64,000 nt of DNA, from contig NZ_CP022098.1 in NCBI RefSeq assembly GCF_002305875.1, forward strand, positions 8,680,001-8,744,000. Reading direction: 5' to 3'. This stretch comes from Cystobacter fuscus (GTDB taxonomy: Bacteria > Myxococcota > Myxococcia > Myxococcales > Myxococcaceae). A program made the translations under genes and the position numbers. Positions 1 through 64,000 of the stretch are shown here, piece by piece (within the stretch, counting starts at the first letter, position 1; each line of letters opens with the position of its first letter). The notes beneath the pieces are model-generated. The model had not been told where the DNA came from. It did not search any database and saw only the letters and a list, made by a program, of their open reading frames with translations.

Positions 1-57
1 TCCGCCGCTGAAATCAACGAAGCTCCACTCGGTGCACCACAAGCGACGGTGTTTCCC

Positions 58-73
58 GGACACGGCCGTGTCC
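58..73 (-). terminator. Perfect 16-bp palindrome after the GH43 stop codon
   Basis: GGACACGGCCGTGTCC is its own reverse complement and lies directly beyond the TAG stop of the leftward GH43 gene. In RNA it could form a short GC-rich stem, so a terminator is the natural reading. No T-run follows it in the direction of transcription, so it is not a canonical Rho-independent terminator. A protein-binding palindrome is the alternative. Confidence 0.35.
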
Positions 74-1963
74 CTACTGCTCCTTCAACTCATAGACTCG
101 CACGTAATCGAAGGTGGCGACGAAACCTTCTCCACCGATCGACAACAGGCCCAGCCGGGGCGCCGCGCCCAGGGAGTGAGTCCACGTCGCGGTCCGGGTC
201 CAGGTCGTGCCATCCCGACTCGAATACGCGGTGTAGAGTTCCTCGTTGCCCTGGACCCGCCGGGCGATCCGCATCCACACGGTCTCGTCGGCAGGGCCCC
301 CATAGGTATCACCAAAGAGCGGCGCCCCCACCGGCACCTGCTCCGGCGATACCTCCTTCGAGAAGGCAATCTGCCGGGTCTCGTAGAACGAGACGTGGGT
401 CAGCCGCACGTAGTTGTCGTCATCCTTCTGGATGAGCAGACCCGCCTGGACGAAGTTGTGGCAGCAGCTCACCGGCGGAACGTTCAGCGCCATCTTCGTC
501 TCCACGAGAAAGTTCCCCGTGGGAGCGGGTTGCCAGAGCACGGCGGCGGCGTTGTCGCCCTGGTAGATGTCCTTGTTCCGGGTGTTGAAACGGAACTGGC
601 CCGCCTCCACGCCGTAGTCACTCATCACGGGAGGACGCGTCCAGGACCACTTCGGGTCCAGCGAGGAGCCGTTGAACTCGTCCGAGAAGGCGGTCAGCTC
701 CACGCCCGGCAGCTCCTGCTTCGCGAAGACGGGCTCGTAGTGGCTCTTCTCGTTGGCCTGGGCAGCGGGAGCGGGCTGCTCGGAATCCGAGGGCCCCTGG
801 CCTCCGCGCGTCACCGGCCAACCATCCACCCAGTCCAGCGCGTCCATGAGCACCGGCCGCTTGTTGAGGAGATCTCCTCCGCCGGGCGTGCTCGACACGT
901 AGGGGCTGTTGCGGTCGATGCCGTGGTAGACGATCCAATCCTGGCCGCCCGTGTCGGTGAAGACGCTGTGGTGCCCCACCCCCACCCAGCGGTTGCCATT
1001 GGCGCCCAGCACGGGCGTGCCGCCCACGCGGTTGTAGGTGAGGCGCACGCCTTCACGATCCACGAAGGGGCCGTAGGGCTGCTTGGAGCGTCCGGCGAAG
1101 ACGCTGTAGCCGGTGAGCGCGCCCCGGCAGCACTCCGCGGAGGAGGCCAGGAGATAGAAGTACTCCCCATGCTGGATGACGTTGGGCGCCTCGTAGCGGT
1201 TGGGGATGGCGACCTCGACCTGGGTGTAGGGATCCGAGGTGAGGCCATCCTCCGAGAGAGCGCGCACCGAGATGCCGCCGTAATAGCTGCCGTAGTAGAT
1301 GTACCGATCCCCGTCCCGCGTGACGAGGACCTCGGGGTCGTACACCTGCCGCCTGGAGTTGCCGCAGCAGACGTTCTCGTGCGGCTCCACGACGGGCTTG
1401 TTCGAGATCGTCCAGGGCCCGGCCGGGCTGTCACTCGTCGCGACGCCGATGGCGCTGCCGCCCTCCAGGGTGTCGGTGACGGTGAAATACAGATAGAACT
1501 TGTCGTTGAACCAGGCGATCTCGGGGGCCCAGATGCCGGCGCCGGGCTTCGCCCAATCCGGGAGTCTGGTCAGGGCATCCCCCACGTAGGCCCAGTCGAC
1601 CAGGTCCTGGGACTTGAGGATGGGCAGCAGGTGGTGTTTGTAGCGGCCCGAGCTGTCCCGGTCCTGCTCGTTCAGGGGGTCCGAGGTACACAGCATGTAC
1701 CAAGACGTATCGCTGCCCTGGCCGCGGATGAGAGTCGGGTCGGCACAGGTCTCCACGAAGCCTCCGCCCGGAATGGAGGCCCGCAAGGGATTGGTGAAGG
1801 TGCGACTCACGGGCGTGGGCGCTGGAGGCGGCTGGGGCTCGGGACCCGGAGGCCCCGAGGGCGTCGGCTCGCTCGGGCAGGCCGTGATGGTCAGCAATGC
1901 GAGCACCGGGAGCAGGGCTCCCATCCGGCTCCACCCCCGAGACGAGGACAAACCTCTCCGCAT
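74..1963 (-). CDS. GH43 family glycoside hydrolase, predicted lipoprotein
   Basis: A 629-aa secreted glycosidase of the five-bladed-propeller GH43 family (arabinofuranosidase, xylosidase or galactosidase activities). The N-terminus has basic residues, a hydrophobic run and a lipobox ending 'TITAC' (Cys29), followed by a Pro-rich linker, so the enzyme should be lipid-anchored outside the inner membrane. Catalytic candidates are Asp75 in 'CADPTLIR' (base), Asp209 in 'VYDPEV' (pKa modulator) and Glu258 in 'YEAPNVI' (acid). From about residue 425 a 'FSDEFNGSSLDPKWSW' segment opens a C-terminal beta-sandwich domain of the type that often follows GH43. Met14 is an alternative start that keeps the lipobox. 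It is divergent from a second GH43 gene. The sequence does not give the exact substrate. Confidence 0.88.
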   Translation of the reverse strand: MRRGLSSSRGWSRMGALLPVLALLTITACPSEPTPSGPPGPEPQPPPAPTPVSRTFTNPLRASIPGGGFVETCADPTLIRGQGSDTSWYMLCTSDPLNEQDRDSSGRYKHHLLPILKSQDLVDWAYVGDALTRLPDWAKPGAGIWAPEIAWFNDKFYLYFTVTDTLEGGSAIGVATSDSPAGPWTISNKPVVEPHENVCCGNSRRQVYDPEVLVTRDGDRYIYYGSYYGGISVRALSEDGLTSDPYTQVEVAIPNRYEAPNVIQHGEYFYLLASSAECCRGALTGYSVFAGRSKQPYGPFVDREGVRLTYNRVGGTPVLGANGNRWVGVGHHSVFTDTGGQDWIVYHGIDRNSPYVSSTPGGGDLLNKRPVLMDALDWVDGWPVTRGGQGPSDSEQPAPAAQANEKSHYEPVFAKQELPGVELTAFSDEFNGSSLDPKWSWTRPPVMSDYGVEAGQFRFNTRNKDIYQGDNAAAVLWQPAPTGNFLVETKMALNVPPVSCCHNFVQAGLLIQKDDDNYVRLTHVSFYETRQIAFSKEVSPEQVPVGAPLFGDTYGGPADETVWMRIARRVQGNEELYTAYSSRDGTTWTRTATWTHSLGAAPRLGLLSIGGEGFVATFDYVRVYELKEQ

Positions 1964-2286
1964 GAACCCTGCTCCCTTCGCTGGATGATGTAACGGCTGT
2001 GACTCTCAGGCCGCCCGGTCCCGGGCACCGTGCAAGAGGCCGCGCATCAGATACAGGCGGGTGGAGGGTGTCAAGGACAGCGAGCCGCCCTCTCGCGGGC
2101 CTTCCATCCGTTGCACCAGACGCGATGACAATGCATTGCGTCAAAGTCATATGTCCGCTGAAATACACTCCCGAGCAAGAAGCCCAGACATGCAGTGAGT
2201 GACACGTGTCCTGACGTCCTTGCTGGATTGACCGGCCGATCCACGCACCGTAGCCTGCCGCCCCTTTTCGCCGAGGACCCCCTTTG
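1964..2286. promoter_or_regulatory. Divergent intergenic region between two GH43 genes, with palindromes
   Basis: This 323-bp gap should hold both promoters for the divergent glycosidase genes. Two exact 10-bp palindromes stand out: CAATGCATTG at 2129-2138 and GACACGTGTC at 2211-2220. Both are plausible operators for a sugar-responsive regulator, but no regulator gene sits beside them. The stretch around 2130-2190 is clearly more AT-rich than the flanking genes, as expected for a promoter. No convincing -35/-10 or -24/-12 pair could be fixed by eye. Confidence 0.35.
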
Positions 2287-3942
2287 ATGCGATCGCGCGG
2301 TGTCTCGTTTTCCGCGGCCCTGCTCTCGTTGTCCGTGTCCCTGACGCTCGCGGTGACAGGCTGCACGCAGGATGCTCCCAAGCCGCCTCCGGTGGAGCCC
2401 CAGCCCCCCGTCGAGCCGCCCCCGCCCCCGCCTCCGCTCGAGGTGACCAACCCGGTGCTCTCGGGAGACTTCGCCGACCCGTCCGTCATCAAGGTGGGCG
2501 AGGAGTATTGGGCCTCGGCGACGTCCTCGGAGTGGGCGCCCCAGTTCCCGCTGCTGCACTCGAAGGATCTGCTGCATTGGGAGCAGGTGGGCGCAGTCTT
2601 CACGCAGCAGCCCTCCTGGTCCGAGGCCAATTACTGGGCGCCCGAGCTGGCGGTCGACAGGGGCCGCTACTACGTCTTCTACACGGCGAAGAAGAAGGGT
2701 GGCCCGCTGTGCGTCGCCGTGGCCACCGCTTCCCAGCCCCAGGGGCCGTACACCGACCATGGTCCGCTCGTCTGCGAGGAGCTGGGCTCCATCGATGGCG
2801 CGCTCATCCGCGACGAGAACGATGAGCTGTTCCTCGTCTGGAAGCTGGACGGCAACAGCCGGGGTCTGCCCACCCCCCTCTGGGCGCAGCGGCTGGACGT
2901 GAGCGGAAACGAGCCCAAGCTCGTGGGAGACAAGACGCAGATCCTCCTCAACGACACGCCCTGGGAGGGTCAGCTCATCGAGGCGCCGCACCTCATCAAG
3001 CGCAATGGCTGGTTCTATCTGTTCTACGCCGGCGCCGGCTGCTGTGGCCGCGACTGCAATTACGCGGTGGGCGTGGCCCGCTCGCGCAAGCTGCTCGAGG
3101 GCTGGGAGAAGAACCCGCTCAACCCCATCATGAAGAACAACGAGGCCTTCAAGTGCCCGGGCCACGGCAGCGTGGTGACGGATGCACAGGGCCGCGACTA
3201 TCTGCTGTACCACGCCTACCGCACCACGGACACGGTCTACGTCGGCCGCCAGGGCCTGCTGGACGTCATCCAGTGGGGCGAGGATGGCTGGCCCACGCTC
3301 AACTCGCGCCGGGGTCCGGGCGGCAAGGTGCTCACCCAATTCGCGCCCTTCTCCGATGAGTTCACCTCCCAGTCGCTCGTCCTCGGCTGGCAGTGGCCGA
3401 ACGCCTTCCCTCCCGTCCCGAGCCTCGCCAACGGGCTGTTGACCCTGGGCGTCCCCACCACGGACCGGGCGGACAGACCCGTGGGCGCCATCCTCGCCCG
3501 CTCCACCAACACCGGTACCTACTCGGCCGAGGCCGTCGTGGACGTCACCGGCATCACCCCGGGAGCCCAGGCCGGACTCGCGGCGGTGGGCGATTGGGAC
3601 AACTGGATTGGCGTCGTGCTCAACGGCCAGAAGGTGGAGGTCTGGCGGCGCTATGAAAGCCAACAGGTCGTGGTTGCCTCTCTCGAGGCGCCCACCACGG
3701 CCGACGGCAAGCTCACCCTGCGGATGAAGACGAGGGCCGGGCACCTGTTCCAGTTCTCGGTGCGGAGCGAGGACGGGAGCTGGGTGGACGTGGGCGGCGA
3801 GCAGGACGGCGGCATCAGCTACCGCAAGGATGGACCCATCCTCCTGCCGCCTTGGGATCGCGGCGTGCGAGTGGGTCTCACCACCAGTGGGGCTCCGGGC
3901 TCCTCCGCCCGCTATGAGTCATTGCGCATCACCCCCGAATAA
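2287..3942 (+). CDS. GH43 family glycoside hydrolase, predicted lipoprotein
   Basis: A 551-aa second GH43 enzyme. The signal peptide ends in lipobox 'AVTGC' (Cys26) and leads into a long proline-rich spacer of about 25 residues, as in surface-anchored lipoproteins. Propeller catalytic candidates are Asp64 in 'GDFADPSVI', Asp170 in 'SIDGALIRDEND' and Glu232 in 'IEAPHLIKRNGW'. A C-terminal beta-sandwich begins near residue 357 with 'FSDEFTSQSLVLGWQWP', the same arrangement as its divergent neighbour, which suggests an old duplication. A TTG lies just upstream in frame, but the ATG at 2287 is preferred. Galactokinase starts 3 nt after its stop, so the two are probably co-transcribed; this favours a galactose-containing substrate. 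Confidence 0.88.
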   Translation: MRSRGVSFSAALLSLSVSLTLAVTGCTQDAPKPPPVEPQPPVEPPPPPPPLEVTNPVLSGDFADPSVIKVGEEYWASATSSEWAPQFPLLHSKDLLHWEQVGAVFTQQPSWSEANYWAPELAVDRGRYYVFYTAKKKGGPLCVAVATASQPQGPYTDHGPLVCEELGSIDGALIRDENDELFLVWKLDGNSRGLPTPLWAQRLDVSGNEPKLVGDKTQILLNDTPWEGQLIEAPHLIKRNGWFYLFYAGAGCCGRDCNYAVGVARSRKLLEGWEKNPLNPIMKNNEAFKCPGHGSVVTDAQGRDYLLYHAYRTTDTVYVGRQGLLDVIQWGEDGWPTLNSRRGPGGKVLTQFAPFSDEFTSQSLVLGWQWPNAFPPVPSLANGLLTLGVPTTDRADRPVGAILARSTNTGTYSAEAVVDVTGITPGAQAGLAAVGDWDNWIGVVLNGQKVEVWRRYESQQVVVASLEAPTTADGKLTLRMKTRAGHLFQFSVRSEDGSWVDVGGEQDGGISYRKDGPILLPPWDRGVRVGLTTSGAPGSSARYESLRITPE

Positions 3943-3945
3943 TCG

Positions 3946-5067
3946 ATGAAAGGGAGCGTGAGCCCTTCTTTCCAGGATTTGTTCGGTCATCGGCCGGAGA
4001 TCGTCACGCACGCCCCCGGCCGGGTGAATCTCATCGGCGAGCACACCGACTACAACGGCGGCTTCGTGCTGCCGATGGCCATCCCCCAGCAGACCCACGT
4101 GGAGCTGCGTCGACGGGGGGATCGGCGTGTTCGCGCCTTCAGCACCAACAAGAGCGCCTCGGGGGAGGTCCTCGAGTTCGAGCTCGGCCAGGAGTCCACG
4201 GGCAAGGGCTGGCTCGACTACGTCCAGGGAGTCACCCACGTACTCCAGCGCGAGGGATTCCCCCTGTCGGGCGTCGACCTGCGCATCACCTCCGAGGTGC
4301 CGCTGGGCAGCGGGTTGTCCTCCAGCGCGTCGCTCGACGTGTGCCTGCTGCGCGCGCTGCGCGAGGCGTTCGCGCTGCCGCTGGATGACGTGCAGATCGC
4401 CCTGCTCGGTCAGCGCGTGGAGGTGGACTTCGTGGGCGCGCCGGTGGGCGTGATGGATCCCATGGCCGCCAGCATCGCGGGCCTGAACGTCGCGCTCTTC
4501 CTCGACACGCACACCATGCGCTTCGAGCGCGTTCCCCTCCCGCCCGGCGTGGACACCGTCATCATCAACTCGGGTGTCGCGCACAACCACTCGGCGGGTG
4601 ACTACCGCGTGCGCCGCGCGGAGTGCGAGCGCGCCGCGTCCCAGCTCGGCGTGCCACAGTTGAGGGATTTGACCGAGGCGGATCTTCCCCGGGCCATGGC
4701 CCTGTCCGAGCCGCTGGGCCGGCGCGTGCGGCACATCGTGACGGAGAACGCGCGCGTGCTCGCCACCGTGTCGGCGCTGCGCAAGGCGGATCTCCCCGGC
4801 CTGGGCCGGCTCTTCTACGCCTCGCACGACTCCCAGCGCCTGGACTACGAGGTGTCCGTGCCGGAGATCGATCTGCTCGTGGACCTGGCCCGGGAGGACG
4901 CGGACGTGTACGGCGCGCGCCTCACGGGCGGAGGCTTCGGCGGCTCGGTGGTGATGCTGGCCCGAGCGGGCACCGGTGCCGCCGTGGCCAGGCGGATCGC
5001 CGAGCGCTACGCGGCCCGTTCCGGCCAGCGCCCGACGATCCTCCTGCCCGAGCTCTCCGAGGGCTAA
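3946..5067 (+). CDS. galK: Galactokinase
   Basis: GHMP-family kinase of 373 aa that phosphorylates galactose to galactose 1-phosphate with ATP in the cytoplasm. The N-terminal galactokinase signature '[15 protein letters not shown]' is at residues 25-39, the ATP-binding motif '[12 protein letters not shown]' at 119-130, and the C-terminal GHMP motif 'LTGGGFGGS' near residue 325. The predicted catalytic Asp171 is in 'VGVMDPMA'; most family members have MDQ here, so Gln is replaced by Pro. The gene starts 3 nt after the GH43 stop with no clear ribosome-binding site, so translation may be coupled. Its 3' end overlaps the convergent uridylyltransferase fusion by 4 nt. No galT or galE is seen nearby. 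Confidence 0.95.
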
Positions 5068-7283
5068 CGCACCAGGATGTCCGGCCGGGGGCGGCCGTCG
5101 ATGCTCACGGTGGGCCAGCGCGGGTCCACCGTGAGGATCTCCACCCCGCCCTCGCTGGTGACGAGGGTGTCCTCGATCTTCGCGCCGGGCAGCGACGGGT
5201 TCCACGCCAGGGCATTGTGGGGCTGGAGCACGACCTGGGAGCCCGGCCTCGCGATCTCGTCCCGCGACAGGTAGCCGCACGAGCCGCCCTGATGGTGGAA
5301 GGCCTCGGCGCCCTTGCGCTCGAGCGCCGCGTACGCCTTCACGAGTGCCTCGTAGCCCTCGCCGAGCGTCGCGCCCGGACGCGAGACCTTGAAGACCGCG
5401 GCCTCGACCTGGGCGACGTCCGCGATGAGGTGGCGCTCGGTGGGGGTGGGCTTGCGGAAGTAGACGAAGCGGGTGAGGTTGGCGAAGAGCCCGTGGCGGC
5501 GGCCACAGAAGACGAGCATGGCGCGCTCGCCCAGCTTCTCCCGGCTCGCCGTGGCGTGGCGGTGCAGGGGCAGGCGGCGCTCCTCGCCCACCAGGGTCAG
5601 CGCGGGGTGGATGCCCCGAGCCCACAGGGCCTCGGCGCCCGCGCCCGCGAGCTGCCAGCCCGTCCACTCCGGCTTCGCCGCGAGCAGCACGTCCGTCATC
5701 GCCTCCGCCGCGTCACGCCCGAGCACCCGGTAGCGCGCCAGCTCCTGGGGCAGCAGTGACCAGCGGGTGTGGAGCAGTTCCTGGGGCAGCGGCACCTCGC
5801 CCTTCGCGGGGCGATCGGACGCCACCGGAGCCTTGCCCGCGCGCGCCGCGACGAACGTCTCGCGCTGGGCCTTGTCCTGCCACGGACCGGACCACACGGT
5901 GAGGCCTGGGGGCACCTCTTCCTCCTCCATGCGAGCCGCCTCGATGGCGTCCGTCAGCACCCAGGCGCCGTCCCGGGTGATGAGCACCTCGGCCACGCCC
6001 ACGTCGGTGGAGAGCAGGACGACGTTGGAGCCCCCGCAGGTCGCCCAGGCGAACCAGTCCACGCCCCGCAGCCGCACCGCGCCCAGGCCGTGCTTCTCCA
6101 GCACCGCGCGCACGCGCGACAGCTTGGTCTCCAGCTCGGAAGGATCGAAGCGCGGCGTCTCCGACGCGCCCGCGGTCACCCGGGCGGAGGCCGCCTGGAG
6201 CCGCTCGCGCAGCCGGGGGACGACGTAGGACAGATCCTCGGGCGCCTTCACGGGCTCGAAGCGCGAGGTGACGGGGTTGTCACGCGGCACCTCGATGAAG
6301 GCCACGGAGAGCAGCGGGCGGTTGTCGGGGCCCACGACGGTGCTGGCCTCGCCCGTGACCTGCTCGAGCTGCAACACCTCCTGGCCCTCCACCTTCTTGC
6401 GCGCCACGCGGTAGGGCAGATCGATGCTCTTGTGGATCAGCGCCTCCAGCGCGAAGGCGATGTTGTTGGTGTTGATGAGCCGGTGCTGCTTGGGATCGAT
6501 GTGCTCGATGAGCTGGGGGTGATTGCCGATGCGAACCGGGGCCGCGCCCGTGTCGAGCGCGCCGTTCTGGTTCGCGCGCGGCGTCACCTCCACCGTCATC
6601 TCCCGGCCGAGCTTGAGGTGCAGCCCGACGATGATGGGATCCAGCGTCGCGCCCACGTTGTCGATGTTGGAGAAGAACACGTGGCGCACGCCGCGCCGGT
6701 GCAGCTCCGCCGCCGTGCCGCTCTCGCGGAGAGCCCGGAAGAAGTCCCCGTGTCCGGACGGGGACAGGGACAGCTCACCCGCCTTGTCCCGGAACAGCTC
6801 CCAGTTGGGCGTCAGCCGCGGCAGCATCCGCTGCTGGAACAACAGGACGTCCCGGCCCAGACCCCGCGAGCGCACGAACGCCTCGATGCCCTCGTGGGTC
6901 AGCGGCGAGGTCATCAGCACCACGGGTACCGGGGCCCCGTGGCGCTGGGAGACCTGGTGCACGTCCTCCAGCCGCACGTCCAGGAAGGTGCGCTCGTCGA
7001 TGAGCGGAGCCAGGGCCTTGACCGCCCCACCGAAGCGGGTCCCCGCGCCACCCACGAGGATGACCATGGCGACCTCACCCCGCCGCAGGGACTCCGAGCC
7101 CAGGCGGAGACATTCCTCGTACAGCGACGTGCCGGGCGCGGGCACGGCCTCGATGTCGGAGGGATCCAGCGGGCGCAGTTCCACCGCGGGCGTGGAGGGT
7201 CCGGCGCTCTGCTGCTCCTGTCGGACCTTGGCCACCAATTCCTGGAACTTCGTCGGGTCGAAACCTGGAGACGTGTCGGTCAT
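5064..7283 (-). CDS. UTP-sugar-1-phosphate uridylyltransferase fused to an M24/creatinase-like domain
   Basis: A 739-aa two-part protein. Residues about 1-365 resemble the UDP-N-acetylglucosamine/UDP-sugar pyrophosphorylase family: nucleotide loop '[12 protein letters not shown]' at 75-86, '[11 protein letters not shown]', and '[11 protein letters not shown]'. They would join UTP to a sugar 1-phosphate. Residues about 380-739 have the creatinase N-domain plus M24 'pita-bread' layout of aminopeptidase P. Expected metal ligands look changed: the first Asp position reads 'VFCGRR', the second 'ANLTR', and one Glu position '[11 protein letters not shown]'. 'HHQGG' and 'KIEDT' remain. The second half is therefore probably not a metallopeptidase. 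The ATG at 7283 is chosen; an upstream TTG would add 13 residues. The facing galK suggests UDP-galactose synthesis without GalT, which is inference. Confidence 0.75.
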
Positions 7284-7369
7284 AGGTGGGCCCGGTTTAA
7301 GCCCTGCACCCTCACGCGGCAACTGGGTTTCATTGACCTGGGTGGCATCCCAGGCAGAGAGTTGTCTGC

Positions 7370-9328
7370 GTGATCTTCTCCCTGGTGGCCGCGGTCCTCA
7401 CGTCCCAGTCCCCCCTCCCACCGCCCGAGGCATCCGGGCCCGAGGAGCCCGACCGGCGCCAGCAGACGGTCGTCACGGCCTCGCGCGCCGAGCGCAAGCT
7501 GGAAGACGCGGTGGTGGCCACCGAGGTCATCACCCGCCAGCAGATGGAGGCCACCGGGGCGAGGGACCTGGGACAGCTCCTCCAGCAGCACCCGGGCGTG
7601 GAGCTCGTCTACACCTTCCGGGGCGTGGGGCTGCGTCTGCAAGGGTTGGATCCCGAATACGTGCTCATCCTCGTGGATGGCGAGCGCGTGAGCGGCCGGG
7701 TGGGCACCACGCTCGACCTGGGGCGCTTCAGCCTGCGCGAGCTGGAGCGGGTGGAGATCGTCAAGGGGCCGGCCGCGGCGCTCTACGGCGCGGATGCCAT
7801 GGGCGGCGTGGTGAACCTCATCACCCGCCGCGTCCAGCGCCCCCTGGAGGCCAGCGCACGGGGCCTGTTCGGCACACTGCTGGAGGGAGATGTCCGCGCC
7901 AACGCGGGCACGAAGCAGGGGCCCTTCGAGGTGCGCGTGGGCGGAGGCTACCGCACGAGAAATCCCTATGACTGGGAGCCCCAGGACGCGGCGACGAGCG
8001 GCGCCGGGTTGAAGCGCTTCGATGGGGACGTGGCACTCGCCTACGCGCCGGATGACCGGTCGCGGGTGTGGCTGCGCAGCGGCTACAACCGGCGCGACGA
8101 GAACGCCGTGGATCTCAACCCCTCGGGGGCCGTGCTCGACCGGCGGCAGCGCCAGGAGCAGTTCGACCTCTCCCTGGGCGGCCAGCACCGATTCTCCGGC
8201 GGCCCCTCCCTGCTCGCCCGGGGACACTTCGGCCTGTTCCGCGAGCAGCTCCTGCAGGACCAGCGCGGCTCGCGCGGGCTCGATGACTATTCGCAGAACC
8301 TCACCCGGCTCTACGAGGGCCTCGTCCAGGCGGATCATCGCCTCGGTGCCCATGCCCTCACCGGGGGCGTGGAGCTGCTCGGCGAGCGGCTCACCTCGGT
8401 GCGGCTCGACCAGAGTCCCGTGTTCCGCCTCCGGGGCGCCGCTTTCCTCCAGGACGAGTGGGACGTGGCCCTGGGCGCGGAAGGCACGGGGCCGAAGCTG
8501 AAGATCGCCCCCGGGTTCCGCTTCGATCTGGACTCGCAGTTCGGTGGAGCGCCCTCGCCCCGGCTCGCGCTCAAGCTGGATCCGAGCCCGGCCCTCACGG
8601 TGCGCGCCTCGGCGGGACTCGGCTTCCGTCCGCCCTCGTTCCAGGAGCTCTACCTGCGCTTCTCCAACACGGGCATCGGCTACGTGGTCTCGGGCAACCC
8701 CGAGCTCACGGCCGAGCGCTCCGTGGGCGTGAATGTCGGCGTGGACTGGCGGCCACCCATCGACGGGTGGCTCTTCTCCGCGAGCGGCTTCCACACCCAG
8801 CTGCGCAACCTCATCAACGTCACCGCCACGGGCGAGCCCAACCCCGACAACCCCGTCACCTTCAACTACGAGAACGTGGCGCGCGCCTATACCCAGGGCA
8901 TCGAGCTCAACGGCCGCTTCCGGCTCCCCGTGCGCTCGACGTACCTCGACCTGGCGTACATGTTCCTGGACGCGAGGGATCTCACCCGGAACCGACCGCT
9001 GGAAGGCCGCTCGCGGCACCGCGTCAACGCGCAACTGTCCACGCGCTACCGCCCGTGGAACCTCGAGGCCGTGGTGCGCGGCTCGTGGGTGAGCGCCCGG
9101 CCCTACTACCTCGGCATGGGAGGAGGCTTCGCCAACGTGATCGGCGCCGGGGACGAGACGCGCGTGGGCGTGCCCGCCTACTTCGATCTCGAGGCCCAGG
9201 TGACGTACCACTTCAAGGCGGGATTCGAATTCTTCGTCAACGGTTACAACCTGTTCAACGCGGGCGATCAGCAGTTCAACCCGCGTCCGCCACGTGGCGT
9301 GCTCGGGGGTGTGCAATGGGAATACTGA
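7370..9328 (+). CDS. TonB-dependent outer-membrane receptor
   Basis: A 652-aa outer-membrane gated channel. A short hydrophobic N-terminus (starting GTG at 7370) is followed by '[16 protein letters not shown]', the usual entry to the plug domain, and by plug motifs '[11 protein letters not shown]' and '[19 protein letters not shown]'. The remainder alternates in the manner of beta-strands and carries receptor signatures such as '[20 protein letters not shown]' and a C-terminal aromatic end '...GGVQWEY'. It is powered by TonB/ExbBD, which are not in this window. The stop overlaps the start of an HmuY-like lipoprotein by 13 nt, which points to haem or an iron compound as ligand. Confidence 0.92.
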
Positions 9329-9939
9329 CGCGGACTCACGGAGCACTGCCCTTCATCGGGCCGATGACGGGGCTCCTGTTGGCGGCGTGCGCGCCGGACC
9401 TGCGCGAGGACTACCCCTTCGATGGACAGATCACCACCGGGCCGCTCGTCGAGGTGACGCTCCAGGAGGACGGCAGCCACGTCGCCCTCATCGACGCGAC
9501 GAACAAGTCCGCCCAGGTCTACTTCGACATCGACGAGGGCCGGGAGATGAAGACCGACGAGGCCCTGGAGAGCAACGAGTGGGACCTGGCCTTCCAGCGC
9601 TTCACCGTCACGATGAATGGAGGCGGAGGCAACCCGGCGGGCTCGGTGCGTGTGGCCGTGCTCCAGGGGCAAAGTTGGGACGCACTCACGGAGGCGCCCA
9701 CCGAGGGCTACCAGCAGGACGCCTCCGAGACGGTATTCAACGGCGCGCAGGGCGGCTGGTACGTCTACGATCTCGTCAAGCACCGCCTCCAGCCGCGCGA
9801 TGAGTTGCTCTACGTGGTGCGCAGCAGCCGCGGGAAGTTCTTCAAGCTGAAGATGCTCGCGTACTACGACGCCGCGGGCACTCCCGCGCGGCCCTCGTTC
9901 CGCTACCAGGAAGTGGCGGCCCCTCCCTCCCCTCCCTGA
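9316..9939 (+). CDS. HmuY-like haem-binding lipoprotein
   Basis: A 207-aa predicted lipoprotein with lipobox 'LLAAC' (Cys25). The body carries features of the HmuY family of surface haem-binding lipoproteins: 'NKSAQVYFDIDEGREM', 'SNEWDLAFQRFTVTMNGG', 'GGWYVYDLVKHRL' and 'LYVVRSSRGKFFKLKMLAYY'. In the family such proteins capture haem and hand it to a TonB-dependent receptor, which matches the upstream gene overlapping this start by 13 nt. The ATG at 9316 is the first codon that gives a signal peptide and lies inside the receptor gene, so translation is likely coupled. The haem-ligating residues cannot be identified by eye. Confidence 0.78.
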   Translation: MGILTRTHGALPFIGPMTGLLLAACAPDLREDYPFDGQITTGPLVEVTLQEDGSHVALIDATNKSAQVYFDIDEGREMKTDEALESNEWDLAFQRFTVTMNGGGGNPAGSVRVAVLQGQSWDALTEAPTEGYQQDASETVFNGAQGGWYVYDLVKHRLQPRDELLYVVRSSRGKFFKLKMLAYYDAAGTPARPSFRYQEVAAPPSPP

Positions 9940-9948
9940 GCCGCGCCC

Positions 9949-10629
9949 TCAGGGGGCGTGGACTTCCGGCTGCGCGAGCGGCGTGTACGGCAGGAGCCGG
10001 GCCCGGCACGTGGGGCCCACGAGCGTCAGCGCTCCCTGGGCCGCGAGCGACAACAGGGGACGGAGCAGATCGCTCTCCTCGAGCGAGGACGTGTGCAACG
10101 GCACGCTGAAGCACAGCGCCTCGCCTTCGTGTCGGGGCTCACTCGGAGCGAGCGCCTGGATGAGCCGGTTCATGGGCTCGTTGCCCGGGAGCACGCGGAA
10201 CTCGAAGCGCTCCACGCCCCGCTCGCGCGCGGCCTGGACCAGGCCGTCCATCAACAGGCGGCCGATTCCCTTGCCCTGGGCATCGTCCACCACGGTGATG
10301 GCCGCCTCGGCGACCTCGGGCATGTCCGCCAGCCGGAAGAAGCGGGCCACGCCCAGCCCCACCTCCCGCCCCAGGTCATCCCACGTCACCACACCCAGCG
10401 CGACATGGCTCTCCCCATCCACCTCGCTGAGGTAGCGCAGCTCCTCGTCCGTCAGCCGGGGCTTGGCGGACAGGAAGCGCTGGTAGCGGGCCCGCACGGA
10501 CAGCCGCCCGAACCCCTCTCGCAGGAGATGCGCGTCCTCGCGCCGCACCATGCGCACCTCCGCCCACGTCCCATCCTCGAGCATCACCCGCTCTCGAAAC
10601 CCAGGATGAAAACGACGATAGGACCCCAT
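9949..10629 (-). CDS. GNAT family N-acetyltransferase
   Basis: A 226-aa protein with one GNAT fold in residues about 20-160. The acetyl-CoA pyrophosphate loop is 'DAQGKGIGRLLMDGL', preceded by the strand 'EAAITVVDD'. The N-terminal part 'VRMVRREDAHLLREGFGRLS' resembles the GNAT domain attached to protein acetyltransferases of the Pat type, but here it stands alone. The C-terminal ~70 residues are of unknown role. The start is preceded by a strong 'GGGAGG'-type ribosome-binding site. The acceptor substrate is unknown. Confidence 0.85.
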   Translation of the reverse strand: MGSYRRFHPGFRERVMLEDGTWAEVRMVRREDAHLLREGFGRLSVRARYQRFLSAKPRLTDEELRYLSEVDGESHVALGVVTWDDLGREVGLGVARFFRLADMPEVAEAAITVVDDAQGKGIGRLLMDGLVQAARERGVERFEFRVLPGNEPMNRLIQALAPSEPRHEGEALCFSVPLHTSSLEESDLLRPLLSLAAQGALTLVGPTCRARLLPYTPLAQPEVHAP

Positions 10630-10822
10630 GGAGGACCTCCCGCTCCTTTCCTAACAACTTGAGACCCACGCCGCATTGCGTCAAGACACCTGCCCTCCCG
10701 GGTGGCGCCAATGGACTTCAGTGGACAGGAGGGGGGTTTGGAAGTTGACGGCGGATGGGGCTGAATAGAGGGGCCGGGTCCCCGTCCGGAGCGCCACTAC
10801 CGCTCGCCCGCCACCCTTCGCC

Positions 10823-12442
10823 ATGAACACCCCCTCGTCCCCACTGCGACTCACCTCGGTCCTCACCCTCCTCCTACTGGGCGGCTGTAACAGCGCTTAT
10901 CGGGAGGCCTTCAACCGCGCCCGGGAAGCGGCCATCCGCGGCGACTTCCTGACCGCGGCGCGCTCCTACCGCGACGCCTGCCGCGCCGCGCCCGATGACG
11001 AGGATGCGTGCGGCCGTGTCCCCCTCTTCTCCGTCAAGGCCACGGATCAGGCCATCACCACCGCCCGGCCGGGGTGTGACGCGGGAGAGCTGGATCGCTG
11101 CCTGCCGCCGCTGCTCGACGCGCGGGAGCTGCTGCCCGAGCACGTCGAGGTCAACGCGATGCTCGAGAAGGCGAGCCAGTTGCACACGGAGCGCTGCGCC
11201 AGCCAGTGGAAGGAGGACGGCTCGGTGGGCTCGGCCGTCGCGGGCTTCGCGTGCCTCCAGTCCCGGGGACACCAGCTTCCCGTGGTCGCCTACCAGGATC
11301 TCCTCGCCTCGCGCGCCAACCAGCTCTCCGAGCGCTTCGCGACGCTCGCGACCACCGCGCGCTCCCGGGGAACGCAAGGCGCCGCCGCCGCGCTGTGGAC
11401 GACGGCGCAGTGCCTGGCCCCCTCGGACACCACGGGCGCCGAGTTCCAGCGCGCCCAGCAGGACTTCCTCTCCCAGAGCAGCATCCCCGTGGAGACCCGA
11501 CTCGACGGCCCCATCTACCGTCCCATCGCCCAGAGCCTGTCCTCTCCGTGCATGAGTCTGTCCTCGAGCCTGCCCCGGGGAAGCCGGTGCGCCGAGAGCG
11601 GAACGGTGTCCGGCCAGCCCTCGCCGCTGCGCCTCCAGGTGGACGCGGTCGTCCAGCGCGTGGTGGAGAACATCACCGAGGACGTGAACCACGTGAACTA
11701 TGTGAGCGGCACGCGGCAGGTGCCCAACCCCAGGTTCGAGCGGGCCCGCGATCGGCTCGGAGACGCCGAGCGCGAGCTGCGGAGGGCCGAGCGGGCCTTC
11801 GAGGAGAAGGACAAGGAGTGCAAGAAGAACCCGCCGGCGCACGATGCGACGTGCGTGGGCTGCCCGGACTCGCCCCCGGCGAGCACCCCCGCGTGTGACG
11901 AGGCCCGCCGGCTCGACGAGGAGCGCAAGCAGAAGGTGGCGGAGCGGGAGGAGGCGGGCCGGGCGCTGGACGGCCTCCCCGAGACCGTGACCGAGGACGT
12001 CCACGACACCTTCACCTACTCCGTGCTGACGCACGACTGGCGCTCGCCCTACCAGTTCACCCTGCGCGCGAACACCCCGGGGGGCTCGCCGCCGGTGCAG
12101 GATGCCGGGGAGCTGCGCTTCTCGGACGCGGAGCACGTGGGCTTCAGTCCCGCCGGCATCTCGGCGGATCCGCTCGACGTGCCGCCCCCCCACGCCTTCG
12201 CGAACGCCTTCCTCGATCGGCTCGCTCCGCACGTGTTCGCGGCGGTGCAGCACGACGCCCGGGTGCGAGGCGCCGCGCGCCGCTCCGCATGCAATGCCCT
12301 GCCCGCCAACTGGAACACCGACTGGGTGCAGTGCTGGGCGGAAGCCACGCTCTGGGAGAACGGCTCGGAGCCCGCGCCCGACGAGTTCCTGCGGCTCGTC
12401 GCCTCCAGCACCGGAGCCTCCGAGCAGCCTCGGTGCCGCTAG
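10823..12442 (+). CDS. Predicted lipoprotein of unknown function
   Basis: A 539-aa protein with lipobox 'LLLGGC' (Cys22), probably envelope-anchored. Residues 25-60 ('YREAFNRAREAAIRGDFLTAARSYRDACRAAP') look like one tetratricopeptide-like helical pair. A charged, likely coiled-coil segment lies at about 305-385 ('RDRLGDAERELRRAERAFEE'), interrupted by a Cys-rich loop with 'CKKNPP', 'CVGCPD' and 'PACDEA'. The region 'TEDVHDTFTYSVLTHDWRSP' near 395 follows a similar 'VENITEDVNHVNYVSG' near 290, which hints at an internal repeat. I do not recognise a catalytic domain. It stands alone and is followed by a GC-rich hairpin. Confidence 0.7.
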   Translation: MNTPSSPLRLTSVLTLLLLGGCNSAYREAFNRAREAAIRGDFLTAARSYRDACRAAPDDEDACGRVPLFSVKATDQAITTARPGCDAGELDRCLPPLLDARELLPEHVEVNAMLEKASQLHTERCASQWKEDGSVGSAVAGFACLQSRGHQLPVVAYQDLLASRANQLSERFATLATTARSRGTQGAAAALWTTAQCLAPSDTTGAEFQRAQQDFLSQSSIPVETRLDGPIYRPIAQSLSSPCMSLSSSLPRGSRCAESGTVSGQPSPLRLQVDAVVQRVVENITEDVNHVNYVSGTRQVPNPRFERARDRLGDAERELRRAERAFEEKDKECKKNPPAHDATCVGCPDSPPASTPACDEARRLDEERKQKVAEREEAGRALDGLPETVTEDVHDTFTYSVLTHDWRSPYQFTLRANTPGGSPPVQDAGELRFSDAEHVGFSPAGISADPLDVPPPHAFANAFLDRLAPHVFAAVQHDARVRGAARRSACNALPANWNTDWVQCWAEATLWENGSEPAPDEFLRLVASSTGASEQPRCR

Positions 12443-12478
12443 GCGGCCAGGCGACGGGCGAGGTGCCCCCTCCGCCCG

Positions 12479-12512
12479 GGCGAGCCGGAGTCCTCGAACC
12501 TCCCGGCTCGCC
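12479..12512 (+). terminator. Stem-loop downstream of the lipoprotein gene
   Basis: GGCGAGCCGG (12479-12488) and CCGGCTCGCC (12503-12512) form perfect 10-bp arms around a 14-nt loop, 36 nt after the lipoprotein stop. There is no T-run, so it may act as a Rho-assisted stop or an mRNA-stabilising hairpin. Confidence 0.45.
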
Positions 12513-12661
12513 GTACTGAATCCCACACGTCATCCGCCGCCGGAAGCGGCTCCTCCGTTTCACTGGAGGAAAAAAACCGGGTGGATTGTCGCGATGGGTG
12601 TCCCTCTCTACTGTTGCCAGGCGAAGTCATACACGCCGTCACAGTCACGCGAGGACGCACC

Positions 12662-13141
12662 ATGATGCCTGCTTCTCAGATGCCCATGCCCATGCAGTCT
12701 GGAATGAACCCGATGATGGGCGGGATGATGCCCATGCCGATGATGGGCATGAACCAGATGCCGATGATGGGCATGAACCCGATGATGGGCGGGATGATGC
12801 CCATGCCGATGATGGGCATGAACCCGATGATGGGCGGGATGATGCCCATGCCGATGATGGGCATGAATCAGATGCCGATGATGGGCATGAACCCGATGAT
12901 GGGCGGCATGCCGATGATGATGCCCATGATGATGCGCATGCCGATGATGTGCCGGATGACGATGGAGATGGGCAAGGACGGCATGATGTGCCGGATGATG
13001 CCCATGGATGCGTCGCAGATGGACATGATGAAGGAGTGCTGTGAGGCGATGAACTCCATGATGGCCATGGGGATGCCGATGATGATGATGTGTAACGGCA
13101 TGCCCATGATGATGGGCACCATGATGGGCCCCACCAAGTAG
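12662..13141 (+). CDS. Methionine-rich repeat protein
   Basis: A 159-aa low-complexity protein in which about 76 residues (nearly half) are methionine by hand count. Residues 15-82 are tandem copies of 'MNPMMGGMMPMPMMG' mixed with 'MNQMPMMG'. The C-terminal half drops the repeat and has Cys in 'MMCRM' (twice), 'KECCEAM' and 'MMMCNGM'. Clusters of Met with Cys can bind Cu(I) or other soft metals, or act as an oxidant sink; either role is inference. No signal peptide is visible. The ATG at 12662 follows a 'GAGGA' ribosome-binding site and is the only start that excludes non-repetitive upstream sequence. Other frames over this repeat are also open but only as by-products of the repeat. A strong hairpin follows. 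Confidence 0.72.
   Translation: MMPASQMPMPMQSGMNPMMGGMMPMPMMGMNQMPMMGMNPMMGGMMPMPMMGMNPMMGGMMPMPMMGMNQMPMMGMNPMMGGMPMMMPMMMRMPMMCRMTMEMGKDGMMCRMMPMDASQMDMMKECCEAMNSMMAMGMPMMMMCNGMPMMMGTMMGPTK
12704..12907 (+). repeat. In-frame tandem repeat, 45-bp and 24-bp units
   Basis: The repeat encodes three full 15-aa units and a partial fourth, with two 8-aa units between them. The copies are almost identical at nucleotide level, including synonymous positions, which indicates recent expansion by slippage or unequal recombination. Unit number is likely to vary between strains. Confidence 0.85.
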
Positions 13142-13166
13142 TCCGCGCCCCCTCGGGCACGAAGCA

Positions 13167-13208
13167 CGAGAGCCGGCGAGCCGCCCCACGGGGCCGCGCC
13201 GGCTCTCG
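13167..13208. terminator. Bidirectional terminator-like hairpin between convergent genes
   Basis: CGAGAGCCGGCG (13167-13178) and CGCCGGCTCTCG (13197-13208) are perfect 12-bp arms with an 18-nt loop that itself contains CCCC/GGGG. It sits between the Met-rich gene and the convergent XRE-cupin gene, so it can serve both strands. Confidence 0.65.
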
Positions 13209-13235
13209 GCGTTTCCGGGGCCACGGAGTGCCCGC

Positions 13236-13967
13236 TCAGCCGACCGTTTCCGCGTACGTCATCACCAGGTACATCACCGCGTCCGCGTTGCCGGTGTTCC
13301 GGTAGACATGCGCCACGTCCGCCTCGAACAGGATGGCGTCTCCCGCGTTCAGCACGTGGCGCTCCTCGCCCCGGTCGATCTCCACCGTGCCCGACGTCAC
13401 CACCAGGTTCTCCATGGTGCCCGGCGGGTGGGCGTCCGCCGCCTCCGTCGCGTGCGCGGCCAGCCGCAGCTCGTAGAACTCCACGCGCCGGGGCTCGTCG
13501 AACGGAAAGAGCGCCCGCGACACGAACTTCCCGTCATGGGAGGACAGCCGCTTGGACTGCTGGGAGCGCATCAGGCGGGTGCCCGTCTGGGCCGTGGTGC
13601 TGATCAGCGCCGAGAACGGAATGCCCAACGCCCGGGCAATCTTCCAGATGACGTTGATGGTGGGCGCGCTCTGTCCCAGTTCGATCTGCCCCAACATCGC
13701 CCGGCTCACGCCCGAGGCCTTGGCGAGCCGCTCCAGGGACAAACCCCGCTGGGTGCGCAGCCGACGCAGGTTGCGTCCGACGATGGGCGCCAAGTCCGTG
13801 GACGCCTCCGCGTGCGCGACCTCGTAGGCCCACTCCTCCTCGGAGGTGGGGGCATCGGCCACGGGCGGCTCCACCTTCTTCGCGCTCGACTCCCGCTTCC
13901 GGCCCTTGGCCGGAGCGACCTCGGCTTCCTCCGACGAGGGAGGGGTGTTTTCTCGAACCGATTTCAC
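13236..13967 (-). CDS. XRE-family regulator with C-terminal cupin sensor
   Basis: A 243-aa DNA-binding regulator. Residues about 1-55 are charged and probably disordered. The helix-turn-helix is at about 65-120 ('LRRLRTQRGLSLERLAKASG', then 'IELGQSAPTINVIWKIA'). A cupin barrel fills the C-terminal third ('ENLVVTSGTVEIDRGEERH', 'GDAILFEADVAHVYRNTG'). XRE-cupin proteins usually repress or activate neighbouring catabolic or stress genes on binding a small ligand. The GTG at 13967 is chosen because the TGA of a 45-aa ORF overlaps it (GTGA), implying coupled translation. An ATG at 14129 would extend the same frame through unlikely sequence. The target genes are unknown. Confidence 0.82.
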   Translation of the reverse strand: MKSVRENTPPSSEEAEVAPAKGRKRESSAKKVEPPVADAPTSEEEWAYEVAHAEASTDLAPIVGRNLRRLRTQRGLSLERLAKASGVSRAMLGQIELGQSAPTINVIWKIARALGIPFSALISTTAQTGTRLMRSQQSKRLSSHDGKFVSRALFPFDEPRRVEFYELRLAAHATEAADAHPPGTMENLVVTSGTVEIDRGEERHVLNAGDAILFEADVAHVYRNTGNADAVMYLVMTYAETVG

Positions 13968-14101
13968 GTCGGCCAGACCATGACCCACACCCACACCGGC
14001 GTCCAGCGGTGCATGGGCATGTGTGTCCAGGCCGACGAGGCCCTGGGCTCGCGCCGCTTCCGGAACTCTTCGAGGTTGATGACTTCGGCAGCCTGATTCA
14101 T
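13964..14101 (-). CDS. 45-aa small protein overlapping the XRE-cupin regulator
   Basis: This short frame starts at ATG 14101 and begins 'MNQAAEVINLEEFRKRREPR', a compact charged helix, then becomes Trp/Val-rich ('WTPVWVWVMVWPT') before TGA. The TGA shares two bases with the GTG start of the regulator. A start of this kind ('VINLEEFRKRR') occurs in small myxobacterial proteins as I recall them, but I cannot verify it. It may be a real small protein, or a leader whose translation sets regulator levels. Confidence 0.45.
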   Translation of the reverse strand: MNQAAEVINLEEFRKRREPRASSAWTHMPMHRWTPVWVWVMVWPT

Positions 14102-14243
14102 GAGGAAGTGTCTCCGATAACGGAATCATGTCCGCAGAAGCGGATGCGCGCAATATCCGTTTGAGCGGAGGGACTGTCAATCCGGTCTGGAGGGCAGGCG
14201 GGCACCGGGCGCGTTGGAATAGGCTGCCGGGCCGGCATCCCCC

Positions 14244-14477
14244 ATGTCCGGCCACCCCTTCGATCACCTCCCCGACGTGCGAGACGGCCTCACCCGGGCC
14301 GAGCGCATCATCCTGCACACCCTGCACCGGCTCGAGCAGGAGCGCCCCGGGCGCGCCGTGCCCACCGCGCAGCTCTACGGACACGTCGTCGAGCAGTTGG
14401 ACATCAGTCCCGACGCGTTCCAGGCCCTCCTGTCCCGGCTCGTGGGGCGGCACATGCCTCGGGCGAAGGAGGAGTGA
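14244..14477 (+). CDS. Small conserved-looking protein, unknown function
   Basis: A 77-aa acidic/basic helical protein with no signal peptide or transmembrane segment. Residues 15-75 ('RAERIILHTLHRLEQERPGR' and the following helix) have the spacing of a small winged-helix or three-helix fold. No catalytic motif is visible. Its stop lies 5 nt before the preferred start of the SUI1 gene, so the two form one unit. Confidence 0.65.
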   Translation: MSGHPFDHLPDVRDGLTRAERIILHTLHRLEQERPGRAVPTAQLYGHVVEQLDISPDAFQALLSRLVGRHMPRAKEE

Positions 14478-14482
14478 GGGCC

Positions 14483-14851
14483 ATGGCCAGGAACGACGAC
14501 AAGTCCAAGGGGTTCCACCAGCCCTTCGCCAGGCTCGGGGGTCTGCGCGACGCCCTGCCCTCCACGAAGCCCGAGCTGCGTCCGGAGGACTTCCCCACCA
14601 CCCCACCCGACCAGGGGCCCGAGCGCGTGACGGTGCGCCGGGAGAGCGGCAAGGGCGGCGAGGACTTCACCGTGGTGGAGGGACTGGGCCTGCCCGCGGC
14701 GGAACTCCAGAGCTGGTTACAGGCCATCCAGCGGGGCCTCGCGTGTTCCGGAACCGTGGAGGGAGAGCGGCTGCGGCTCCGGGGAGATCACCGCTTCTCC
14801 CTGCCCGATCTGCTGCTGCGCCGCGGCGTCAAGCGCGTGGTCCAGGGCTGA
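14483..14851 (+). CDS. SUI1/eIF1-like translation factor (YciH type)
   Basis: A 122-aa protein whose C-terminal ~75 residues match the SUI1 fold: 'VTVRRESGKGGEDFTVVEGL', then 'LQAIQRGLACSGTVEGERLR' and 'GDHRFSLPDLLLRRGVKRVV'. Bacterial YciH homologues bind the small ribosomal subunit and affect start selection; their physiological role is poorly defined. The N-terminal ~45 residues are Pro-rich. The ATG at 14483 is preferred because AGGAGG lies about 10 nt upstream; a GTG at 14474 overlaps the previous stop. It is co-transcribed with the 77-aa protein. Confidence 0.88.
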   Translation: MARNDDKSKGFHQPFARLGGLRDALPSTKPELRPEDFPTTPPDQGPERVTVRRESGKGGEDFTVVEGLGLPAAELQSWLQAIQRGLACSGTVEGERLRLRGDHRFSLPDLLLRRGVKRVVQG

Positions 14852-14876
14852 GCACGGGCGCCCCTCGCGGGGACAC

Positions 14877-15566
14877 TCACACCACGGGCGTCTTCGACGG
14901 CTCCCCGGTGGTGGGCTCGATGGGCTCCGGCGCGGGCCCCTCGGGTGGCGGGGCGGGCTGCTCCGGCGCGGGAGGCGTCTCGGGCGCGCCGCCGGGCTCC
15001 TCTTTCTTCTGGGCGTCGCGCTGGGCACTCCGCTCCCCGGCGCGCTCGGCCTCGCGAAGGAACTCCGCGTATTCGTCCTTGCGGCTGGCGGCGCGCTGCT
15101 GGGCCTGCTCCGCCTGCTGGGCCGCGTCGCGTCGGCCCCGCTGAAGGGCGCGATGCGTGAGCCAGACGCCCAGCGCGAACACGGCCGCCTCCATCGAGAG
15201 GATCACCCACCCGCGCTCCACCCACCCGTCGATGCCTTCCTGTACGAATTGAAGCGCGACCAGGAAGAGCTGCCCGGTGAGCGCGGCCCCGAGCGCGGTG
15301 GACAGGGGGCGCAGCTCGAGGATGCGCGCGGCGCCGTAGCACAGCAGGGGCAGCGCGACGAGCACCCACAGGTTCTGCACGCCCAGGCCGATGGCGAAGC
15401 GCACGTAGCCGAAGGGCAACGCCTGGACCCGGCCGAGGAGGCGCTGGGAGAGGGCCACGCTCACGATGGAGCCGAGGATCAAGGCGAGAAACCCCAACCC
15501 CACGGTGAACTGGAAACGGCGGATGCGAACGCGCAGCGGTTCGAGAAAAGCCTTCGAGGAGCTCAC
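14877..15566 (-). CDS. Membrane protein with a long charged/proline-rich tail, unknown
   Basis: A 229-aa protein with about four hydrophobic segments in residues 20-145 ('FTVGLGFLALILGSIVSVAL', 'NLWVLVALPLLCYGAARIL', 'ALTGQLFLVALQFVQ', 'GWVILSMEAAVFALGVWL'). A coiled-coil-like stretch of Gln/Ala/Glu/Arg follows (about 145-190), and the tail is Pro/Glu-rich. I do not recognise a family. It is monocistronic, downstream of truA in the same direction. Confidence 0.65.
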   Translation of the reverse strand: MSSSKAFLEPLRVRIRRFQFTVGLGFLALILGSIVSVALSQRLLGRVQALPFGYVRFAIGLGVQNLWVLVALPLLCYGAARILELRPLSTALGAALTGQLFLVALQFVQEGIDGWVERGWVILSMEAAVFALGVWLTHRALQRGRRDAAQQAEQAQQRAASRKDEYAEFLREAERAGERSAQRDAQKKEEPGGAPETPPAPEQPAPPPEGPAPEPIEPTTGEPSKTPVV

Positions 15567-15615
15567 GGGGAGGCGAGCCTAGCTCAAGCCTGACCGGGCA
15601 GACATTCCTGGCCGC

Positions 15616-16410
15616 TCACTCCTCATCGCCCCCGTCCGCCGTGCCGCCGGGGGAACGAGGGGGCGGGCCCTCTCCGTAGAAGACCTCCTCCAGGACGAGC
15701 CCGTGGGCCGGCGCGGTGGGTCCCGCGCGCTTGCGATCCCGGGCGGCGAGCACCTCGGCCACCCAGTCCGGGGAGCGGCGACCCTTGCCCACCTCGATCA
15801 GGGAGCCCACGAGGTTGCGCACCATGTGCTTGAGGAAGGCGGTGCCCTCGACAGTGAAGGACAGCACCCCGCGGCTTTCCCCCTGGATGTCCACCCGGCG
15901 CACCTCGCGCACGGCGTGGGCGGCCTGGCAGTCCGAGGCCCGGAAGGAGGAGAAGTCGTGCCGCCCCACCAGATGGGCCGCGCCGCGCCGCAGCGCCTCC
16001 ACGTCCAAGGGCGCGAACACCTCCCAGTGCGTGGCGCGCAGCAGCGGCGAGCGCGAGGGCGCGTTGCTCACCCGGTAGCGGTAGCGCTTGCCGAGCGACC
16101 AGCGGCGGGGATCGAACCCGGCGGGAACCTCCTCGGCCCGGACCACGGCGATGTCCTCGGGCAGCAGGCTGTTGAGCCCCATCCAGTAGGCCTTGAGCGG
16201 CAGCACGCGCTCGGTGGTGAAGCACACCACCTGCCCGGTGGCATGCACGCCCGCGTCCGTCCGGCCCGCGGCCTCCACCGGCACGCGCTCGCCGAGCAGC
16301 TTCTCCACCGCGTCCATCAGCCGCGCCTGGATGGAGACCCCATTGGGTTGGACCTGCCACCCCACGTAGTTCGTGCCGTCGTATTCGACCGTCAGCTTCA
16401 GGCGGGGCAT
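15616..16410 (-). CDS. truA: tRNA pseudouridine(38-40) synthase
   Basis: A 264-aa enzyme that isomerises uridines 38-40 in the tRNA anticodon arm. The N-terminal 'LKLTVEYDGTNYVGWQVQPN' and the catalytic loop 'AAGRTDAGVHATGQV' with Asp52 are classic for TruA. 'FLKHMVRNLVGSLIEVGKG' near residue 205 is the second family signature. A ~25-residue Gly/Pro/Asp-rich tail is extra. It begins one base after the stop of the upstream Ser/Thr kinase, so they form an operon. Confidence 0.96.
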   Translation of the reverse strand: MPRLKLTVEYDGTNYVGWQVQPNGVSIQARLMDAVEKLLGERVPVEAAGRTDAGVHATGQVVCFTTERVLPLKAYWMGLNSLLPEDIAVVRAEEVPAGFDPRRWSLGKRYRYRVSNAPSRSPLLRATHWEVFAPLDVEALRRGAAHLVGRHDFSSFRASDCQAAHAVREVRRVDIQGESRGVLSFTVEGTAFLKHMVRNLVGSLIEVGKGRRSPDWVAEVLAARDRKRAGPTAPAHGLVLEEVFYGEGPPPRSPGGTADGGDEE

Positions 16411-16411
16411 G

Positions 16412-17578
16412 TCAGCGGTACTTGAGCCAGGCGGAGAGGAGTTCGCCCACCATGCGCGTCACGGGGACGTGGTTGCGGCGGGCCATCGCCTCCAACTGTT
16501 CCAACTGCGCGGCGGAGACAGGCACGGGAAGCACGTGCTCGCTCCCGGAGGGCGAGTCCGACGCCGGAACCTGCTCCTGGGGGGTACGGGGCACCGAGCG
16601 CAGCCGCTCCTGCTCCTCCTCCAGCTCGCGCAGGAAGAGCTGCTTGAGGAAGTTGGACAGGTGCAGATTCGTGGGCGTGAAGTCGTACGCGTTGAGGAAG
16701 CGATCCAGGTCCTGCTGGAAGTGCCAGGCGGACGGGTAGCGCTTGTCCCGGTCGCGCTCCAGCGCCTTCATGAGGATGGCTTCCACGGGCTCGGGGATGT
16801 CCGCGCGGAAGTACGAGGGGGCGTACACCTTGCCCTCGACGATGCCGCGCATCACGGCCACCTCCGACTCGCCGGAGAAGAGCTGGAAGCCGGTGAGCCA
16901 CTCGTAGAGCACCGCCCCCAGGGAGAACAAGTCGCTGCGGTGGTCCACGGGCTTGCCCAGGCACTGCTCGGGGCTCAGGTAGCTGAGCTTGCCACGCAGC
17001 TCTCCGGCGCGCGTCGTCTGCCCGGCGCGGTTGGCCGCCTTGGCGATGCCGAAGTCGAGCACCTTCACCGTGCCGTCGAAGCACACGAAGATGTTCTCCG
17101 GCGTCACGTCCCGGTGGACGATGTTCAGCGGCGAGCCGTACAGGTCCACCTTCTGGTGCGCGTAGTGCAGGCCCTCGCACACGGACGAGGCGATCTTCAG
17201 CGCGTACACCATGGGAAAGGAGATGCCGAGCGACTCGGCCATGGGCACCACCTTGCGCGTGTCGCGGCCAAAGAGGTACTCCATGGCGATGAAGTAGCTG
17301 TCCTCCACCTTCCCCAGATCGTGGATCTGCACGATGTTGGGGTGGTTGAGCTGGGCGGCGAGCCGGGCCTCGTTGAGGAACATGCGCACGAACGCCGGCT
17401 GCTTGGACAGCTCCGAGCGGATGCGCTTGATGACCACGGGCTTGTCGAAGCCGTCCGGGCCGGACTGATGCGCCAGGAACAGCTCCGCCATTCCACCCAC
17501 GGCGATGCGCTCGAGGAGTTGGTACTGCCCAAAGGGCACGGGGGTGCGCGGCGCGACGGGAGCCATCGGTGGCGGCAC
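16412..17578 (-). CDS. Eukaryote-like Ser/Thr protein kinase
   Basis: A 388-aa Hanks-type kinase. 'YQLLERIAVGGMAELFLA' is the Gly-rich loop, 'KPVVIKRI' holds the ATP Lys, 'IVHRDVTPENIF' is the catalytic loop, 'VLDFGIAKAA' the DFG motif, and 'LSYLSPEQ' replaces APE. The catalytic loop has HRDVTPEN rather than HRDLKPEN, a variant common in myxobacterial kinases. No transmembrane segment follows; the C-terminal ~100 residues are charged and end in a short helical segment. GTG 17578 is preferred over ATG 17566 because GGGAGG lies 7 nt before it. It is coupled to truA by a 1-nt gap, a pairing with no obvious functional link. Confidence 0.88.
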   Translation of the reverse strand: MPPPMAPVAPRTPVPFGQYQLLERIAVGGMAELFLAHQSGPDGFDKPVVIKRIRSELSKQPAFVRMFLNEARLAAQLNHPNIVQIHDLGKVEDSYFIAMEYLFGRDTRKVVPMAESLGISFPMVYALKIASSVCEGLHYAHQKVDLYGSPLNIVHRDVTPENIFVCFDGTVKVLDFGIAKAANRAGQTTRAGELRGKLSYLSPEQCLGKPVDHRSDLFSLGAVLYEWLTGFQLFSGESEVAVMRGIVEGKVYAPSYFRADIPEPVEAILMKALERDRDKRYPSAWHFQQDLDRFLNAYDFTPTNLHLSNFLKQLFLRELEEEQERLRSVPRTPQEQVPASDSPSGSEHVLPVPVSAAQLEQLEAMARRNHVPVTRMVGELLSAWLKYR

Positions 17579-17637
17579 GATAGCGCCTCCCGGGTCCGCG
17601 CGGACAACGGAGTTGCTCGGGGCCCCCGCCCCCTGCC

Positions 17638-18624
17638 TCACGCCAGCTCGAGCACCCGCACCTTGAGTGCCGCCGGGTGCTCGGCGGAGGCGGGGAAGTC
17701 CACCGGCGAAGGGCCCAGGCTCACCCCGCCCCCCGCGCGCCGGCCCGCCCGGGCCACCCCCTCGGCCACCATCGTCTCGAAGCGGCGGGGCGCCAGCGTG
17801 GCGAGGTTGCAGCACGCCACCAGCCGCCCTCCCGGGGCCACCACCCGCGCGGCCAGGGCGGCCAGCGAGGCGTAGTCCTTCGCGGCGGAGAAGCGGCTGG
17901 TGCGCGTGGTGGCGAAGGAGGGCGGATCCACCACCACCAGCTCGAACGCCTCGCCCTTGCGCGCCAGGCGCTCCAGCCACTCGAACACATCCCCCGCCAC
18001 GTAGTCGTACCGGTCCACCGGCTGATCATTGAGGCGCGCGTTCTCCGCCCCCCACTCCAACACCCGCCGGCTCGCGTCGATGTTGAGCACCCGCCGCGCC
18101 CCTCCCGCCGTCGCCGTCACGCCAAACGCGCACGTATAGGAGAAGAGGTTGAGCACGGTGCGCTCGCGCGCCTCCCGGGCCACCCACGCCCGGGTGTCGC
18201 GCATGTCCAGATAGAGCCCCACCGACAGGCCCTGTCCCGGGCGGATGAGGAAGCGACACCCGTTCTCCCACGCCACCACCGACTCCACCGAGGCCCCCCG
18301 CACGGCCTGCTCGGGCGCGAGCTGCTCCCGGGCCACGTTCGCCAGGTGGCGCGCCTCGCGAGGCCGGCGCTTGAGGTAGACGCACGGCGGAGCCCACGCG
18401 GCGTCCAGGTCCCCGAGCAACGCCTCCTCCTCGGCCGGAGAGAAGTCCCGGTAGAGGCTCACCACGTGGAGCGACTCGAAGACATCCACCGTCACGTCGG
18501 GCACCCCATCGGCCGCCCCGTGGACGAGCCGATAGGCGGTGGTGCCCGGCTGCTCCCTCAGCGGAGTCCGCCGCTCGTGGGCCCGGCGCAAGAGCGCCAC
18601 CCGGGAGTCAGCCCGAGGGCTCAT
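17638..18624 (-). CDS. Class I SAM-dependent methyltransferase, RlmI/RlmK-like
   Basis: A 328-aa RNA methyltransferase-like protein. 'VLNLFSYTCAFGVTAT' is the SAM-binding strand-loop, 'VLNIDASRRVLEWGAENARL' the next motif, 'ELVVVDPPSFATT' the catalytic D-P-P-S-F, and 'LVACCNLATL' supplies a cysteine near motif VI. This fits the 23S rRNA m5C1962 methyltransferase (RlmI) group, but the protein is shorter than RlmI (about 400 aa) and lacks a recognisable N-terminal PUA domain. The start ATG overlaps the TGA of the upstream amidohydrolase (ATGA). Confidence 0.82.
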   Translation of the reverse strand: MSPRADSRVALLRRAHERRTPLREQPGTTAYRLVHGAADGVPDVTVDVFESLHVVSLYRDFSPAEEEALLGDLDAAWAPPCVYLKRRPREARHLANVAREQLAPEQAVRGASVESVVAWENGCRFLIRPGQGLSVGLYLDMRDTRAWVAREARERTVLNLFSYTCAFGVTATAGGARRVLNIDASRRVLEWGAENARLNDQPVDRYDYVAGDVFEWLERLARKGEAFELVVVDPPSFATTRTSRFSAAKDYASLAALAARVVAPGGRLVACCNLATLAPRRFETMVAEGVARAGRRAGGGVSLGPSPVDFPASAEHPAALKVRVLELA

Positions 18625-19982
18625 GTCCGGCGCGCCGGCGGGGACGGCGGCGCGGGCTCCGGCAGCCGGGCCTGGGCCCACAACCGCGACAGGATGAGCG
18701 AGGCCTCCTGAGCCAGGGCCACCTCGTCCACGCCGAGCACCTGTCCCTCGCGCACGGTGACCCGGCCATCCACCACCGTCCACGCCACCCGGGAGCGCAG
18801 CAACTGGCCGATCATGTGCGGCGTCTGTCCGCTGTCCGGATCCAGCACCGGCACGCAGTCGAACACCACCAGGTCCGCCAGCCGCCCCTCCTCCACCGTG
18901 CCGGAGGGCATGCCGAACAGGCGCGAGCACAGCTCCGCGGGGCCATCCGAGAAGAGCTGCACCAGCACCCCGTCCGGATCCACCAGGCGCGAGCCGCGCG
19001 CGGCATTCAGCGAGGTACCCAGCGCGACGAACAACGCGTCCCAGAGGTGGCCATGGCCGGCGCTGCCCAGCCCCAGCAGGTTCTGGCGGCCATACAGCGT
19101 TTCCAGCGAGCGCCCACCCGGCTCGATGAGCAGGGCCGCCCCGGGGCCGAGCGCCACGCAGGTGCCGGACTCGGCCAGACGGATGGACTCGGCGTCGTCC
19201 ACCGAGCGCGCGTACGCGGCCACCGACAACGGCCCGAGCAGCCCGAAGGACTCCAACCGGGGCACCACGCGCTGGCTGTGCTTGGCCCAGGTAATGGCCA
19301 GGTCGTGGTCTCCCTCGGAGAGGTGGAAGATGACGGGTGAGCCGGAGATCTCACGCGAGCGGCGCAGCTCCCCGAGCAGCGCGTCCCCACTCGTCCACGA
19401 GGAGTGGAAGCCGAGCGCGCCCCGCACCAGGGGGTGCGAGCCCTGGTCGCGCACGAACTCCGCGTTGGCGCGTGCCTGGGCCACCGCCTGGGCGTCTCCG
19501 TCGAGACCGTGGGTGCAGTGGCTCGCCACCAGCCGCATGCCGAGCTGCTGCGCCGAGTGGGCCATGGCCTCCAGCCCTCCCCTCACGTCGCGCGGACAGG
19601 ACAGGTGATCCACCGCCAGGGTGACGCCCGAACGCAGCGCCCGCGCCATGGCGTACCGGGACAGCACCGCCACGTCCGCGGGAGTGAGGAACGAGGACAG
19701 CAGCCGCTCGTGCTCCATGCGGATGTGGGGGGGATGCAGCAGCAGCTCGCTGGAGGGGGGCATGACCAGATCGCCCACCAGATGGGAGTGGCAATCCACC
19801 AGGCCCGGCATCACCAGCCGGCCCCGACACGCCACCTCCCAGTCTCCCGGCAACACGGGAATCTCCTCGTCCGGAGCAACCCGGCTGATGAGACCCCCTT
19901 CGATGACGACGGCCATGCCCGCGCGGCCCCGGCCGTCCGCGCGGAAGATGGAACAATTCTTGAGGACCAGACGGCCTTCCAT
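18621..19982 (-). CDS. Amidohydrolase-superfamily enzyme (SsnA/AtzA-like)
   Basis: A 453-aa metal-dependent hydrolase of the cytosine/chlorohydrolase group. 'PGLVDCHSHLVGDL' carries the HxH metal ligands, 'LVASHCTHGLDG' and 'VIFHLSEGDHDL' hold further His ligands, and 'EEGRLADLVVFDC' is the typical C-terminal beta-domain motif. The layout recalls SsnA-type putative aminohydrolases, but no purine or selenate genes are adjacent, so the substrate is unknown. It leads an operon with an rRNA methyltransferase-like gene overlapping by 4 nt. Confidence 0.8.
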   Translation of the reverse strand: MEGRLVLKNCSIFRADGRGRAGMAVVIEGGLISRVAPDEEIPVLPGDWEVACRGRLVMPGLVDCHSHLVGDLVMPPSSELLLHPPHIRMEHERLLSSFLTPADVAVLSRYAMARALRSGVTLAVDHLSCPRDVRGGLEAMAHSAQQLGMRLVASHCTHGLDGDAQAVAQARANAEFVRDQGSHPLVRGALGFHSSWTSGDALLGELRRSREISGSPVIFHLSEGDHDLAITWAKHSQRVVPRLESFGLLGPLSVAAYARSVDDAESIRLAESGTCVALGPGAALLIEPGGRSLETLYGRQNLLGLGSAGHGHLWDALFVALGTSLNAARGSRLVDPDGVLVQLFSDGPAELCSRLFGMPSGTVEEGRLADLVVFDCVPVLDPDSGQTPHMIGQLLRSRVAWTVVDGRVTVREGQVLGVDEVALAQEASLILSRLWAQARLPEPAPPSPPARRT

Positions 19983-20023
19983 GGGGGCGGGAGTATACGC
20001 ACGGACCCCCGCCCGGTCGGCAT

Positions 20024-20449
20024 TTAGAACAGCCGCAGTTGCGACTTGTCCTCCTCGTCCTTGGACGCGGAGCGTGCGGGCAGAGGGGTGAAGCCGTGCT
20101 GGGCGGCCCATTCCGGAGTCGGTCCGGCCCACCGGAAGCGCTCCATCAGCACCCGGCCCTTCTCGTCGAACTCCACCCCCTCGGCCCGCAGCCGCTCGCG
20201 CTGGCCCACCGCCTCCAGGGTGGAGATGCCCCCGGAGCGGTTGATGATGCGCTGCCAGGGCACCTGGGCGGAGCGCGACCCCAGGTCCCCCATCGCGAGC
20301 CCGACGATACGGGCGTCGCACCCTCCCCCCACGATGAGCGCGATGTCCCCATAGGTGGACACCTGCCCTCGTGGAACCTGCTCGACAACCTGGTGGATGC
20401 GCTCGAAGTACCGGCGCTCCTGCATCGTGATGGTCACGGTCGTGGACAT
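20024..20449 (-). CDS. Alkyltransferase-like DNA damage-recognition protein (ATL)
   Basis: A 141-aa MGMT-fold protein. 'QVPRGQVSTYGDIALIVGG' is the DNA-binding entry, and the active-site motif reads 'VPWQRIINRSGGIS'. In true O6-alkylguanine transferases this position is PCHR with a nucleophilic Cys; here it is PWQR, the hallmark of ATL proteins, which bind O6-alkylguanine without repair and direct it to nucleotide excision. The C-terminal ~40 residues are longer than in small ATLs. ATG 20449 follows a GGAG ribosome-binding site. Confidence 0.88.
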   Translation of the reverse strand: MSTTVTITMQERRYFERIHQVVEQVPRGQVSTYGDIALIVGGGCDARIVGLAMGDLGSRSAQVPWQRIINRSGGISTLEAVGQRERLRAEGVEFDEKGRVLMERFRWAGPTPEWAAQHGFTPLPARSASKDEEDKSQLRLF

Positions 20450-20589
20450 GTCTTCTCCAGTCAGATACCCCGTCCTACCTCGGAGGACGGTCCTGGGGAA
20501 GGCGGTAGGACGTCCGCCGTAGGATGGCCAACCCGACACGTCAGGTCAGCGGCGGAGCGTCCCACCCTCCTGTCTCACGCCCCACGCCG

Positions 20590-21492
20590 TCACCGGGTGG
20601 GGACCGGGGAGGCCGCCAGCATCTGCGTGAGCAGATCGTTCTTCTGCGACTCGGGCACGAGCGTCACCTTCGCCGAGCCGTCCTGGAGCCGCTGCACCTC
20701 GAGGATCTCGAACATGGCCGTGGCCACCTCGGGATCCTGGGAGATGCGGCGCAGGGCCTCACCCACGATCTGCGGGCGCAGGGCGGCCGCCTTGGCGAAG
20801 GCGATGGCGGCCTGGCGGTCCGCGGAGCTGGTGAGGATGCTCACCTGGTTGGCGCCGTCCTGGCGGATGGCGGAGGTCACCTGCCGCAGCCGGTTGACCA
20901 CCTTCTCCTCGATCTGCCGGATCATCCCCTCGTCGCGGAAGTGCACCTTGCGGATGTAGACCGAGCCGAGCTGGTAGCCGTAGGCGTGCGACATGGGTGA
21001 GACCTCGGCGCGCACCGTGCGGCTCATCCCGTGGCGGTTCTCCAGCATGTCCGCCAGCTTCATGTTGGACAGGCAGCGCACCGCGGCGTTGCTCACGTTG
21101 GCCGCCAGCGAGCCGCGCGGATCCGCGTTCTCGAAGAGGTACTTGAGGGGATCCGAGATGTACATCTCGTACCAGATGCCGATCCCCATGGGCGCGCCCT
21201 CCTCGGAGTTGACGGCCTGGCTGCGCAGGTACTGCTGATCCAGGCGCAGATCGATCACATGGCAGCGCCCGAACCAGTTGACCAGGAACGCCTTCCACCC
21301 GAACCGGGCCCACAGGAAGTGCAGCCCGGGCTCGTCCAGCACGCCCAGCACCTTGCCGAGGAACACGTAGACGCGGCAGGTGCGCTCCTCCACGATGGCG
21401 TAGAGGCCGAACATCCGGCACAGGCCCAGCACCACGGGCACACCCACTCCCATGGCGATGAAGCCGGCGACCATTCCGATGAGCAGGCTCAT
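20590..21492 (-). CDS. SPFH/band 7 membrane protein (second of pair)
   Basis: A 300-aa stomatin/prohibitin-like protein. An N-terminal hydrophobic anchor ('IGMVAGFIAMGVGVPVVLGL') precedes the SPFH core: 'GLYAIVEERTCRVYVFLGKV', 'VIDLRLDQQYLRSQAVNSEE' and 'ADMLENRHGMSRTVRAEVSP'. It likely oligomerises on the membrane with its partner. Its start overlaps the upstream SPFH gene (ATGA), so both are made from one message. Unlike HflK/HflC there is no adjacent protease. Confidence 0.85.
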   Translation of the reverse strand: MSLLIGMVAGFIAMGVGVPVVLGLCRMFGLYAIVEERTCRVYVFLGKVLGVLDEPGLHFLWARFGWKAFLVNWFGRCHVIDLRLDQQYLRSQAVNSEEGAPMGIGIWYEMYISDPLKYLFENADPRGSLAANVSNAAVRCLSNMKLADMLENRHGMSRTVRAEVSPMSHAYGYQLGSVYIRKVHFRDEGMIRQIEEKVVNRLRQVTSAIRQDGANQVSILTSSADRQAAIAFAKAAALRPQIVGEALRRISQDPEVATAMFEILEVQRLQDGSAKVTLVPESQKNDLLTQMLAASPVPTR

Positions 21493-22496
21493 GACTTCAC
21501 CCCCAGCACCACCTGGCTCGCCTTGGAGAAGAGGCCGAGGCGGATGTTGCGCAGGTAGGCCTGGAGCGAGCCCGGCCCGCTGCGCTTGAGCACGGTGAGC
21601 TGCTCGGCCATGGCGTTGAGGGGCTCCACCTCCGCCTGGGCCTTGAGGGTCTCGATCTCCACGGCCCGGCGCGACTGGACGATCTTCTGGTCCGCCGCCG
21701 CCTGCGCGAGGCTGATGTCGGAGGAGACGTGGTTGTGCGCGGTGTTGATCGCCGCGAGCGCCGACTCCACCTCCGCGGGAGGATCGATTCCAGTGATGAG
21801 CGAGGCATCCAGGACGAGGCCGTAGCGCGACAGGCTGCCCCGGCATTCCCGGTCCATGTGCTCGTTCAGGTCGCGCAGGTTCTTGCGCAGATCATTGATG
21901 GAGACGCCGGAGACGACCGAGGCCTCGACGGCCTCCAGCGTGCCTTCCTGGGCGGGAGGGGGCGGCGCCTCGAAGCTGGCGATGCGCTCGCGCAGGATGG
22001 AGATGAAGTAGCCCATGGCGTGCGCGATGGGGTTCTTCACCGCGAACAGGTACGCGTAGAGGTTCTGCTCGGAGATGCGGTAGCGCAGCTGGCCGGTGAG
22101 CCCGGTGTTGAGCTGATCCTTGGTCACCGCGTCGAGCACCGTGCCGCCCTGGTTCGCGTCCGGGGACTCCGGATCGTAGGCCATGCTGAGCGTCTGCGTG
22201 GACACCGAGACCTTGATCACCTTCTCCCAGGGCCACTTGAAGTACGGCCCGCCGGGCTGGATGACCTCCAGCTGGGGGTAGACGTAGCGATCCTCGTCGG
22301 TGCGCGCCAGGCCCTCGCTGACCGGCCCCTCGCGCGTCGTGGGCTCTCCGGCCAGCCGCACCGCCCGGCCCAGGCGCACCTTCACCGCGCGCTCGCTCTG
22401 ATCCACGGTGAAGAAGCCCGTGAGGATGCAGCGCACCGCGAACCAGGCCAACGCGCCCAGCAGGAATCCACTGCCCAGGTCTTGAAGTATGTCCAT
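21489..22496 (-). CDS. SPFH/band 7 membrane protein (first of pair), HflK-like
   Basis: A 335-aa protein with an N-terminal membrane helix ('GSGFLLGALAWFAVRCILTG') and an SPFH domain ('FFTVDQSERAVKVRLGRAVR', 'KWPWEKVIKVSVSTQTLSMA', 'TGQLRYRISEQNLYAYLFAV'). A helical C-terminal part includes 'QKIVQSRRAVEIETLKAQAE'. The sequence 'TVDQSERAVKVRLG' resembles HflK. With the overlapping second SPFH gene it probably forms a hetero-oligomeric membrane cage or scaffold; partners are not in the window. Confidence 0.85.
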   Translation of the reverse strand: MDILQDLGSGFLLGALAWFAVRCILTGFFTVDQSERAVKVRLGRAVRLAGEPTTREGPVSEGLARTDEDRYVYPQLEVIQPGGPYFKWPWEKVIKVSVSTQTLSMAYDPESPDANQGGTVLDAVTKDQLNTGLTGQLRYRISEQNLYAYLFAVKNPIAHAMGYFISILRERIASFEAPPPPAQEGTLEAVEASVVSGVSINDLRKNLRDLNEHMDRECRGSLSRYGLVLDASLITGIDPPAEVESALAAINTAHNHVSSDISLAQAAADQKIVQSRRAVEIETLKAQAEVEPLNAMAEQLTVLKRSGPGSLQAYLRNIRLGLFSKASQVVLGVKS

Positions 22497-22665
22497 CGGT
22501 CTCCTCCTCGCGGTCCCCCTGCTGGGAAATCACCGCGATCCGGCGACCTTAGCCCCACTCCCGTACGGCCCGGAATGTTCATTGTGGGGCGGACCGGGCG
22601 GGCCCCGAGGCGCGGATCTCCCGGGCGGACTCCCGCCAGATTGGTATCCTCGCGGCGGATCCTTC

Positions 22666-24581
<1,916 letters not shown>

Positions 24582-24585
<4 letters not shown>

Positions 24586-26834
24586 GCTGGCCCGGGAAGG
24601 CGGCACGGCGGCTGCTGCCCTGGGTGGGGTTGCTGCTGGGCATGGCGCTCGTGTACCGCGCCCTCTTGCGCGGACAGGTGCTCGCCGGACGGGATGCCTT
24701 CCGGATCTTCTTTCCGGACTCGGCCTTCCTCCTGGAGGCGCTGCGCGCGGGAGAGCTTCCCCTGTGGACGCCCTACCCGAGGCTCGGCCAGCCCTTCGCC
24801 GCCACCCTGTACTCCCAGGTCTTCTATCCCCCCCGGCTGCTCACGGTGCTGCTCGCGGGCCCGGTGCTCGGCTTCACCCTGCAACACCTGCTGCACGTGG
24901 GCATCGCCGCGGCGGGCACCTGGCGGCTCGCGCGGCACCTGGGCACCTCACGCCCCGCGGCGAGGGTGGGCGCGGCCGCCTTCGCGCTCTCGGCGCCCTT
25001 CACGGAGCTCGCCACCCAGCAGAACGTGGCCAGCGCCGCCGCGTGGACGGGCTTCCTGCTGCTCGCCTCGCGCCAGGCCGCGCGCGCGCCCTCGCCCCGG
25101 AGCGCCGCGCGGGTGGCGCTCTTCGCCGGCCTGTCCTTCCTCGCGGGCTCGCCCGAGACCTGGCTGTGGCAGACCCCGCTCGCCCTCCTCGTGGCGCTCT
25201 CCGCCCGGCGCACGGGCCGCGCGCTCGGGGCGACGGGGGGCGGACTCGCCTGGGGGTTCATGCTCGGCGCCCTCGTGGCCCTGCCCGCGCTGGAGTTCAC
25301 CCGGCACTCCACCCGGAGCTCGGGCGGGATGAATGGACTCGAGTGGTCCCTGTCCTGGCCCCAGTTGCTGTCGGTGGCCTGGCCCTTCGCCGAGCATCCG
25401 CGCTCGCGCTACTGGGAAGGAGGCGATCAGTTCTTCATCCTCCTGCTCTTCCTGGGCACCCTCGTGTGTGCCCTGGCGCTCGCGGGCCTCGGGCGCTCGG
25501 GGCGGCGACTTCCCTTCGGGCTCGGCGCCCTGGGCCTCACGGCGCTCTCGCTCGGAGCCCACCTGCCTCCCGCCGCGCTCCTCCTCCAACTGCCGCCCTT
25601 CCACCTCTTCCGCTACCCGGTGAAGTACTTCGTCGGAGCGGCATTCTGCATCGCCGTGCTCGCCGCGTTCGGACTGGACACCCTCGCCCGCCGGGCGCGA
25701 GGGGGACAGCGCTCGTTGCCGGGCGTGGCCGGGGTGGTGGCCGCCCTCTTCGTGGCGCTGCTGCTCGGGCCGCCCCTGGCACGGCTTCCGCTCTTCCGCC
25801 CCGGCGTGGAAGCCGGACTGCCCTGGGTGGTGCTGGCCCTGGGCGCGGGCGCCCTCGCCCTGTGCCTTCCCGCCGCCGGTCCCCGCCGGGGCCACCGGGT
25901 GCGCGGGCTGCTCGCCGGGCTCGCCCTGGTGGAAGTAGGGGCCTTCCACCTGTTGCAAGGGGGCACGGGCAGCGCGCCCATGGAAGCCCTGAGCCGGGCG
26001 TCCCGCCTCGCCGCCGCCCTGCCCACCGGGTACTCGGGCCGGGTGAGCGTGGAGCTGTCCGGAGACGAGCTCACCGACGTGTCGCGCGCCGCAAGCCCCC
26101 GCACCGCGCCGCCGGAGGAGGAAGGGGGCTCCTACATCGCGCTCAGCCGGGATGCCCTGGTGCCCAACCGCTTCGTGGAGGAGCACTTGCGCGTCCTCGA
26201 GGGCTATGGGGCCCCGGAGCCCCAGCACGTGGAGTCCCTGTCAGGCACGGGCGCGCGGGCGGCGTTCGATCAGCTGGGCGTGGACTACTACGTGCGCCGG
26301 GGTCCGCCACCCTTCGAGGACCTGGAACCGCTCCTGGCCCTTCCCGGACTGCCCACCCTCTACCGTTCCGGCACCGCCCTGCCGAGGGCGTTCCTGGTCC
26401 ATGCCGCGCGCGTGGCCTCGGACGAGGAGGCCCTGGCGGCCTTCGTGGACCCCGCCCAGCCGCTGCGGCGGGAGGCGCTGCTCGCCGAGGGAGAGCCCCT
26501 GACGGGCCCGGGCTGCCGGGGCTCGACGGCGCGCATCACCCAGGAAGGACGGGCGTGGGTGGAGGTGGCGCTGGAGGCGTGTGGCCCGGGCTACCTGGTG
26601 CTCGGGGACTGGTTCTACCCGGGGTGGGAGGCCACGCGGGATGGGGCCCCGGTGCCCCTGCGACGGGCCGATGCCCTCCTGCGGGCGGTGCCGGTGCCCG
26701 CCGGCGCCCACACGGTGCGCTTCGACTACCGCCCGGGGAGCTTCCGTTGGGGCGCGCTCCTCTCGGGGCTGGCCCTGGGCGCGTGGGTGCTCGTGCTCTG
26801 GCCCCGCAAAGCGCGAAGGGCGGCCCCTCCTTAG
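24582..26834 (+). CDS. Large multi-span membrane protein, YfhO-like
   Basis: A 750-aa protein with many hydrophobic helices in residues about 10-480, then a ~230-residue extracytoplasmic part and a final helix ('ALLSGLALGAWVLVLW'). The N-terminal 'FRIFFPDSAFLLEALRAGEL' and 'PLWTPYPRLGQPFAATLYSQ' and the C-terminal 'DWFYPGWEATRDGAPVPLRR' are typical of the YfhO/GT-C-like family, linked to glycosylation of teichoic acids or other polymers in Firmicutes. The role here is probably membrane-level sugar transfer, but this is inference. It is translationally coupled to the upstream sensor kinase. Confidence 0.78.
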
Positions 26835-26852
26835 TATGGAGAGAACCGCCCT
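26817..26852. terminator. Stem-loop spanning the stop of the YfhO-like gene
   Basis: AGGGCGG (26817-26823) pairs with CCGCCCT (26846-26852), and an inner CTCC/GGAG pair extends the stem. It lies between convergent genes and could end both, although no T-run is present. Confidence 0.4.
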
Positions 26853-26876
26853 CGAAGCCGTTGGCTGACGCCTGGC

Positions 26877-27137
26877 TCAGTCCGCGCTGTTCGAACCGAA
26901 GTTCTTCAGGTTCTTGCGCTGGAGCTGCTGGTTGGCCGTCTGCCCGGTGTTCTTCACGTCCTCGTTACCCGCCAGGGCCTCGGCCGACGCGCCGAAGAGC
27001 TTGCGGATGTTGTTGCCGAAGAGGGTGATGACGCCGATCGCCGCGATGGCGATGAGGGCGACGATGATGATGTACTCGGTCATTCCCTGGCCGCGGCGCT
27101 TGCGCAGCAGCTTCTTCTGGCTCTTCTGGGTGGTCAT
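26877..27137 (-). CDS. Flp/type IVb pilin-like protein
   Basis: An 86-aa prepilin. After a basic leader ('KKLLRKRRG') comes the type IVb processing motif G-QGMT-EY, in which the prepilin peptidase cuts after Gly and Glu lies at mature position 5. The hydrophobic helix 'IIIVALIAIAAIGVITLFGN' follows, then a polar tail of about 40 residues. Flp pilins assemble into Tad pili or act as pseudopilins. No tadA/B/C or prepilin peptidase gene is in the window, but TadE/G-like genes lie 6 kb away on the other strand. The start has a GGAG ribosome-binding site. Confidence 0.85.
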   Translation of the reverse strand: MTTQKSQKKLLRKRRGQGMTEYIIIVALIAIAAIGVITLFGNNIRKLFGASAEALAGNEDVKNTGQTANQQLQRKNLKNFGSNSAD

Positions 27138-27442
27138 GTGATGTCTCCGGGGGAGTAGCGACGGGGGGGGAGTGCCCCTCACCAGCGATACGCAAGCTAC
27201 CTTGCTCCCCTTCGCTCCTCCATCCGTCATCGGGAGGATGATCGCACTTCCCTGGAATTTCCGGGGCTCGTCCCGTGCCGGCCCCTCCCCCGCCCCTCTG
27301 TCAAGGGGTGGACACCCCCCAGGTCCACTCAAAGCGCCTTCCCAATGGGTAGGGCTCCAATGTATTGAATTCTAAAGGGAAACCGCGGCGCCATGAAGGG
27401 GTCCACCCGCAATGGCGGCTCGTCAATGGTTCGTGCCTGCCC
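27138..27442. promoter_or_regulatory. Divergent gap between pilin and mrpA genes
   Basis: About 305 bp that should hold the pilin promoter (leftward) and the mrpAB promoter (rightward). The segment around 27350-27385 is markedly AT-rich for this genome. I could not find a convincing -24/-12 or -35/-10 element, and no strong hairpin is apparent. Confidence 0.3.
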
Positions 27443-28417
27443 ATGACCGTCCAGCTGCTGCAAGCCGTCCAGTTGTCCTGGTCTCCGAGTCTGCGCGTGA
27501 CCCGCGCCGGAGGGGACTGCGAGAGCGTGCTGCGCCGCCCCGCCTCGGAGATGGTGGATCGCCCCCTCGAGGTGGTGCTGGGAACCACCGCCGAGAAGGC
27601 CCGGGCGATTGACGCCCTGGCGCGCGAGGACCGCCGGGCGGTGGAGTTCCTGCCGGGCACGTTCGGCGCGCAGGATCCGGTGCAGCTGCGGCTGGCGCTC
27701 GGGCTGGACGCGGGCGAGGCCAGCGCCGTGGTGGTGGACCTGAAGGCCCTCTTGCAGGACGCCCCGCCGGTGCAGCTCTCCGGACTCGCCTCGCAGCTGA
27801 GCCACGAGCTGCGCAACCCCTTGAGCTCCGTGAAGATGGCGGTGCAGACGCTGGCGCGCAACACGGGCCTGTCCGAGCGGGATCAACGCCGGCTGACCAT
27901 CGCCAACCGGGAGGTGCGCACCCTGGAGCGCATGCTGTGGCTCTTGTCCGAGTACGCCCGGGACAGCACCCCCACCCTGGAGCCGCACGCCGCGCGCACC
28001 CTCTTGGAGGAAGCCGCGGCCGTGGTGGCGCCGGAGCTGGCCGAGCGCCAGGTGGAGGTGCGCGTGACGGAGAGCGCGGAGGTGCCGCGCGTGCGGGTGG
28101 AGCCCGGAAGACTGCGGCCCGTGCTCGCCCAGGTGCTGCTCAACGTGGCCATGGGCCAGGCGGCGGGCACCCAGGTGCCGGTGACCATCCACCCGGGCCC
28201 ACCGGGGCGGGTGCGCGTGGTGCTGGAGGACATGGCCGGCACGCTCTCCGAGGAGGAGCGCGACTCGCTTTTCGTCCCCTTCGAGAGCAGTCTGGCACGA
28301 GGCGCGGGCTTGTCGCTCGCGGCCCTGCGCCGCGTGCTGGTGCACCAGGGGGGCGATGTGTCCGCCGAGGCTGGACCCCACGGGGGCACGGTCTTCACCC
28401 TTACCTTTACGGTCTGA
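27443..28417 (+). CDS. mrpA: Developmental histidine kinase MrpA homologue
   Basis: A 324-aa soluble histidine kinase. A ~110-residue N-terminal sensor region precedes the HisKA box 'LASQLSHELRNPLSSVKMAV' (His121). The ATP-binding domain is divergent: the N-box reads 'QVLLNVAMGQA' instead of NxxxNA, and the G1 box 'LEDMAGTLSEEE' lacks DxGxG, while 'GAGLSLAALRRVL' keeps part of G2. It may thus work more as a phosphatase or with reduced kinase activity. In M. xanthus MrpA is the kinase/phosphatase partner of MrpB. Order, direction and 5-nt spacing to the NtrC-type gene and then a Crp-type gene support the name. ATG 27443 is chosen; upstream TTG/GTG starts are possible. Confidence 0.85.
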   Translation: MTVQLLQAVQLSWSPSLRVTRAGGDCESVLRRPASEMVDRPLEVVLGTTAEKARAIDALAREDRRAVEFLPGTFGAQDPVQLRLALGLDAGEASAVVVDLKALLQDAPPVQLSGLASQLSHELRNPLSSVKMAVQTLARNTGLSERDQRRLTIANREVRTLERMLWLLSEYARDSTPTLEPHAARTLLEEAAAVVAPELAERQVEVRVTESAEVPRVRVEPGRLRPVLAQVLLNVAMGQAAGTQVPVTIHPGPPGRVRVVLEDMAGTLSEEERDSLFVPFESSLARGAGLSLAALRRVLVHQGGDVSAEAGPHGGTVFTLTFTV

Positions 28418-28422
28418 GGGCC

Positions 28423-29853
28423 ATGGAGACGCTTCTCATCGTCGACGACGACCTGTCCCTGCTCGAGTCCCTGAAGATGCACTTCGAGGACATCGAGCAC
28501 GACGGGGCGCCGCGCTACCAGGTGGTGACGGCCACGCGCGCCTCCGAGGGCCTGCGGCTGGCGGAGGAGGCCCAGCCGAGCGTCGTCATCCTCGACATGA
28601 AGCTGCCGGACCGCACGGGCCTGGACATCATCGAGGAGATGAAGGGCCTGTGCGGCGACGCGCGCATCATCCTCGTGACGGCCTTCCATGACATGGAGAC
28701 CACCATCCGGGCGATGAAGGCCGGCGCCTTCGACTACATCCACAAGCCCTTCCCGGACCTGGCGGCCCTGGACATCGTGGTGGCGCGCGCCCTGGAGTAC
28801 CGGCAGCTGTCGCGCCGCGCCGCCACGGTGAACGTGGAGAGCGCCGCGGCGCGCCTGGGCGACATCGTGGGGACGAGCCCCCTCATGCAGCAGCTCGTCA
28901 AGGAGATTGGCAAGGTGGCCGGCAGCCACGCCACCGTGCTCATCCACGGCGAGAGCGGCACCGGCAAGGAGCTCATCGCCCGCGTCATCCACAACTACTC
29001 CTATGACGAGGTGAAGCCCTTCATCGGCATCAACTGCTCGGCCATCGTGGACACGCTCCTGGAGAGCGAGCTGTTCGGCCACGAGAAGGGCGCCTTCACG
29101 GGCGCCAACGCCGTGAAGCCCGGCAAGTTCGAGCTGGCCGAGGATGGCACCATCTTCCTGGACGAGATCGGCGACATGTCGCTGATGCTCCAGGCGAAGC
29201 TCCTGCGCGTGCTCCAGGAGCGCGAGTTCGAGCGCGTGGGCGGCGTCAAGCGGATCAAGCTGCGCGCCCGCGTCATCGCCGCCACCCACCGCCACCTGGC
29301 GGACGAGGTGGCCACGGGGCGCTTCCGCGAGGACCTCTACCAGCGCCTCAAGGTCATCACCCTGCAGTTGCCCCCGCTGCGCGAGCGGCGCGAGGACATC
29401 CCCCCGCTGGTGCACCACCTGCTCGAGCGCATCAACGAGAAGGTGCACAAGCGTGTCACCCGCGTGCCCCCGGAGGTGCTCGAGCACCTCACGCGCCTGC
29501 CCTGGCGCGGCAACGTGCGCGAGCTGGAGAACGTGCTCACGCGCGCCGTGGTGCTCGCCCCGGGCGAGGTGCTGCTCGCCGAGAACCTCCCCGCCCTGGA
29601 GCCCACCCCCTCCGAGCATGGCCACGCCCCGGGCTCCTCCGCTGCCAACGGCCTGCCCAACTTCCTCGCCTCCCCCATCGCCGACCCCAACCTCATCCCC
29701 ACCCTGGAAGAGGCCGAGCGGATGCTCATCGAGCTCACCCTCAACGTCACCAAGGGCCACAAGGGCAAGACGTGCCAGATCCTCGGCATCAGTCGCCCCA
29801 CGCTCGAGCGCAAGCTCCAGAAGTACGGCGTCCGACAAGATCATCAGCCGTAG
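28423..29853 (+). CDS. mrpB: Sigma54-dependent response regulator MrpB homologue
   Basis: A 476-aa NtrC-family activator. The receiver domain has 'LLIVDDD' and phospho-acceptor Asp58 in 'VVILDMKLPDRTG'. The AAA+ domain has Walker A 'GESGTGKE' (176-183), the sigma54-contact loop 'GAFTGA' (223-228) and 'FLDEIGDM'. A Fis-type helix-turn-helix closes the protein ('TCQILGISRPTLERKLQKYG'). In M. xanthus MrpB activates mrpC transcription at the start of development. It follows mrpA by 5 nt, and the next gene is the Crp-family mrpC behind a -24/-12 promoter. Confidence 0.93.
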   Translation: METLLIVDDDLSLLESLKMHFEDIEHDGAPRYQVVTATRASEGLRLAEEAQPSVVILDMKLPDRTGLDIIEEMKGLCGDARIILVTAFHDMETTIRAMKAGAFDYIHKPFPDLAALDIVVARALEYRQLSRRAATVNVESAAARLGDIVGTSPLMQQLVKEIGKVAGSHATVLIHGESGTGKELIARVIHNYSYDEVKPFIGINCSAIVDTLLESELFGHEKGAFTGANAVKPGKFELAEDGTIFLDEIGDMSLMLQAKLLRVLQEREFERVGGVKRIKLRARVIAATHRHLADEVATGRFREDLYQRLKVITLQLPPLRERREDIPPLVHHLLERINEKVHKRVTRVPPEVLEHLTRLPWRGNVRELENVLTRAVVLAPGEVLLAENLPALEPTPSEHGHAPGSSAANGLPNFLASPIADPNLIPTLEEAERMLIELTLNVTKGHKGKTCQILGISRPTLERKLQKYGVRQDHQP

Positions 29854-29907
29854 GGGCAAAGGCTCGCGGGTGGACATTGTCGCGCCTCCAACACCACCCC
29901 CTCCGGA

Positions 29908-29956
29908 TTGAACGAAACGTTCAAATTGATCAGACTGTTTGAACGTTCTGTTTCAG
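29908..29956. promoter_or_regulatory. Upstream palindrome cluster for mrpC control
   Basis: TTGAACG-AAA-CGTTCAA (29908-29924) is a perfect 7-3-7 inverted repeat, and GAACGTTC (29941-29948) is an 8-bp palindrome 33 bp downstream. Within them ATTTGAA (reverse strand, 29920-29926), GTTTGAA (29937-29943) and GTTTCAG (29950-29956) fit the MrpC half-site I recall as A/GTTTC/GAA/G. Being about 100-140 bp before the -24/-12 promoter, they are well placed as enhancer sites for MrpB and/or competing MrpC sites. Confidence 0.6.
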
Positions 29957-30036
29957 CTTTCGGACATTCGAAACCACGTCACGGCGCGATGCATCGCTAA
30001 GTAGGCGTCATCGCAGGGTTTTTCAGGACTTGGGAA

Positions 30037-30063
30037 GAACGTTCGGGTTGGCACAAAGCTTGG
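30037..30063 (+). promoter_or_regulatory. Sigma54-type promoter of mrpC with abutting palindrome
   Basis: TGGCAC-N5-TTGG (30049-30063) matches the -24/-12 sigma54 consensus except that the -12 GC is GG. Transcription would begin near 30075, leaving a ~60-nt leader before ATG 30135. A GAACGTTC palindrome (30037-30044) ends only 4 nt before the -24 box, so a protein bound there would probably block polymerase, fitting negative autoregulation by MrpC. Confidence 0.65.
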
Positions 30064-30134
30064 AAAGGGACTGTTCCGTTCGCAGCACAGCAAGCCCTCT
30101 TCCAAACCCTCAACCGCCTGCAGGAGTGCCCGCC

Positions 30135-30881
30135 ATGCACGGTTTCAACCGCCCCCTCGGTCCCATCGGTTCCAACGTCGTTGCCCCCATCCAGACCACG
30201 AGCTCCGGCATGCTCGTCACGGCCAACAAGCTGGTGCCCGGTCAGGAGGCGATCGACTTCAAGGGCTACTTCAAGGTTGAGTCCTTCCCCCACAACTCCG
30301 TCATCTACCGCCCCGGCGACACGACGGACCGCGTGTACCTGCTCAAGAGCGGGCGCGTGCGCCTGATGCGGCTGGGCAAGAACAGCTCGCGCTCGGTGGT
30401 GAGCATCCTGCGCGCGGGGGACTTGTTCGGCGAGCTGTTCCGTCCGGAGGGCACGCCGGTCGAGGAGATGGCGATCGCGTCGGGCGAGGCCGAGGTGTGG
30501 AGCATCGAGGGACGTGACTTCCGCGCGCAGCTCGAGGCGCGGCCGGCCCTGGCGGTGGACGTGGTGCGCGCCTACGCCGAGCGCGTGCGCTCGCTGCGCA
30601 AGCGCGTGCTGGGCCTGACCTTCAAGGAAGTGCCGGCCCGGCTGGCCGACACCCTGCTCACCCTGGCCGAGGCCCACGGCGAGCGCTGCCCGCACGGCGG
30701 CGAGACCGACCTGCGCGGCATCACCCAGCAGGACCTGGCGGACCTCGTGGGCGCCTCGCGCTCCTTCGTCTCCACGCTCATCAACGAGATGAAGCGCGAT
30801 GGCGTGCTCGGCAACGTGGGCCGCATCCTCTGCATCCGCGACCAGAAGGCGCTGCGCAAGCTGGCTTCCAAGGAGAAGTAG
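30135..30881 (+). CDS. mrpC: Crp/Fnr-family developmental regulator MrpC homologue
   Basis: A 248-aa transcription factor, the length I recall for M. xanthus MrpC. A flexible N-terminus of ~35 residues precedes a cyclic-nucleotide-binding-like barrel (about 40-150, with 'NSVIYRPGDTTDRVYLLKSG'). The usual cAMP phosphate-binding RxS-type residues are not evident. A winged helix-turn-helix follows at 195-235 ('GITQQDLADLVGASRSFVST'). MrpC controls fruA and many developmental genes and limits its own expression. ATG 30135 has AGGAG 9 nt upstream. The gene follows mrpAB with its own promoter and ends at a strong terminator. Confidence 0.93.
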   Translation: MHGFNRPLGPIGSNVVAPIQTTSSGMLVTANKLVPGQEAIDFKGYFKVESFPHNSVIYRPGDTTDRVYLLKSGRVRLMRLGKNSSRSVVSILRAGDLFGELFRPEGTPVEEMAIASGEAEVWSIEGRDFRAQLEARPALAVDVVRAYAERVRSLRKRVLGLTFKEVPARLADTLLTLAEAHGERCPHGGETDLRGITQQDLADLVGASRSFVSTLINEMKRDGVLGNVGRILCIRDQKALRKLASKEK

Positions 30882-30917
30882 TCCCACGGCTTCGCCCTCG
30901 CCGGGCAAGCCCCCGCG

Positions 30918-30967
30918 CCCCGGCCGCCTCCCGTCTCACACGGGGTGGGCGCCGGGGTTCTTCTTTT
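30918..30967 (+). terminator. Rho-independent terminator after mrpC
   Basis: CCCCGGC (30918-30924) pairs with GCCGGGG (30951-30957), and inner GCC/CCCG segments extend the stem. A pyrimidine-rich TTCTTCTTTT tract follows directly, as in an intrinsic terminator 36 nt past the mrpC stop. Confidence 0.7.
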
Positions 30968-31018
30968 CGCGTGCTCCGCGTGTCTCCGGGCTTGCTCCCT
31001 CCGTCCGGGAGACCCAGC

Positions 31019-32902
31019 ATGCGCGGGCCCGTGACGACTCCCGCTCTCTCCGACTCCGCCCTTCCTGATCGCACGTACACCGAGCGCCGCACCGCCGCCG
31101 AGGCGGAGCTGCGGCGACTGGACGCGGTCAGTGCCCGCTACGCCAACCTGCGCGCCGTCGTCTTCACCGCTGGCGCCGCGGTGGCGCTGGCCGTCCTGTT
31201 CGGCCGGCTGCCCCGGACGGGGTGGTGGGCCGTCGGGGTGGCCCTGCTCGGCTACATCGTCCTGGCGGTGTTGCACCACCAGGTATTCCTGCGCGAGGCG
31301 CGGCAGCGACAATTCGTTCAACTCAACGCCCGGGGCCTCGCCCGGATGTCGCGTGGCTGGCACGACTTCCCCGAGCGCGGGGAGCGCTTCCTGTCGGGCT
31401 CGCACCTGTACGCGGCGGACCTGGACGTCTTCGGCCAGGGCAGTGTCTTCCAGCTCATGAACGAGACGGCGACGCGCGCGGGCGAGGAGCGGCTGGCGGC
31501 GTGGCTGTCCGAGCCGGCGACGGCGTCCGAGGTGCGCACCCGGCAGGAGGCGGCGCGCGAGCTCATCCCCCGGTTGGATTTCCGTCAGGAGGTGTGCGTG
31601 GAGGCGCGCACCGTGGCGCGGGAGAAGGCGGACCCGGCGCTGTTCATCGCCTGGGCCGAGAGCGGCCCCTCGCTCACGGAGATTCAATGGGCCCGGCCCG
31701 TGGCGCTCATTCTGCCCCCCATCACCCTGACGCTCCTCGTGCTGGGCCAGTTCGAGCTGCTCCCCGGCTGGGCGTGGTGGCCCGGGCTGTTCGCCCAGCT
31801 CGGCGTGGCGCTGGTGACCCGGGGGCGGCTCCAGGCCATGGAGGAGCGCATGAGCGCGGGCGAGCGGGGCTTCGTGCGCTATGCCCCCGTCTTCGAGCGC
31901 GTGGAGCGCGAGCGCTTCGAGCACCCGGAGCTGCGGCGCATCCAGGGCGGCATGCAGCGCGAGGCGCGCGAGCCCGTGTCGGCGCACCTCAAGCGCTTCA
32001 GCTTCCTCTACTCCTTCGCGGAGCTCAAACGGCACCAGTTCCACCCGCTGGTGCACCTGTTCACCCTGTGGGACGTGCACGCCATGTTCGCCCTGGAGCG
32101 GTGGAAGCAGCGCCATGGCGCCCAGGTGCGGCGCTGGTTCGAGGCCCTGGCGGAGCTGGAGGCGCTCTGCTGCCTGGCGGGGCTCGCCTATGATCGACCG
32201 GGCTTCGTCTGGCCCACGCTCGAGGAGACGGGCCCCCGGGTGAAGGGGGAGGGCATGGGCCACGCGCTCCTGGACGCCCCCGTGCTCAATGACGTGGAGC
32301 TGCCGGGACCCGGGTGCGCGCTGCTGCTCACCGGCTCCAACATGTCGGGCAAGACGACGCTGCTGCGCGCCCTGGGGCTCAACACGGTGCTCGCCCTGGC
32401 CGGCGCCCCCGTCTGCGCCCGCGCCTTCTCCGTCTCGCCCGTCCAGGTGCTCACCAGCATGCGGGTGAAGGACTCCCTGGAGCGGGGCGTGTCCTACTTC
32501 TACGCCGAGGTGCAGCGCATCAAGGCCGTGCTGGACGCGGCGAGCGCCGCCCGGGGCCAGGCGCTCTTCCTCCTGGACGAAATCCTGCTCGGCACCAATA
32601 CCCGCGAGCGGCAGATCGCCTCGCGCGAGGTGCTGCGCCTGCTGCTGGCCACCGGCGCCAGCGGCGGCGTCACCACGCACGACCTGTCGCTCGCCAGCCT
32701 CGCCGAGGAGTACGGCGGCCGGGTGGTCAACATGCACTTCCGCGATCACCTGGAGGACGGAAAGATGGTATTCGACTACCAGCTGCGCCCCGGCGTGGTG
32801 GACACCACCAACGCCCTGCGCGTGCTGAAGATGGCCGGCGTCCCCGTGCAGGACACACCCCCCGCTCCGCTCCGGTCCACTCCTGGTGAGGGCCTCTCCT
32901 GA
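31019..32902 (+). CDS. Membrane-associated MutS-like ATPase
   Basis: A 627-aa protein with the C-terminal MutS ATPase: Walker A 'LLTGSNMSGKTTLLRALGLN', Walker B 'ALFLLDEILLGTN', and 'GGVTTHDLSLA'. The core-lever region is helical. In place of MutS mismatch-recognition domains the N-terminal half has two pairs of hydrophobic helices ('LRAVVFTAGAAVALAVLFG' with 'AVGVALLGYIVLAVLHHQVF', and 'ALILPPITLTLLVLGQFELL' with 'WAWWPGLFAQLGVALVT'). It therefore should sit in the membrane and is unlikely to be a mismatch-repair MutS. The function of this family is unknown. ATG 31019 is used; frame extends upstream into the terminator region. Confidence 0.85.
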   Translation: MRGPVTTPALSDSALPDRTYTERRTAAEAELRRLDAVSARYANLRAVVFTAGAAVALAVLFGRLPRTGWWAVGVALLGYIVLAVLHHQVFLREARQRQFVQLNARGLARMSRGWHDFPERGERFLSGSHLYAADLDVFGQGSVFQLMNETATRAGEERLAAWLSEPATASEVRTRQEAARELIPRLDFRQEVCVEARTVAREKADPALFIAWAESGPSLTEIQWARPVALILPPITLTLLVLGQFELLPGWAWWPGLFAQLGVALVTRGRLQAMEERMSAGERGFVRYAPVFERVERERFEHPELRRIQGGMQREAREPVSAHLKRFSFLYSFAELKRHQFHPLVHLFTLWDVHAMFALERWKQRHGAQVRRWFEALAELEALCCLAGLAYDRPGFVWPTLEETGPRVKGEGMGHALLDAPVLNDVELPGPGCALLLTGSNMSGKTTLLRALGLNTVLALAGAPVCARAFSVSPVQVLTSMRVKDSLERGVSYFYAEVQRIKAVLDAASAARGQALFLLDEILLGTNTRERQIASREVLRLLLATGASGGVTTHDLSLASLAEEYGGRVVNMHFRDHLEDGKMVFDYQLRPGVVDTTNALRVLKMAGVPVQDTPPAPLRSTPGEGLS

Positions 32903-33019
32903 GCGGGAACTTTATCCACCTACATTGTCGCCTTCTCTCCATTCCTTTTAAACGAGGAAAGCATGGACGACACGATACCCGGTGGATTCAGGACCGGAAA
33001 TGGTTGAAAGTAGGCGTCC

Positions 33020-33781
33020 ATGTCGAGGAAGAACAATCGCCCTGCGGACACGGAGTCCGGACAAGCGGCGGTGGAAGCTGCGCTCACGCTCCCGTTGTCG
33101 ATCTTCCTGATCCTGGCGACGATCCAGTTCTTCCTGTTGCTCCAGGCGCGCACGATGACGGAGTACGCGGCGTTTCGCGCCGTGCGCACCGGCAGCGTGA
33201 AGCACGCCAACTGCGAGGCGATGACCCACGCGGCCATCGCGGCGCTGCTGCCCACCTTCGCCCGGACGGACTCGCCCGCGGCACTGGGCAGGGCCTTCGA
33301 GCACCACCGGGACAACGAGTACACGGCTGGCCATGACTCGGGACACACGGGCGCCATCGTGTGGATCGTGCGCGAGCGGCCCGTGCTCGGGGAGATCCGC
33401 GCCAACGAGGAGGAGTCCTTCGATGACCCCGCGCGCTACAACGGCGTGGCGGACGTGACGCGCCTGGAGGCCCGGCTCGTCTTCTGGTACCCGATGCGCA
33501 TCCCCTTCGCCAACTGGGTGCTCGGCCGCATGTTCCTGGCCCACCTGGGACTGCGCGACTACACCGCCGACAACCCGCTCATGTCCCCCAAACGGGCGCA
33601 GTGGGGCAGTCAGACGGCCTTCCGGCTCAACGGCCTCATCGGGCAGGAGCTGCTCGATCGCGCCAGCCGCCATCAATACGTCTTCCCACTCCAGGCCAAC
33701 TACGCCATGCGCATGATGACGCCCCCGCGTCGCAGGAACTTCACCCGGCAGAACTGCAACCCGACCCCGGAGGGGTTGTGA
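33020..33781 (+). CDS. TadE-like pseudopilin protein
   Basis: A 253-aa protein with the TadE pattern: short basic N-terminus, then 'SGQAAVEAALTLPLSIFLIL' in which the Glu of 'AAVEAAL' begins a hydrophobic helix, followed by an extracytoplasmic domain. TadE proteins are processed by prepilin peptidase and act with Tad pili or secretion systems. It starts a four-gene operon in which each gene overlaps the next; its TGA overlaps the following GTG. No Tad motor gene is nearby. Confidence 0.72.
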   Translation: MSRKNNRPADTESGQAAVEAALTLPLSIFLILATIQFFLLLQARTMTEYAAFRAVRTGSVKHANCEAMTHAAIAALLPTFARTDSPAALGRAFEHHRDNEYTAGHDSGHTGAIVWIVRERPVLGEIRANEEESFDDPARYNGVADVTRLEARLVFWYPMRIPFANWVLGRMFLAHLGLRDYTADNPLMSPKRAQWGSQTAFRLNGLIGQELLDRASRHQYVFPLQANYAMRMMTPPRRRNFTRQNCNPTPEGL

Positions 33782-35280
33782 AGATCCGGTCCCCCCACCC
33801 GCGCCCCCGTGGACAGGCTCTCGTGTTGATGAGCCTGACGATGCTGCTGCTCACCCTCATGGTCTGCGTCACGCTCTCCTTCTCCATGCGCGTGCGCGAG
33901 AAGATGGAGGCGCAGAGCATCGCGGACCTCGCCGCCTACAGCAGCGCGGTGGCCACCGCGCGCACCTTCAACAGCATCGCCCTGATGAACCGCGCGCAGA
34001 CGGGCCAGCTCGTGGCCCTCACCGCGACGGAGAGCCTGGTGAGCTGGACCAGCATGGTGCGTGCCAGCCTCGTCGCCGCGCGCGTGAGCATCGCCGGCTG
34101 CTCGCCCCCACCCGAGGTGCTCGAGGCCCTGGACGAGCAGAACGAGGAGATCCAGGAGAAGTGGGACGATCTGGACGCGGCCGCGGGCGTGCAGGCGCTC
34201 AACATCCAGATGATGGCCTGGCACATGTCCGGTCTCGAGGGCAAGCTGTACGAGCAGTTGCAGGAATCCGTCGACGGAGGACCCAAGTCCTTCGCCACCC
34301 AGCTGTCGAAGCTGGCCAGCGAGGGCACCCGTTTCCAGGCAGAGCTCAAGGGGGGCGCCACCCAGGTGTCCCTGGACGAGCTGACCTGGGCCACCTCGGG
34401 CTCTGGCTGGTTCCGCGACATGGCCATGGCCAGCCGCGGCTACGAGTTCATCACCCGCCGGGCGGTTCCCGCGCCGACCGCCACCGCCGATGGCCCCATC
34501 GGGCAGTTGGACATCACCGTCACGCCCAACGGCGCGGGCGGGGGCAGCACCTACTGGGGCGATACCCCTCCGGGGGGCGCCAACGGCCACGGAGGAAGCA
34601 CGGGAGATCCCGGCACCACCGACTTCCTCATCGCCGAGGACCACGCCACCGTGACGGCCAGCTATGCCGGCTGCTCGGGCGTGCCCGTACCGGCCCGGGC
34701 CATGGTGCGCGCCACCGACATGAACGACACCAGCGACAACCACACCTGGGGCGCTGGAGCCGCGGTCGGCGAGGATCCCGGCATGGAGAAGCAGTACCGG
34801 CACACGCTCCTGCCTTGTGACAACCCCAAGTACTGCCCGAACGTCTTCGTCGGCGGCATGGCCTTCAACACCGGCGACGTCAACGACAAGAACCTCTGGG
34901 CCCAGCCCAAGCTCTTCTCGCTCGTCCAGCGCGACTACAAGGTCCGCGACGCGGCGGGCGTGCTGCGCGATCCCTGGCTCTTGCGCTTCAACTTCCAGTT
35001 CTCCCCCGCGCGCACCAGCTCGTTCGACAACCGCGGCCTGACCCTGGCGGACGGAACCGACATCAGCGTGCAGTACTCGCTCGCCACGGGGCTGGCCTAC
35101 TACCACCGGCGCGGGCGCTGGAACGAACCCCCCAACCTCTGGAACCCCTTCTGGCGCGCCACCCTCGCCTCCGCGGATGTCGACGCGTCGGGCAACGCCG
35201 ACGTCGAGCGCACGGTGGGAGGCCCCGCCGCCCAGGCCTACAACGCCCTCATCCGGGCCGGCTTCAAGGGAGCGCACTGA
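33778..35280 (+). CDS. TadG-like envelope protein
   Basis: A 500-aa protein. The N-terminus 'PRGQALVLMSLTMLLLTLMV' and 'SMRVREKMEAQSIADLAAYS' matches the Flp pilus-assembly TadG/TadE-N pattern: a single helix then an extracytoplasmic domain that begins with an Ala/Asp-rich helix. The remaining ~400 residues are a large exported domain with no motif I recognise, including a Gly-rich loop near residues 240-270. GTG 33778 overlaps the previous stop (GTGA) and has GGAGG just upstream. Confidence 0.68.
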   Translation: MKIRSPHPRPRGQALVLMSLTMLLLTLMVCVTLSFSMRVREKMEAQSIADLAAYSSAVATARTFNSIALMNRAQTGQLVALTATESLVSWTSMVRASLVAARVSIAGCSPPPEVLEALDEQNEEIQEKWDDLDAAAGVQALNIQMMAWHMSGLEGKLYEQLQESVDGGPKSFATQLSKLASEGTRFQAELKGGATQVSLDELTWATSGSGWFRDMAMASRGYEFITRRAVPAPTATADGPIGQLDITVTPNGAGGGSTYWGDTPPGGANGHGGSTGDPGTTDFLIAEDHATVTASYAGCSGVPVPARAMVRATDMNDTSDNHTWGAGAAVGEDPGMEKQYRHTLLPCDNPKYCPNVFVGGMAFNTGDVNDKNLWAQPKLFSLVQRDYKVRDAAGVLRDPWLLRFNFQFSPARTSSFDNRGLTLADGTDISVQYSLATGLAYYHRRGRWNEPPNLWNPFWRATLASADVDASGNADVERTVGGPAAQAYNALIRAGFKGAH

Positions 35281-36350
35281 TGAAGCGGACCGCGCGCAAG
35301 GCCCCCCGGGGCCAATCCATCGTGGAGCTGGCCCTGGCCCTGCTGCTCTTCATCTCCGTGGTCATGCTCGGCATCCACTTCGCCGAGGTGGGCTACCTGC
35401 CCATCAAGGTGCACGAGGCGGCCGTCTCCCCGCTCTGGGACAGCACCGCCCTGCGCGTCCACCGGATGCGAGGCAGCAAGACCAACATCGGCGACTTCTC
35501 CACCTTCCCCGCCATCCCCACCTCGGTGGAGGCCAACGCCAACGGGCGCTACCACGACTTCGACGGGCGCAGCTCCACCCCGGGCAACGGCGACACCGCC
35601 GTCACCCAGGTCTTCACCCGCATCCAGGACCTGATCGTGCGCTGCGAGCGCCAGGACGAGGTGGAGTTCGACCTGGTGCGTGGCAGGCGCCCGGCCCTCT
35701 ACGAGGCCGTCGACGGCGACTTCGCGCAGCCTCCGTCCGGCGCGGAGACGGGCAACGACACGGACAGCGTGCTCACGGACGTCTACGAGAACATGGGCGG
35801 CATCTCGTGCCGCGCCGAGGCCCGGCTCGACACGCTGCCCTCACTGCCCAGGCACTTCCTGGAGCAGCAGAACGGCGGCTTCTTCGACACCCCGCTCGCC
35901 ACGCGCTTCACCATGAAGGTGTGCGCCGTGGGCCGCGCCAAGGATGGCGAGTGCAAGGGCCGCTACGGCATCCTGCTCGGGGACTGGGCCTTCGCCGACC
36001 GCGAGGTCAGCGAGCACTGCCCCCTCCAGCCCGAGCGGCCCGACGAGCCCTGCGGGGAGAACCGGGCCTTCTACTACGCGGCGATGAGCGTGTTCGATCG
36101 CAACCTGGGCTCCGTCGGCAAGGCCGGCTCGGAGTTCGCCGAGGAGTTCGCGGGCTTCAGCCCCATCGACGAGGACGGCTTCTTCATGAGCTACCGCGGC
36201 GAGGAGGACGGGTACATCGAGAACAAGACGCCCGAGGGCGAGGCCCTGGACATGAGGGATCGGCCCTACAACACGGGCGGTGTCAATCACGAACCCGACC
36301 CGGAGCGGCGTGACTCCAACACGTGCTTCCTGGGCATCCCCGGATGCTGA
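35280..36350 (+). CDS. TadE-like exported protein, third gene of operon
   Basis: A 356-aa protein starting 'RGQSIVELALALLLFISVVM', again a single TadE-type helix with Glu at the head of the hydrophobic stretch. The exported domain has several Cys ('VRCERQ', 'ISCRAE', 'KVCAVGRAKDGECKG', 'EHCPLQ', 'PCGENR', 'NTCFLG') that could form disulfides. It ends '...FLGIPGC'. The start overlaps the previous stop (TGATG). Its role is probably structural within a pilus- or secretion-like assembly, by inference. Confidence 0.68.
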   Translation: MKRTARKAPRGQSIVELALALLLFISVVMLGIHFAEVGYLPIKVHEAAVSPLWDSTALRVHRMRGSKTNIGDFSTFPAIPTSVEANANGRYHDFDGRSSTPGNGDTAVTQVFTRIQDLIVRCERQDEVEFDLVRGRRPALYEAVDGDFAQPPSGAETGNDTDSVLTDVYENMGGISCRAEARLDTLPSLPRHFLEQQNGGFFDTPLATRFTMKVCAVGRAKDGECKGRYGILLGDWAFADREVSEHCPLQPERPDEPCGENRAFYYAAMSVFDRNLGSVGKAGSEFAEEFAGFSPIDEDGFFMSYRGEEDGYIENKTPEGEALDMRDRPYNTGGVNHEPDPERRDSNTCFLGIPGC

Positions 36351-37027
36351 GCGGTCTGCTGGCGGTGCTCGCCGCGGGGTGGCTGGCCGCCTCGCCCACG
36401 CCTTCCCCACCCCCCGCGCCCTTCCACTGGAAGGTGCCCGGGCTGGTGTCCACGCTGGATGTCCCCGGCGAGATGAACGTGGGCAACATCCCCATCCGCC
36501 TCCAGGTCTACACCTCGCGCGAGCCCGTCGAGCGGCTGTTGCAGTCCTTCGCCACCGCCTCCGACGCAGCGGGCCTCTACATCCCCCGCACGACGCGGCG
36601 GGTGGCGCGCCAGCCCCACCTCACCGCGCTGGATACGCGCACGCTCACCGCCTACACCGTCATCCTCAACCCCTCGCCCGATGGCTTCACCACCGTCGTG
36701 CTCGGCGAGGCGAGGATGGACCAGAAGACGGCGCCCTCCACCCCCTCGCTCGTGCCCACCTACCCCGGGGCCAGGCACGTCCTCCAAGGCAACTTCGAGG
36801 GCGCGCGCACCCTCTCCTTCTGGGCGCCGGCACGCACGGAGCAGGTGGAGACCTGGTACCGTGAGCGGCTGCTCGCCGCCGGCTACAAGGAGGAAGAACC
36901 CCTCGTCTTCCGCCGGGGACAACAAGAGCTGCACCTGTCCCTGAAGGTCCAGCACATGGGCACCAACGCGCTCCTCTTCATCAAGACCGCCGGAGCCGAA
37001 GGCGCCTCGCTGCACGCCGCGCCGTGA
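36344..37027 (+). CDS. Secreted protein of unknown function, last gene of the TadE/G operon
   Basis: A 227-aa protein with a signal peptide ('MLSGLLAVLAAGWLAASPTP'). Its start lies inside the previous gene (7-nt overlap), so it is co-translated. The body contains 'PTYPGARHVLQGNFEGARTL' and 'VETWYRERLLAAGYKEEEPL', a pattern seen in small periplasmic alpha/beta domains that recur in myxobacteria. I cannot assign a function. Confidence 0.6.
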   Translation: MLSGLLAVLAAGWLAASPTPSPPPAPFHWKVPGLVSTLDVPGEMNVGNIPIRLQVYTSREPVERLLQSFATASDAAGLYIPRTTRRVARQPHLTALDTRTLTAYTVILNPSPDGFTTVVLGEARMDQKTAPSTPSLVPTYPGARHVLQGNFEGARTLSFWAPARTEQVETWYRERLLAAGYKEEEPLVFRRGQQELHLSLKVQHMGTNALLFIKTAGAEGASLHAAP

Positions 37028-37048
37028 GCCCCCGAGCCGCTCCCGCCG

Positions 37049-39241
37049 TCACCGGATCGCCGCCACGGCGCCCGACGTCCGCTCCAGGGGCGAGCGCGTC
37101 CCCCGGCGAGACACGGCCCCGTGCAGGACGCTGAGCCGCCGCGTCACCCGCTCCAGTTGGATGCGCAGCAGCGACTCCTCCTCGGCTCCGGCCTCCGCGT
37201 GCTCCGCCGCGAGCGGCGCCTCCCTCAACCACCCCTCCAGATCCGGCAGCGGCGAGGGCGGACGGCCCCGCACCACCGCGTCGGCGAGATCATCCAGCAC
37301 CCCGCTCACGGTGTCCGCGAAGCGCTCCAGGTGGGCCCGGCGTCCGTCGGGCAACGCCTCCCGCGGGGTCGCCGACAGGGACACCACCGACGCCGCGAAC
37401 CGCCGCAGGTAGGCGAGCAGGGTCATCAACGGCTCGAGCGGCTCGGTGCGCCGGCGGGGCTCGGAGAGCAGCCGCTGGAAGGAGGCCTCGGCGTTGAGCG
37501 TCGCCAGGCCCATCTTGCGCCGCGCCTCGGAGAAACCCTCCTGGGGATCCCTCGACGGCTCGCGCCAGTTGGCGAACACCTGGAGGAAGTGCTCGCGGTT
37601 GGCCCGGAGCGCGGCGGAGATCTGCTCGGGAAGCAGCAGGTGCTCGGAGCGCTCCCACAACAACCAGGTGCCCGCCAGCGCCAGCGCGCCTCCAATGAGC
37701 GTGTTGAGGATGCGCACCCGGGCCAGTCCCCAATCGCCCGTCCCCACCTCCGCCAGCAGCACGAAGGTGAGCGTGAGGAAGGCGGTATAGAGCCCGTAGT
37801 TGAGCGGAATGACGGCGATGCTGATCGCCACGGTGACGAACAGCAGCGGCAGGAGCGCCTGGGGGTATTGTTGGATGCTGGAGGCGACCGCCGCGGCGAG
37901 GATTCCACCCAACACCGTGCCGCCCACCCGTTGCAGTCCCCGGAGGAACGTCGCGCCCGTGTACGGCTGCATGATGGTGAGCACGGTGATCGTCACCCAG
38001 TAGCCGTGGCTCGGAATGAACGCGAGCGACACGCCGACGGCGACCGTGGTGGTCAACCCTACCCGGAGCGCGTGGCGCAGCACCATGGAGTCCAGCGAGA
38101 GGTTGTCACGCACCGGCCCGAGCACCCGCTGCGACCAGGGGCGGGGATCCGTCCGGGGCAGCGCGTTCGGATCCGTCAGGCGCGTCTCCGTCCGCGTCGC
38201 CGCGCCCATGAAGTCGCGCAGCTGGGCGAGCAGCCGCAACGCGTACAGGTACTTCGCCCGCTCCTCGGTTCCCGCCGCGGGCCGGGGGCTCTCCGGGGGC
38301 TCGAGCCCCCACTCCAGCGGGGGCAGGGGACTGACCCCGCCTTCCGTCTCCACCCCCCGAGCGAGCGCCAGGAGCGACTCGCGGAAGCCAATGACCGACC
38401 GCTCCACCAACCGCCACGCGGGCTCGGCCCGGTGCTCGCGCGGCAGGCTCTCCATCACGTCGCTCAGGGCGATCACCGTGCCGAACATCGTGTCGGCGAT
38501 CTGCAACAGCACCAGGAGCTGCTCGCCGCGCTGACTCTCGCCGCGGCCCCGGCGCGTGGCGGCGAGCGTGCTTCCCGCCACCTCCAACGTCTCGCGAATC
38601 CGCCCGTGGTGACGCTGGATGAGCCCCTGCCAGAGCGGGCCCTCCTCTTCCGCGGTGAACACCCGGGTCACCTCGCCCACGTACTCCGCCAGATCCCGGA
38701 AGCACTGGGCGACGGCGAGCCGGGACGGCCGGTAGGGACGGATGGGCCAGAGCACGAGCGAGAGGAACATCGCCCACAGGCCGCCCATGGCCAGCAGTCC
38801 CCCACGCGCCAGGGCCTCCCCCACTCCCGACGACGGAAACGCCAGGGAGACGACGAAGGCGCTCGCCGCGGTGTTGCCCACCACGGTGGCCGCCGCGCCG
38901 TAGACACCCGCGAACGAGCAGGCCGTCACCCAGAACAGCGCCATCACGATGGACAGCACCGGGTGCTCCCCGGCCAGGGCGCCCAGGAAGGCCGCGAGCG
39001 CGCCGACGATCAAACCGCACGCCATGCTCGTGGCGCGGGCACGGTAGGAGCCTCCCTTGTCGGCGAAGGAGACGTTGAACCCGCCCAGGCTCGGCCACAC
39101 CCCATCGGTCAGCCGCAGGGCCGTGGTGACCATCACGGGGATGATGGTCGCGATCGCCGCCCGGATCCCGGCCATCACCGCCGGCTTCACCGGAGCGAAC
39201 CGGACCGCCTCCCTCGCGTGCTCGACCAGACGCCGCATCAT
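37049..39241 (-). CDS. FUSC-family inner-membrane transporter
   Basis: A 730-aa protein built from two hydrophobic blocks (about residues 25-180 and 385-530), each with five to six helices, and cytoplasmic helical regions after each. The block starts 'VKPAVMAGIRAAIATIIPVM' and 'SLDSMVLRHALRVGLTTTVA' are the paired N-termini typical of the FUSC/YccS aromatic-acid-exporter group. 'PSHGYWVTITVLTIMQPYTG' is the family signature. ATG 39241 is chosen because AAGGAGGAGG lies 8 nt upstream. Substrate is unknown. No membrane-fusion partner gene is adjacent. Confidence 0.85.
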   Translation of the reverse strand: MMRRLVEHAREAVRFAPVKPAVMAGIRAAIATIIPVMVTTALRLTDGVWPSLGGFNVSFADKGGSYRARATSMACGLIVGALAAFLGALAGEHPVLSIVMALFWVTACSFAGVYGAAATVVGNTAASAFVVSLAFPSSGVGEALARGGLLAMGGLWAMFLSLVLWPIRPYRPSRLAVAQCFRDLAEYVGEVTRVFTAEEEGPLWQGLIQRHHGRIRETLEVAGSTLAATRRGRGESQRGEQLLVLLQIADTMFGTVIALSDVMESLPREHRAEPAWRLVERSVIGFRESLLALARGVETEGGVSPLPPLEWGLEPPESPRPAAGTEERAKYLYALRLLAQLRDFMGAATRTETRLTDPNALPRTDPRPWSQRVLGPVRDNLSLDSMVLRHALRVGLTTTVAVGVSLAFIPSHGYWVTITVLTIMQPYTGATFLRGLQRVGGTVLGGILAAAVASSIQQYPQALLPLLFVTVAISIAVIPLNYGLYTAFLTLTFVLLAEVGTGDWGLARVRILNTLIGGALALAGTWLLWERSEHLLLPEQISAALRANREHFLQVFANWREPSRDPQEGFSEARRKMGLATLNAEASFQRLLSEPRRRTEPLEPLMTLLAYLRRFAASVVSLSATPREALPDGRRAHLERFADTVSGVLDDLADAVVRGRPPSPLPDLEGWLREAPLAAEHAEAGAEEESLLRIQLERVTRRLSVLHGAVSRRGTRSPLERTSGAVAAIR

Positions 39242-39399
39242 CGTGGTGCCCTCCTCCTTCAAGGGGCACACTACCCGAGGACACCCCGAGCGCCACGGCT
39301 CGTGTCTGACAGAGAGCGGAGCGCGTTCGCATCCGGCGTGAGAAGATGGCGCGCACGACGTGGCCCTGGACTCCGGCGGCCCCTGCTCCAGGTGAAACG

Positions 39400-40212
39400 A
39401 TGTCGGGACTCGACGTACGGCTCATCGTGAGTTTCTGCCTGGCCATCGCCTTCGACGTGGCAATGCCCTTCCTCCTCGCGCGCTGGGTGCGGCACCGGCT
39501 GGGCTTCGCCAGGAAGACGATCGAAGTGGGAGCGCTGGCCTTCGCCCTGTCACAATTGCTGACGCGCGTGCCCGCGGTCCAGGTGATTCAGTACCAACTG
39601 CGCGAGGAGCTGAAGAGCTCCCAGACCCTGCTCACCCTGTGGATCGTCGCCCTGTCCCTCTCCGCCGGACTGTTCGAGGAGACAGCGCGGCTCATCGCCT
39701 TCAAATACCCGCTCAAGGACTTCCGGCGCTGGCGCGACGCGGTGGGATTCGGCATCGGCCATGGTGGGCTGGAGTCCGTCGTGCTGGTGGGAGGGATGGC
39801 GATCATCGGGCTCATCAACGTGGTGGCGCTCTCACGGATGGATCCCTCCACGCTTCCGCTGCCCGCGGAGCAGCTCGAGCAGGTTCGCGCCGCGAAGGCC
39901 CAGGTGGCCGGGCTGCGCTGGTGGGAGCCCCTGCTGGGCGCCTATGAGCGGGTGAACGCCATGGCGTTTCACGTCGCCATGAGTGTACTGGTCCTCCAGC
40001 GCATCCTCCGCGACCAACGCCGCTGGTACTGGCTGGCCCTGGGCCTCCATACGCTGTTCAATCTGAGCTCCGTCCTGGTGGCGCGAGCCGCGGGCAACGT
40101 GGCCGCCGAGGGCGTCGTCACGGGGTTTGGCCTCCTGTCGCTGTGGATCATCCTGCGGCTGCGCGAGAAGGGCGAAGGGGACGGGCCAGGAACCGAGCCC
40201 GTCCTCCCTTGA
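39400..40212 (+). CDS. YhfC-family predicted intramembrane protease
   Basis: A 270-aa protein with about seven hydrophobic segments. 'LFEETARLIAFKYPLKD' holds the EExxR-type motif, 'AVGFGIGHGGLESVVLVGG' a His and Glu, and 'WYWLALGLHTLFNLSSV' the HxxxN motif. Together these form the active-site pattern of glutamic-type (PrsW/CPBP-like) membrane proteases, as in YhfC. ATG 39400 follows AGGTGAA. The substrate is unknown. Confidence 0.75.
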   Translation: MSGLDVRLIVSFCLAIAFDVAMPFLLARWVRHRLGFARKTIEVGALAFALSQLLTRVPAVQVIQYQLREELKSSQTLLTLWIVALSLSAGLFEETARLIAFKYPLKDFRRWRDAVGFGIGHGGLESVVLVGGMAIIGLINVVALSRMDPSTLPLPAEQLEQVRAAKAQVAGLRWWEPLLGAYERVNAMAFHVAMSVLVLQRILRDQRRWYWLALGLHTLFNLSSVLVARAAGNVAAEGVVTGFGLLSLWIILRLREKGEGDGPGTEPVLP

Positions 40213-40232
40213 GGCGCGGCGTCGTCCTCCCC

Positions 40233-40820
40233 TCAGTCGGAGCGTCTCGTTTCCCGATGCGCCCGCGCCTCTCCATCCAGGGCACTGCGCAGGAGGAACT
40301 CCGCGACCCAGCGTTGAGACCTCGCGTCGTACGCGCCCCGCTCTCTCAGCCGCGCCCTCACGGCGAGCGCGAACGCGTAGCTGCCCGCCTCGAGGGAGGC
40401 TGGCAGGGGACGGACGAAGAGGGTGTCCTCGGGCGGAGGGCAGAGCGCCTCCACCTCGCGCGCCCATGCTGGCTCCGAGGCCAGACACGCCTCGGGAACG
40501 AACCCCCGCGCCACCTCGAGCAGACGACGGGAGCGCTCGGCCCGACGTGCCGAGGCCGCCATCCCCGCACCCTCCCGAAGACGCTCGGGGAGCACGCCCC
40601 CACACGCCGTGGACAGTCCCGCCAGCAGGGCCTGCGCCCGCCGCTGGACGGAACCAAACCGCGCCGCCTCCCCGAGCACCCGCTCCATGTCCGCGTGACA
40701 GCGGGCGAGCACCTCGGGGGAAACGGGCCCCTCCCCTCGCGCCGCTTCCGCGCAAGCGCCGGGAGGAAGGGCGCCCACCAACCCCATCCACCCCCCCAAC
40801 ACCAGGGCATACAGGCTCAT
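40233..40820 (-). CDS. Secreted protein of unknown function, partner of the clan CD-like peptidase
   Basis: A 195-aa protein with an N-terminal signal sequence ('MSLYALVLGGWMGLVGALPP', likely cleaved after 'GACA'). The mature part is helical with Cys in 'ARCHAD', 'STACGG', 'EACLAS' and 'EALCPP', suitable for two disulfides. No known motif is seen. Its ATG overlaps the TGA of the upstream peptidase-like gene, so the two products should be made together. It might be an inhibitor, chaperone or substrate; this is inference from pairing. Confidence 0.6.
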   Translation of the reverse strand: MSLYALVLGGWMGLVGALPPGACAEAARGEGPVSPEVLARCHADMERVLGEAARFGSVQRRAQALLAGLSTACGGVLPERLREGAGMAASARRAERSRRLLEVARGFVPEACLASEPAWAREVEALCPPPEDTLFVRPLPASLEAGSYAFALAVRARLRERGAYDARSQRWVAEFLLRSALDGEARAHRETRRSD

Positions 40821-42040
40821 AGCCAGTTCTCCGGAACGCGCTCGCGACGGAGGTCGCGCAAGCCCTCGGTCAGCAAGGGCAGCAGTCGCCGCGCCTCCGG
40901 GGGCGGTGGTTGACGGCGGGACAGCTCGGCCTCGAAGGACTGGATGACGGACAGCGCCTCGCCCCGGCCCAGCCGGGAGAAATCCGGGGCGCTCCAGCCC
41001 AGCGCCGCGAAGCCTCGCTGAAGGCTCGCCTGATGGGTCCGTTGAAACTGAACGGCGACGTTGCCGTAGAAGAGGACCCGCAGCGTCTGATCCCTCGCCC
41101 GCTCCAGGCCCGCGCGCTCCGAGGCGGACACCTCGGGCCGTCCCAGCAGGGCCTGGAGGGTGTTGTAGTGCTCGCGCAACGGGCCGCGCTGGGCATCTCG
41201 AACCGCCTCCGCGCCCGAGAAGGAGCGCGCGAAGCTCCCCTGGCCCGAGGCGTAGCGGGTCCTCAGCTCGTCGAGGTTCGCGTTCACGGCGGCGGTCTGA
41301 TAGCCGTCGCGACGTGACCACACCGCGAGGTTCTCTCCCTTGCGCAGGCCCCGGGCCGCATCCGCCTGGAGCGCGTTCACCTCGCCTCGCGTGGCCTTCT
41401 CCCAACGAGCCAGGTGGGCCGTGGAGCCGGAAGCGGCTCCGGGAGCGCTGCCGTGATAGGCCCACACCGTCCGCACCTGGGGGAAGATGGCGCGCCACGC
41501 CTCCACCGTGGTCTGCCCTCCGTTGTAACAGGCCGCGACGCACAGGTCCTCGATACCGGCCGCCGCGCGAGGCAGGGCCGCCGCGAGCTGGGCGATGTTG
41601 TCGCGTGACAGCACGCCATTCTTGAAGCCCCGCTCCTCGCCCCACAGGCTCGAACCACCGCTGTGTCCCGAGAGCACGAGGCGAGAGGGAATGACTCCAC
41701 CCTTCTCCGCCCGGGCCCACACCTGGGCCAGTTGCGCGAGCTCATCCCGGGCATCCTCCCCCGCGCCCGCGAGAGCCGCCGCCACCCGCTGGGACTGGGC
41801 CCAGGGCAGCTCCAGGGTGGCCACGAAGGACTGGAGGCCCGCCTCCCCCTTCAGATCGTGAACCTTCTCGCCGCCCCGCGCGCTCGAGGTCACGACCTGA
41901 TCGTTGCGGACGGTGTCCTGGAGGGTGGTCACCCGCGCCCTGGGATTGGCGCGGTGAATGGCTTCGGCTTCGGTCCCGGTATGTGGATTCATCCCGAGCA
42001 CGAGGACATCATCGTTACGGCTCGAACCAACGCGGTTCAT
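40817..42040 (-). CDS. Predicted clan CD (caspase/legumain-like) cysteine peptidase
   Basis: A 407-aa protein without a signal peptide. Two hydrophobic strands end in the expected catalytic dyad: 'SRLVLSGHSGGSS' (His126) and 'EDLCVAACYNGGQ' (Cys171). The 45-residue spacing and the 'H-x-G ... A-C' pattern are typical of caspase-fold peptidases. A following strand 'VRTVWAYHGSAPG' fits the fold. The C-terminal ~190 residues are helical and of unknown function. ATG 42040 has GGAGGAG nearby. It is coupled to a small secreted protein and divergent from a histidine kinase. Possible roles are regulated proteolysis or an antagonistic effector; neither is proven. Confidence 0.55.
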   Translation of the reverse strand: MNRVGSSRNDDVLVLGMNPHTGTEAEAIHRANPRARVTTLQDTVRNDQVVTSSARGGEKVHDLKGEAGLQSFVATLELPWAQSQRVAAALAGAGEDARDELAQLAQVWARAEKGGVIPSRLVLSGHSGGSSLWGEERGFKNGVLSRDNIAQLAAALPRAAAGIEDLCVAACYNGGQTTVEAWRAIFPQVRTVWAYHGSAPGAASGSTAHLARWEKATRGEVNALQADAARGLRKGENLAVWSRRDGYQTAAVNANLDELRTRYASGQGSFARSFSGAEAVRDAQRGPLREHYNTLQALLGRPEVSASERAGLERARDQTLRVLFYGNVAVQFQRTHQASLQRGFAALGWSAPDFSRLGRGEALSVIQSFEAELSRRQPPPPEARRLLPLLTEGLRDLRRERVPENWL

Positions 42041-42300
42041 GTTCGCATCTCCTCCGGCCGCGCGGGTTCTCCCGAATCCCTCACGAGTCAGGACGCGCGG
42101 CGAACCACCCCAGGGCAAATCGCGGGCCAGCCGGACGCGAACCGCGCCCCGAGGGCTCCGTGCGGAAGCGGGCTCACGACCCATGTCCCATGCGGCGCAC
42201 TCCATCTTCCGTCGGAGACGGTCATGGCCTCTCCCCTGGGAAGGGAGCGGGAGGACGGAGGAAACATCCCGGTGCGGACAGCCGTTGAGCCGTCCCGCGA

Positions 42301-44550
42301 ATGTCAGCACAAAACTCCCGGCCGTCTGCTTCCCTGGCCCGTTCCACGCTCATCCAGATGGGCGTGCGCATCGGCGTCATCATCCTCCTGACCACGCTGA
42401 TCAGCTATGTCCACATGTTCCACACGCTGCGTGAGGACGCGCGTCATCAATTGAGACGGCATGTGGAGGAGCGCAGCCAGCGAGAGCAGGCCATCTTCGT
42501 CCTGGCGGAGGACAACCACGCGCTCCTCAAGAAGGCGCTGGCGGAGCGCATCCGGGCCTGGAGCCAGGAGGACCCCAACTCCCGCTTCGACAGCCTGTTC
42601 ACCCAGCAGCCCGACGGCTCGGTTCGCTCCCGCGCGGAGGGCTTCGACGCGACGAAGATGGTGGGTGTCTTCATCCCTCCGGGCGTGAAACCCGACACGG
42701 AGCTGCGCCGCCGCATCCTGGCCGCCTACGACGTCCTCACCCAGTACGGGCCCGCCTTCTCGACGCGCTTCAACAGCACCTACATCACCCTGGTGGAGGG
42801 GCCGGTCCTCTCCTACTGGCCCTCGGTTCCCAACTGGGCGCAGGAGATCCCCGCGGACGATCCGACGCTCGAGTACGAGTACTACACCATCAGCACGCCC
42901 GAGAAGAACCCGAGCCGCGGCACGGTCTGGAGCGGCATCTTCCAGTACCCCGTCACCCAACACTGGATGGCCACGGTCACCACCCCGCTGGACATGGAGG
43001 GCCGCCATGTCGCCTCGCTCGCCCATGACGTCCTGCTGGATGAGCTGATGGAGCGCTCCATCAAGGACCACCTGGACAACGCCTACAACCTGCTCGTGCG
43101 CGATGACGGCCAGCTCATCGCCCATCCCTCGCTGGACCTCGAGGGGGCCAACGTCGGCTACAACATCCTGGGGAACGCGCTGAAGCCCGGGGAGTTTGCC
43201 CCGAAGCTGGACGCCGAGGAGCAGGCGCATCTGCGGCGGATCTTCGAGAAGGTGCGCGACCGCACCTCTGACGAAAGCCTCCTGGAGCTACCGGAGCAGG
43301 ACGAGTACCTGGCCGTGGATCGGCTCGAGGGGCCGGATTGGAACTTCGTCACGGTGCTCCCCGCGCACGTGGTGTCCGCGGCGGCCTTGCGGTCGGCGCA
43401 CTATGTCCTGGTGTTCGGTCTGGTGTCGCTGCTGCTGGAGCTGCTCATCATGTACTGGGTGCTCCAGCAGCAGATTGCCCGGCCCCTGCTGGCGCTCACC
43501 CAGGCGGCCGAGCACGTGGCCTCCGGTGACTTCCAGGTGGAGCTGGACGCCTCACGGCGTGATGAGCTGGGGCAGTTGGCGAGTGCCTTCCGGACCATGT
43601 CCGACAAGGTGAAGCAGCGGGAGGAGCAGCTCCGGCAGGCCAACGATGGGCTGGAGCAGCGGGTGGAGGAACGCACCCGGGAGCTGAAGACGGTGCACGG
43701 GCAACTGGTGCAGACGGCCCGGCAGGCGGGCATGGCGGAGATCGCCACCAACGTGCTGCACAACGTGGGCAATGTGCTCAACAGCGTCTACACCTCCTCC
43801 CAACTGGCGCTGGACGGCGTGCGCGAGCTTCGGCTGGAGCACGTGAGCAAGACGGCCACCCTGCTCGAGAAGCACCAGGAGGAGCTCGACACCTTCATCA
43901 AGCGGGATGCGCGCGGACGCAACGTGCTGCCCTTCCTGCACAAGCTGGGAACCAACCTGCTGGACGAGCGTCAGAAGATCATCGGTCTGCTCGAGGACGT
44001 GTGCCGGTACACGGAGCATGTCGGAGACATCGTCAAGGTGCAGCAGAACCACGCCCGGACCCCCCGGCTCAACGAGCCCGTCTCCCTCGCGACGCTGGTG
44101 GACGACGCGCTGCGCATCAACACGGCCGCGCTCAGCCGGCACCAGGTGAAGGAAGTGCGGCAGCTGACCTACCTGCCACCGGTGATGACAGACAAGCACA
44201 AGGTGCTGATGATCCTGGTCAACCTCATCAGCAACGCGAAGTACGCCATGGATGACACCCCCGCGGAGCAGCGCCTGCTGACCGTGAAGCTGGACGTCCC
44301 CGTCGCCGATCGCGTGCGCATCGAGGTTCGAGACAACGGCATGGGCATTGCCCAGGAGCTGATGACGCGCATCTTCCAGTATGGATTCACCACCCGCCTG
44401 GAGGGGCACGGCTTTGGCCTGCACTCCTGCGCGGTGGCGGCCCAGGAGCTGGGCGGCAATTTGAAGGCCCACAGCGAGGGGCCCGGGCGTGGCGCCACCT
44501 TCACGCTGGAGCTGCCCTATCAGCCCCTCGAGGAGACTGCCTGCTCATGA
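42301..44550 (+). CDS. Membrane sensor histidine kinase with atypical H-box
   Basis: A 749-aa kinase. Helix 1 is at residues 22-40. A ~325-residue extracytoplasmic sensor with Cache-like features ('NAYNLLVRDDGQLIAHPSLD') follows, then helix 2 at 367-388, HAMP, a coiled coil and the H-box 'AEIATNVLHNVGNVLNSVYT' (His487). The usual H-E/D-x-N-P is replaced by HNVGN, a variant found in a distinct kinase group. HATPase boxes are 'LVNLISNAKYAM', 'DNGMGI' and 'GHGFGLHSC'. The stop TGA overlaps the start of what was probably its response regulator gene, now reduced to a stub. Confidence 0.9.
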   Translation: MSAQNSRPSASLARSTLIQMGVRIGVIILLTTLISYVHMFHTLREDARHQLRRHVEERSQREQAIFVLAEDNHALLKKALAERIRAWSQEDPNSRFDSLFTQQPDGSVRSRAEGFDATKMVGVFIPPGVKPDTELRRRILAAYDVLTQYGPAFSTRFNSTYITLVEGPVLSYWPSVPNWAQEIPADDPTLEYEYYTISTPEKNPSRGTVWSGIFQYPVTQHWMATVTTPLDMEGRHVASLAHDVLLDELMERSIKDHLDNAYNLLVRDDGQLIAHPSLDLEGANVGYNILGNALKPGEFAPKLDAEEQAHLRRIFEKVRDRTSDESLLELPEQDEYLAVDRLEGPDWNFVTVLPAHVVSAAALRSAHYVLVFGLVSLLLELLIMYWVLQQQIARPLLALTQAAEHVASGDFQVELDASRRDELGQLASAFRTMSDKVKQREEQLRQANDGLEQRVEERTRELKTVHGQLVQTARQAGMAEIATNVLHNVGNVLNSVYTSSQLALDGVRELRLEHVSKTATLLEKHQEELDTFIKRDARGRNVLPFLHKLGTNLLDERQKIIGLLEDVCRYTEHVGDIVKVQQNHARTPRLNEPVSLATLVDDALRINTAALSRHQVKEVRQLTYLPPVMTDKHKVLMILVNLISNAKYAMDDTPAEQRLLTVKLDVPVADRVRIEVRDNGMGIAQELMTRIFQYGFTTRLEGHGFGLHSCAVAAQELGGNLKAHSEGPGRGATFTLELPYQPLEETACS

Positions 44551-44583
44551 TGGAGCCGCGACAACGCATCCTGGTCACCGACG
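44550..44583 (+). pseudogene. Stub of a response-regulator gene (first ~11 codons)
   Basis: ATG 44550 overlaps the kinase TGA and reads 'MEPRQRILVTD', the opening strand of a receiver domain (usually 'RILVVDD'). After that the frame no longer resembles a receiver, and at 44584 another ORF with a different family begins. The simplest reading is that an insertion or deletion removed nearly the whole regulator gene and left its coupled start. Confidence 0.45.
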
Positions 44584-45627
44584 TTGTCTCGGGCGCGCGA
44601 GGACCTGGAGCCGCGTCAGTGGGAGCAGTTGGACCGCGAGCTCACCGCGGCGAAACGGGCCTTCGAGCGCTTCTCGCGCGCCGCGAGGACGAGCGGGCAA
44701 GCCGCCGAGGTGGCGAGGGGAGCCGAGGGTCTCGCCCAGGCTGGACGCGCAAGCGAAGCCCCTTTAGCGCTCTCCCGGGTGGGCCCGGTGCTCGTGGCCC
44801 TCGCCCTGCTCTGGCCCTCCAACACCGCCGGGCCGGAGTCCGACAGCCGTCCGCCCTGGGTCGACGCTCAACGGGAATTCGAGGCACGGCTGCGGGACGT
44901 CTCGGAAGCCTCGCGACAGCTCATGGCGGAACTCGAGGCCCAGCCTCGTGCGGCGAAAGCACCGGCCCGGAAGCCCTCGCCGCAGAAGCAGCCCGCGTCC
45001 GCCCTCGTGGAGGAAGACGACCCGAGATGCAAGCCCATCCCCTTGCCTCGCCACCTTGCTGATAATTTCGACAAGCACTCGCCGCGATCCCGGAAGTTTC
45101 TTGCGGAGGTGAAGTTCCCGGAGATCAGACGAGAGAAGATGCTCGCACAGGCCGAAGCGCGCCAATGCCAGGAGGACAAGGCGCGACTTCTGGCCGAACT
45201 CAAGGAACCCGGCGGACTCATGGGCGCCGCATGGCTGGAGCGTGAAATGCTGGTTGCGTCAGACGACATTTCCCAAGCGTTGAAGCACCACCCCGCAGAC
45301 GCACTCAGGACAACAGGAGCCCGAAGCTACAGCCACCCGGAAAGCATGGCGGTAAGGCTTCAACTCGCAAATCCTGGCGCCAAGCCCTGGACGGCAGCGG
45401 GAGCAATGTTGAAGGACTCGACAGGCGCCGAGGTGGAGCTTTCTGCGTGGCAAGCGTCGGCCATTGCTCCCGACACTCTTGGCTTTGTCGTGGTGGGCAC
45501 TGAGAGGCAGCCGGGGCAATTCGCCTGCCCCTGCACCCTCAGGCGGTGGGAAGCGCAGGGGCCCCGCACCGTCACCCTCGGGAACGTAACGTTCCCGCCT
45601 GTAGAGCAAGGAGGCGAGCGCGAGTGA
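44584..45627 (+). pseudogene. Chimeric ORF: toxin-like module joined to a DUF2381 C-terminus
   Basis: A 347-aa open frame that starts at TTG with no independent ribosome-binding site. Residues ~1-75 are helical with one hydrophobic segment ('VGPVLVALALLWPSNT'), followed by a Lys/Pro linker. 'DDPRCKPIPLPRHLADNFDK' and 'HSPRSRKFLAEVKFPEIRRE' look like the ends of a myxobacterial DUF6310-type toxin domain with its middle missing between 'PRHLA' and 'DNFDK'. From 'AQAEARQCQEDKARLLAEL' to the end, including 'PWTAAGAMLKDSTGAEVEL' and 'GPRTVTLGNVTFPP', it resembles the C-terminal half of DUF2381 proteins. Both family calls are from memory. It is open but probably not a functional gene. Confidence 0.5.
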
Positions 45628-45785
45628 GTGGTGTCGCCGCGTCGTGCGGCCCGAGGGAAGCGCAACCTACCCGATGGGTTTTCGGCACCTTACCAGACCC
45701 GACGGCTTGACCTAGCCATCAGCCGTTTTCTGTAATCGGCGGGTTTGGCTTCCAACTCGGGCGGCTTGCCCGGAGAGGTGCGTAA

Positions 45786-47213
45786 ATGTCTAGGCGTGCC
45801 GTCGATACTCGCCCGGTGGACACACGGAGGCCCTTACGCGTGGGGGCGCTGGCCCTGGCTGCGTTGATGCTGGTGACAGCGTGCGCCACGGGGGCGCCCG
45901 TGGACATGGCTTCCCGTTACCGTCCGCCCGTGTCGCACAACTCGCCCGAAGCGGGGGCCCTGGAGTCGGAAGCTGACGCCGGGGGCCAGGGAGAGGCTTT
46001 CTTTACGAAGCTGCCAACGGACTTCGCGCCGGTGCAGGTGAGTAACGCTGAGTTCTCGGCAGCCATGACAGCGCTCTGGCTTAACATGCCGCTTCGGGTG
46101 GCCGCGTCCCGCCCACCGTTGTATGTCGGCCGTAGGCTGGCGTTGGCCTCCGCGCCGTTGAGCGGCGAAGCGTGGCAATCAGACCTGGCCCGGTCCTATG
46201 GGCAGTTTTGCGAGCGGTGCGGCACTCCCGGAGATTGTCTGACGCTGTTTGAGGATGGGCCCCGCTTCCAGGATGAAGACAAGCGAAGTCTTGCACTTGC
46301 ACTGGCGGTGGGGCCAGCTTTGGAAGGAGTAAACGCGGAAGTGCGGGGCATGCTCGATCCCACACGAATGCTCTCAGTGATTAGTATTAGCATAACGATT
46401 TATATGGCGCTGCTGGTTGCGCCAGTGCCCGAGCCGATAACAAAGGGCGCGGCCCTGGTGTTTAGCGCTGCCCTGTGGGGTTATCTCGGTTATGAATTCT
46501 TCGATTTGCTGCGGGCCTATGCACGGCTTTACGAAGATGCGCCCCGGGCCTCCACCTTTGCGGAACTGCGCGAGATTGGCGAGCGTTTCGGGCGTGTCAT
46601 CGGCCCCAACAGTGTGCGCATTCTCGTCATCGTTGGGACGGCGGCTATTGGTGAGACGGCGGCCCTCGCTTCCAGGGCCCCGAAGCTCCCCGGATTCACG
46701 CAAGCGTCGGAGAAAGTCGCGACTCGTACCGGGTTGGGCCTGCTGGAGACGGCAACCGGAGCCGAGCGCCTTATTGTCTCTGTGCCCGAGGGGACGATCC
46801 GCGTGGTGTTGGCGCCTCATGCTGTGGCCATGGTTGCCCGGGGCGTTGGCGCCGGGAGTCCTGCGCCGAGTCGGGGTAAGCTCCTCCCCAATGGACACAG
46901 GGCGTGGGGGTCGTTTAGTGGCTTCAAGTCAGCTATGGGGAAGGCAGGCCCCGGAAAGGAATGGCATCACATCGTGGAGCAGACTCCGGGCAACGTGAAG
47001 CGGTTCGGCGGCGAAGCCCTGCAAAACACCGAGAACGTCATTGCATTAGACAAGATACTACATGGAAAGACGAGTGCGTTTTATTCGTCGGTCCAATGGG
47101 GCATCACAAGATCGCGCCTGACCGTGAGGCAATGGCTTAGTCTCCAGCCATACGAGGCGCAGCGGGAGTTTGGTCTGCGCGCCATTGACAATATTAGAAA
47201 GGGAATCTGGTGA
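45786..47213 (+). CDS. SitA-type polymorphic lipoprotein toxin
   Basis: A 475-aa predicted lipoprotein with lipobox 'LMLVTAC' (Cys33). A central pair of hydrophobic segments lies at about 195-240 ('SVISISITIYMALLVAPVPE', 'GAALVFSAALWGYLGYEFF'). The C-terminal toxin module starts at 'KEWHHIVEQTPGNVKRFGG' (His394-His395) and continues 'ALQNTENVIALDKILHG', a His-rich nuclease-like pattern. In M. xanthus, SitA lipoproteins are passed between cells by TraA/TraB outer-membrane exchange and kill siblings that lack the matching SitI. The stop overlaps the immunity gene by one base. The region is less GC-rich than the neighbouring genes, consistent with transfer. Confidence 0.78.
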   Translation: MSRRAVDTRPVDTRRPLRVGALALAALMLVTACATGAPVDMASRYRPPVSHNSPEAGALESEADAGGQGEAFFTKLPTDFAPVQVSNAEFSAAMTALWLNMPLRVAASRPPLYVGRRLALASAPLSGEAWQSDLARSYGQFCERCGTPGDCLTLFEDGPRFQDEDKRSLALALAVGPALEGVNAEVRGMLDPTRMLSVISISITIYMALLVAPVPEPITKGAALVFSAALWGYLGYEFFDLLRAYARLYEDAPRASTFAELREIGERFGRVIGPNSVRILVIVGTAAIGETAALASRAPKLPGFTQASEKVATRTGLGLLETATGAERLIVSVPEGTIRVVLAPHAVAMVARGVGAGSPAPSRGKLLPNGHRAWGSFSGFKSAMGKAGPGKEWHHIVEQTPGNVKRFGGEALQNTENVIALDKILHGKTSAFYSSVQWGITRSRLTVRQWLSLQPYEAQREFGLRAIDNIRKGIW

Positions 47214-47563
47214 TGAGTCTGGAGGACATTGCGGAGGAATTCGCCCAAAACGTGGCTGCGCAGACGGATGCGATCTGGCGTGGCGACCGCAAAGGCGGGA
47301 ACAAATATGCAAAGCGGTATATTGCTGCTTACAAGAAGTTGCGCGACCACGGCGAGGCAGGGCGGGATGCGCTCGCAGCATTGTTGACGCATTCACGCAT
47401 GGACGTTCGAGTCAATGCGGCAATTTGCTTGCTCAGTGATAGACCTGCACAGGCCAAGCCCGTACTAGAGGAGGCCGCCGAAGGAGAAGGCATGATTCCA
47501 TTTGTTGCATCGGAGGCATTGAAGCATTGGAACGCGGGCACTTGGAGCTTGGACGTTGATTAG
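47213..47563 (+). CDS. Predicted SitI immunity protein, DUF2019-like
   Basis: A 116-aa cytoplasmic helical protein. 'DIAEEFAQNVAAQTDAIWRG' and 'LLTHSRMDVRVNAAICLLSD' followed by 'AKPVLEEAAEGEG' show HEAT-repeat-like packing as in DUF2019 proteins, which often serve as immunity proteins. ATG 47213 overlaps the sitA stop (TGATG), giving linked dosage of toxin and antidote. Confidence 0.75.
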   Translation: MSLEDIAEEFAQNVAAQTDAIWRGDRKGGNKYAKRYIAAYKKLRDHGEAGRDALAALLTHSRMDVRVNAAICLLSDRPAQAKPVLEEAAEGEGMIPFVASEALKHWNAGTWSLDVD

Positions 47564-47584
47564 GGATAGCAAGAGGGAACGAGC

Positions 47585-47668
47585 ATGACACGCATTCGGA
47601 GCCGCACCACAGCGAAGATTCTGGTTGAAAGCACTAATGTTCCACTGTCAGGGGCCGCTGTAGTGTAG
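47585..47668 (+). other. 27-codon ORF fragment after the immunity gene
   Basis: The frame 'MTRIRSRTTAKILVESTNVP' plus 7 residues starts 21 nt after the immunity stop and ends in TAG. An 'AAGAGGGA' sequence lies upstream. It may be the truncated first part of a third cassette gene (such as a SitB-like or orphan immunity gene). I cannot assign it. Confidence 0.25.
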
Positions 47669-47708
47669 CTCCGCAGGCTTCCCGATTGCTCTAGTGGGCT
47701 CGGGCTCA

Positions 47709-47776
47709 GGGCCCGGTGAAGACCAACAGGGCCCGGCAGGCGAAGCTCGGGCCCGGTAGAGGCCACCAGGGCAGGG
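47709..47776. repeat. Four 20-bp-spaced GGGCCCGG-type repeats
   Basis: GGGCCCGG occurs at 47709, 47729 and 47749, and GGGCAGGG at 47769: exactly 20-bp phasing. The first and third units are alike over about 24 bp. Two-turn spacing would place bound proteins on one face of DNA, as with iterons or recombination arm sites. It lies 200 bp before the putative attachment site. Confidence 0.5.
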
Positions 47777-47974
47777 CATTAGTAGGCAATAGCATCAGCG
47801 CCAGAAGCCAGGACGCGGGGCGAAGGGCTCGCCACTTATCGCCCGGCAAGGGGACCAAAAAAGGACCAAATCGAACGGACGCGGATGGACTCGCCCGGAC
47901 AGATGGGCCCCCCATTTTCAGAGGGAAAGCGCGGGGTGGGCCTCTGGTCCCGAGTGGGGGCGGATCCGCCCTTA

Positions 47975-48000
47975 GCGGCTTCGATTCCCGCCGCCTCCAC
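47975..48000 (+). other. tmRNA/tRNA 3'-end fragment, putative attachment site
   Basis: TTCGATTCCCGCCGCCTCCAC reads as a T-loop (TTCGATT), the 3' T-stem strand (CCCGC), the 3' acceptor strand (CGCCTCC) and a discriminator A, as at the 3' end of many bacterial tmRNAs. The preceding GCGGC pairs with CCCGC at four of five positions. CCA is not intact (CGG follows). No 5' part of a tmRNA or tRNA is present, so this is a fragment, as left at the edge of elements that integrate into ssrA or a tRNA gene. Confidence 0.6.
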
Positions 48001-48055
48001 GGTTTTTGAGCGGCTCCCGATCGGCTAGCCTCTCTTGCGTGCCGGTCAGCCCTCA

Positions 48056-48145
48056 TCAGGGCTCCGCACGCACCTCGAGGATGACATCTCCCTCCGTCAG
48101 CGCGTCCACCACCTCCATGCCCGAGGTGACTTCTCCAAAGGAGGA
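48056..48145 (-). pseudogene. 3' fragment of a cyclophilin-type prolyl isomerase gene
   Basis: The leftward frame reads 'SSFGEVTSGMEVVDALTEGD' then 'VILEVRAEP' and TGA. This is the conserved end of cyclophilins (FG-x-V-x-x-G-M-x-V-V-D). An in-frame TAA precedes it, and the catalytic core is missing, so only the last ~29 codons remain, about 55 bp from the tmRNA-like fragment. Confidence 0.65.
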
Positions 48146-48149
48146 TTAG

Positions 48150-48206
48150 AACAAAGTCACCCTTCTCGAGAAGCAGCGTGACTACCTCGGCAAGCGGATC
48201 GATCAA
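48150..48206 (-). pseudogene. 5' fragment of an AraC-type regulator gene
   Basis: Reading left from TTG 48206 gives 'MIDPLAEVVTLLLEKGDFV', like the start of AraC-family cupin regulators ('DPL..VL.LL'). Similarity stops within ~20 codons at the junction with the cyclophilin fragment. Divergence from the epimerase is the usual arrangement for such a regulator and its target. A chance match cannot be excluded. Confidence 0.35.
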
Positions 48207-48311
48207 GGCCGGACTCCTGCAAATGAAATATGGACTTCCTATTGTAGTGCGTCCTGTCGCTGACTCCTATCTTCTGGGTGCTGAAGACCACCCTCTACGA
48301 AGGAGTGACAC

Positions 48312-49256
48312 ATGATCTTGGTTACCGGAGGTTCAGGTTTCATCGGTTCGCACACCGTTCGTGCGCTGCACGAAATGGGCGAGAAGTGCATCCTCTTCCA
48401 GCGACGAACCGGGGAACTCCCGGCTCAACTCGCCGATCTGCCCGTGGCGGTGGCACAGGGGGACGTCACCGATCTGGCGTCGCTGCTCGAAGTCGGCACT
48501 CGCCACAAGATCACCGGCATCGTGCATCTCGCGGGCTCCATGCCCTGGCCTCCGACGTCCGAGCCGCCCGTCGACGCCACCCGTAAGGCGCTCGGCGGCC
48601 TCCTGAACATCGTGCAGGCCGCCCAGAAGTGGGGCGTCAAGCGCGTAGGCGTCGCGAGCACGATCGGCGTCTACTCCGGTGTCGCGAGCGAAGGCGCTCT
48701 CCGTGAAGACATGCCGCTACCGATGTCGGCTCCACACCTGATCCCAACGTTCAAGAAGATCGGCGAACTGCTCAACGAACACCTGTCTAGCGCCACCGGC
48801 ATCGAGCTCATCAACTACCGGATATCTGGCACCTGGGGCCCAGGCGGTCACGACGATCCGTTCTTCCCTGCGCCCGCGCTCATCCACGCGGCGGTCCGTG
48901 GCACGAAGCCGGACCTGTCCCGACTCGTCATTCCCGCCTACGCAGGAAACGCGCTGGACCTCTGCTACGTCAAGGACACCGGCCGCGCCATCGCGATCCT
49001 TCAGCTCGCAGAGCGTCTGAACTACCGCACGTACAACGTCGCGTCCGGCCGTGCGACGACGAATGCCGAGGTCGTCGCCGCGATCAAGACTGTCGTTCCC
49101 GACGCCCAGCTCGAGCTCCCCACCGGCAAGCCGACCCCTCACAACTACCTCGACATCAGCCGCCTTCAGCAAGACACCGGCTACCAACCCGCCTATGGCA
49201 CCCAGCGCGCGGCCGAGAACTACATCACGTGGCTGCGCGCGGGCAACGCGCGTTGA
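48312..49256 (+). CDS. NAD(P)-dependent epimerase/reductase (extended SDR)
   Basis: A 314-aa Rossmann protein with 'MILVTGGSGFIGSHTVRAL' (GxxGxxG) and 'GIVHLAGSM' typical of extended SDRs. The Ser of 'GVASTIGVYSG' is present, but the YxxxK motif appears as 'HLIPTFKKIGE', with Ile at the Tyr position. This may mean altered chemistry. AAGGAG lies 6 nt before the ATG. Substrate is unknown; sugar nucleotide or ketone reduction are both possible. It is the only intact gene in the scarred region. Confidence 0.8.
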   Translation: MILVTGGSGFIGSHTVRALHEMGEKCILFQRRTGELPAQLADLPVAVAQGDVTDLASLLEVGTRHKITGIVHLAGSMPWPPTSEPPVDATRKALGGLLNIVQAAQKWGVKRVGVASTIGVYSGVASEGALREDMPLPMSAPHLIPTFKKIGELLNEHLSSATGIELINYRISGTWGPGGHDDPFFPAPALIHAAVRGTKPDLSRLVIPAYAGNALDLCYVKDTGRAIAILQLAERLNYRTYNVASGRATTNAEVVAAIKTVVPDAQLELPTGKPTPHNYLDISRLQQDTGYQPAYGTQRAAENYITWLRAGNAR

Positions 49257-49419
49257 GCAAGGGCCCGGGCGCGGTCCACGCGTACGCATCCACCCGATCT
49301 GCAAATGGTTTTGAAAGATGCTCTGGTGATCCGAGCCACCGCGCACCAGAGGCCATGAAGGGTCCTGCTCGCGCGCCGCAAGGTTCCGCCTCCCCCTGGC
49401 GCATGGCACCCCGCTGCCT

Positions 49420-49490
49420 TATGTGGCCCTCGCGCCGGGTCCAGCCTCGCACCTGCCGTGGATAGGCCCAGGTGCTTCACAATCGCGCGC
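49420..49490 (-). pseudogene. Fragment resembling a transposase C-terminus
   Basis: The leftward frame reads 'RAIVKHLGLSTAGARLDPAR', close to the tail 'HLGLPT..p.lapAR' that I recall from transposases common in proteobacteria. No start, catalytic motif or inverted repeat is near. The rest of the 331-bp gap 49257-49587 shows no gene, only a CCCTCGG/CCGAGGG hairpin at 49493-49524 followed by a T-rich tract. Confidence 0.4.
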
Positions 49491-49587
49491 ACCCCTCGGC
49501 ACAGAAGCACAGCAGTCCCGAGGGCTATTGGGCTTTTCCTTTGTCTGATCTCCTCATTGCCCTCGGTTCGCTCCTTCGTCTTCCACG

Positions 49588-50067
49588 TCAGGGCCGAGGC
49601 GAGGCGCGTAACAGCAAGGCCGCGCGTTTGATGGCCGAGCGGATGCGGACATAGGTGCCGCACCGGCACACGTTGTCGCTCATGGCCGCGTCGATGTCCG
49701 CGTCCGTGGGCTGAGGGTGGCTCTGGAGCAGCGCCACCGCGGCCATGATCTGCCCCGGCTGACAGAAGCCACACTGGGCGGCGTCCTCATCGATCCACGC
49801 CTGCTGCACGGGGTGCAGCGCCTCGCCGCCGCCGAGCCCTTCGATGGTGGTCACCCGCTGGCCGTGGACGCCGCCCACGGGCTGGATGCAGGGGCGGAAG
49901 GCGTGCCCGTTCAGGTGGCTGGTGCAGGCCCCACACACGCCCACGCCGCAGCCGTACTTGGGCCCGGTGACACCGAACACGTCGCGCAGCACCCACAAGA
50001 GGGGCATGTCCTCCGGGGCTTCCAGGGACACCGTCTGGCCATTGAGGAGGAAGTGGTGCAGGGCCAT
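49588..50067 (-). CDS. (2Fe-2S)-binding small subunit of a molybdenum hydroxylase
   Basis: A 159-aa electron-transfer subunit of the xanthine oxidase family. The first cluster motif is '[17 protein letters not shown]' with a fourth Cys in 'RPCIQP'; the second is '[19 protein letters not shown]' and '[11 protein letters not shown]'. This arrangement matches IorA-like subunits (isoquinoline 1-oxidoreductase/aldehyde oxidoreductase type). The start ATG 50067 lies 4 nt after the large-subunit stop. Confidence 0.9.
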
Positions 50068-50071
50068 GGGT

Positions 50072-52219
50072 TCAGGCTCCGGAATCGAGAATGGGAAAGC
50101 GGGTGGGCATGACGCCCGTGGCCCGAGCGAGGGCGTTGGACAGGGCGGCGGCGGCGGTGGGGTAGCCCAGCTCGCCCACTCCGCCCACGCGCTCATCCGA
50201 GCGCACGAGGTGGACGCGGATGTCCGCGGGCGTGTCCCTCATGCGCAGCCACTTGTAGTCGGCATAGCTGCCCTCGCGCACCGCGCCCGCGTCCAGGTGC
50301 AGCCCCGCGCTCAGCGTCGTGGAGAAGGCGTCCACGGTGGCGCCCTGCAATTGGGCCTCGACGCTCCGGGGATTGATGGGCAGGCCGACATCGGCGGCCA
50401 CGGTGACGCGCGTCACGCGGGGCGTGGGCCCACGGGTGTCCACCTCGACGAGGTGGGCCACGGCGCTGTTCCACTCCTCGTGCACGGCCACGCCCTGCGC
50501 CACCCCGGGGGGCAGCGCACGGCCCCACTGGCCCTCGCGCGCCACCGTGTCCAGCACCGCCAGGAGCCGGCTCGAGGTGAGCCGCGAGCGCCGCCACTGC
50601 ACGGCGTCCACACCGAGCTCGCGCGCCACCTCGTCCAGGAAGACCTCGTTGGCCACCACGACCTGGCTGCTGTAGACGGAGCGGAACGAGGCCGTGGGGA
50701 TGGGCAGCGAGACCTGGAGCAGCTGCTGGCTCACCAGGCCCAGGCGGTAGGGCACCTGCTGGGTGAGCAGGAAGAAGGCCTCGCTGGCGAGCTCGGGAGA
50801 CAGCCCGCTGCCCAGGGACGTGGCCAGGTCCCCGAAGCCATGCGAGAGATCCAGGGTGGGGATGACGGCCTGGTGGTTGTAGCCGAGCACGACGCCACCG
50901 GGGCCCACCCAGGCGAGGAGCCGGTGATGGCTGGCGGGGCGGTAGCGGCCCTGGCGCATGTCGTCGTTGCGCGTCCACATCAGCCGCACCGTCCGGCCGA
51001 GCGCCCGCGACACGAGCGCGGCCTCGATGGCGGGCTCGGAGAAGAACCGCCGGCCGAAGGCGCCGCCCGCGCGCTGGGGGTGGACCTGGACGCGCCCGGG
51101 CGTCAGGGCCCAGCCGAGCGCCGTGGCGACCTCGCGCTGGGTGAACTGGGGATCCTGCGCGCCGAGCCATACCTCGGCGCTGTCGCCCACGACGCGGGCG
51201 ACGCAGTCCTGGGTCTCCAGGGGCGCGTGCGCGAGGTAGGGGAAGTCGAAGCGGGCTTCGAGCGTGCGCGTGGTGAACAGGGGCGGCAGGGGCCGGGGAC
51301 CAAGTCGGGCCTCGAGCGTGGCCCGGATGTTCGCGTCGGACAGGCCCGCGGCGGGACCCGGTTGCCAGGAGATCTTCAGGGCGTCGCGCGCCGCCAGGGC
51401 CTGGGCGAAGTTGTCCGCGGCGACCGCCACGCCATGGGGAAGGGGCACCACGCCCACGACGCCGGGCAGGGCGAGCGCGGCCGAGGCGTCATAGGACCGC
51501 ACCGTCCCCCGGAGCGTGGGCGGCCGGGCCACCACAGTACAGACAGCCTCGGGGTGGGACAGGTCGAGCGTGAAGCGCGCGGCGCCGGTGACGAGCGCGC
51601 GCGCATCGACCCGCCCCGTGGGCTGGCCGACGAGGGTATACGCGCTCGGGGACTTGGGCCGGGGCGAGACCTCGGGGATGAGTACCTGGGCGGCCTCGTG
51701 GGCGAGCGTCCCATAGCCCGCCCGGCGCCCATCGGGAGCGAGCACCTCGCCCTGGGCGGTGGTGAGACTGGAGGCGGGCAGGTGCCAGCGGTGGGCGGCG
51801 GCGGTGATGAGCCGGGCGCGGGCGCACGCGGCGGCGGCGCGCGCGGGGTCGGCGAGGTAGCGCATCGTGGTGGACAGACCAGTGAGCTGCACGAGCCAAC
51901 GGGGGTCCGCGTCCGCCGAGCGCACGTCCACGCTGGAGAGGTTCGCGTCGAGCTCCTCGGCCACGAGCATGGCCATGCCGGTGGAGATGCCCTGGCCGGT
52001 CTCGGTGCGGGGCATCGTGAGCGCGATGCGGCCATCCGGGTGCAGGGCGAGGAAGAGATCGAAGGTGGCGGCGTCGGCGGCGGTCTGGGCCGCGGCGGCC
52101 TCGGGCCCCAGCCGCGCCGCGATCACCAGCGTGGGCGCGGCCACCATCCAGGTGAGCAACCGCCGCCGGTCGATGTGGACCTCGACAAAGGTCGTGTCTG
52201 GCTTCGGAGTGTCGGCCAT
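50072..52219 (-). CDS. Molybdopterin-binding large subunit, IorB-like, Tat-exported
   Basis: A 715-aa catalytic subunit. '[20 protein letters not shown]' is a twin-arginine signal, so folded enzyme is probably exported to the periplasm with the small subunit. Family motifs include '[20 protein letters not shown]', '[11 protein letters not shown]', and the catalytic Glu in '[10 protein letters not shown]' near the C-terminus. No FAD-binding medium subunit gene is adjacent, so electrons likely pass to a cytochrome or another acceptor, as in IorAB-type enzymes. The substrate (aldehyde or N-heterocycle) is unknown. Met at 52219 is selected; an upstream start would bury the signal. Confidence 0.87.
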
Positions 52220-52452
52220 CCGAGAAGCGTGGCACGTCCCATGCCAGAGGAACAATGACCCCAACGGACGTCACGCGCCGTATCAGACGGTGTGAAAGCC
52301 CACGTGGAAGCAACGCCTGGCCTGCCCCCTCGCCGGAAGAGCCTCATTCGGGACGTAGGGGCATGTCCTCCAGGGCCGCTTGAGACCCCCTGCCCTCCGC
52401 CCCAACTTTCGGCGGCGCGGAATTCCCCGCGCGGAGTCAGGAGGAGGACGGC

Positions 52453-52920
52453 ATGGCGGCGATGGACATGAACAAGATGATCAAGCAGCTCAATGACCTC
52501 ATCGCGCTGGATATCGACGCGGTGGGAGCCTACGAGGCGGCCATCAACCGCATCGACGTGGAGTCCCTGCGGATGAACCTGCGGGAGTTCCAACAGGACC
52601 ATGAGCGGCACATCCGGGACCTGTCGCAGGTGGTGAGGACGCTGGGCGGCACGCCGAGGCAGAAGCCGGACGCCAAGGGCTTCATCCTCAAGGGCTTCAC
52701 GGCGGTGACGTCGATGATGGGCACCGAGGCGGCGCTGCAGGCGATGCGGGGCAACGAGAACCTCACCAACCGCACCTACCGCAACGCGCTGAACGAGGAA
52801 TGGGGCCCCGAGGCCCGCGCCATCATCGAGCGCAACTACATGGACGAGCAGCGGCACCTGGCCTTCATCGAGGACGTGCTGCGCACCCGCCCCTGGGAAC
52901 AGACTCCGGTGCAGCCGTAG
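52453..52920 (+). CDS. DUF2383/PA2169-like ferritin-like protein
   Basis: A 155-aa four-helix protein. 'LNDLIALDIDAVGAYEAAI', 'EFQQDHERHIRDLSQVV', 'TEAALQAMRGNENLTNRTY' and 'RNYMDEQRHLAFIEDVLR' supply the Glu and ExxH positions of a ferritin-like di-metal site. Such proteins are linked to stress in other bacteria, but their activity is unclear. AGGAGGAGG lies just upstream of the ATG. Monocistronic. Confidence 0.82.
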   Translation: MAAMDMNKMIKQLNDLIALDIDAVGAYEAAINRIDVESLRMNLREFQQDHERHIRDLSQVVRTLGGTPRQKPDAKGFILKGFTAVTSMMGTEAALQAMRGNENLTNRTYRNALNEEWGPEARAIIERNYMDEQRHLAFIEDVLRTRPWEQTPVQP

Positions 52921-52962
52921 GCATCCCCGGAGCCCGAGGGCCGGAGCAACCGGGGTAGAAGC

Positions 52963-52983
52963 CCGGGCCGCCCGACGGCCCGG
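52963..52983 (+). terminator. Hairpin after the ferritin-like gene
   Basis: CCGGGCCG and CGGCCCGG form an 8-bp stem with a 5-nt loop, 43 nt past the stop codon and between convergent genes. No T-run follows. Confidence 0.45.
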
Positions 52984-53074
52984 CCCCGGAGGACGGGCGC
53001 ATCCAGTGCGACCTTCGGCAAGTACGCCCGAGAGGCGGGCTCGTGGAGCCGCCTCCTCGATCCGTTGGAACGCA

Positions 53075-53374
53075 TCACTTCCGGGCCTTGAACACGGGGC
53101 ACCCGAAGCGGCGCACCGTCCTGGCGCCCAGGGCGAGCGCCACGACACGTGAGATCTGCTCGATCGCCGAGTTCGTCTCCAGGCGGTCGTACTCCGTGGC
53201 GAACGTCAAGATGAGGTGGACCGTTCCGAGCGAGGAGTCCTCGAAGAGGGTCATGCTCTTGAAGCCAGGGTAGTCGGAGAGGCCTTCCAGGGCGCGTTCC
53301 CGGGCGATGGCATCCACGCGCGAGAACTCCCGGGGATCGGCTCCCTCGAAGACGATGACCTCCGCAGCCTTCAT
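53075..53374 (-). CDS. Small alpha/beta protein of unknown function
   Basis: A 99-aa protein without signal or membrane segments. The order strand ('AEVIVFEGAD'), helix ('VDAIARERALEGL'), strand ('GFKSMTLFEDSSLGTVHLIL'), helix is consistent with a ferredoxin-like dimeric alpha/beta barrel, as in antibiotic-biosynthesis-monooxygenase-like proteins, but no active residue is clear. The ATG has AGGA upstream. Confidence 0.6.
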   Translation of the reverse strand: MKAAEVIVFEGADPREFSRVDAIARERALEGLSDYPGFKSMTLFEDSSLGTVHLILTFATEYDRLETNSAIEQISRVVALALGARTVRRFGCPVFKARK

Positions 53375-53502
53375 GACGTCCTCTCGGGCGCCACACCCTC
53401 CTCGCGCCCGGGGCGCGCTTCATACATGGCTTGCCCGCCGCTGACCAGGGACGCGCGCCACCCCGAGATGATCGGTTTCCCAATCATCCCTCCCGCCGGA
53501 CG

Positions 53503-54648
53503 TCAGAACACGTTCGCGTCGAGGAAGGCGCCCAGCTCCTTGGCCATCGCCGCGTGGACCTCGGCCGTGGGGTGCCAGTCCTCGCCGTAGGGGTCGGTCA
53601 GGACGGGGGTATAGGCGAAGTAGTAGACATTCGAGTCGCCCTCCTCGTGGAGGACATCCACCATGTCGGAGACGTACTTCTGGATGAGCGTCCAGTGCTT
53701 GCGGCCCGCGGGGTAGTTGTCGTTCATCAGCGGACCGATGGTGCAGACGATCTTCGCCTTGGGATAGTACCCGCGCAGTTGCTGGACGAAGGCCTTGTAG
53801 GCGTCCTGGAAGGGCCTGGCGGGCGGGGCGCTCGGCATGTTGCTCTCATCGCGCACGTTGAAGTCATTGTTGCCCAGGTTGATGACGATGACCTCGGGCA
53901 CGAAGAGCGAGGTGTTCCAGAGCGGCTTGTCCTGGCCGGGGTAGATGCGCCGGTAGAGGTTGGGAAAGGCCTTCTCGCCCGTCGAGCCGTTCAGGTTGCG
54001 GTAGACGCCCATGCCCGAGATGCAGGTGGTGATCACATCGGCGTCGTACTTGCGGCCCAGCAGTGAGCCATAGGCCTTGGAGATGTCTTCGTTCTCCGAG
54101 TGGTAGCCGGTGTTCGGCTCGGTGTAGGTCGGGGCGTAGATGCGCACCTCGTTGCCATAGCCGCAGGTGATGGAGTCACCGATGAACTCCATGCGCCGCG
54201 TGGGCCAGGGGGGTGGATCCAGCAGGCTGCCCTGGAGGCTGAGCCCCAGGAAGCGGATGGTGCCGGCATAGGACTCGGTCCGCTTGACGATCTCGATGAC
54301 GTGTTCGCCAGGAGGCAGCGCCCGCGCGCCCCGGATCATCCCTCCCTCGCGCCGCAGCTCGACCTTGGCGGCATGCTCGCCATCCACGAGGATGTTGACG
54401 AAGTTGGTGTTCTCGTCGCCGCCCTTGCCCTTGTCCTCGAAGGACACGTCCACGCCGGTGCAATCACAGCGAAAGCGGATGGTGGTCCCCGGGTGCGCAT
54501 AGGTCGGCCCCTCCGGAGTGGTGAAGTCCATGCGTCCGATGAACTGCAACCGCTTGTCATTCGCGGGGAAGTCATACCAGGGGTCGAAAGGCTCACATCC
54601 AGCCATGCCGAGGACGAGCGGCAACCACAACCAGCGCGCGAGATTCAT
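53503..54648 (-). CDS. CE2-like SGNH carbohydrate esterase, predicted lipoprotein
   Basis: A 381-aa exported esterase with lipobox 'LGMAGC' (Cys18). Residues ~35-145 form a beta-sandwich that precedes the SGNH domain, as in CE2 acetyl-xylan esterases. Catalytic motifs are 'EFIGDSITCGYGN' (Ser nucleophile), 'VINLGNNDFN' (Asn, with Gly of the oxyanion hole upstream in 'TCISGMGVYR') and 'EDWHPTAEVH' (Asp/His). It would remove acetyl groups from plant or microbial polysaccharide, complementing the GH43 enzymes elsewhere in the window. It is divergent from a P450 gene across a 185-bp gap. Confidence 0.85.
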   Translation of the reverse strand: MNLARWLWLPLVLGMAGCEPFDPWYDFPANDKRLQFIGRMDFTTPEGPTYAHPGTTIRFRCDCTGVDVSFEDKGKGGDENTNFVNILVDGEHAAKVELRREGGMIRGARALPPGEHVIEIVKRTESYAGTIRFLGLSLQGSLLDPPPWPTRRMEFIGDSITCGYGNEVRIYAPTYTEPNTGYHSENEDISKAYGSLLGRKYDADVITTCISGMGVYRNLNGSTGEKAFPNLYRRIYPGQDKPLWNTSLFVPEVIVINLGNNDFNVRDESNMPSAPPARPFQDAYKAFVQQLRGYYPKAKIVCTIGPLMNDNYPAGRKHWTLIQKYVSDMVDVLHEEGDSNVYYFAYTPVLTDPYGEDWHPTAEVHAAMAKELGAFLDANVF

Positions 54649-54833
54649 CCATTCCTCCGCGCGGGACTATGGCGCGGAGCCACTGGGGCGTCACGCGATA
54701 TTGACGAGACATGGAATCCCCATGGGACCCGTCTTCCATTGATTGCTCGGCTGTCCGCATGAAAGGGATTGCATGTGTACTGGAGGCTTCCAGGGCATCT
54801 GGAATCCAGACCCGAGCGGCGTATGCGGTTAAC

Positions 54834-56075
54834 ATGGAGCGCATGACGCCTACCGCCGAGCAGTTCGATCTCAATCCCGTCAGTCCCCAGAACCTCGCGG
54901 ACCCTGTTCCGTTCTACCGGGAGCTCCAGCGCCAGGCGCCCGTGTACTGGGCGGCACCCATCCATACCTGGCTCGTGTCCCGCCACGAGGACGTGGTGGC
55001 CAGCTTCCGCGACCCGCGCCTGAGCGCCAACCGGACGGCGTTCTTCGAGCACCAGGTGCAGAGCCTCGGCCCGGCCAGCATCCAGGACTTCATGAAGATC
55101 ATCCGCAATCAGGTGTTCATGAAGGATGGCTCCGAGCACATCCGGCTGCGCCGCAACATGAACCCGGGCTTCACGGCCCAGTCGCTCGACAAATGGCGGC
55201 CCGCCATCCGCCGCACGATGGAGCAGTTGCTGGAGCGCGTCCAGGGCCGTGGCCGGATGGATCTGGTGAAGGAGATCTCCCACGAGCTGCCCCCGCTCGT
55301 CATCGCCGAGCTGCTCGGCATCCCGGTGGAGGACCGCGAGCGTTTCCGGGCCTGGTCCAAGCCCATGGCCGACTTCTCCAGCCCCGCGCCGGGCGCGGAC
55401 ATGGGCGTGCTCGTCCAAGAGGTCAACCGGGCGATGATGGCGTTCAGTGGCTACCTGACGCGGATCGTCGAGGAGCGCCGGAGCGCGCCCGGGCCGGACG
55501 TCATCAGCCAGATGGTGAGCGCCGAGGAGGAGGGCAAGCTGACGACGGAGGAGGTGGTGTCCAACGCGATGCTGCTGCTCTTCGCCGGGCACACCACCAC
55601 CACGGACCAGTTCAGCAACTGCGTCCATGCGCTGCTGACCTACCCGGACCAGTTGAAGGCGCTGCGGGACAACCCCGGCCTGCTCGGCTCGACCGTCGAG
55701 GAGAGCATCCGCTTCAACCCGGCGGTGCCCTTCATCGGCCGCGTCGCCGTGGAGGACTTCGAGCTGCGCGGGCAGACGATCCGCAAGGGCTCGCACGTGA
55801 TGTTCGCCCTGGGCGCCGCCAACCGGGACCCGGAGGTGTTCTCCGAGCCGGATCGGTTCGACATCACCCGGGACATGGCGCAGACGCGGCACGTGGGCTT
55901 CGGGTTCGGTCCGCACCAGTGCATCGGGTCCGGCCTGGCCCGCCGCGAGCTGGAGATCGCCCTCGAGTTGCTGTTCCAACGGCTGCCCGGCCTGCTCCTG
56001 GACGAGGAGCACACGCCCGTCAAACACCACAGCCTGGCGTTCCGCGGGTTCACCTCGCTGCACGTCCGGTGGTAG
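54834..56075 (+). CDS. Cytochrome P450
   Basis: A 413-aa soluble bacterial P450. The I-helix oxygen-activation motif is 'LLFAGHTTTTDQ', the K-helix ExxR is 'VEESIRFNP', and the haem loop is 'FGFGPHQCIGSGLARRE' with the Cys ligand. The class resembles bacterial CYP enzymes acting on polyketides, terpenes or fatty acids. It needs ferredoxin partners, not present here. An SDR gene follows by 38 nt, so the two may act in sequence (hydroxylation then oxidation). Confidence 0.93.
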   Translation: MERMTPTAEQFDLNPVSPQNLADPVPFYRELQRQAPVYWAAPIHTWLVSRHEDVVASFRDPRLSANRTAFFEHQVQSLGPASIQDFMKIIRNQVFMKDGSEHIRLRRNMNPGFTAQSLDKWRPAIRRTMEQLLERVQGRGRMDLVKEISHELPPLVIAELLGIPVEDRERFRAWSKPMADFSSPAPGADMGVLVQEVNRAMMAFSGYLTRIVEERRSAPGPDVISQMVSAEEEGKLTTEEVVSNAMLLLFAGHTTTTDQFSNCVHALLTYPDQLKALRDNPGLLGSTVEESIRFNPAVPFIGRVAVEDFELRGQTIRKGSHVMFALGAANRDPEVFSEPDRFDITRDMAQTRHVGFGFGPHQCIGSGLARRELEIALELLFQRLPGLLLDEEHTPVKHHSLAFRGFTSLHVRW

Positions 56076-56113
56076 GCAGGGGGGGGAAATCCACCAGAAC
56101 GGAGTCACGGCCC

Positions 56114-56968
56114 ATGAAGTCGGTGAAGGGAAGAGTCGCGGCCATCACGGGCGCGGGTTCGGGAATCGGCCGCGCGACGGCGGAGCTGCTCGCGCGCAAC
56201 GGCTGTCATGTGGCGCTCTCCGACGTGAACGAGCAGGGGCTCGCGGAGACGGCGGAGAAGTGCCGGGGCCACGGCGTGCGGGTGCACACGGCCCGGGTGG
56301 ACGTCGCGAATCGCGAGGCGATGCACGCCTGGGCCGGCGACGTGGCGCGGGAGCTGGGCGCGGTCCACCTCGTCATCAACAACGCCGGGGTCGCCCTGGG
56401 TGCCACCATCGAGGACACCCGGTACGAGGACTTCGAGTGGCTCATGAACATCAACTTCTGGGGCGTGGTGCACGGCACCAAGGCCTTCCTGCCGCACCTC
56501 AAGGCGGCGGGAGAGGGCCACATCGTCAACGTCTCGAGCGTCTTCGGGATCATCGCCGTGCCGACCCAGGCGGCCTACAACGCCGCGAAGTTCGCCGTGA
56601 AGGGCTTCACCGAGGCGCTGCGCCAGGAGCTGGAGGTCGAGGGACTCCCCATCGGCGTCACGTGCGTGCACCCGGGCGGCATCAAGACGAACATCGCCCG
56701 GAACTCCCGGAGCATCCCCCGCAGGGGCTGGGTGGGGCCGAACTCATCCGCGGACTTCGAGAAGCTCTTCGCCACCACGCCCGAGCGCGCCGCGTCCGAC
56801 ATCCGCTCCGCCATCCTCAAGAACCGGCGGCGCCAGCTCATCGGCTCGGACGCCGTGGTCGTCGATCTGCTGCAGCGCCTGATGCCCACCCTCTACCAGC
56901 GCCTGCTGGTGGCGGGAGCGCGGCGGCGGTGGAGGAAGATGATGTTGTCCGAGGACCCTTCCTCCTGA
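56114..56968 (+). CDS. Short-chain dehydrogenase/reductase
   Basis: A 284-aa classical SDR. 'AAITGAGSGIGRATAELLAR' binds the cofactor, 'VINNAGVALG' is the NNAG motif, and 'VNVSSVFGIIAVPTQAAYNAAKFAVKG' supplies Ser-Tyr-Lys (shown as SS, Y and K). 'SDVNEQGL' after strand 2 suggests NAD preference. The C-terminal ~60 residues are basic and helical and may dock to membrane. GGAG lies 10 nt before the ATG. Co-transcribed with the P450. Confidence 0.9.
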   Translation: MKSVKGRVAAITGAGSGIGRATAELLARNGCHVALSDVNEQGLAETAEKCRGHGVRVHTARVDVANREAMHAWAGDVARELGAVHLVINNAGVALGATIEDTRYEDFEWLMNINFWGVVHGTKAFLPHLKAAGEGHIVNVSSVFGIIAVPTQAAYNAAKFAVKGFTEALRQELEVEGLPIGVTCVHPGGIKTNIARNSRSIPRRGWVGPNSSADFEKLFATTPERAASDIRSAILKNRRRQLIGSDAVVVDLLQRLMPTLYQRLLVAGARRRWRKMMLSEDPSS

Positions 56969-57059
56969 CGAGGAGCAGACACAGGAGGCAATGGCGTTGA
57001 CAAGGCGTCCACGCCCGAGCAGAAGCGAGAGCATCCACCAGTCACCAGGGGGGCTCACG

Positions 57060-57386
57060 ATGCGTCACACGCTTGCGATGCTGTGCTGTCTGCTGTCCAC
57101 GGGTTGTCTGACAACGGCGCCGGCCGCCTACAGCAAGGTACCGAAGGAGCGCGCCACGGAGTGCGCCACGAACTGCGAGGAGCTGGGCATGAAGTTGAGC
57201 GGGGTGGTCATCATCAGGAACTCCGCCGGATGCGTGTGCGAGCCGAAGGACTCGGAGACGAAGGTCTCGACGGGCGCGGTGTCGGCCGCGGCGGGAGGTG
57301 CGCTCATCACCGAGGAGGAGGAGAAGGCGGCATCGACCGCCCAGTGGAACGCGCAACAGAGTAACGCCACGAGCCCGCGCAACTGA
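57060..57386 (+). CDS. Small Cys-containing lipoprotein of unknown function
   Basis: A 108-aa predicted lipoprotein with lipobox 'LLSTGC' (Cys16). The mature part has Cys in 'ATECATNCEELG' and 'SAGCVCEPK', likely forming two disulfides, then an Ala/Gly-rich hydrophobic patch and a polar tail. No family recognised. ATG 57060 follows a G-rich ribosome-binding site. Confidence 0.65.
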   Translation: MRHTLAMLCCLLSTGCLTTAPAAYSKVPKERATECATNCEELGMKLSGVVIIRNSAGCVCEPKDSETKVSTGAVSAAAGGALITEEEEKAASTAQWNAQQSNATSPRN

Positions 57387-57504
57387 GCCAGACGAGCACG
57401 ATACGTCCACGCTGCTTGATCAGTGGAAGACAGTGGATGGCTCCGGGCCGCCCCGCTCGGCATGACGGGGTAGCATGGAGGCGCGCACCGACGAGGAGCC
57501 CTCC

Positions 57505-57885
57505 ATGACCGTCCGTTTCAACCACACCATCATCGCCGCGAAGGACAAGGTGCGCTCCGCGAGATTCCTCGCCGAGCTCCTCGGGCTGCCCGAGCCGCAA
57601 CCCTTCGGGCACTTCCAGGCAGTCAAGCTGGATGATGGGGTGTCGCTCGACTACATCGAATCCAGCGGCGACTTCCCCGGCCAGCACTATGCCTTCCTCG
57701 TATCGGACGACGTGTTCGACGCGCTGATCGCCAAGATCCGCGAGCGAGGAATCCAGCACTGGGCCGACCCGCAGGGCCGGCACCCCGGTGAGATCAACAC
57801 CCACGACGGGGGCCGAGGCGTCTACTTCCAGGATCCCTCGGGTCACTTCATGGAGGCCATCACCGTCCCCTACGGCGGCTGGTGA
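57505..57885 (+). CDS. VOC (glyoxalase/dioxygenase) family protein
   Basis: A 126-aa protein with one vicinal-oxygen-chelate module pair: 'FNHTIIAAKDKVRSARFLAE' (metal His), 'HYAFLVSDDVFDALIAKIRE' (His), and 'GRGVYFQDPSGHFMEAITVP' (Glu and His positions). Metal ligands are thus present. Substrates range from methylglyoxal conjugates to aromatic diols or antibiotics. GAGGAG lies 7 nt before ATG 57505. A GGGCTC/GAGCCC hairpin follows at 57887-57909. Confidence 0.85.
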   Translation: MTVRFNHTIIAAKDKVRSARFLAELLGLPEPQPFGHFQAVKLDDGVSLDYIESSGDFPGQHYAFLVSDDVFDALIAKIRERGIQHWADPQGRHPGEINTHDGGRGVYFQDPSGHFMEAITVPYGGW

Positions 57886-57979
57886 CGGGCTCGTCTCGGG
57901 GGGGAGCCCATCCGAGAGATGTCAGACCCGACTTGCAAAGTGTGTCTCGAACAGGACACACCTGTAAATGAGGGGAGAC

Positions 57980-58930
57980 ATGAAGGCCATGGGAAACCGT
58001 TCGAGTATTCGCTGGATGCCATTGTTCCTGACGCTCGCGGGGCTGGGTCAGGTGGCCGCCGAGCCCTTCGAGCCGGGCAACGTGTTGATCAGCACGGAGA
58101 ACTCCGTCCACGAATACACTCCGAATGGCACGTGGGTGCGCACGCTTCCCATCCCCTACCCCACGGGGACGCGACCCGTCACGGAGAGTGCCCGGGACGC
58201 ACTGGTGGATGCCAACGGCAACCTCCAGATCTACAACGGCACGTTCGATCCGTACCTGAGCCGGTACGACGTGGCCGCGCAGAGCTGGACCCACTGGACG
58301 TTCACGGGCTGGAGTACCGCCAACAACGTGAGCTACGGCGGAATCGCCAGTCACGGCCATTCCATCTTCGTCACGGATATGAGCACCTATGGTCAAGGGG
58401 ACATCCCGAAGGGGTTGGTGCGCTTCGACCTGCTCACGGGAGGCGCCCAGCGTTTCGCCGACACCATCGACTTCATCGATGTCACCCTGGGCCTGGACGG
58501 GCTCCTGTATGGCCTGGCGGGCGACGAGCGCAGCGTCTACGTCTACGACCCGAGCACCCTGACGCAGGTGCGCGCACTCTCGCTGCCCTTTGGCTCGTAC
58601 ATCCGGGGAATCGCGGTCAGCACGGCGGGGGAAATCTACGGGGCCTCGTGGAATGACACCATCCACCGCTTCAGCGCCACCGGCGTGCAACTCGGGGTCA
58701 TCCCCAGCGGGGCCTACGATCTGGTCGACATCGACATCTCACCCCTCTATGAACAGGTCGTGGTGGGCTCACGGTTCGGGACGATTGTCTTCACGAACCT
58801 GGCGCTGACCTACCCCTGGTCCATCAACGTAGGCGGCTCGACAGCTTTCGCCACGTTCGTCCCGCCCGACAACCAGGGCCACGACGACAACAATCTGCTG
58901 GTCTCCTCGGGAAACACCCTCACGGAGTAG
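57980..58930 (+). CDS. Secreted beta-propeller-like protein, unknown function
   Basis: A 316-aa protein with a cleavable signal ('WMPLFLTLAGLGQVAAEP'). Repeated strands such as 'NSVHEYTPNGTWVRTLPIPY', 'GLVRFDLLTGGAQRFAD', 'SVYVYDPSTLTQVRALSLPF' and 'DTIHRFSATGVQLGVIPSG' have ~40-residue spacing like NHL or WD-type propeller blades. No enzyme motif is visible. Several ATGs are possible; 57980 follows AGGGGAGAC. Confidence 0.7.
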   Translation: MKAMGNRSSIRWMPLFLTLAGLGQVAAEPFEPGNVLISTENSVHEYTPNGTWVRTLPIPYPTGTRPVTESARDALVDANGNLQIYNGTFDPYLSRYDVAAQSWTHWTFTGWSTANNVSYGGIASHGHSIFVTDMSTYGQGDIPKGLVRFDLLTGGAQRFADTIDFIDVTLGLDGLLYGLAGDERSVYVYDPSTLTQVRALSLPFGSYIRGIAVSTAGEIYGASWNDTIHRFSATGVQLGVIPSGAYDLVDIDISPLYEQVVVGSRFGTIVFTNLALTYPWSINVGGSTAFATFVPPDNQGHDDNNLLVSSGNTLTE

Positions 58931-58993
58931 ACCCCCAGCGGGAGCCCGGTCCGTGCCTCGTGGAATCCTTCTCCGCGAGAAACTTCGCGCTCC

Positions 58994-60247
58994 TCAAGGC
59001 GCGGGCGTGAGCCGCCCATACTTGCGCAGGGCCTGGGTGAGCCGGTCATGCGGCAGGGCGAAGACGCGGACGCCATCGGCGCCCGTCTGGGTCTCGGCGG
59101 CGAGCAGGGCATTGAGGATGGCCTCCTGCGTGGCCTGCACCGTCGCCTCGAAGAGCGGGTTGAGGTGCTCGTTGTCCAAGAAGCCCACCTGCGCCACCCG
59201 GCTCCCGGGTGACGGCTTGGTCGGCTGGGTGGAGAAAGCCAGGAAGATGTCGCCCGAGGAGTCCTCGCCCAGACCGCCCATCTTCCCGATGGCGAGCGGC
59301 ACGCGGCGGGCGATGCGGCCCAGCTGGTGTGGCAACAACGGCGCGTCGGTGGCCACCACCACGATGATGGAGCCCAGGCCCTCGGACACGGAGCGGGAGG
59401 GGATTTCCGCTCTCTGGGCACAGGGCTTCAAGTCCTTGGTGAACGAGGAGGAAGGCGCCTCGTTCCCCGTGTGGCAGGGCAAGAGATCCTTGATCTCCTC
59501 ACCCACCGGAACCCCCTCCACCGAGAAAAGGGAGCGGCGGCCGTAGTTGCACTGCACCAGCACGCCCAGGGTGTAGCCCCCGAGCGACTCGGGCAGCCGG
59601 CGCGAGGCCGTTCCAATTCCTCCCTTGAAGCCGTGGCAGATCATCCCCGTGCCGCCACCCACGTTCCCCTCGGCCACCGGCCCTCCGCGCGCTCCGTCGA
59701 TGGCCCGCACGGCGTGTTCCGTCTTCACGTGGAACCCATCGATGTCGTTGAGGAGGCCGTCATAGGTCTCCGCCACCACCGGCAGGGCCAGTTCCCACGC
59801 CGCGCCATGCTGGACGCCCCACGACACCACCGCGTCGCGCACCACCCCCACGCTGTTGGTGTTGGTCAGCATGACGGGACCGGCGAGCAGACCCGACTCG
59901 TTCACCCAATGCGTGCCCGTCATCTCACCATTGCCATTGAGGGCATAGGTGGCGGCGAACATGGACTCGGCCAGCCGGGCGCGGCCCCGGGGCAGCACCG
60001 CGGTGACGCCCGTGCGCACCGGGCCCTTGCCCACCCTGAGCCTGCCCTCGCCGGAGACGAGCGTCGTCTGGCCCACCTCCACCCCGGGCACGTCGGTGAT
60101 CGCATCGAGCGGGCCCGCCTGGCCCCCGAAGGTGATGCCCAGCTCACGCGCCCGGGGCTTCCGGGGAGCGGCCTCCTCCTTCGGAGGAACCGGGGCGAGA
60201 CCCAGGAGGAACAACGCGGCCAGGGGAACGAAGACGCGGAGGTTCAT
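58994..60247 (-). CDS. S58 (DmpA/P1) family self-cleaving aminopeptidase, exported
   Basis: A 417-aa N-terminal-nucleophile peptidase with an N-terminal signal ('LRVFVPLAALFLLGLAP'). 'DAITDVPGVEVGQTTL' and 'GGGTGMICHGFKGGIGTASR' are family signatures. The self-cleavage site is Gly292-Ser293 in 'SEGLGSIIVVVATDAPLLP', freeing Ser293 as the nucleophile. Substrates in the family are D-amino-acid or beta-amino-acid peptides. A GTG at 60265 with AGGAGGGG 4 nt upstream is an alternative start adding six residues. Located just downstream of the beta-oxidation genes in the same direction. Confidence 0.9.
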   Translation of the reverse strand: MNLRVFVPLAALFLLGLAPVPPKEEAAPRKPRARELGITFGGQAGPLDAITDVPGVEVGQTTLVSGEGRLRVGKGPVRTGVTAVLPRGRARLAESMFAATYALNGNGEMTGTHWVNESGLLAGPVMLTNTNSVGVVRDAVVSWGVQHGAAWELALPVVAETYDGLLNDIDGFHVKTEHAVRAIDGARGGPVAEGNVGGGTGMICHGFKGGIGTASRRLPESLGGYTLGVLVQCNYGRRSLFSVEGVPVGEEIKDLLPCHTGNEAPSSSFTKDLKPCAQRAEIPSRSVSEGLGSIIVVVATDAPLLPHQLGRIARRVPLAIGKMGGLGEDSSGDIFLAFSTQPTKPSPGSRVAQVGFLDNEHLNPLFEATVQATQEAILNALLAAETQTGADGVRVFALPHDRLTQALRKYGRLTPAP

Positions 60248-60323
60248 GCGCCCGGAAAACAGCACGGCCCCTCCTGGATTGCCAAGAAGGACCGTGGGGC
60301 ACCGCACATCGGGCAACAGAGAA

Positions 60324-61496
<1,173 letters not shown>

Positions 61497-61583
61497 CTGT
61501 CTGTCTCCTCGCCCGGGGAGCAACCCCCGGGCCTTGAATGCTTGAAAACTGGATGACGTGGGACTTCCCGTAACGCCGCCGCC

Positions 61584-63974
61584 TCAGTTGCGCAGCGGCT
61601 TGCCCTTCTCGAGCATGTACTGCAGCCGGTCCTGCGTCTTCTCCTCGCCCGCGAGGCTCAGGAACGCCTCGAGCTCCAGCTCCAGGACGCGCTCCTCGGA
61701 CAGGAGGACGGAGGGGCTGGTGTCTCCGCCGGTGATCACCCGGGCGAGCTTCTGGGCGATCTTCCGGTCGTGGGCGGACACCTGGCCGTTGAGCTCCATG
61801 TCGTAGAGCATCATGTCGATGGTGGCGTAGCCGCTAGGCCCGGGCAGGCGGAAGCGCGTGGGGCGCGGCGCGCGGAAGCCCGCGTTGGCCATGCCGATCA
61901 CCCGCTGCTTGGCGTCCGACAGGAGGAAATCCCGGTTGGCGCTGATGCCGTCCGCCGCGGTCAGGAAGCCCATCTCGCGGGCTTCCTCGGCGCTCGTGCC
62001 CACCTTGGCGGTGCCGATGGTGAGGAACACCTTCTTGATGAAGGGGAAGGGATCGAAGTCCTTGTCCGCCGCGTACGCGCCCATCACGTTGCGCAGGAAC
62101 ATCATGGTGCCGCCACCGCCGGGGATGAGGCCCACGCCCACCTCGACGAGGCCCATGTACAGCTCGCTCGAGGCCTGGATGGCGTTGCCGCCCAGGGCCA
62201 CCTCGGCGCCGCCGCCGAGCGTCAGGTTGAAGGGCGCCGTCACCACGGGCACCGGGCTGTAGCGCATGCGCTGGTTGGCCGTCTGGAGCGCGCCCGCCAT
62301 CTTGCGCAGCGTCTCGAACTCGCCGGCCTTGGCCGCCCACAGCATGGAGAAGATGTTGGCGCCGGCGGAGAAGTTGCCGCCGTCGTTGCCCACCACCAGG
62401 CCGCGGAAGTTCTTCTCCGTCTCATCGAGCGCGGTGTTCATCATCTCGATGATGCCGTCGTCGATGGAGTTCATCTTCGAGTGGAACTCGAGCAGCGTCA
62501 CGCCATCGCCCATGTCCCAGAGGCTGGCGCTGTCGTTGCCGGAGATCTTCTTGTTGCCGCGCTTGAGGTACTCCACGCGCAGGGTGCGCGGGTTCTGCGC
62601 CACGGTCTTCACGGACTTGCTGGGGATGTCCCAGTAGGTGTCCTTGCCGTTCTCCACGCCGTAGAAGGACGTGCGACCCGCGGCCAGCATCTCCTCCACC
62701 CACGCGGCGGGCTTGAGGCCCAGCTCCTTCATGCGCTCCACGCCCTGCTTCACGCCGAAGGCATCCCAGGTCTCGAAGGGCCCCAGGTCCCAGCCGAAGC
62801 CCCAGCGCATGGCGCCGTCCACGTTGACCACGTCGTCGGCGATCTCCGGAATGCGGCGGCTCGCGTAGGCGAGCGTGTCCAGCGTGACGCGCTCGGCGAA
62901 CTTCGCCGCCTTGTCCTGGCCGCGCATCACCGTGGCCACGCGCTCGCGCACGTCCTCCACGTCCTTGGCCGCGCCCAGCGACTCGTAGCGCACCTTGCCC
63001 TGGGGCCGGTACTCGAACGTCTTCAGGTCCAGCGCGAGGATGTCCTTGCCGCCCGAGGCGCGATCCTTCTTGTAGAAGCCGCCGCCGGTCTTGTCGCCCA
63101 GCATCCCCTTCTCCACCATCTTCTTGAGGAAGTCGGGGGCGGCGAACACCTCGCGCTCTTCATCGTGCGCGAGCGTGTCGTAACAGTTCTTGGCCACGTG
63201 GCTGAAGGTGTCCAGGCCCACGATGTCCGCGGTGCGGAACACGGCCGACTTGGGGCGGCCCATGGCGGGGCCGAAGATCTTGTCCACCTCCTCGATGGAC
63301 AGCTCCGCCTTCTGCATGTCCGCCAGCACCCGCATCATCCCGTAGGTGCCGATGCGGTTGGCGATGAAGTTGGTGGTGTCCTTGCCGTACACCACGCCCT
63401 TGCCGAGCACCTCCTCGCCGAACTGGTGGATCGTCTTCATCACCTCGGGCGACGTCTCCGGGCCCGCGACGAGCTCCAACAGCTTCATGTAGCGCACGGG
63501 GTTGAAGAAGTGCGTGACGAGGAAGCGCTTGCGGAACTCGGGGCCGCGGCCCTCCAGCATGCCCTTGATGGACAGGCCCGAGGTGTTGGAGCTGATGATG
63601 GCGTCCTTGCGCGCGTGCTGCTCCACCTTGGCGAACAGGGCCTGCTTGACGGCCAGGTCCTCCTTCACCACCTCGATGACCCAGTCGCACTCGGCGATGC
63701 GCCCGATGTCGTCCTCGAGGTTGCCGATCTCCAGCGCGCCCAGCGCCTGCTCGGTGGTGATGGGGCTGGGCTTCTGCTTGCGCAGGTTCGCCAGGGCGCC
63801 CAGGGTGAACTTGTTGCGAAACGCCTTGGAGGCCGTGTCCTCGCCGGGCGCCGCCTTGGGCGGCACGATGTCCAGGAGGAGAGCGCGAACACCCGAGTTG
63901 GCCAGGTGCGCGGCGATGCCACTGCCCATCACTCCCGCGCCCAGCACTGCCACTTTGCGGATCCGCATCGTCAT
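61584..63974 (-). CDS. fadN: 3-hydroxyacyl-CoA dehydrogenase/enoyl-CoA hydratase, FadN type
   Basis: A 796-aa bifunctional beta-oxidation enzyme. The NAD-binding motif is at the N-terminus ('KVAVLGAGVMGSGIAAHLAN') with the dehydrogenase signature 'VTHFFNPVRYMKLLELVAG'. The hydratase lies C-terminal ('LGGGAEVALGGNAIQASSEL', 'YMGLVEVGVGLIPGGGGTMM' with catalytic Glu). This order is the reverse of E. coli FadB and matches Bacillus FadN in length and layout. The downstream thiolase completes the FadN-FadA pair. GGGAG lies 9 nt before ATG 63974. Only 26 bases of the window lie upstream, so the promoter is not covered. Confidence 0.93.
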   Translation of the reverse strand: MTMRIRKVAVLGAGVMGSGIAAHLANSGVRALLLDIVPPKAAPGEDTASKAFRNKFTLGALANLRKQKPSPITTEQALGALEIGNLEDDIGRIAECDWVIEVVKEDLAVKQALFAKVEQHARKDAIISSNTSGLSIKGMLEGRGPEFRKRFLVTHFFNPVRYMKLLELVAGPETSPEVMKTIHQFGEEVLGKGVVYGKDTTNFIANRIGTYGMMRVLADMQKAELSIEEVDKIFGPAMGRPKSAVFRTADIVGLDTFSHVAKNCYDTLAHDEEREVFAAPDFLKKMVEKGMLGDKTGGGFYKKDRASGGKDILALDLKTFEYRPQGKVRYESLGAAKDVEDVRERVATVMRGQDKAAKFAERVTLDTLAYASRRIPEIADDVVNVDGAMRWGFGWDLGPFETWDAFGVKQGVERMKELGLKPAAWVEEMLAAGRTSFYGVENGKDTYWDIPSKSVKTVAQNPRTLRVEYLKRGNKKISGNDSASLWDMGDGVTLLEFHSKMNSIDDGIIEMMNTALDETEKNFRGLVVGNDGGNFSAGANIFSMLWAAKAGEFETLRKMAGALQTANQRMRYSPVPVVTAPFNLTLGGGAEVALGGNAIQASSELYMGLVEVGVGLIPGGGGTMMFLRNVMGAYAADKDFDPFPFIKKVFLTIGTAKVGTSAEEAREMGFLTAADGISANRDFLLSDAKQRVIGMANAGFRAPRPTRFRLPGPSGYATIDMMLYDMELNGQVSAHDRKIAQKLARVITGGDTSPSVLLSEERVLELELEAFLSLAGEEKTQDRLQYMLEKGKPLRN

Positions 63975-64000
63975 CGAATGAGGCTCCCAATCAGGAAAAA

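Follow-up and report, generated by a model that had tools for sequence, protein, structure and literature searches.

A predicted small-protein family with a Trp-rich tail encoded together with XRE-cupin regulators in a putative myxobacterial sulfur regulon

Introduction

Regulators combining XRE and cupin domains have been described in Pseudomonas, where, according to passages of PMC7901475, ErfA, PauR and PsdR are repressors that use palindromic sites, have metabolic targets and in some cases regulate themselves. The main text of that paper contains 0 occurrences of 'sulf' and of 'small protein'. An XRE-family regulator of sulfur utilization, SutR (YdcN), was reported in E. coli (Yamamoto 2015, as cited in parts of PMC8464067 and PMC11332829). 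In Bacillus subtilis, the gene for SinI (57 aa) lies beside that of the XRE repressor SinR, and SinI disarms SinR by direct binding (excerpts of PMC3163267). Met-rich seed storage proteins serve as a methionine reserve in plants (excerpts of PMC3420316 and PMC7419676).

Here, we analyzed a locus of Cystobacter fuscus in a 64,000-nucleotide stretch of DNA (contig NZ_CP022098.1; the window), in which a 45-codon frame overlaps an XRE-cupin regulator gene that is followed by a convergent gene for a Met-rich protein. The regulator resembles the Pseudomonas repressors, as excerpted in PMC7901475, in its XRE and cupin domains and putative palindromic sites, and 1Y9Q, the template used to model those repressors, is its best PDB match too; however, its predicted regulon is scattered, whereas those described there are mostly local. 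With SutR, likened by description in the cited excerpts only, it shares the XRE family, a palindromic motif and a predicted sulfur role. We know of no small protein or Met-rich protein co-encoded with SutR. Like SinI, which has a stand-alone relative in SlrA, the small protein is encoded next to an XRE regulator. SinI forms a hook of two helices and has residues in common with SinR, whereas the small protein has two short end motifs; its low-confidence AlphaFold2 model shows one short helix and no hook, and no Pfam SinI match was found. The likeness of the Met-rich protein to the excerpted plant storage proteins lies in the methionine reserve, a storage role that is proposed for the bacterial protein. 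Among the titles and abstract openings of the literature searched, we found no description of the small protein, the operator or the Met-rich protein.

The small frame and its overlap with the regulator gene

The small frame, defined by ORF scan and homologue alignment (13964..14101, minus strand), translates as MNQAAEVINLEEFRKRREPRASSAWTHMPMHRWTPVWVWVMVWPT followed by a stop codon. A Shine-Dalgarno-like GGAG (14112..14115, minus strand) is predicted 10 nt 5' of its ATG. As stated in a preliminary description of this DNA, which was based on the letters alone, its TGA (13966-13964) shares two bases with the GTG start (13967-13965) of the regulator gene, forming a GTGA overlap (13964..13967, minus strand). 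The regulator (243 aa, 13236..13967, minus strand) matched HTH_3 (E 1.1e-16) and Cupin_2 (E 4.9e-13) in Pfam, both over the cut-off, in agreement with its earlier designation as an XRE-cupin protein; none of its 13 Pfam hits (E up to 1) was to a TPR family, the receptor type of RRNPP/Rgg peptide signaling.

The Trp-rich end noted in that description was evident, with four of the five Trp residues located within the last 13 positions. The well-formed amphipathic helix (NLEEFRKRR) that it had proposed received weak support: AlphaFold2 modeled residues 10-16 as helical (pLDDT of about 60), followed by an extended tail (pLDDT 74-77), in a model with no confident fold (mean pLDDT 62.9). The protein has no transmembrane-length segment, the highest 19-residue GRAVY being 0.27. 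No Pfam family matched above its gathering score; the sole match seen was DUF4169 (PF13770), below the cut-off (E 0.017; 15.8 bits, cut-off 25), which resembles 14 residues of the N-terminal motif and falls short of the Trp tail.

Conservation and selection

The 7 kb scanned contain 65 ORFs with 30 or more codons' worth of protein (aa), and because short frames abound in GC-rich DNA, the frame alone proves nothing; it is raised above chance by its conservation. A search with the 45 residues in 39 genomes (its own and relatives) found full-length homologues, plus many weak matches at E 0.05 to 1 that are probably due to chance. We then used a 13-row profile (E 0.01 or better) on 96 family and 195 phylum genomes, scoring part of the first-look candidates. 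The profile matched 29 of the 96 family genomes, and the same 29 among the candidates scored in the phylum set. One match (G012) was spurious, sitting within a 538-aa frame, and was removed, and a frame found by hand in G048 was added, giving the total of 29/96 used below; the G048 frame was found because the Met-rich gene is present there. A scan of named genomes detected seven loci, in Archangium lansinium, A. violaceum, Hyalangium versicolor and a Myxococcaceae MAG.

Comparison of 37 distinct copies showed that both ends are kept (A-x-VI-x-L-x-x-FRKRR and WxPVWVWVxVWP), with a variable linker between them. In the 26 regulator-linked copies, pN/pS was 0.14/0.55 for the first 18 columns, 0.42/0.51 for the linker and 0.12/0.41 for the last 14, with dN/dS of 0.32. 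Within the Trp tail, Val and Pro codons vary synonymously between the Trp codons, which themselves cannot vary. A frame test on 11 equal-length pair sequences gave pN/pS of 0.45 for the small-ORF frame and 1.26 and 0.88 for the other two forward frames; the antisense frames gave 0.55, 1.47 and 0.84, one of them being nearly as low as the small-ORF frame.

A chance ORF was rejected in view of the selection on the frame and the stop/start overlap (RTGA) that persists in 26 loci. Most likely, judging from these sequence comparisons, the 45 codons encode a real, selected and conserved protein, with its translation predicted. The preliminary description, which had allowed for a genuine small protein, is thus borne out by purifying selection on both ends, synonymous changes in the tail codons and stand-alone homologues (see below). 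It had suggested checking conservation in relatives, and had named an unconserved frame with a regulator starting elsewhere as grounds for abandoning the idea; the frame is kept in the 29 family genomes, and the GTG start agrees with a (M/V)KSVREN sequence found at the regulator start in 26/26 pair loci and in 0/20 regulator loci that lack the small frame.

Pairing with XRE regulators and stand-alone copies

The small frame overlaps the orthologue of the window's regulator by RTGA in 26 of the 29 small-protein genomes, and an XRE-type regulator gene adjoins a small-protein copy in all 29 (the 26 pairs, G106, G110 and G048). The homologues of G106 and G110 are diverged and overlap another XRE regulator, by GTGA in G106 and at a less clearly defined start in G110. 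This regulator is 35% identical to the window's over 147 residues, has no Pfam cupin hit and was found in just 2/96 genomes (E 1e-25). G048 carries a further diverged frame (VVDLATFRRQRE ... WPPMWVWCWV), which ends where a second copy of the regulator starts. The same seven of 27 genomes in genus g39 carry both small protein and regulator. In sister genera the regulator was found without a recognizable small ORF, at 20 distant loci (16 of the family and four of other families). Here and below, the co-occurrence counts for small protein, regulator, operator and Met-rich gene ignore phylogeny.

An N-terminal extension of the regulator contains WAYEVAH (13812..13832, minus strand), a weak candidate for a contact segment. 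WxYE is present in 25/26 pairs vs 0/20 loci without the small frame, the one miss (L130) carrying WAYE followed by DM. The MKSVREN/WxYE extension may be a docking site for the small protein, a suggestion kept as weak because the groups compared coincide with clades and neither motif is present in the secondary regulators of G106, G110 and G048.

A second, stand-alone copy of the small protein occurs in 13 genomes. In the 11 examined, the -4 frame behind the copy spans at most 75 codons, and no further regulator match was detected in these genomes at E 1e-60. Since these copies have no regulator, the small protein would act at least partly in trans, and the frame does not appear to be merely a leader. 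A RiPP or secreted signal was rejected, with no conserved maturation genes by the stand-alone copies and no signal-like N-terminus (by eye), as was the toxin of a toxin-antitoxin pair, with no antitoxin-like neighbor noticed by these copies (by eye).

The convergent Met-rich protein

The gene convergent to the regulator (12662..13141, plus strand; predicted start codon, in an ORF that opens at 12581) encodes 159 aa, 76 of which (48%) are Met. The 28 proteins of this type contain 38-50% Met (mean 45%) and 3-7 Cys, and neither of two scanned matched a Pfam or NCBIfam family. In a search of the 96 family genomes, the Met-rich gene was detected in all but one of the small-protein genomes (28/29) and in 0/67 others; the exception is G042, where the contig stops 1.3 kb past the regulator. 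The gene lies directly behind the regulator in 24/26 pair loci; it is 5 kb away in G039, and G042 is the other exception. Of the 20 loci without the small protein, 18 had sufficient DNA to be scanned (one regulator was unlocated and one contig had ended), and none of the 18 had the gene in this position. An initial hint from neighbor clustering, that little is conserved besides the regulator, was discarded; clustering had missed most Met-rich genes, probably through low-complexity masking. In G106 and G110, the Met-rich gene and the small protein are on different contigs. The phylum search also revealed Met-rich genes without a recognized small protein in two genomes of family f5 (G140 and G141), the G140 copy being convergent to the regulator.

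The candidate operator and the predicted sulfur regulon

Upstream of the small frame, a putative promoter on the minus strand consists of a -35-like TTGACA (14175..14180; TTGACA or TTGACG in aligned relatives) and a -10-like GATATT (14152..14157) with a 17-bp spacer. A candidate operator of the form TCCG-N6-CGGA, TCCGCTCAAACGGA (14156..14169, minus strand), is located between them and overlaps the -10 by two bases, and a second, TCCGCTTCTGCGGA, lies at 14131..14144 (minus strand). By sequence, TCCG-N6-CGGA is present upstream of 26/26 pairs, with two copies in 20 of them, and the first copy usually sits between the TTGACA/TTGACG and the -10. The regulator would thus have a palindromic operator in its own promoter, a trait of XRE-cupin proteins. 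The sequence was also found 85-119 bp upstream of 12/12 stand-alone small-protein copies examined (the 11 above and L103; the second copy of G039 is outside this set), near the start of 11/20 regulator orthologues without the small frame, and within 300 bp upstream of 13/28 Met-rich genes of the family (12 at 108-133 bp and that of G013 at 168 bp), where several sites misfit the stricter YTNNNR core. The Met-rich genes of G140 and G141 each have a site about 120 bp upstream; none was found within 300 bp upstream of the window's own Met-rich gene.

A loose pattern, TCCGYTNNNRCGGA, occurred 1.3 to 2.3 times as often as its reversed control in five genomes (20+16 vs 13+11 in G000), so many loose sites must be chance occurrences. 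The strict palindrome TCCGYTATARCGGA was found in 28/96 genomes, compared to 1/96 for the reversed control. It was present in 27 of 44 regulator-bearing genomes and absent from the other 17, vs 1 of 52 genomes without the regulator (Fisher 3e-11, kinship ignored). The sole strict site in a genome without the regulator (G100) precedes an ABC-exporter-like gene (by eye).

We placed all 51 strict sites, in 48 loci, by neighbor gene. Representatives were checked with NCBIfam or Pfam, and the rest were classed via blastp clusters or by reading the neighbor. Sulfur genes accounted for 23/51 (8 sbp, 6 cysH, 1 cysD, 2 cysK, 4 metN-like, 1 SsuA-like and 1 YeeE-type), a count favored by the assignment of sites between divergent genes to the sulfur gene. 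The MetN and SsuA neighbors scored below NCBIfam cut-offs, whereas MetI beside MetN passed; the metN neighbor in G016 is about 520 bp from its site (read by eye). Of the other sites, 5 were next to beta-carbonic-anhydrase-like genes, 11 next to Porin_O_P-like genes and 2 next to another outer-membrane-like gene without a Pfam hit; 6 were in the regulator's own promoter, and 4/51 had no clear class or fitting neighbor. No metal gene was recognized among the classed neighbors. A looser site alongside metY falls outside the strict set.

In 30 genomes, of which 8 had no sbp match and 6 no cysH match and were dropped from the respective comparison, a site within 500 bp of sbp was present in 6/13 regulator-bearing genomes vs 0/9 without the regulator (weak, p 0.02), the positives being confined to the window's genus and that of Archangium; for cysH the figures were 2/15 vs 0/9 (not significant, p 0.38). 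Neither sbp nor cysH had a site in the three regulator-bearing g39 genomes, although G085 had one by cysK. Because the operator lies beside sulfur genes and its strict form tracks the regulator, control of sulfur assimilation is the most likely role of the regulator, with binding and control predicted from sequence. The link to sulfur appears strong as a whole, with the membership of each gene varying by genus.

The beta-carbonic-anhydrase-like genes with a strict operator occur in five genomes (2463-2957 in L300, 2325-2906 in L291, and three more loci). Clade D beta-carbonic anhydrases have a COS hydrolase from a fungus among their relatives (excerpt of PMC8209446); this kinship would fit these operator neighbors, which are possibly COS or CS2 hydrolases for sulfur gain. 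The Porin_O_P-like outer-membrane gene (3087-4397 in L292, and nine other loci) was the commonest strict-operator neighbor, at 11/51, and is perhaps a sulfate porin.

Proposed function and alternatives

We tentatively favor the small protein as a peptide partner of the regulator, and probably of the Met-rich protein, in a sulfur-assimilation module, the sulfur role of which appears well supported by the operator neighbors. Largely unfolded, it would be made together with the XRE-cupin regulator, probably through translational coupling. The regulator likely represses at TCCG-N6-CGGA, including the two sites over its own promoter, and more small protein and regulator would therefore be expected in sulfur shortage. 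With its fixed ends and loose linker, the small protein looks like a bivalent peptide: one end would contact the co-made regulator and tune it, and the Trp tail would probably also meet the Met-rich protein through Met-aromatic contacts, as composition suggests, thereby linking the regulon to the state of a putative methionine (sulfur) reserve. Among possible targets, we place the regulator first, alone or together with the Met-rich protein, and the Met-rich protein by itself second. The complete three-part reserve is an unlikely elaboration: a cytosolic store of up to 50% Met, the XRE-cupin regulator of sulfur uptake and assimilation, and a bivalent peptide with a second copy elsewhere in the regulon, whose Trp tail would sense on the Met-rich protein how full the store is and whose other end would signal this to the regulator. 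If the Met-rich neighbor is a reserve, methionine would be stored in these bacteria in a protein dedicated to this purpose, served by a regulator and a peptide partner of its own; we know of no such means of buffering sulfur supply elsewhere. The 45-codon frame becomes a testable small-protein family tied to a predicted myxobacterial sulfur regulon.

It is rather unlikely that the Met-rich protein is the sole target of the small protein, which would then serve as its chaperone or as an adaptor passing the methionine store to a protease in sulfur shortage, with proximity to the regulator merely coupling expression. In genera g5 and g16, where the regulator orthologue is present in 13/13 genomes, small and Met-rich proteins occur together in G106, G110 and G048 only, which speaks for this reading, and the two genes are on different contigs in G106 and G110; however, a copy adjoins an XRE regulator gene in 29/29 genomes, and the two f5 genomes carry the Met-rich gene without a recognized small protein. 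Copper or oxidant handling, instead of a sulfur reserve, as the purpose of the Met-rich protein and the regulon would fit the 3-7 Cys and the frequent binding of Cu(I) by Met-rich stretches, but is doubtful, since the classed strict-operator neighbors are mostly genes for sulfur uptake, reduction and Cys/Met synthesis and porins, with no metal gene recognized. We consider it quite improbable that the small protein is an effector of the sulfur regulon that, in the manner of SgrT-type small proteins, targets a transporter or enzyme at the membrane: its Trp tail is hydrophobic, stand-alone copies lie behind the same operator sequence, and transporters and porins are found by the operator, but a transmembrane-length segment is lacking and the sulfate-binding protein is also present in genomes without the small protein.

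The preliminary description had also considered a translational control element. Excerpts of PMC12548453 give NTGA (-4) as the commonest spacing of overlapping gene pairs, one that couples well, and spacings of -4 to +3 as those that couple best. With RTGA in 26/26 pairs, coupling is likely because the overlap is conserved. That the act of translation alone matters, through coupling or charged-tRNA sensing, is very improbable given the protein-level selection on both ends, the stand-alone copies in 13 genomes and the nature of the conserved repeated residue, which is Trp and not Cys or Met. A pure leader or attenuator was rejected on the constraint beyond sensing codons, these copies and the lack of an Rfam match at gathering score in 13800-14400. 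Thus, the coupling part of that suggestion stands and its exclusive form does not; a small protein and translational coupling are compatible.

Additional genes near the small-protein and operator loci

Divergent from the small frame in the window are two genes on the plus strand (14244-14477 and 14474-14851), encoding a 77-aa protein and a SUI1-like protein (by eye), which recur in two and three, respectively, of nine clustered pair loci, in the window's genus and that of Archangium only. In four genomes (cluster c5), the stand-alone copy has immediately upstream of it a gene for a small exported-looking protein with EEWVWVPAP (9451-9843, minus strand, in L137). At six loci, a membrane Ser/Thr-kinase-like gene (by eye; 2647-4266 in L197, and five others) lies on the other side of the operator, opposite sbp or the porin gene.
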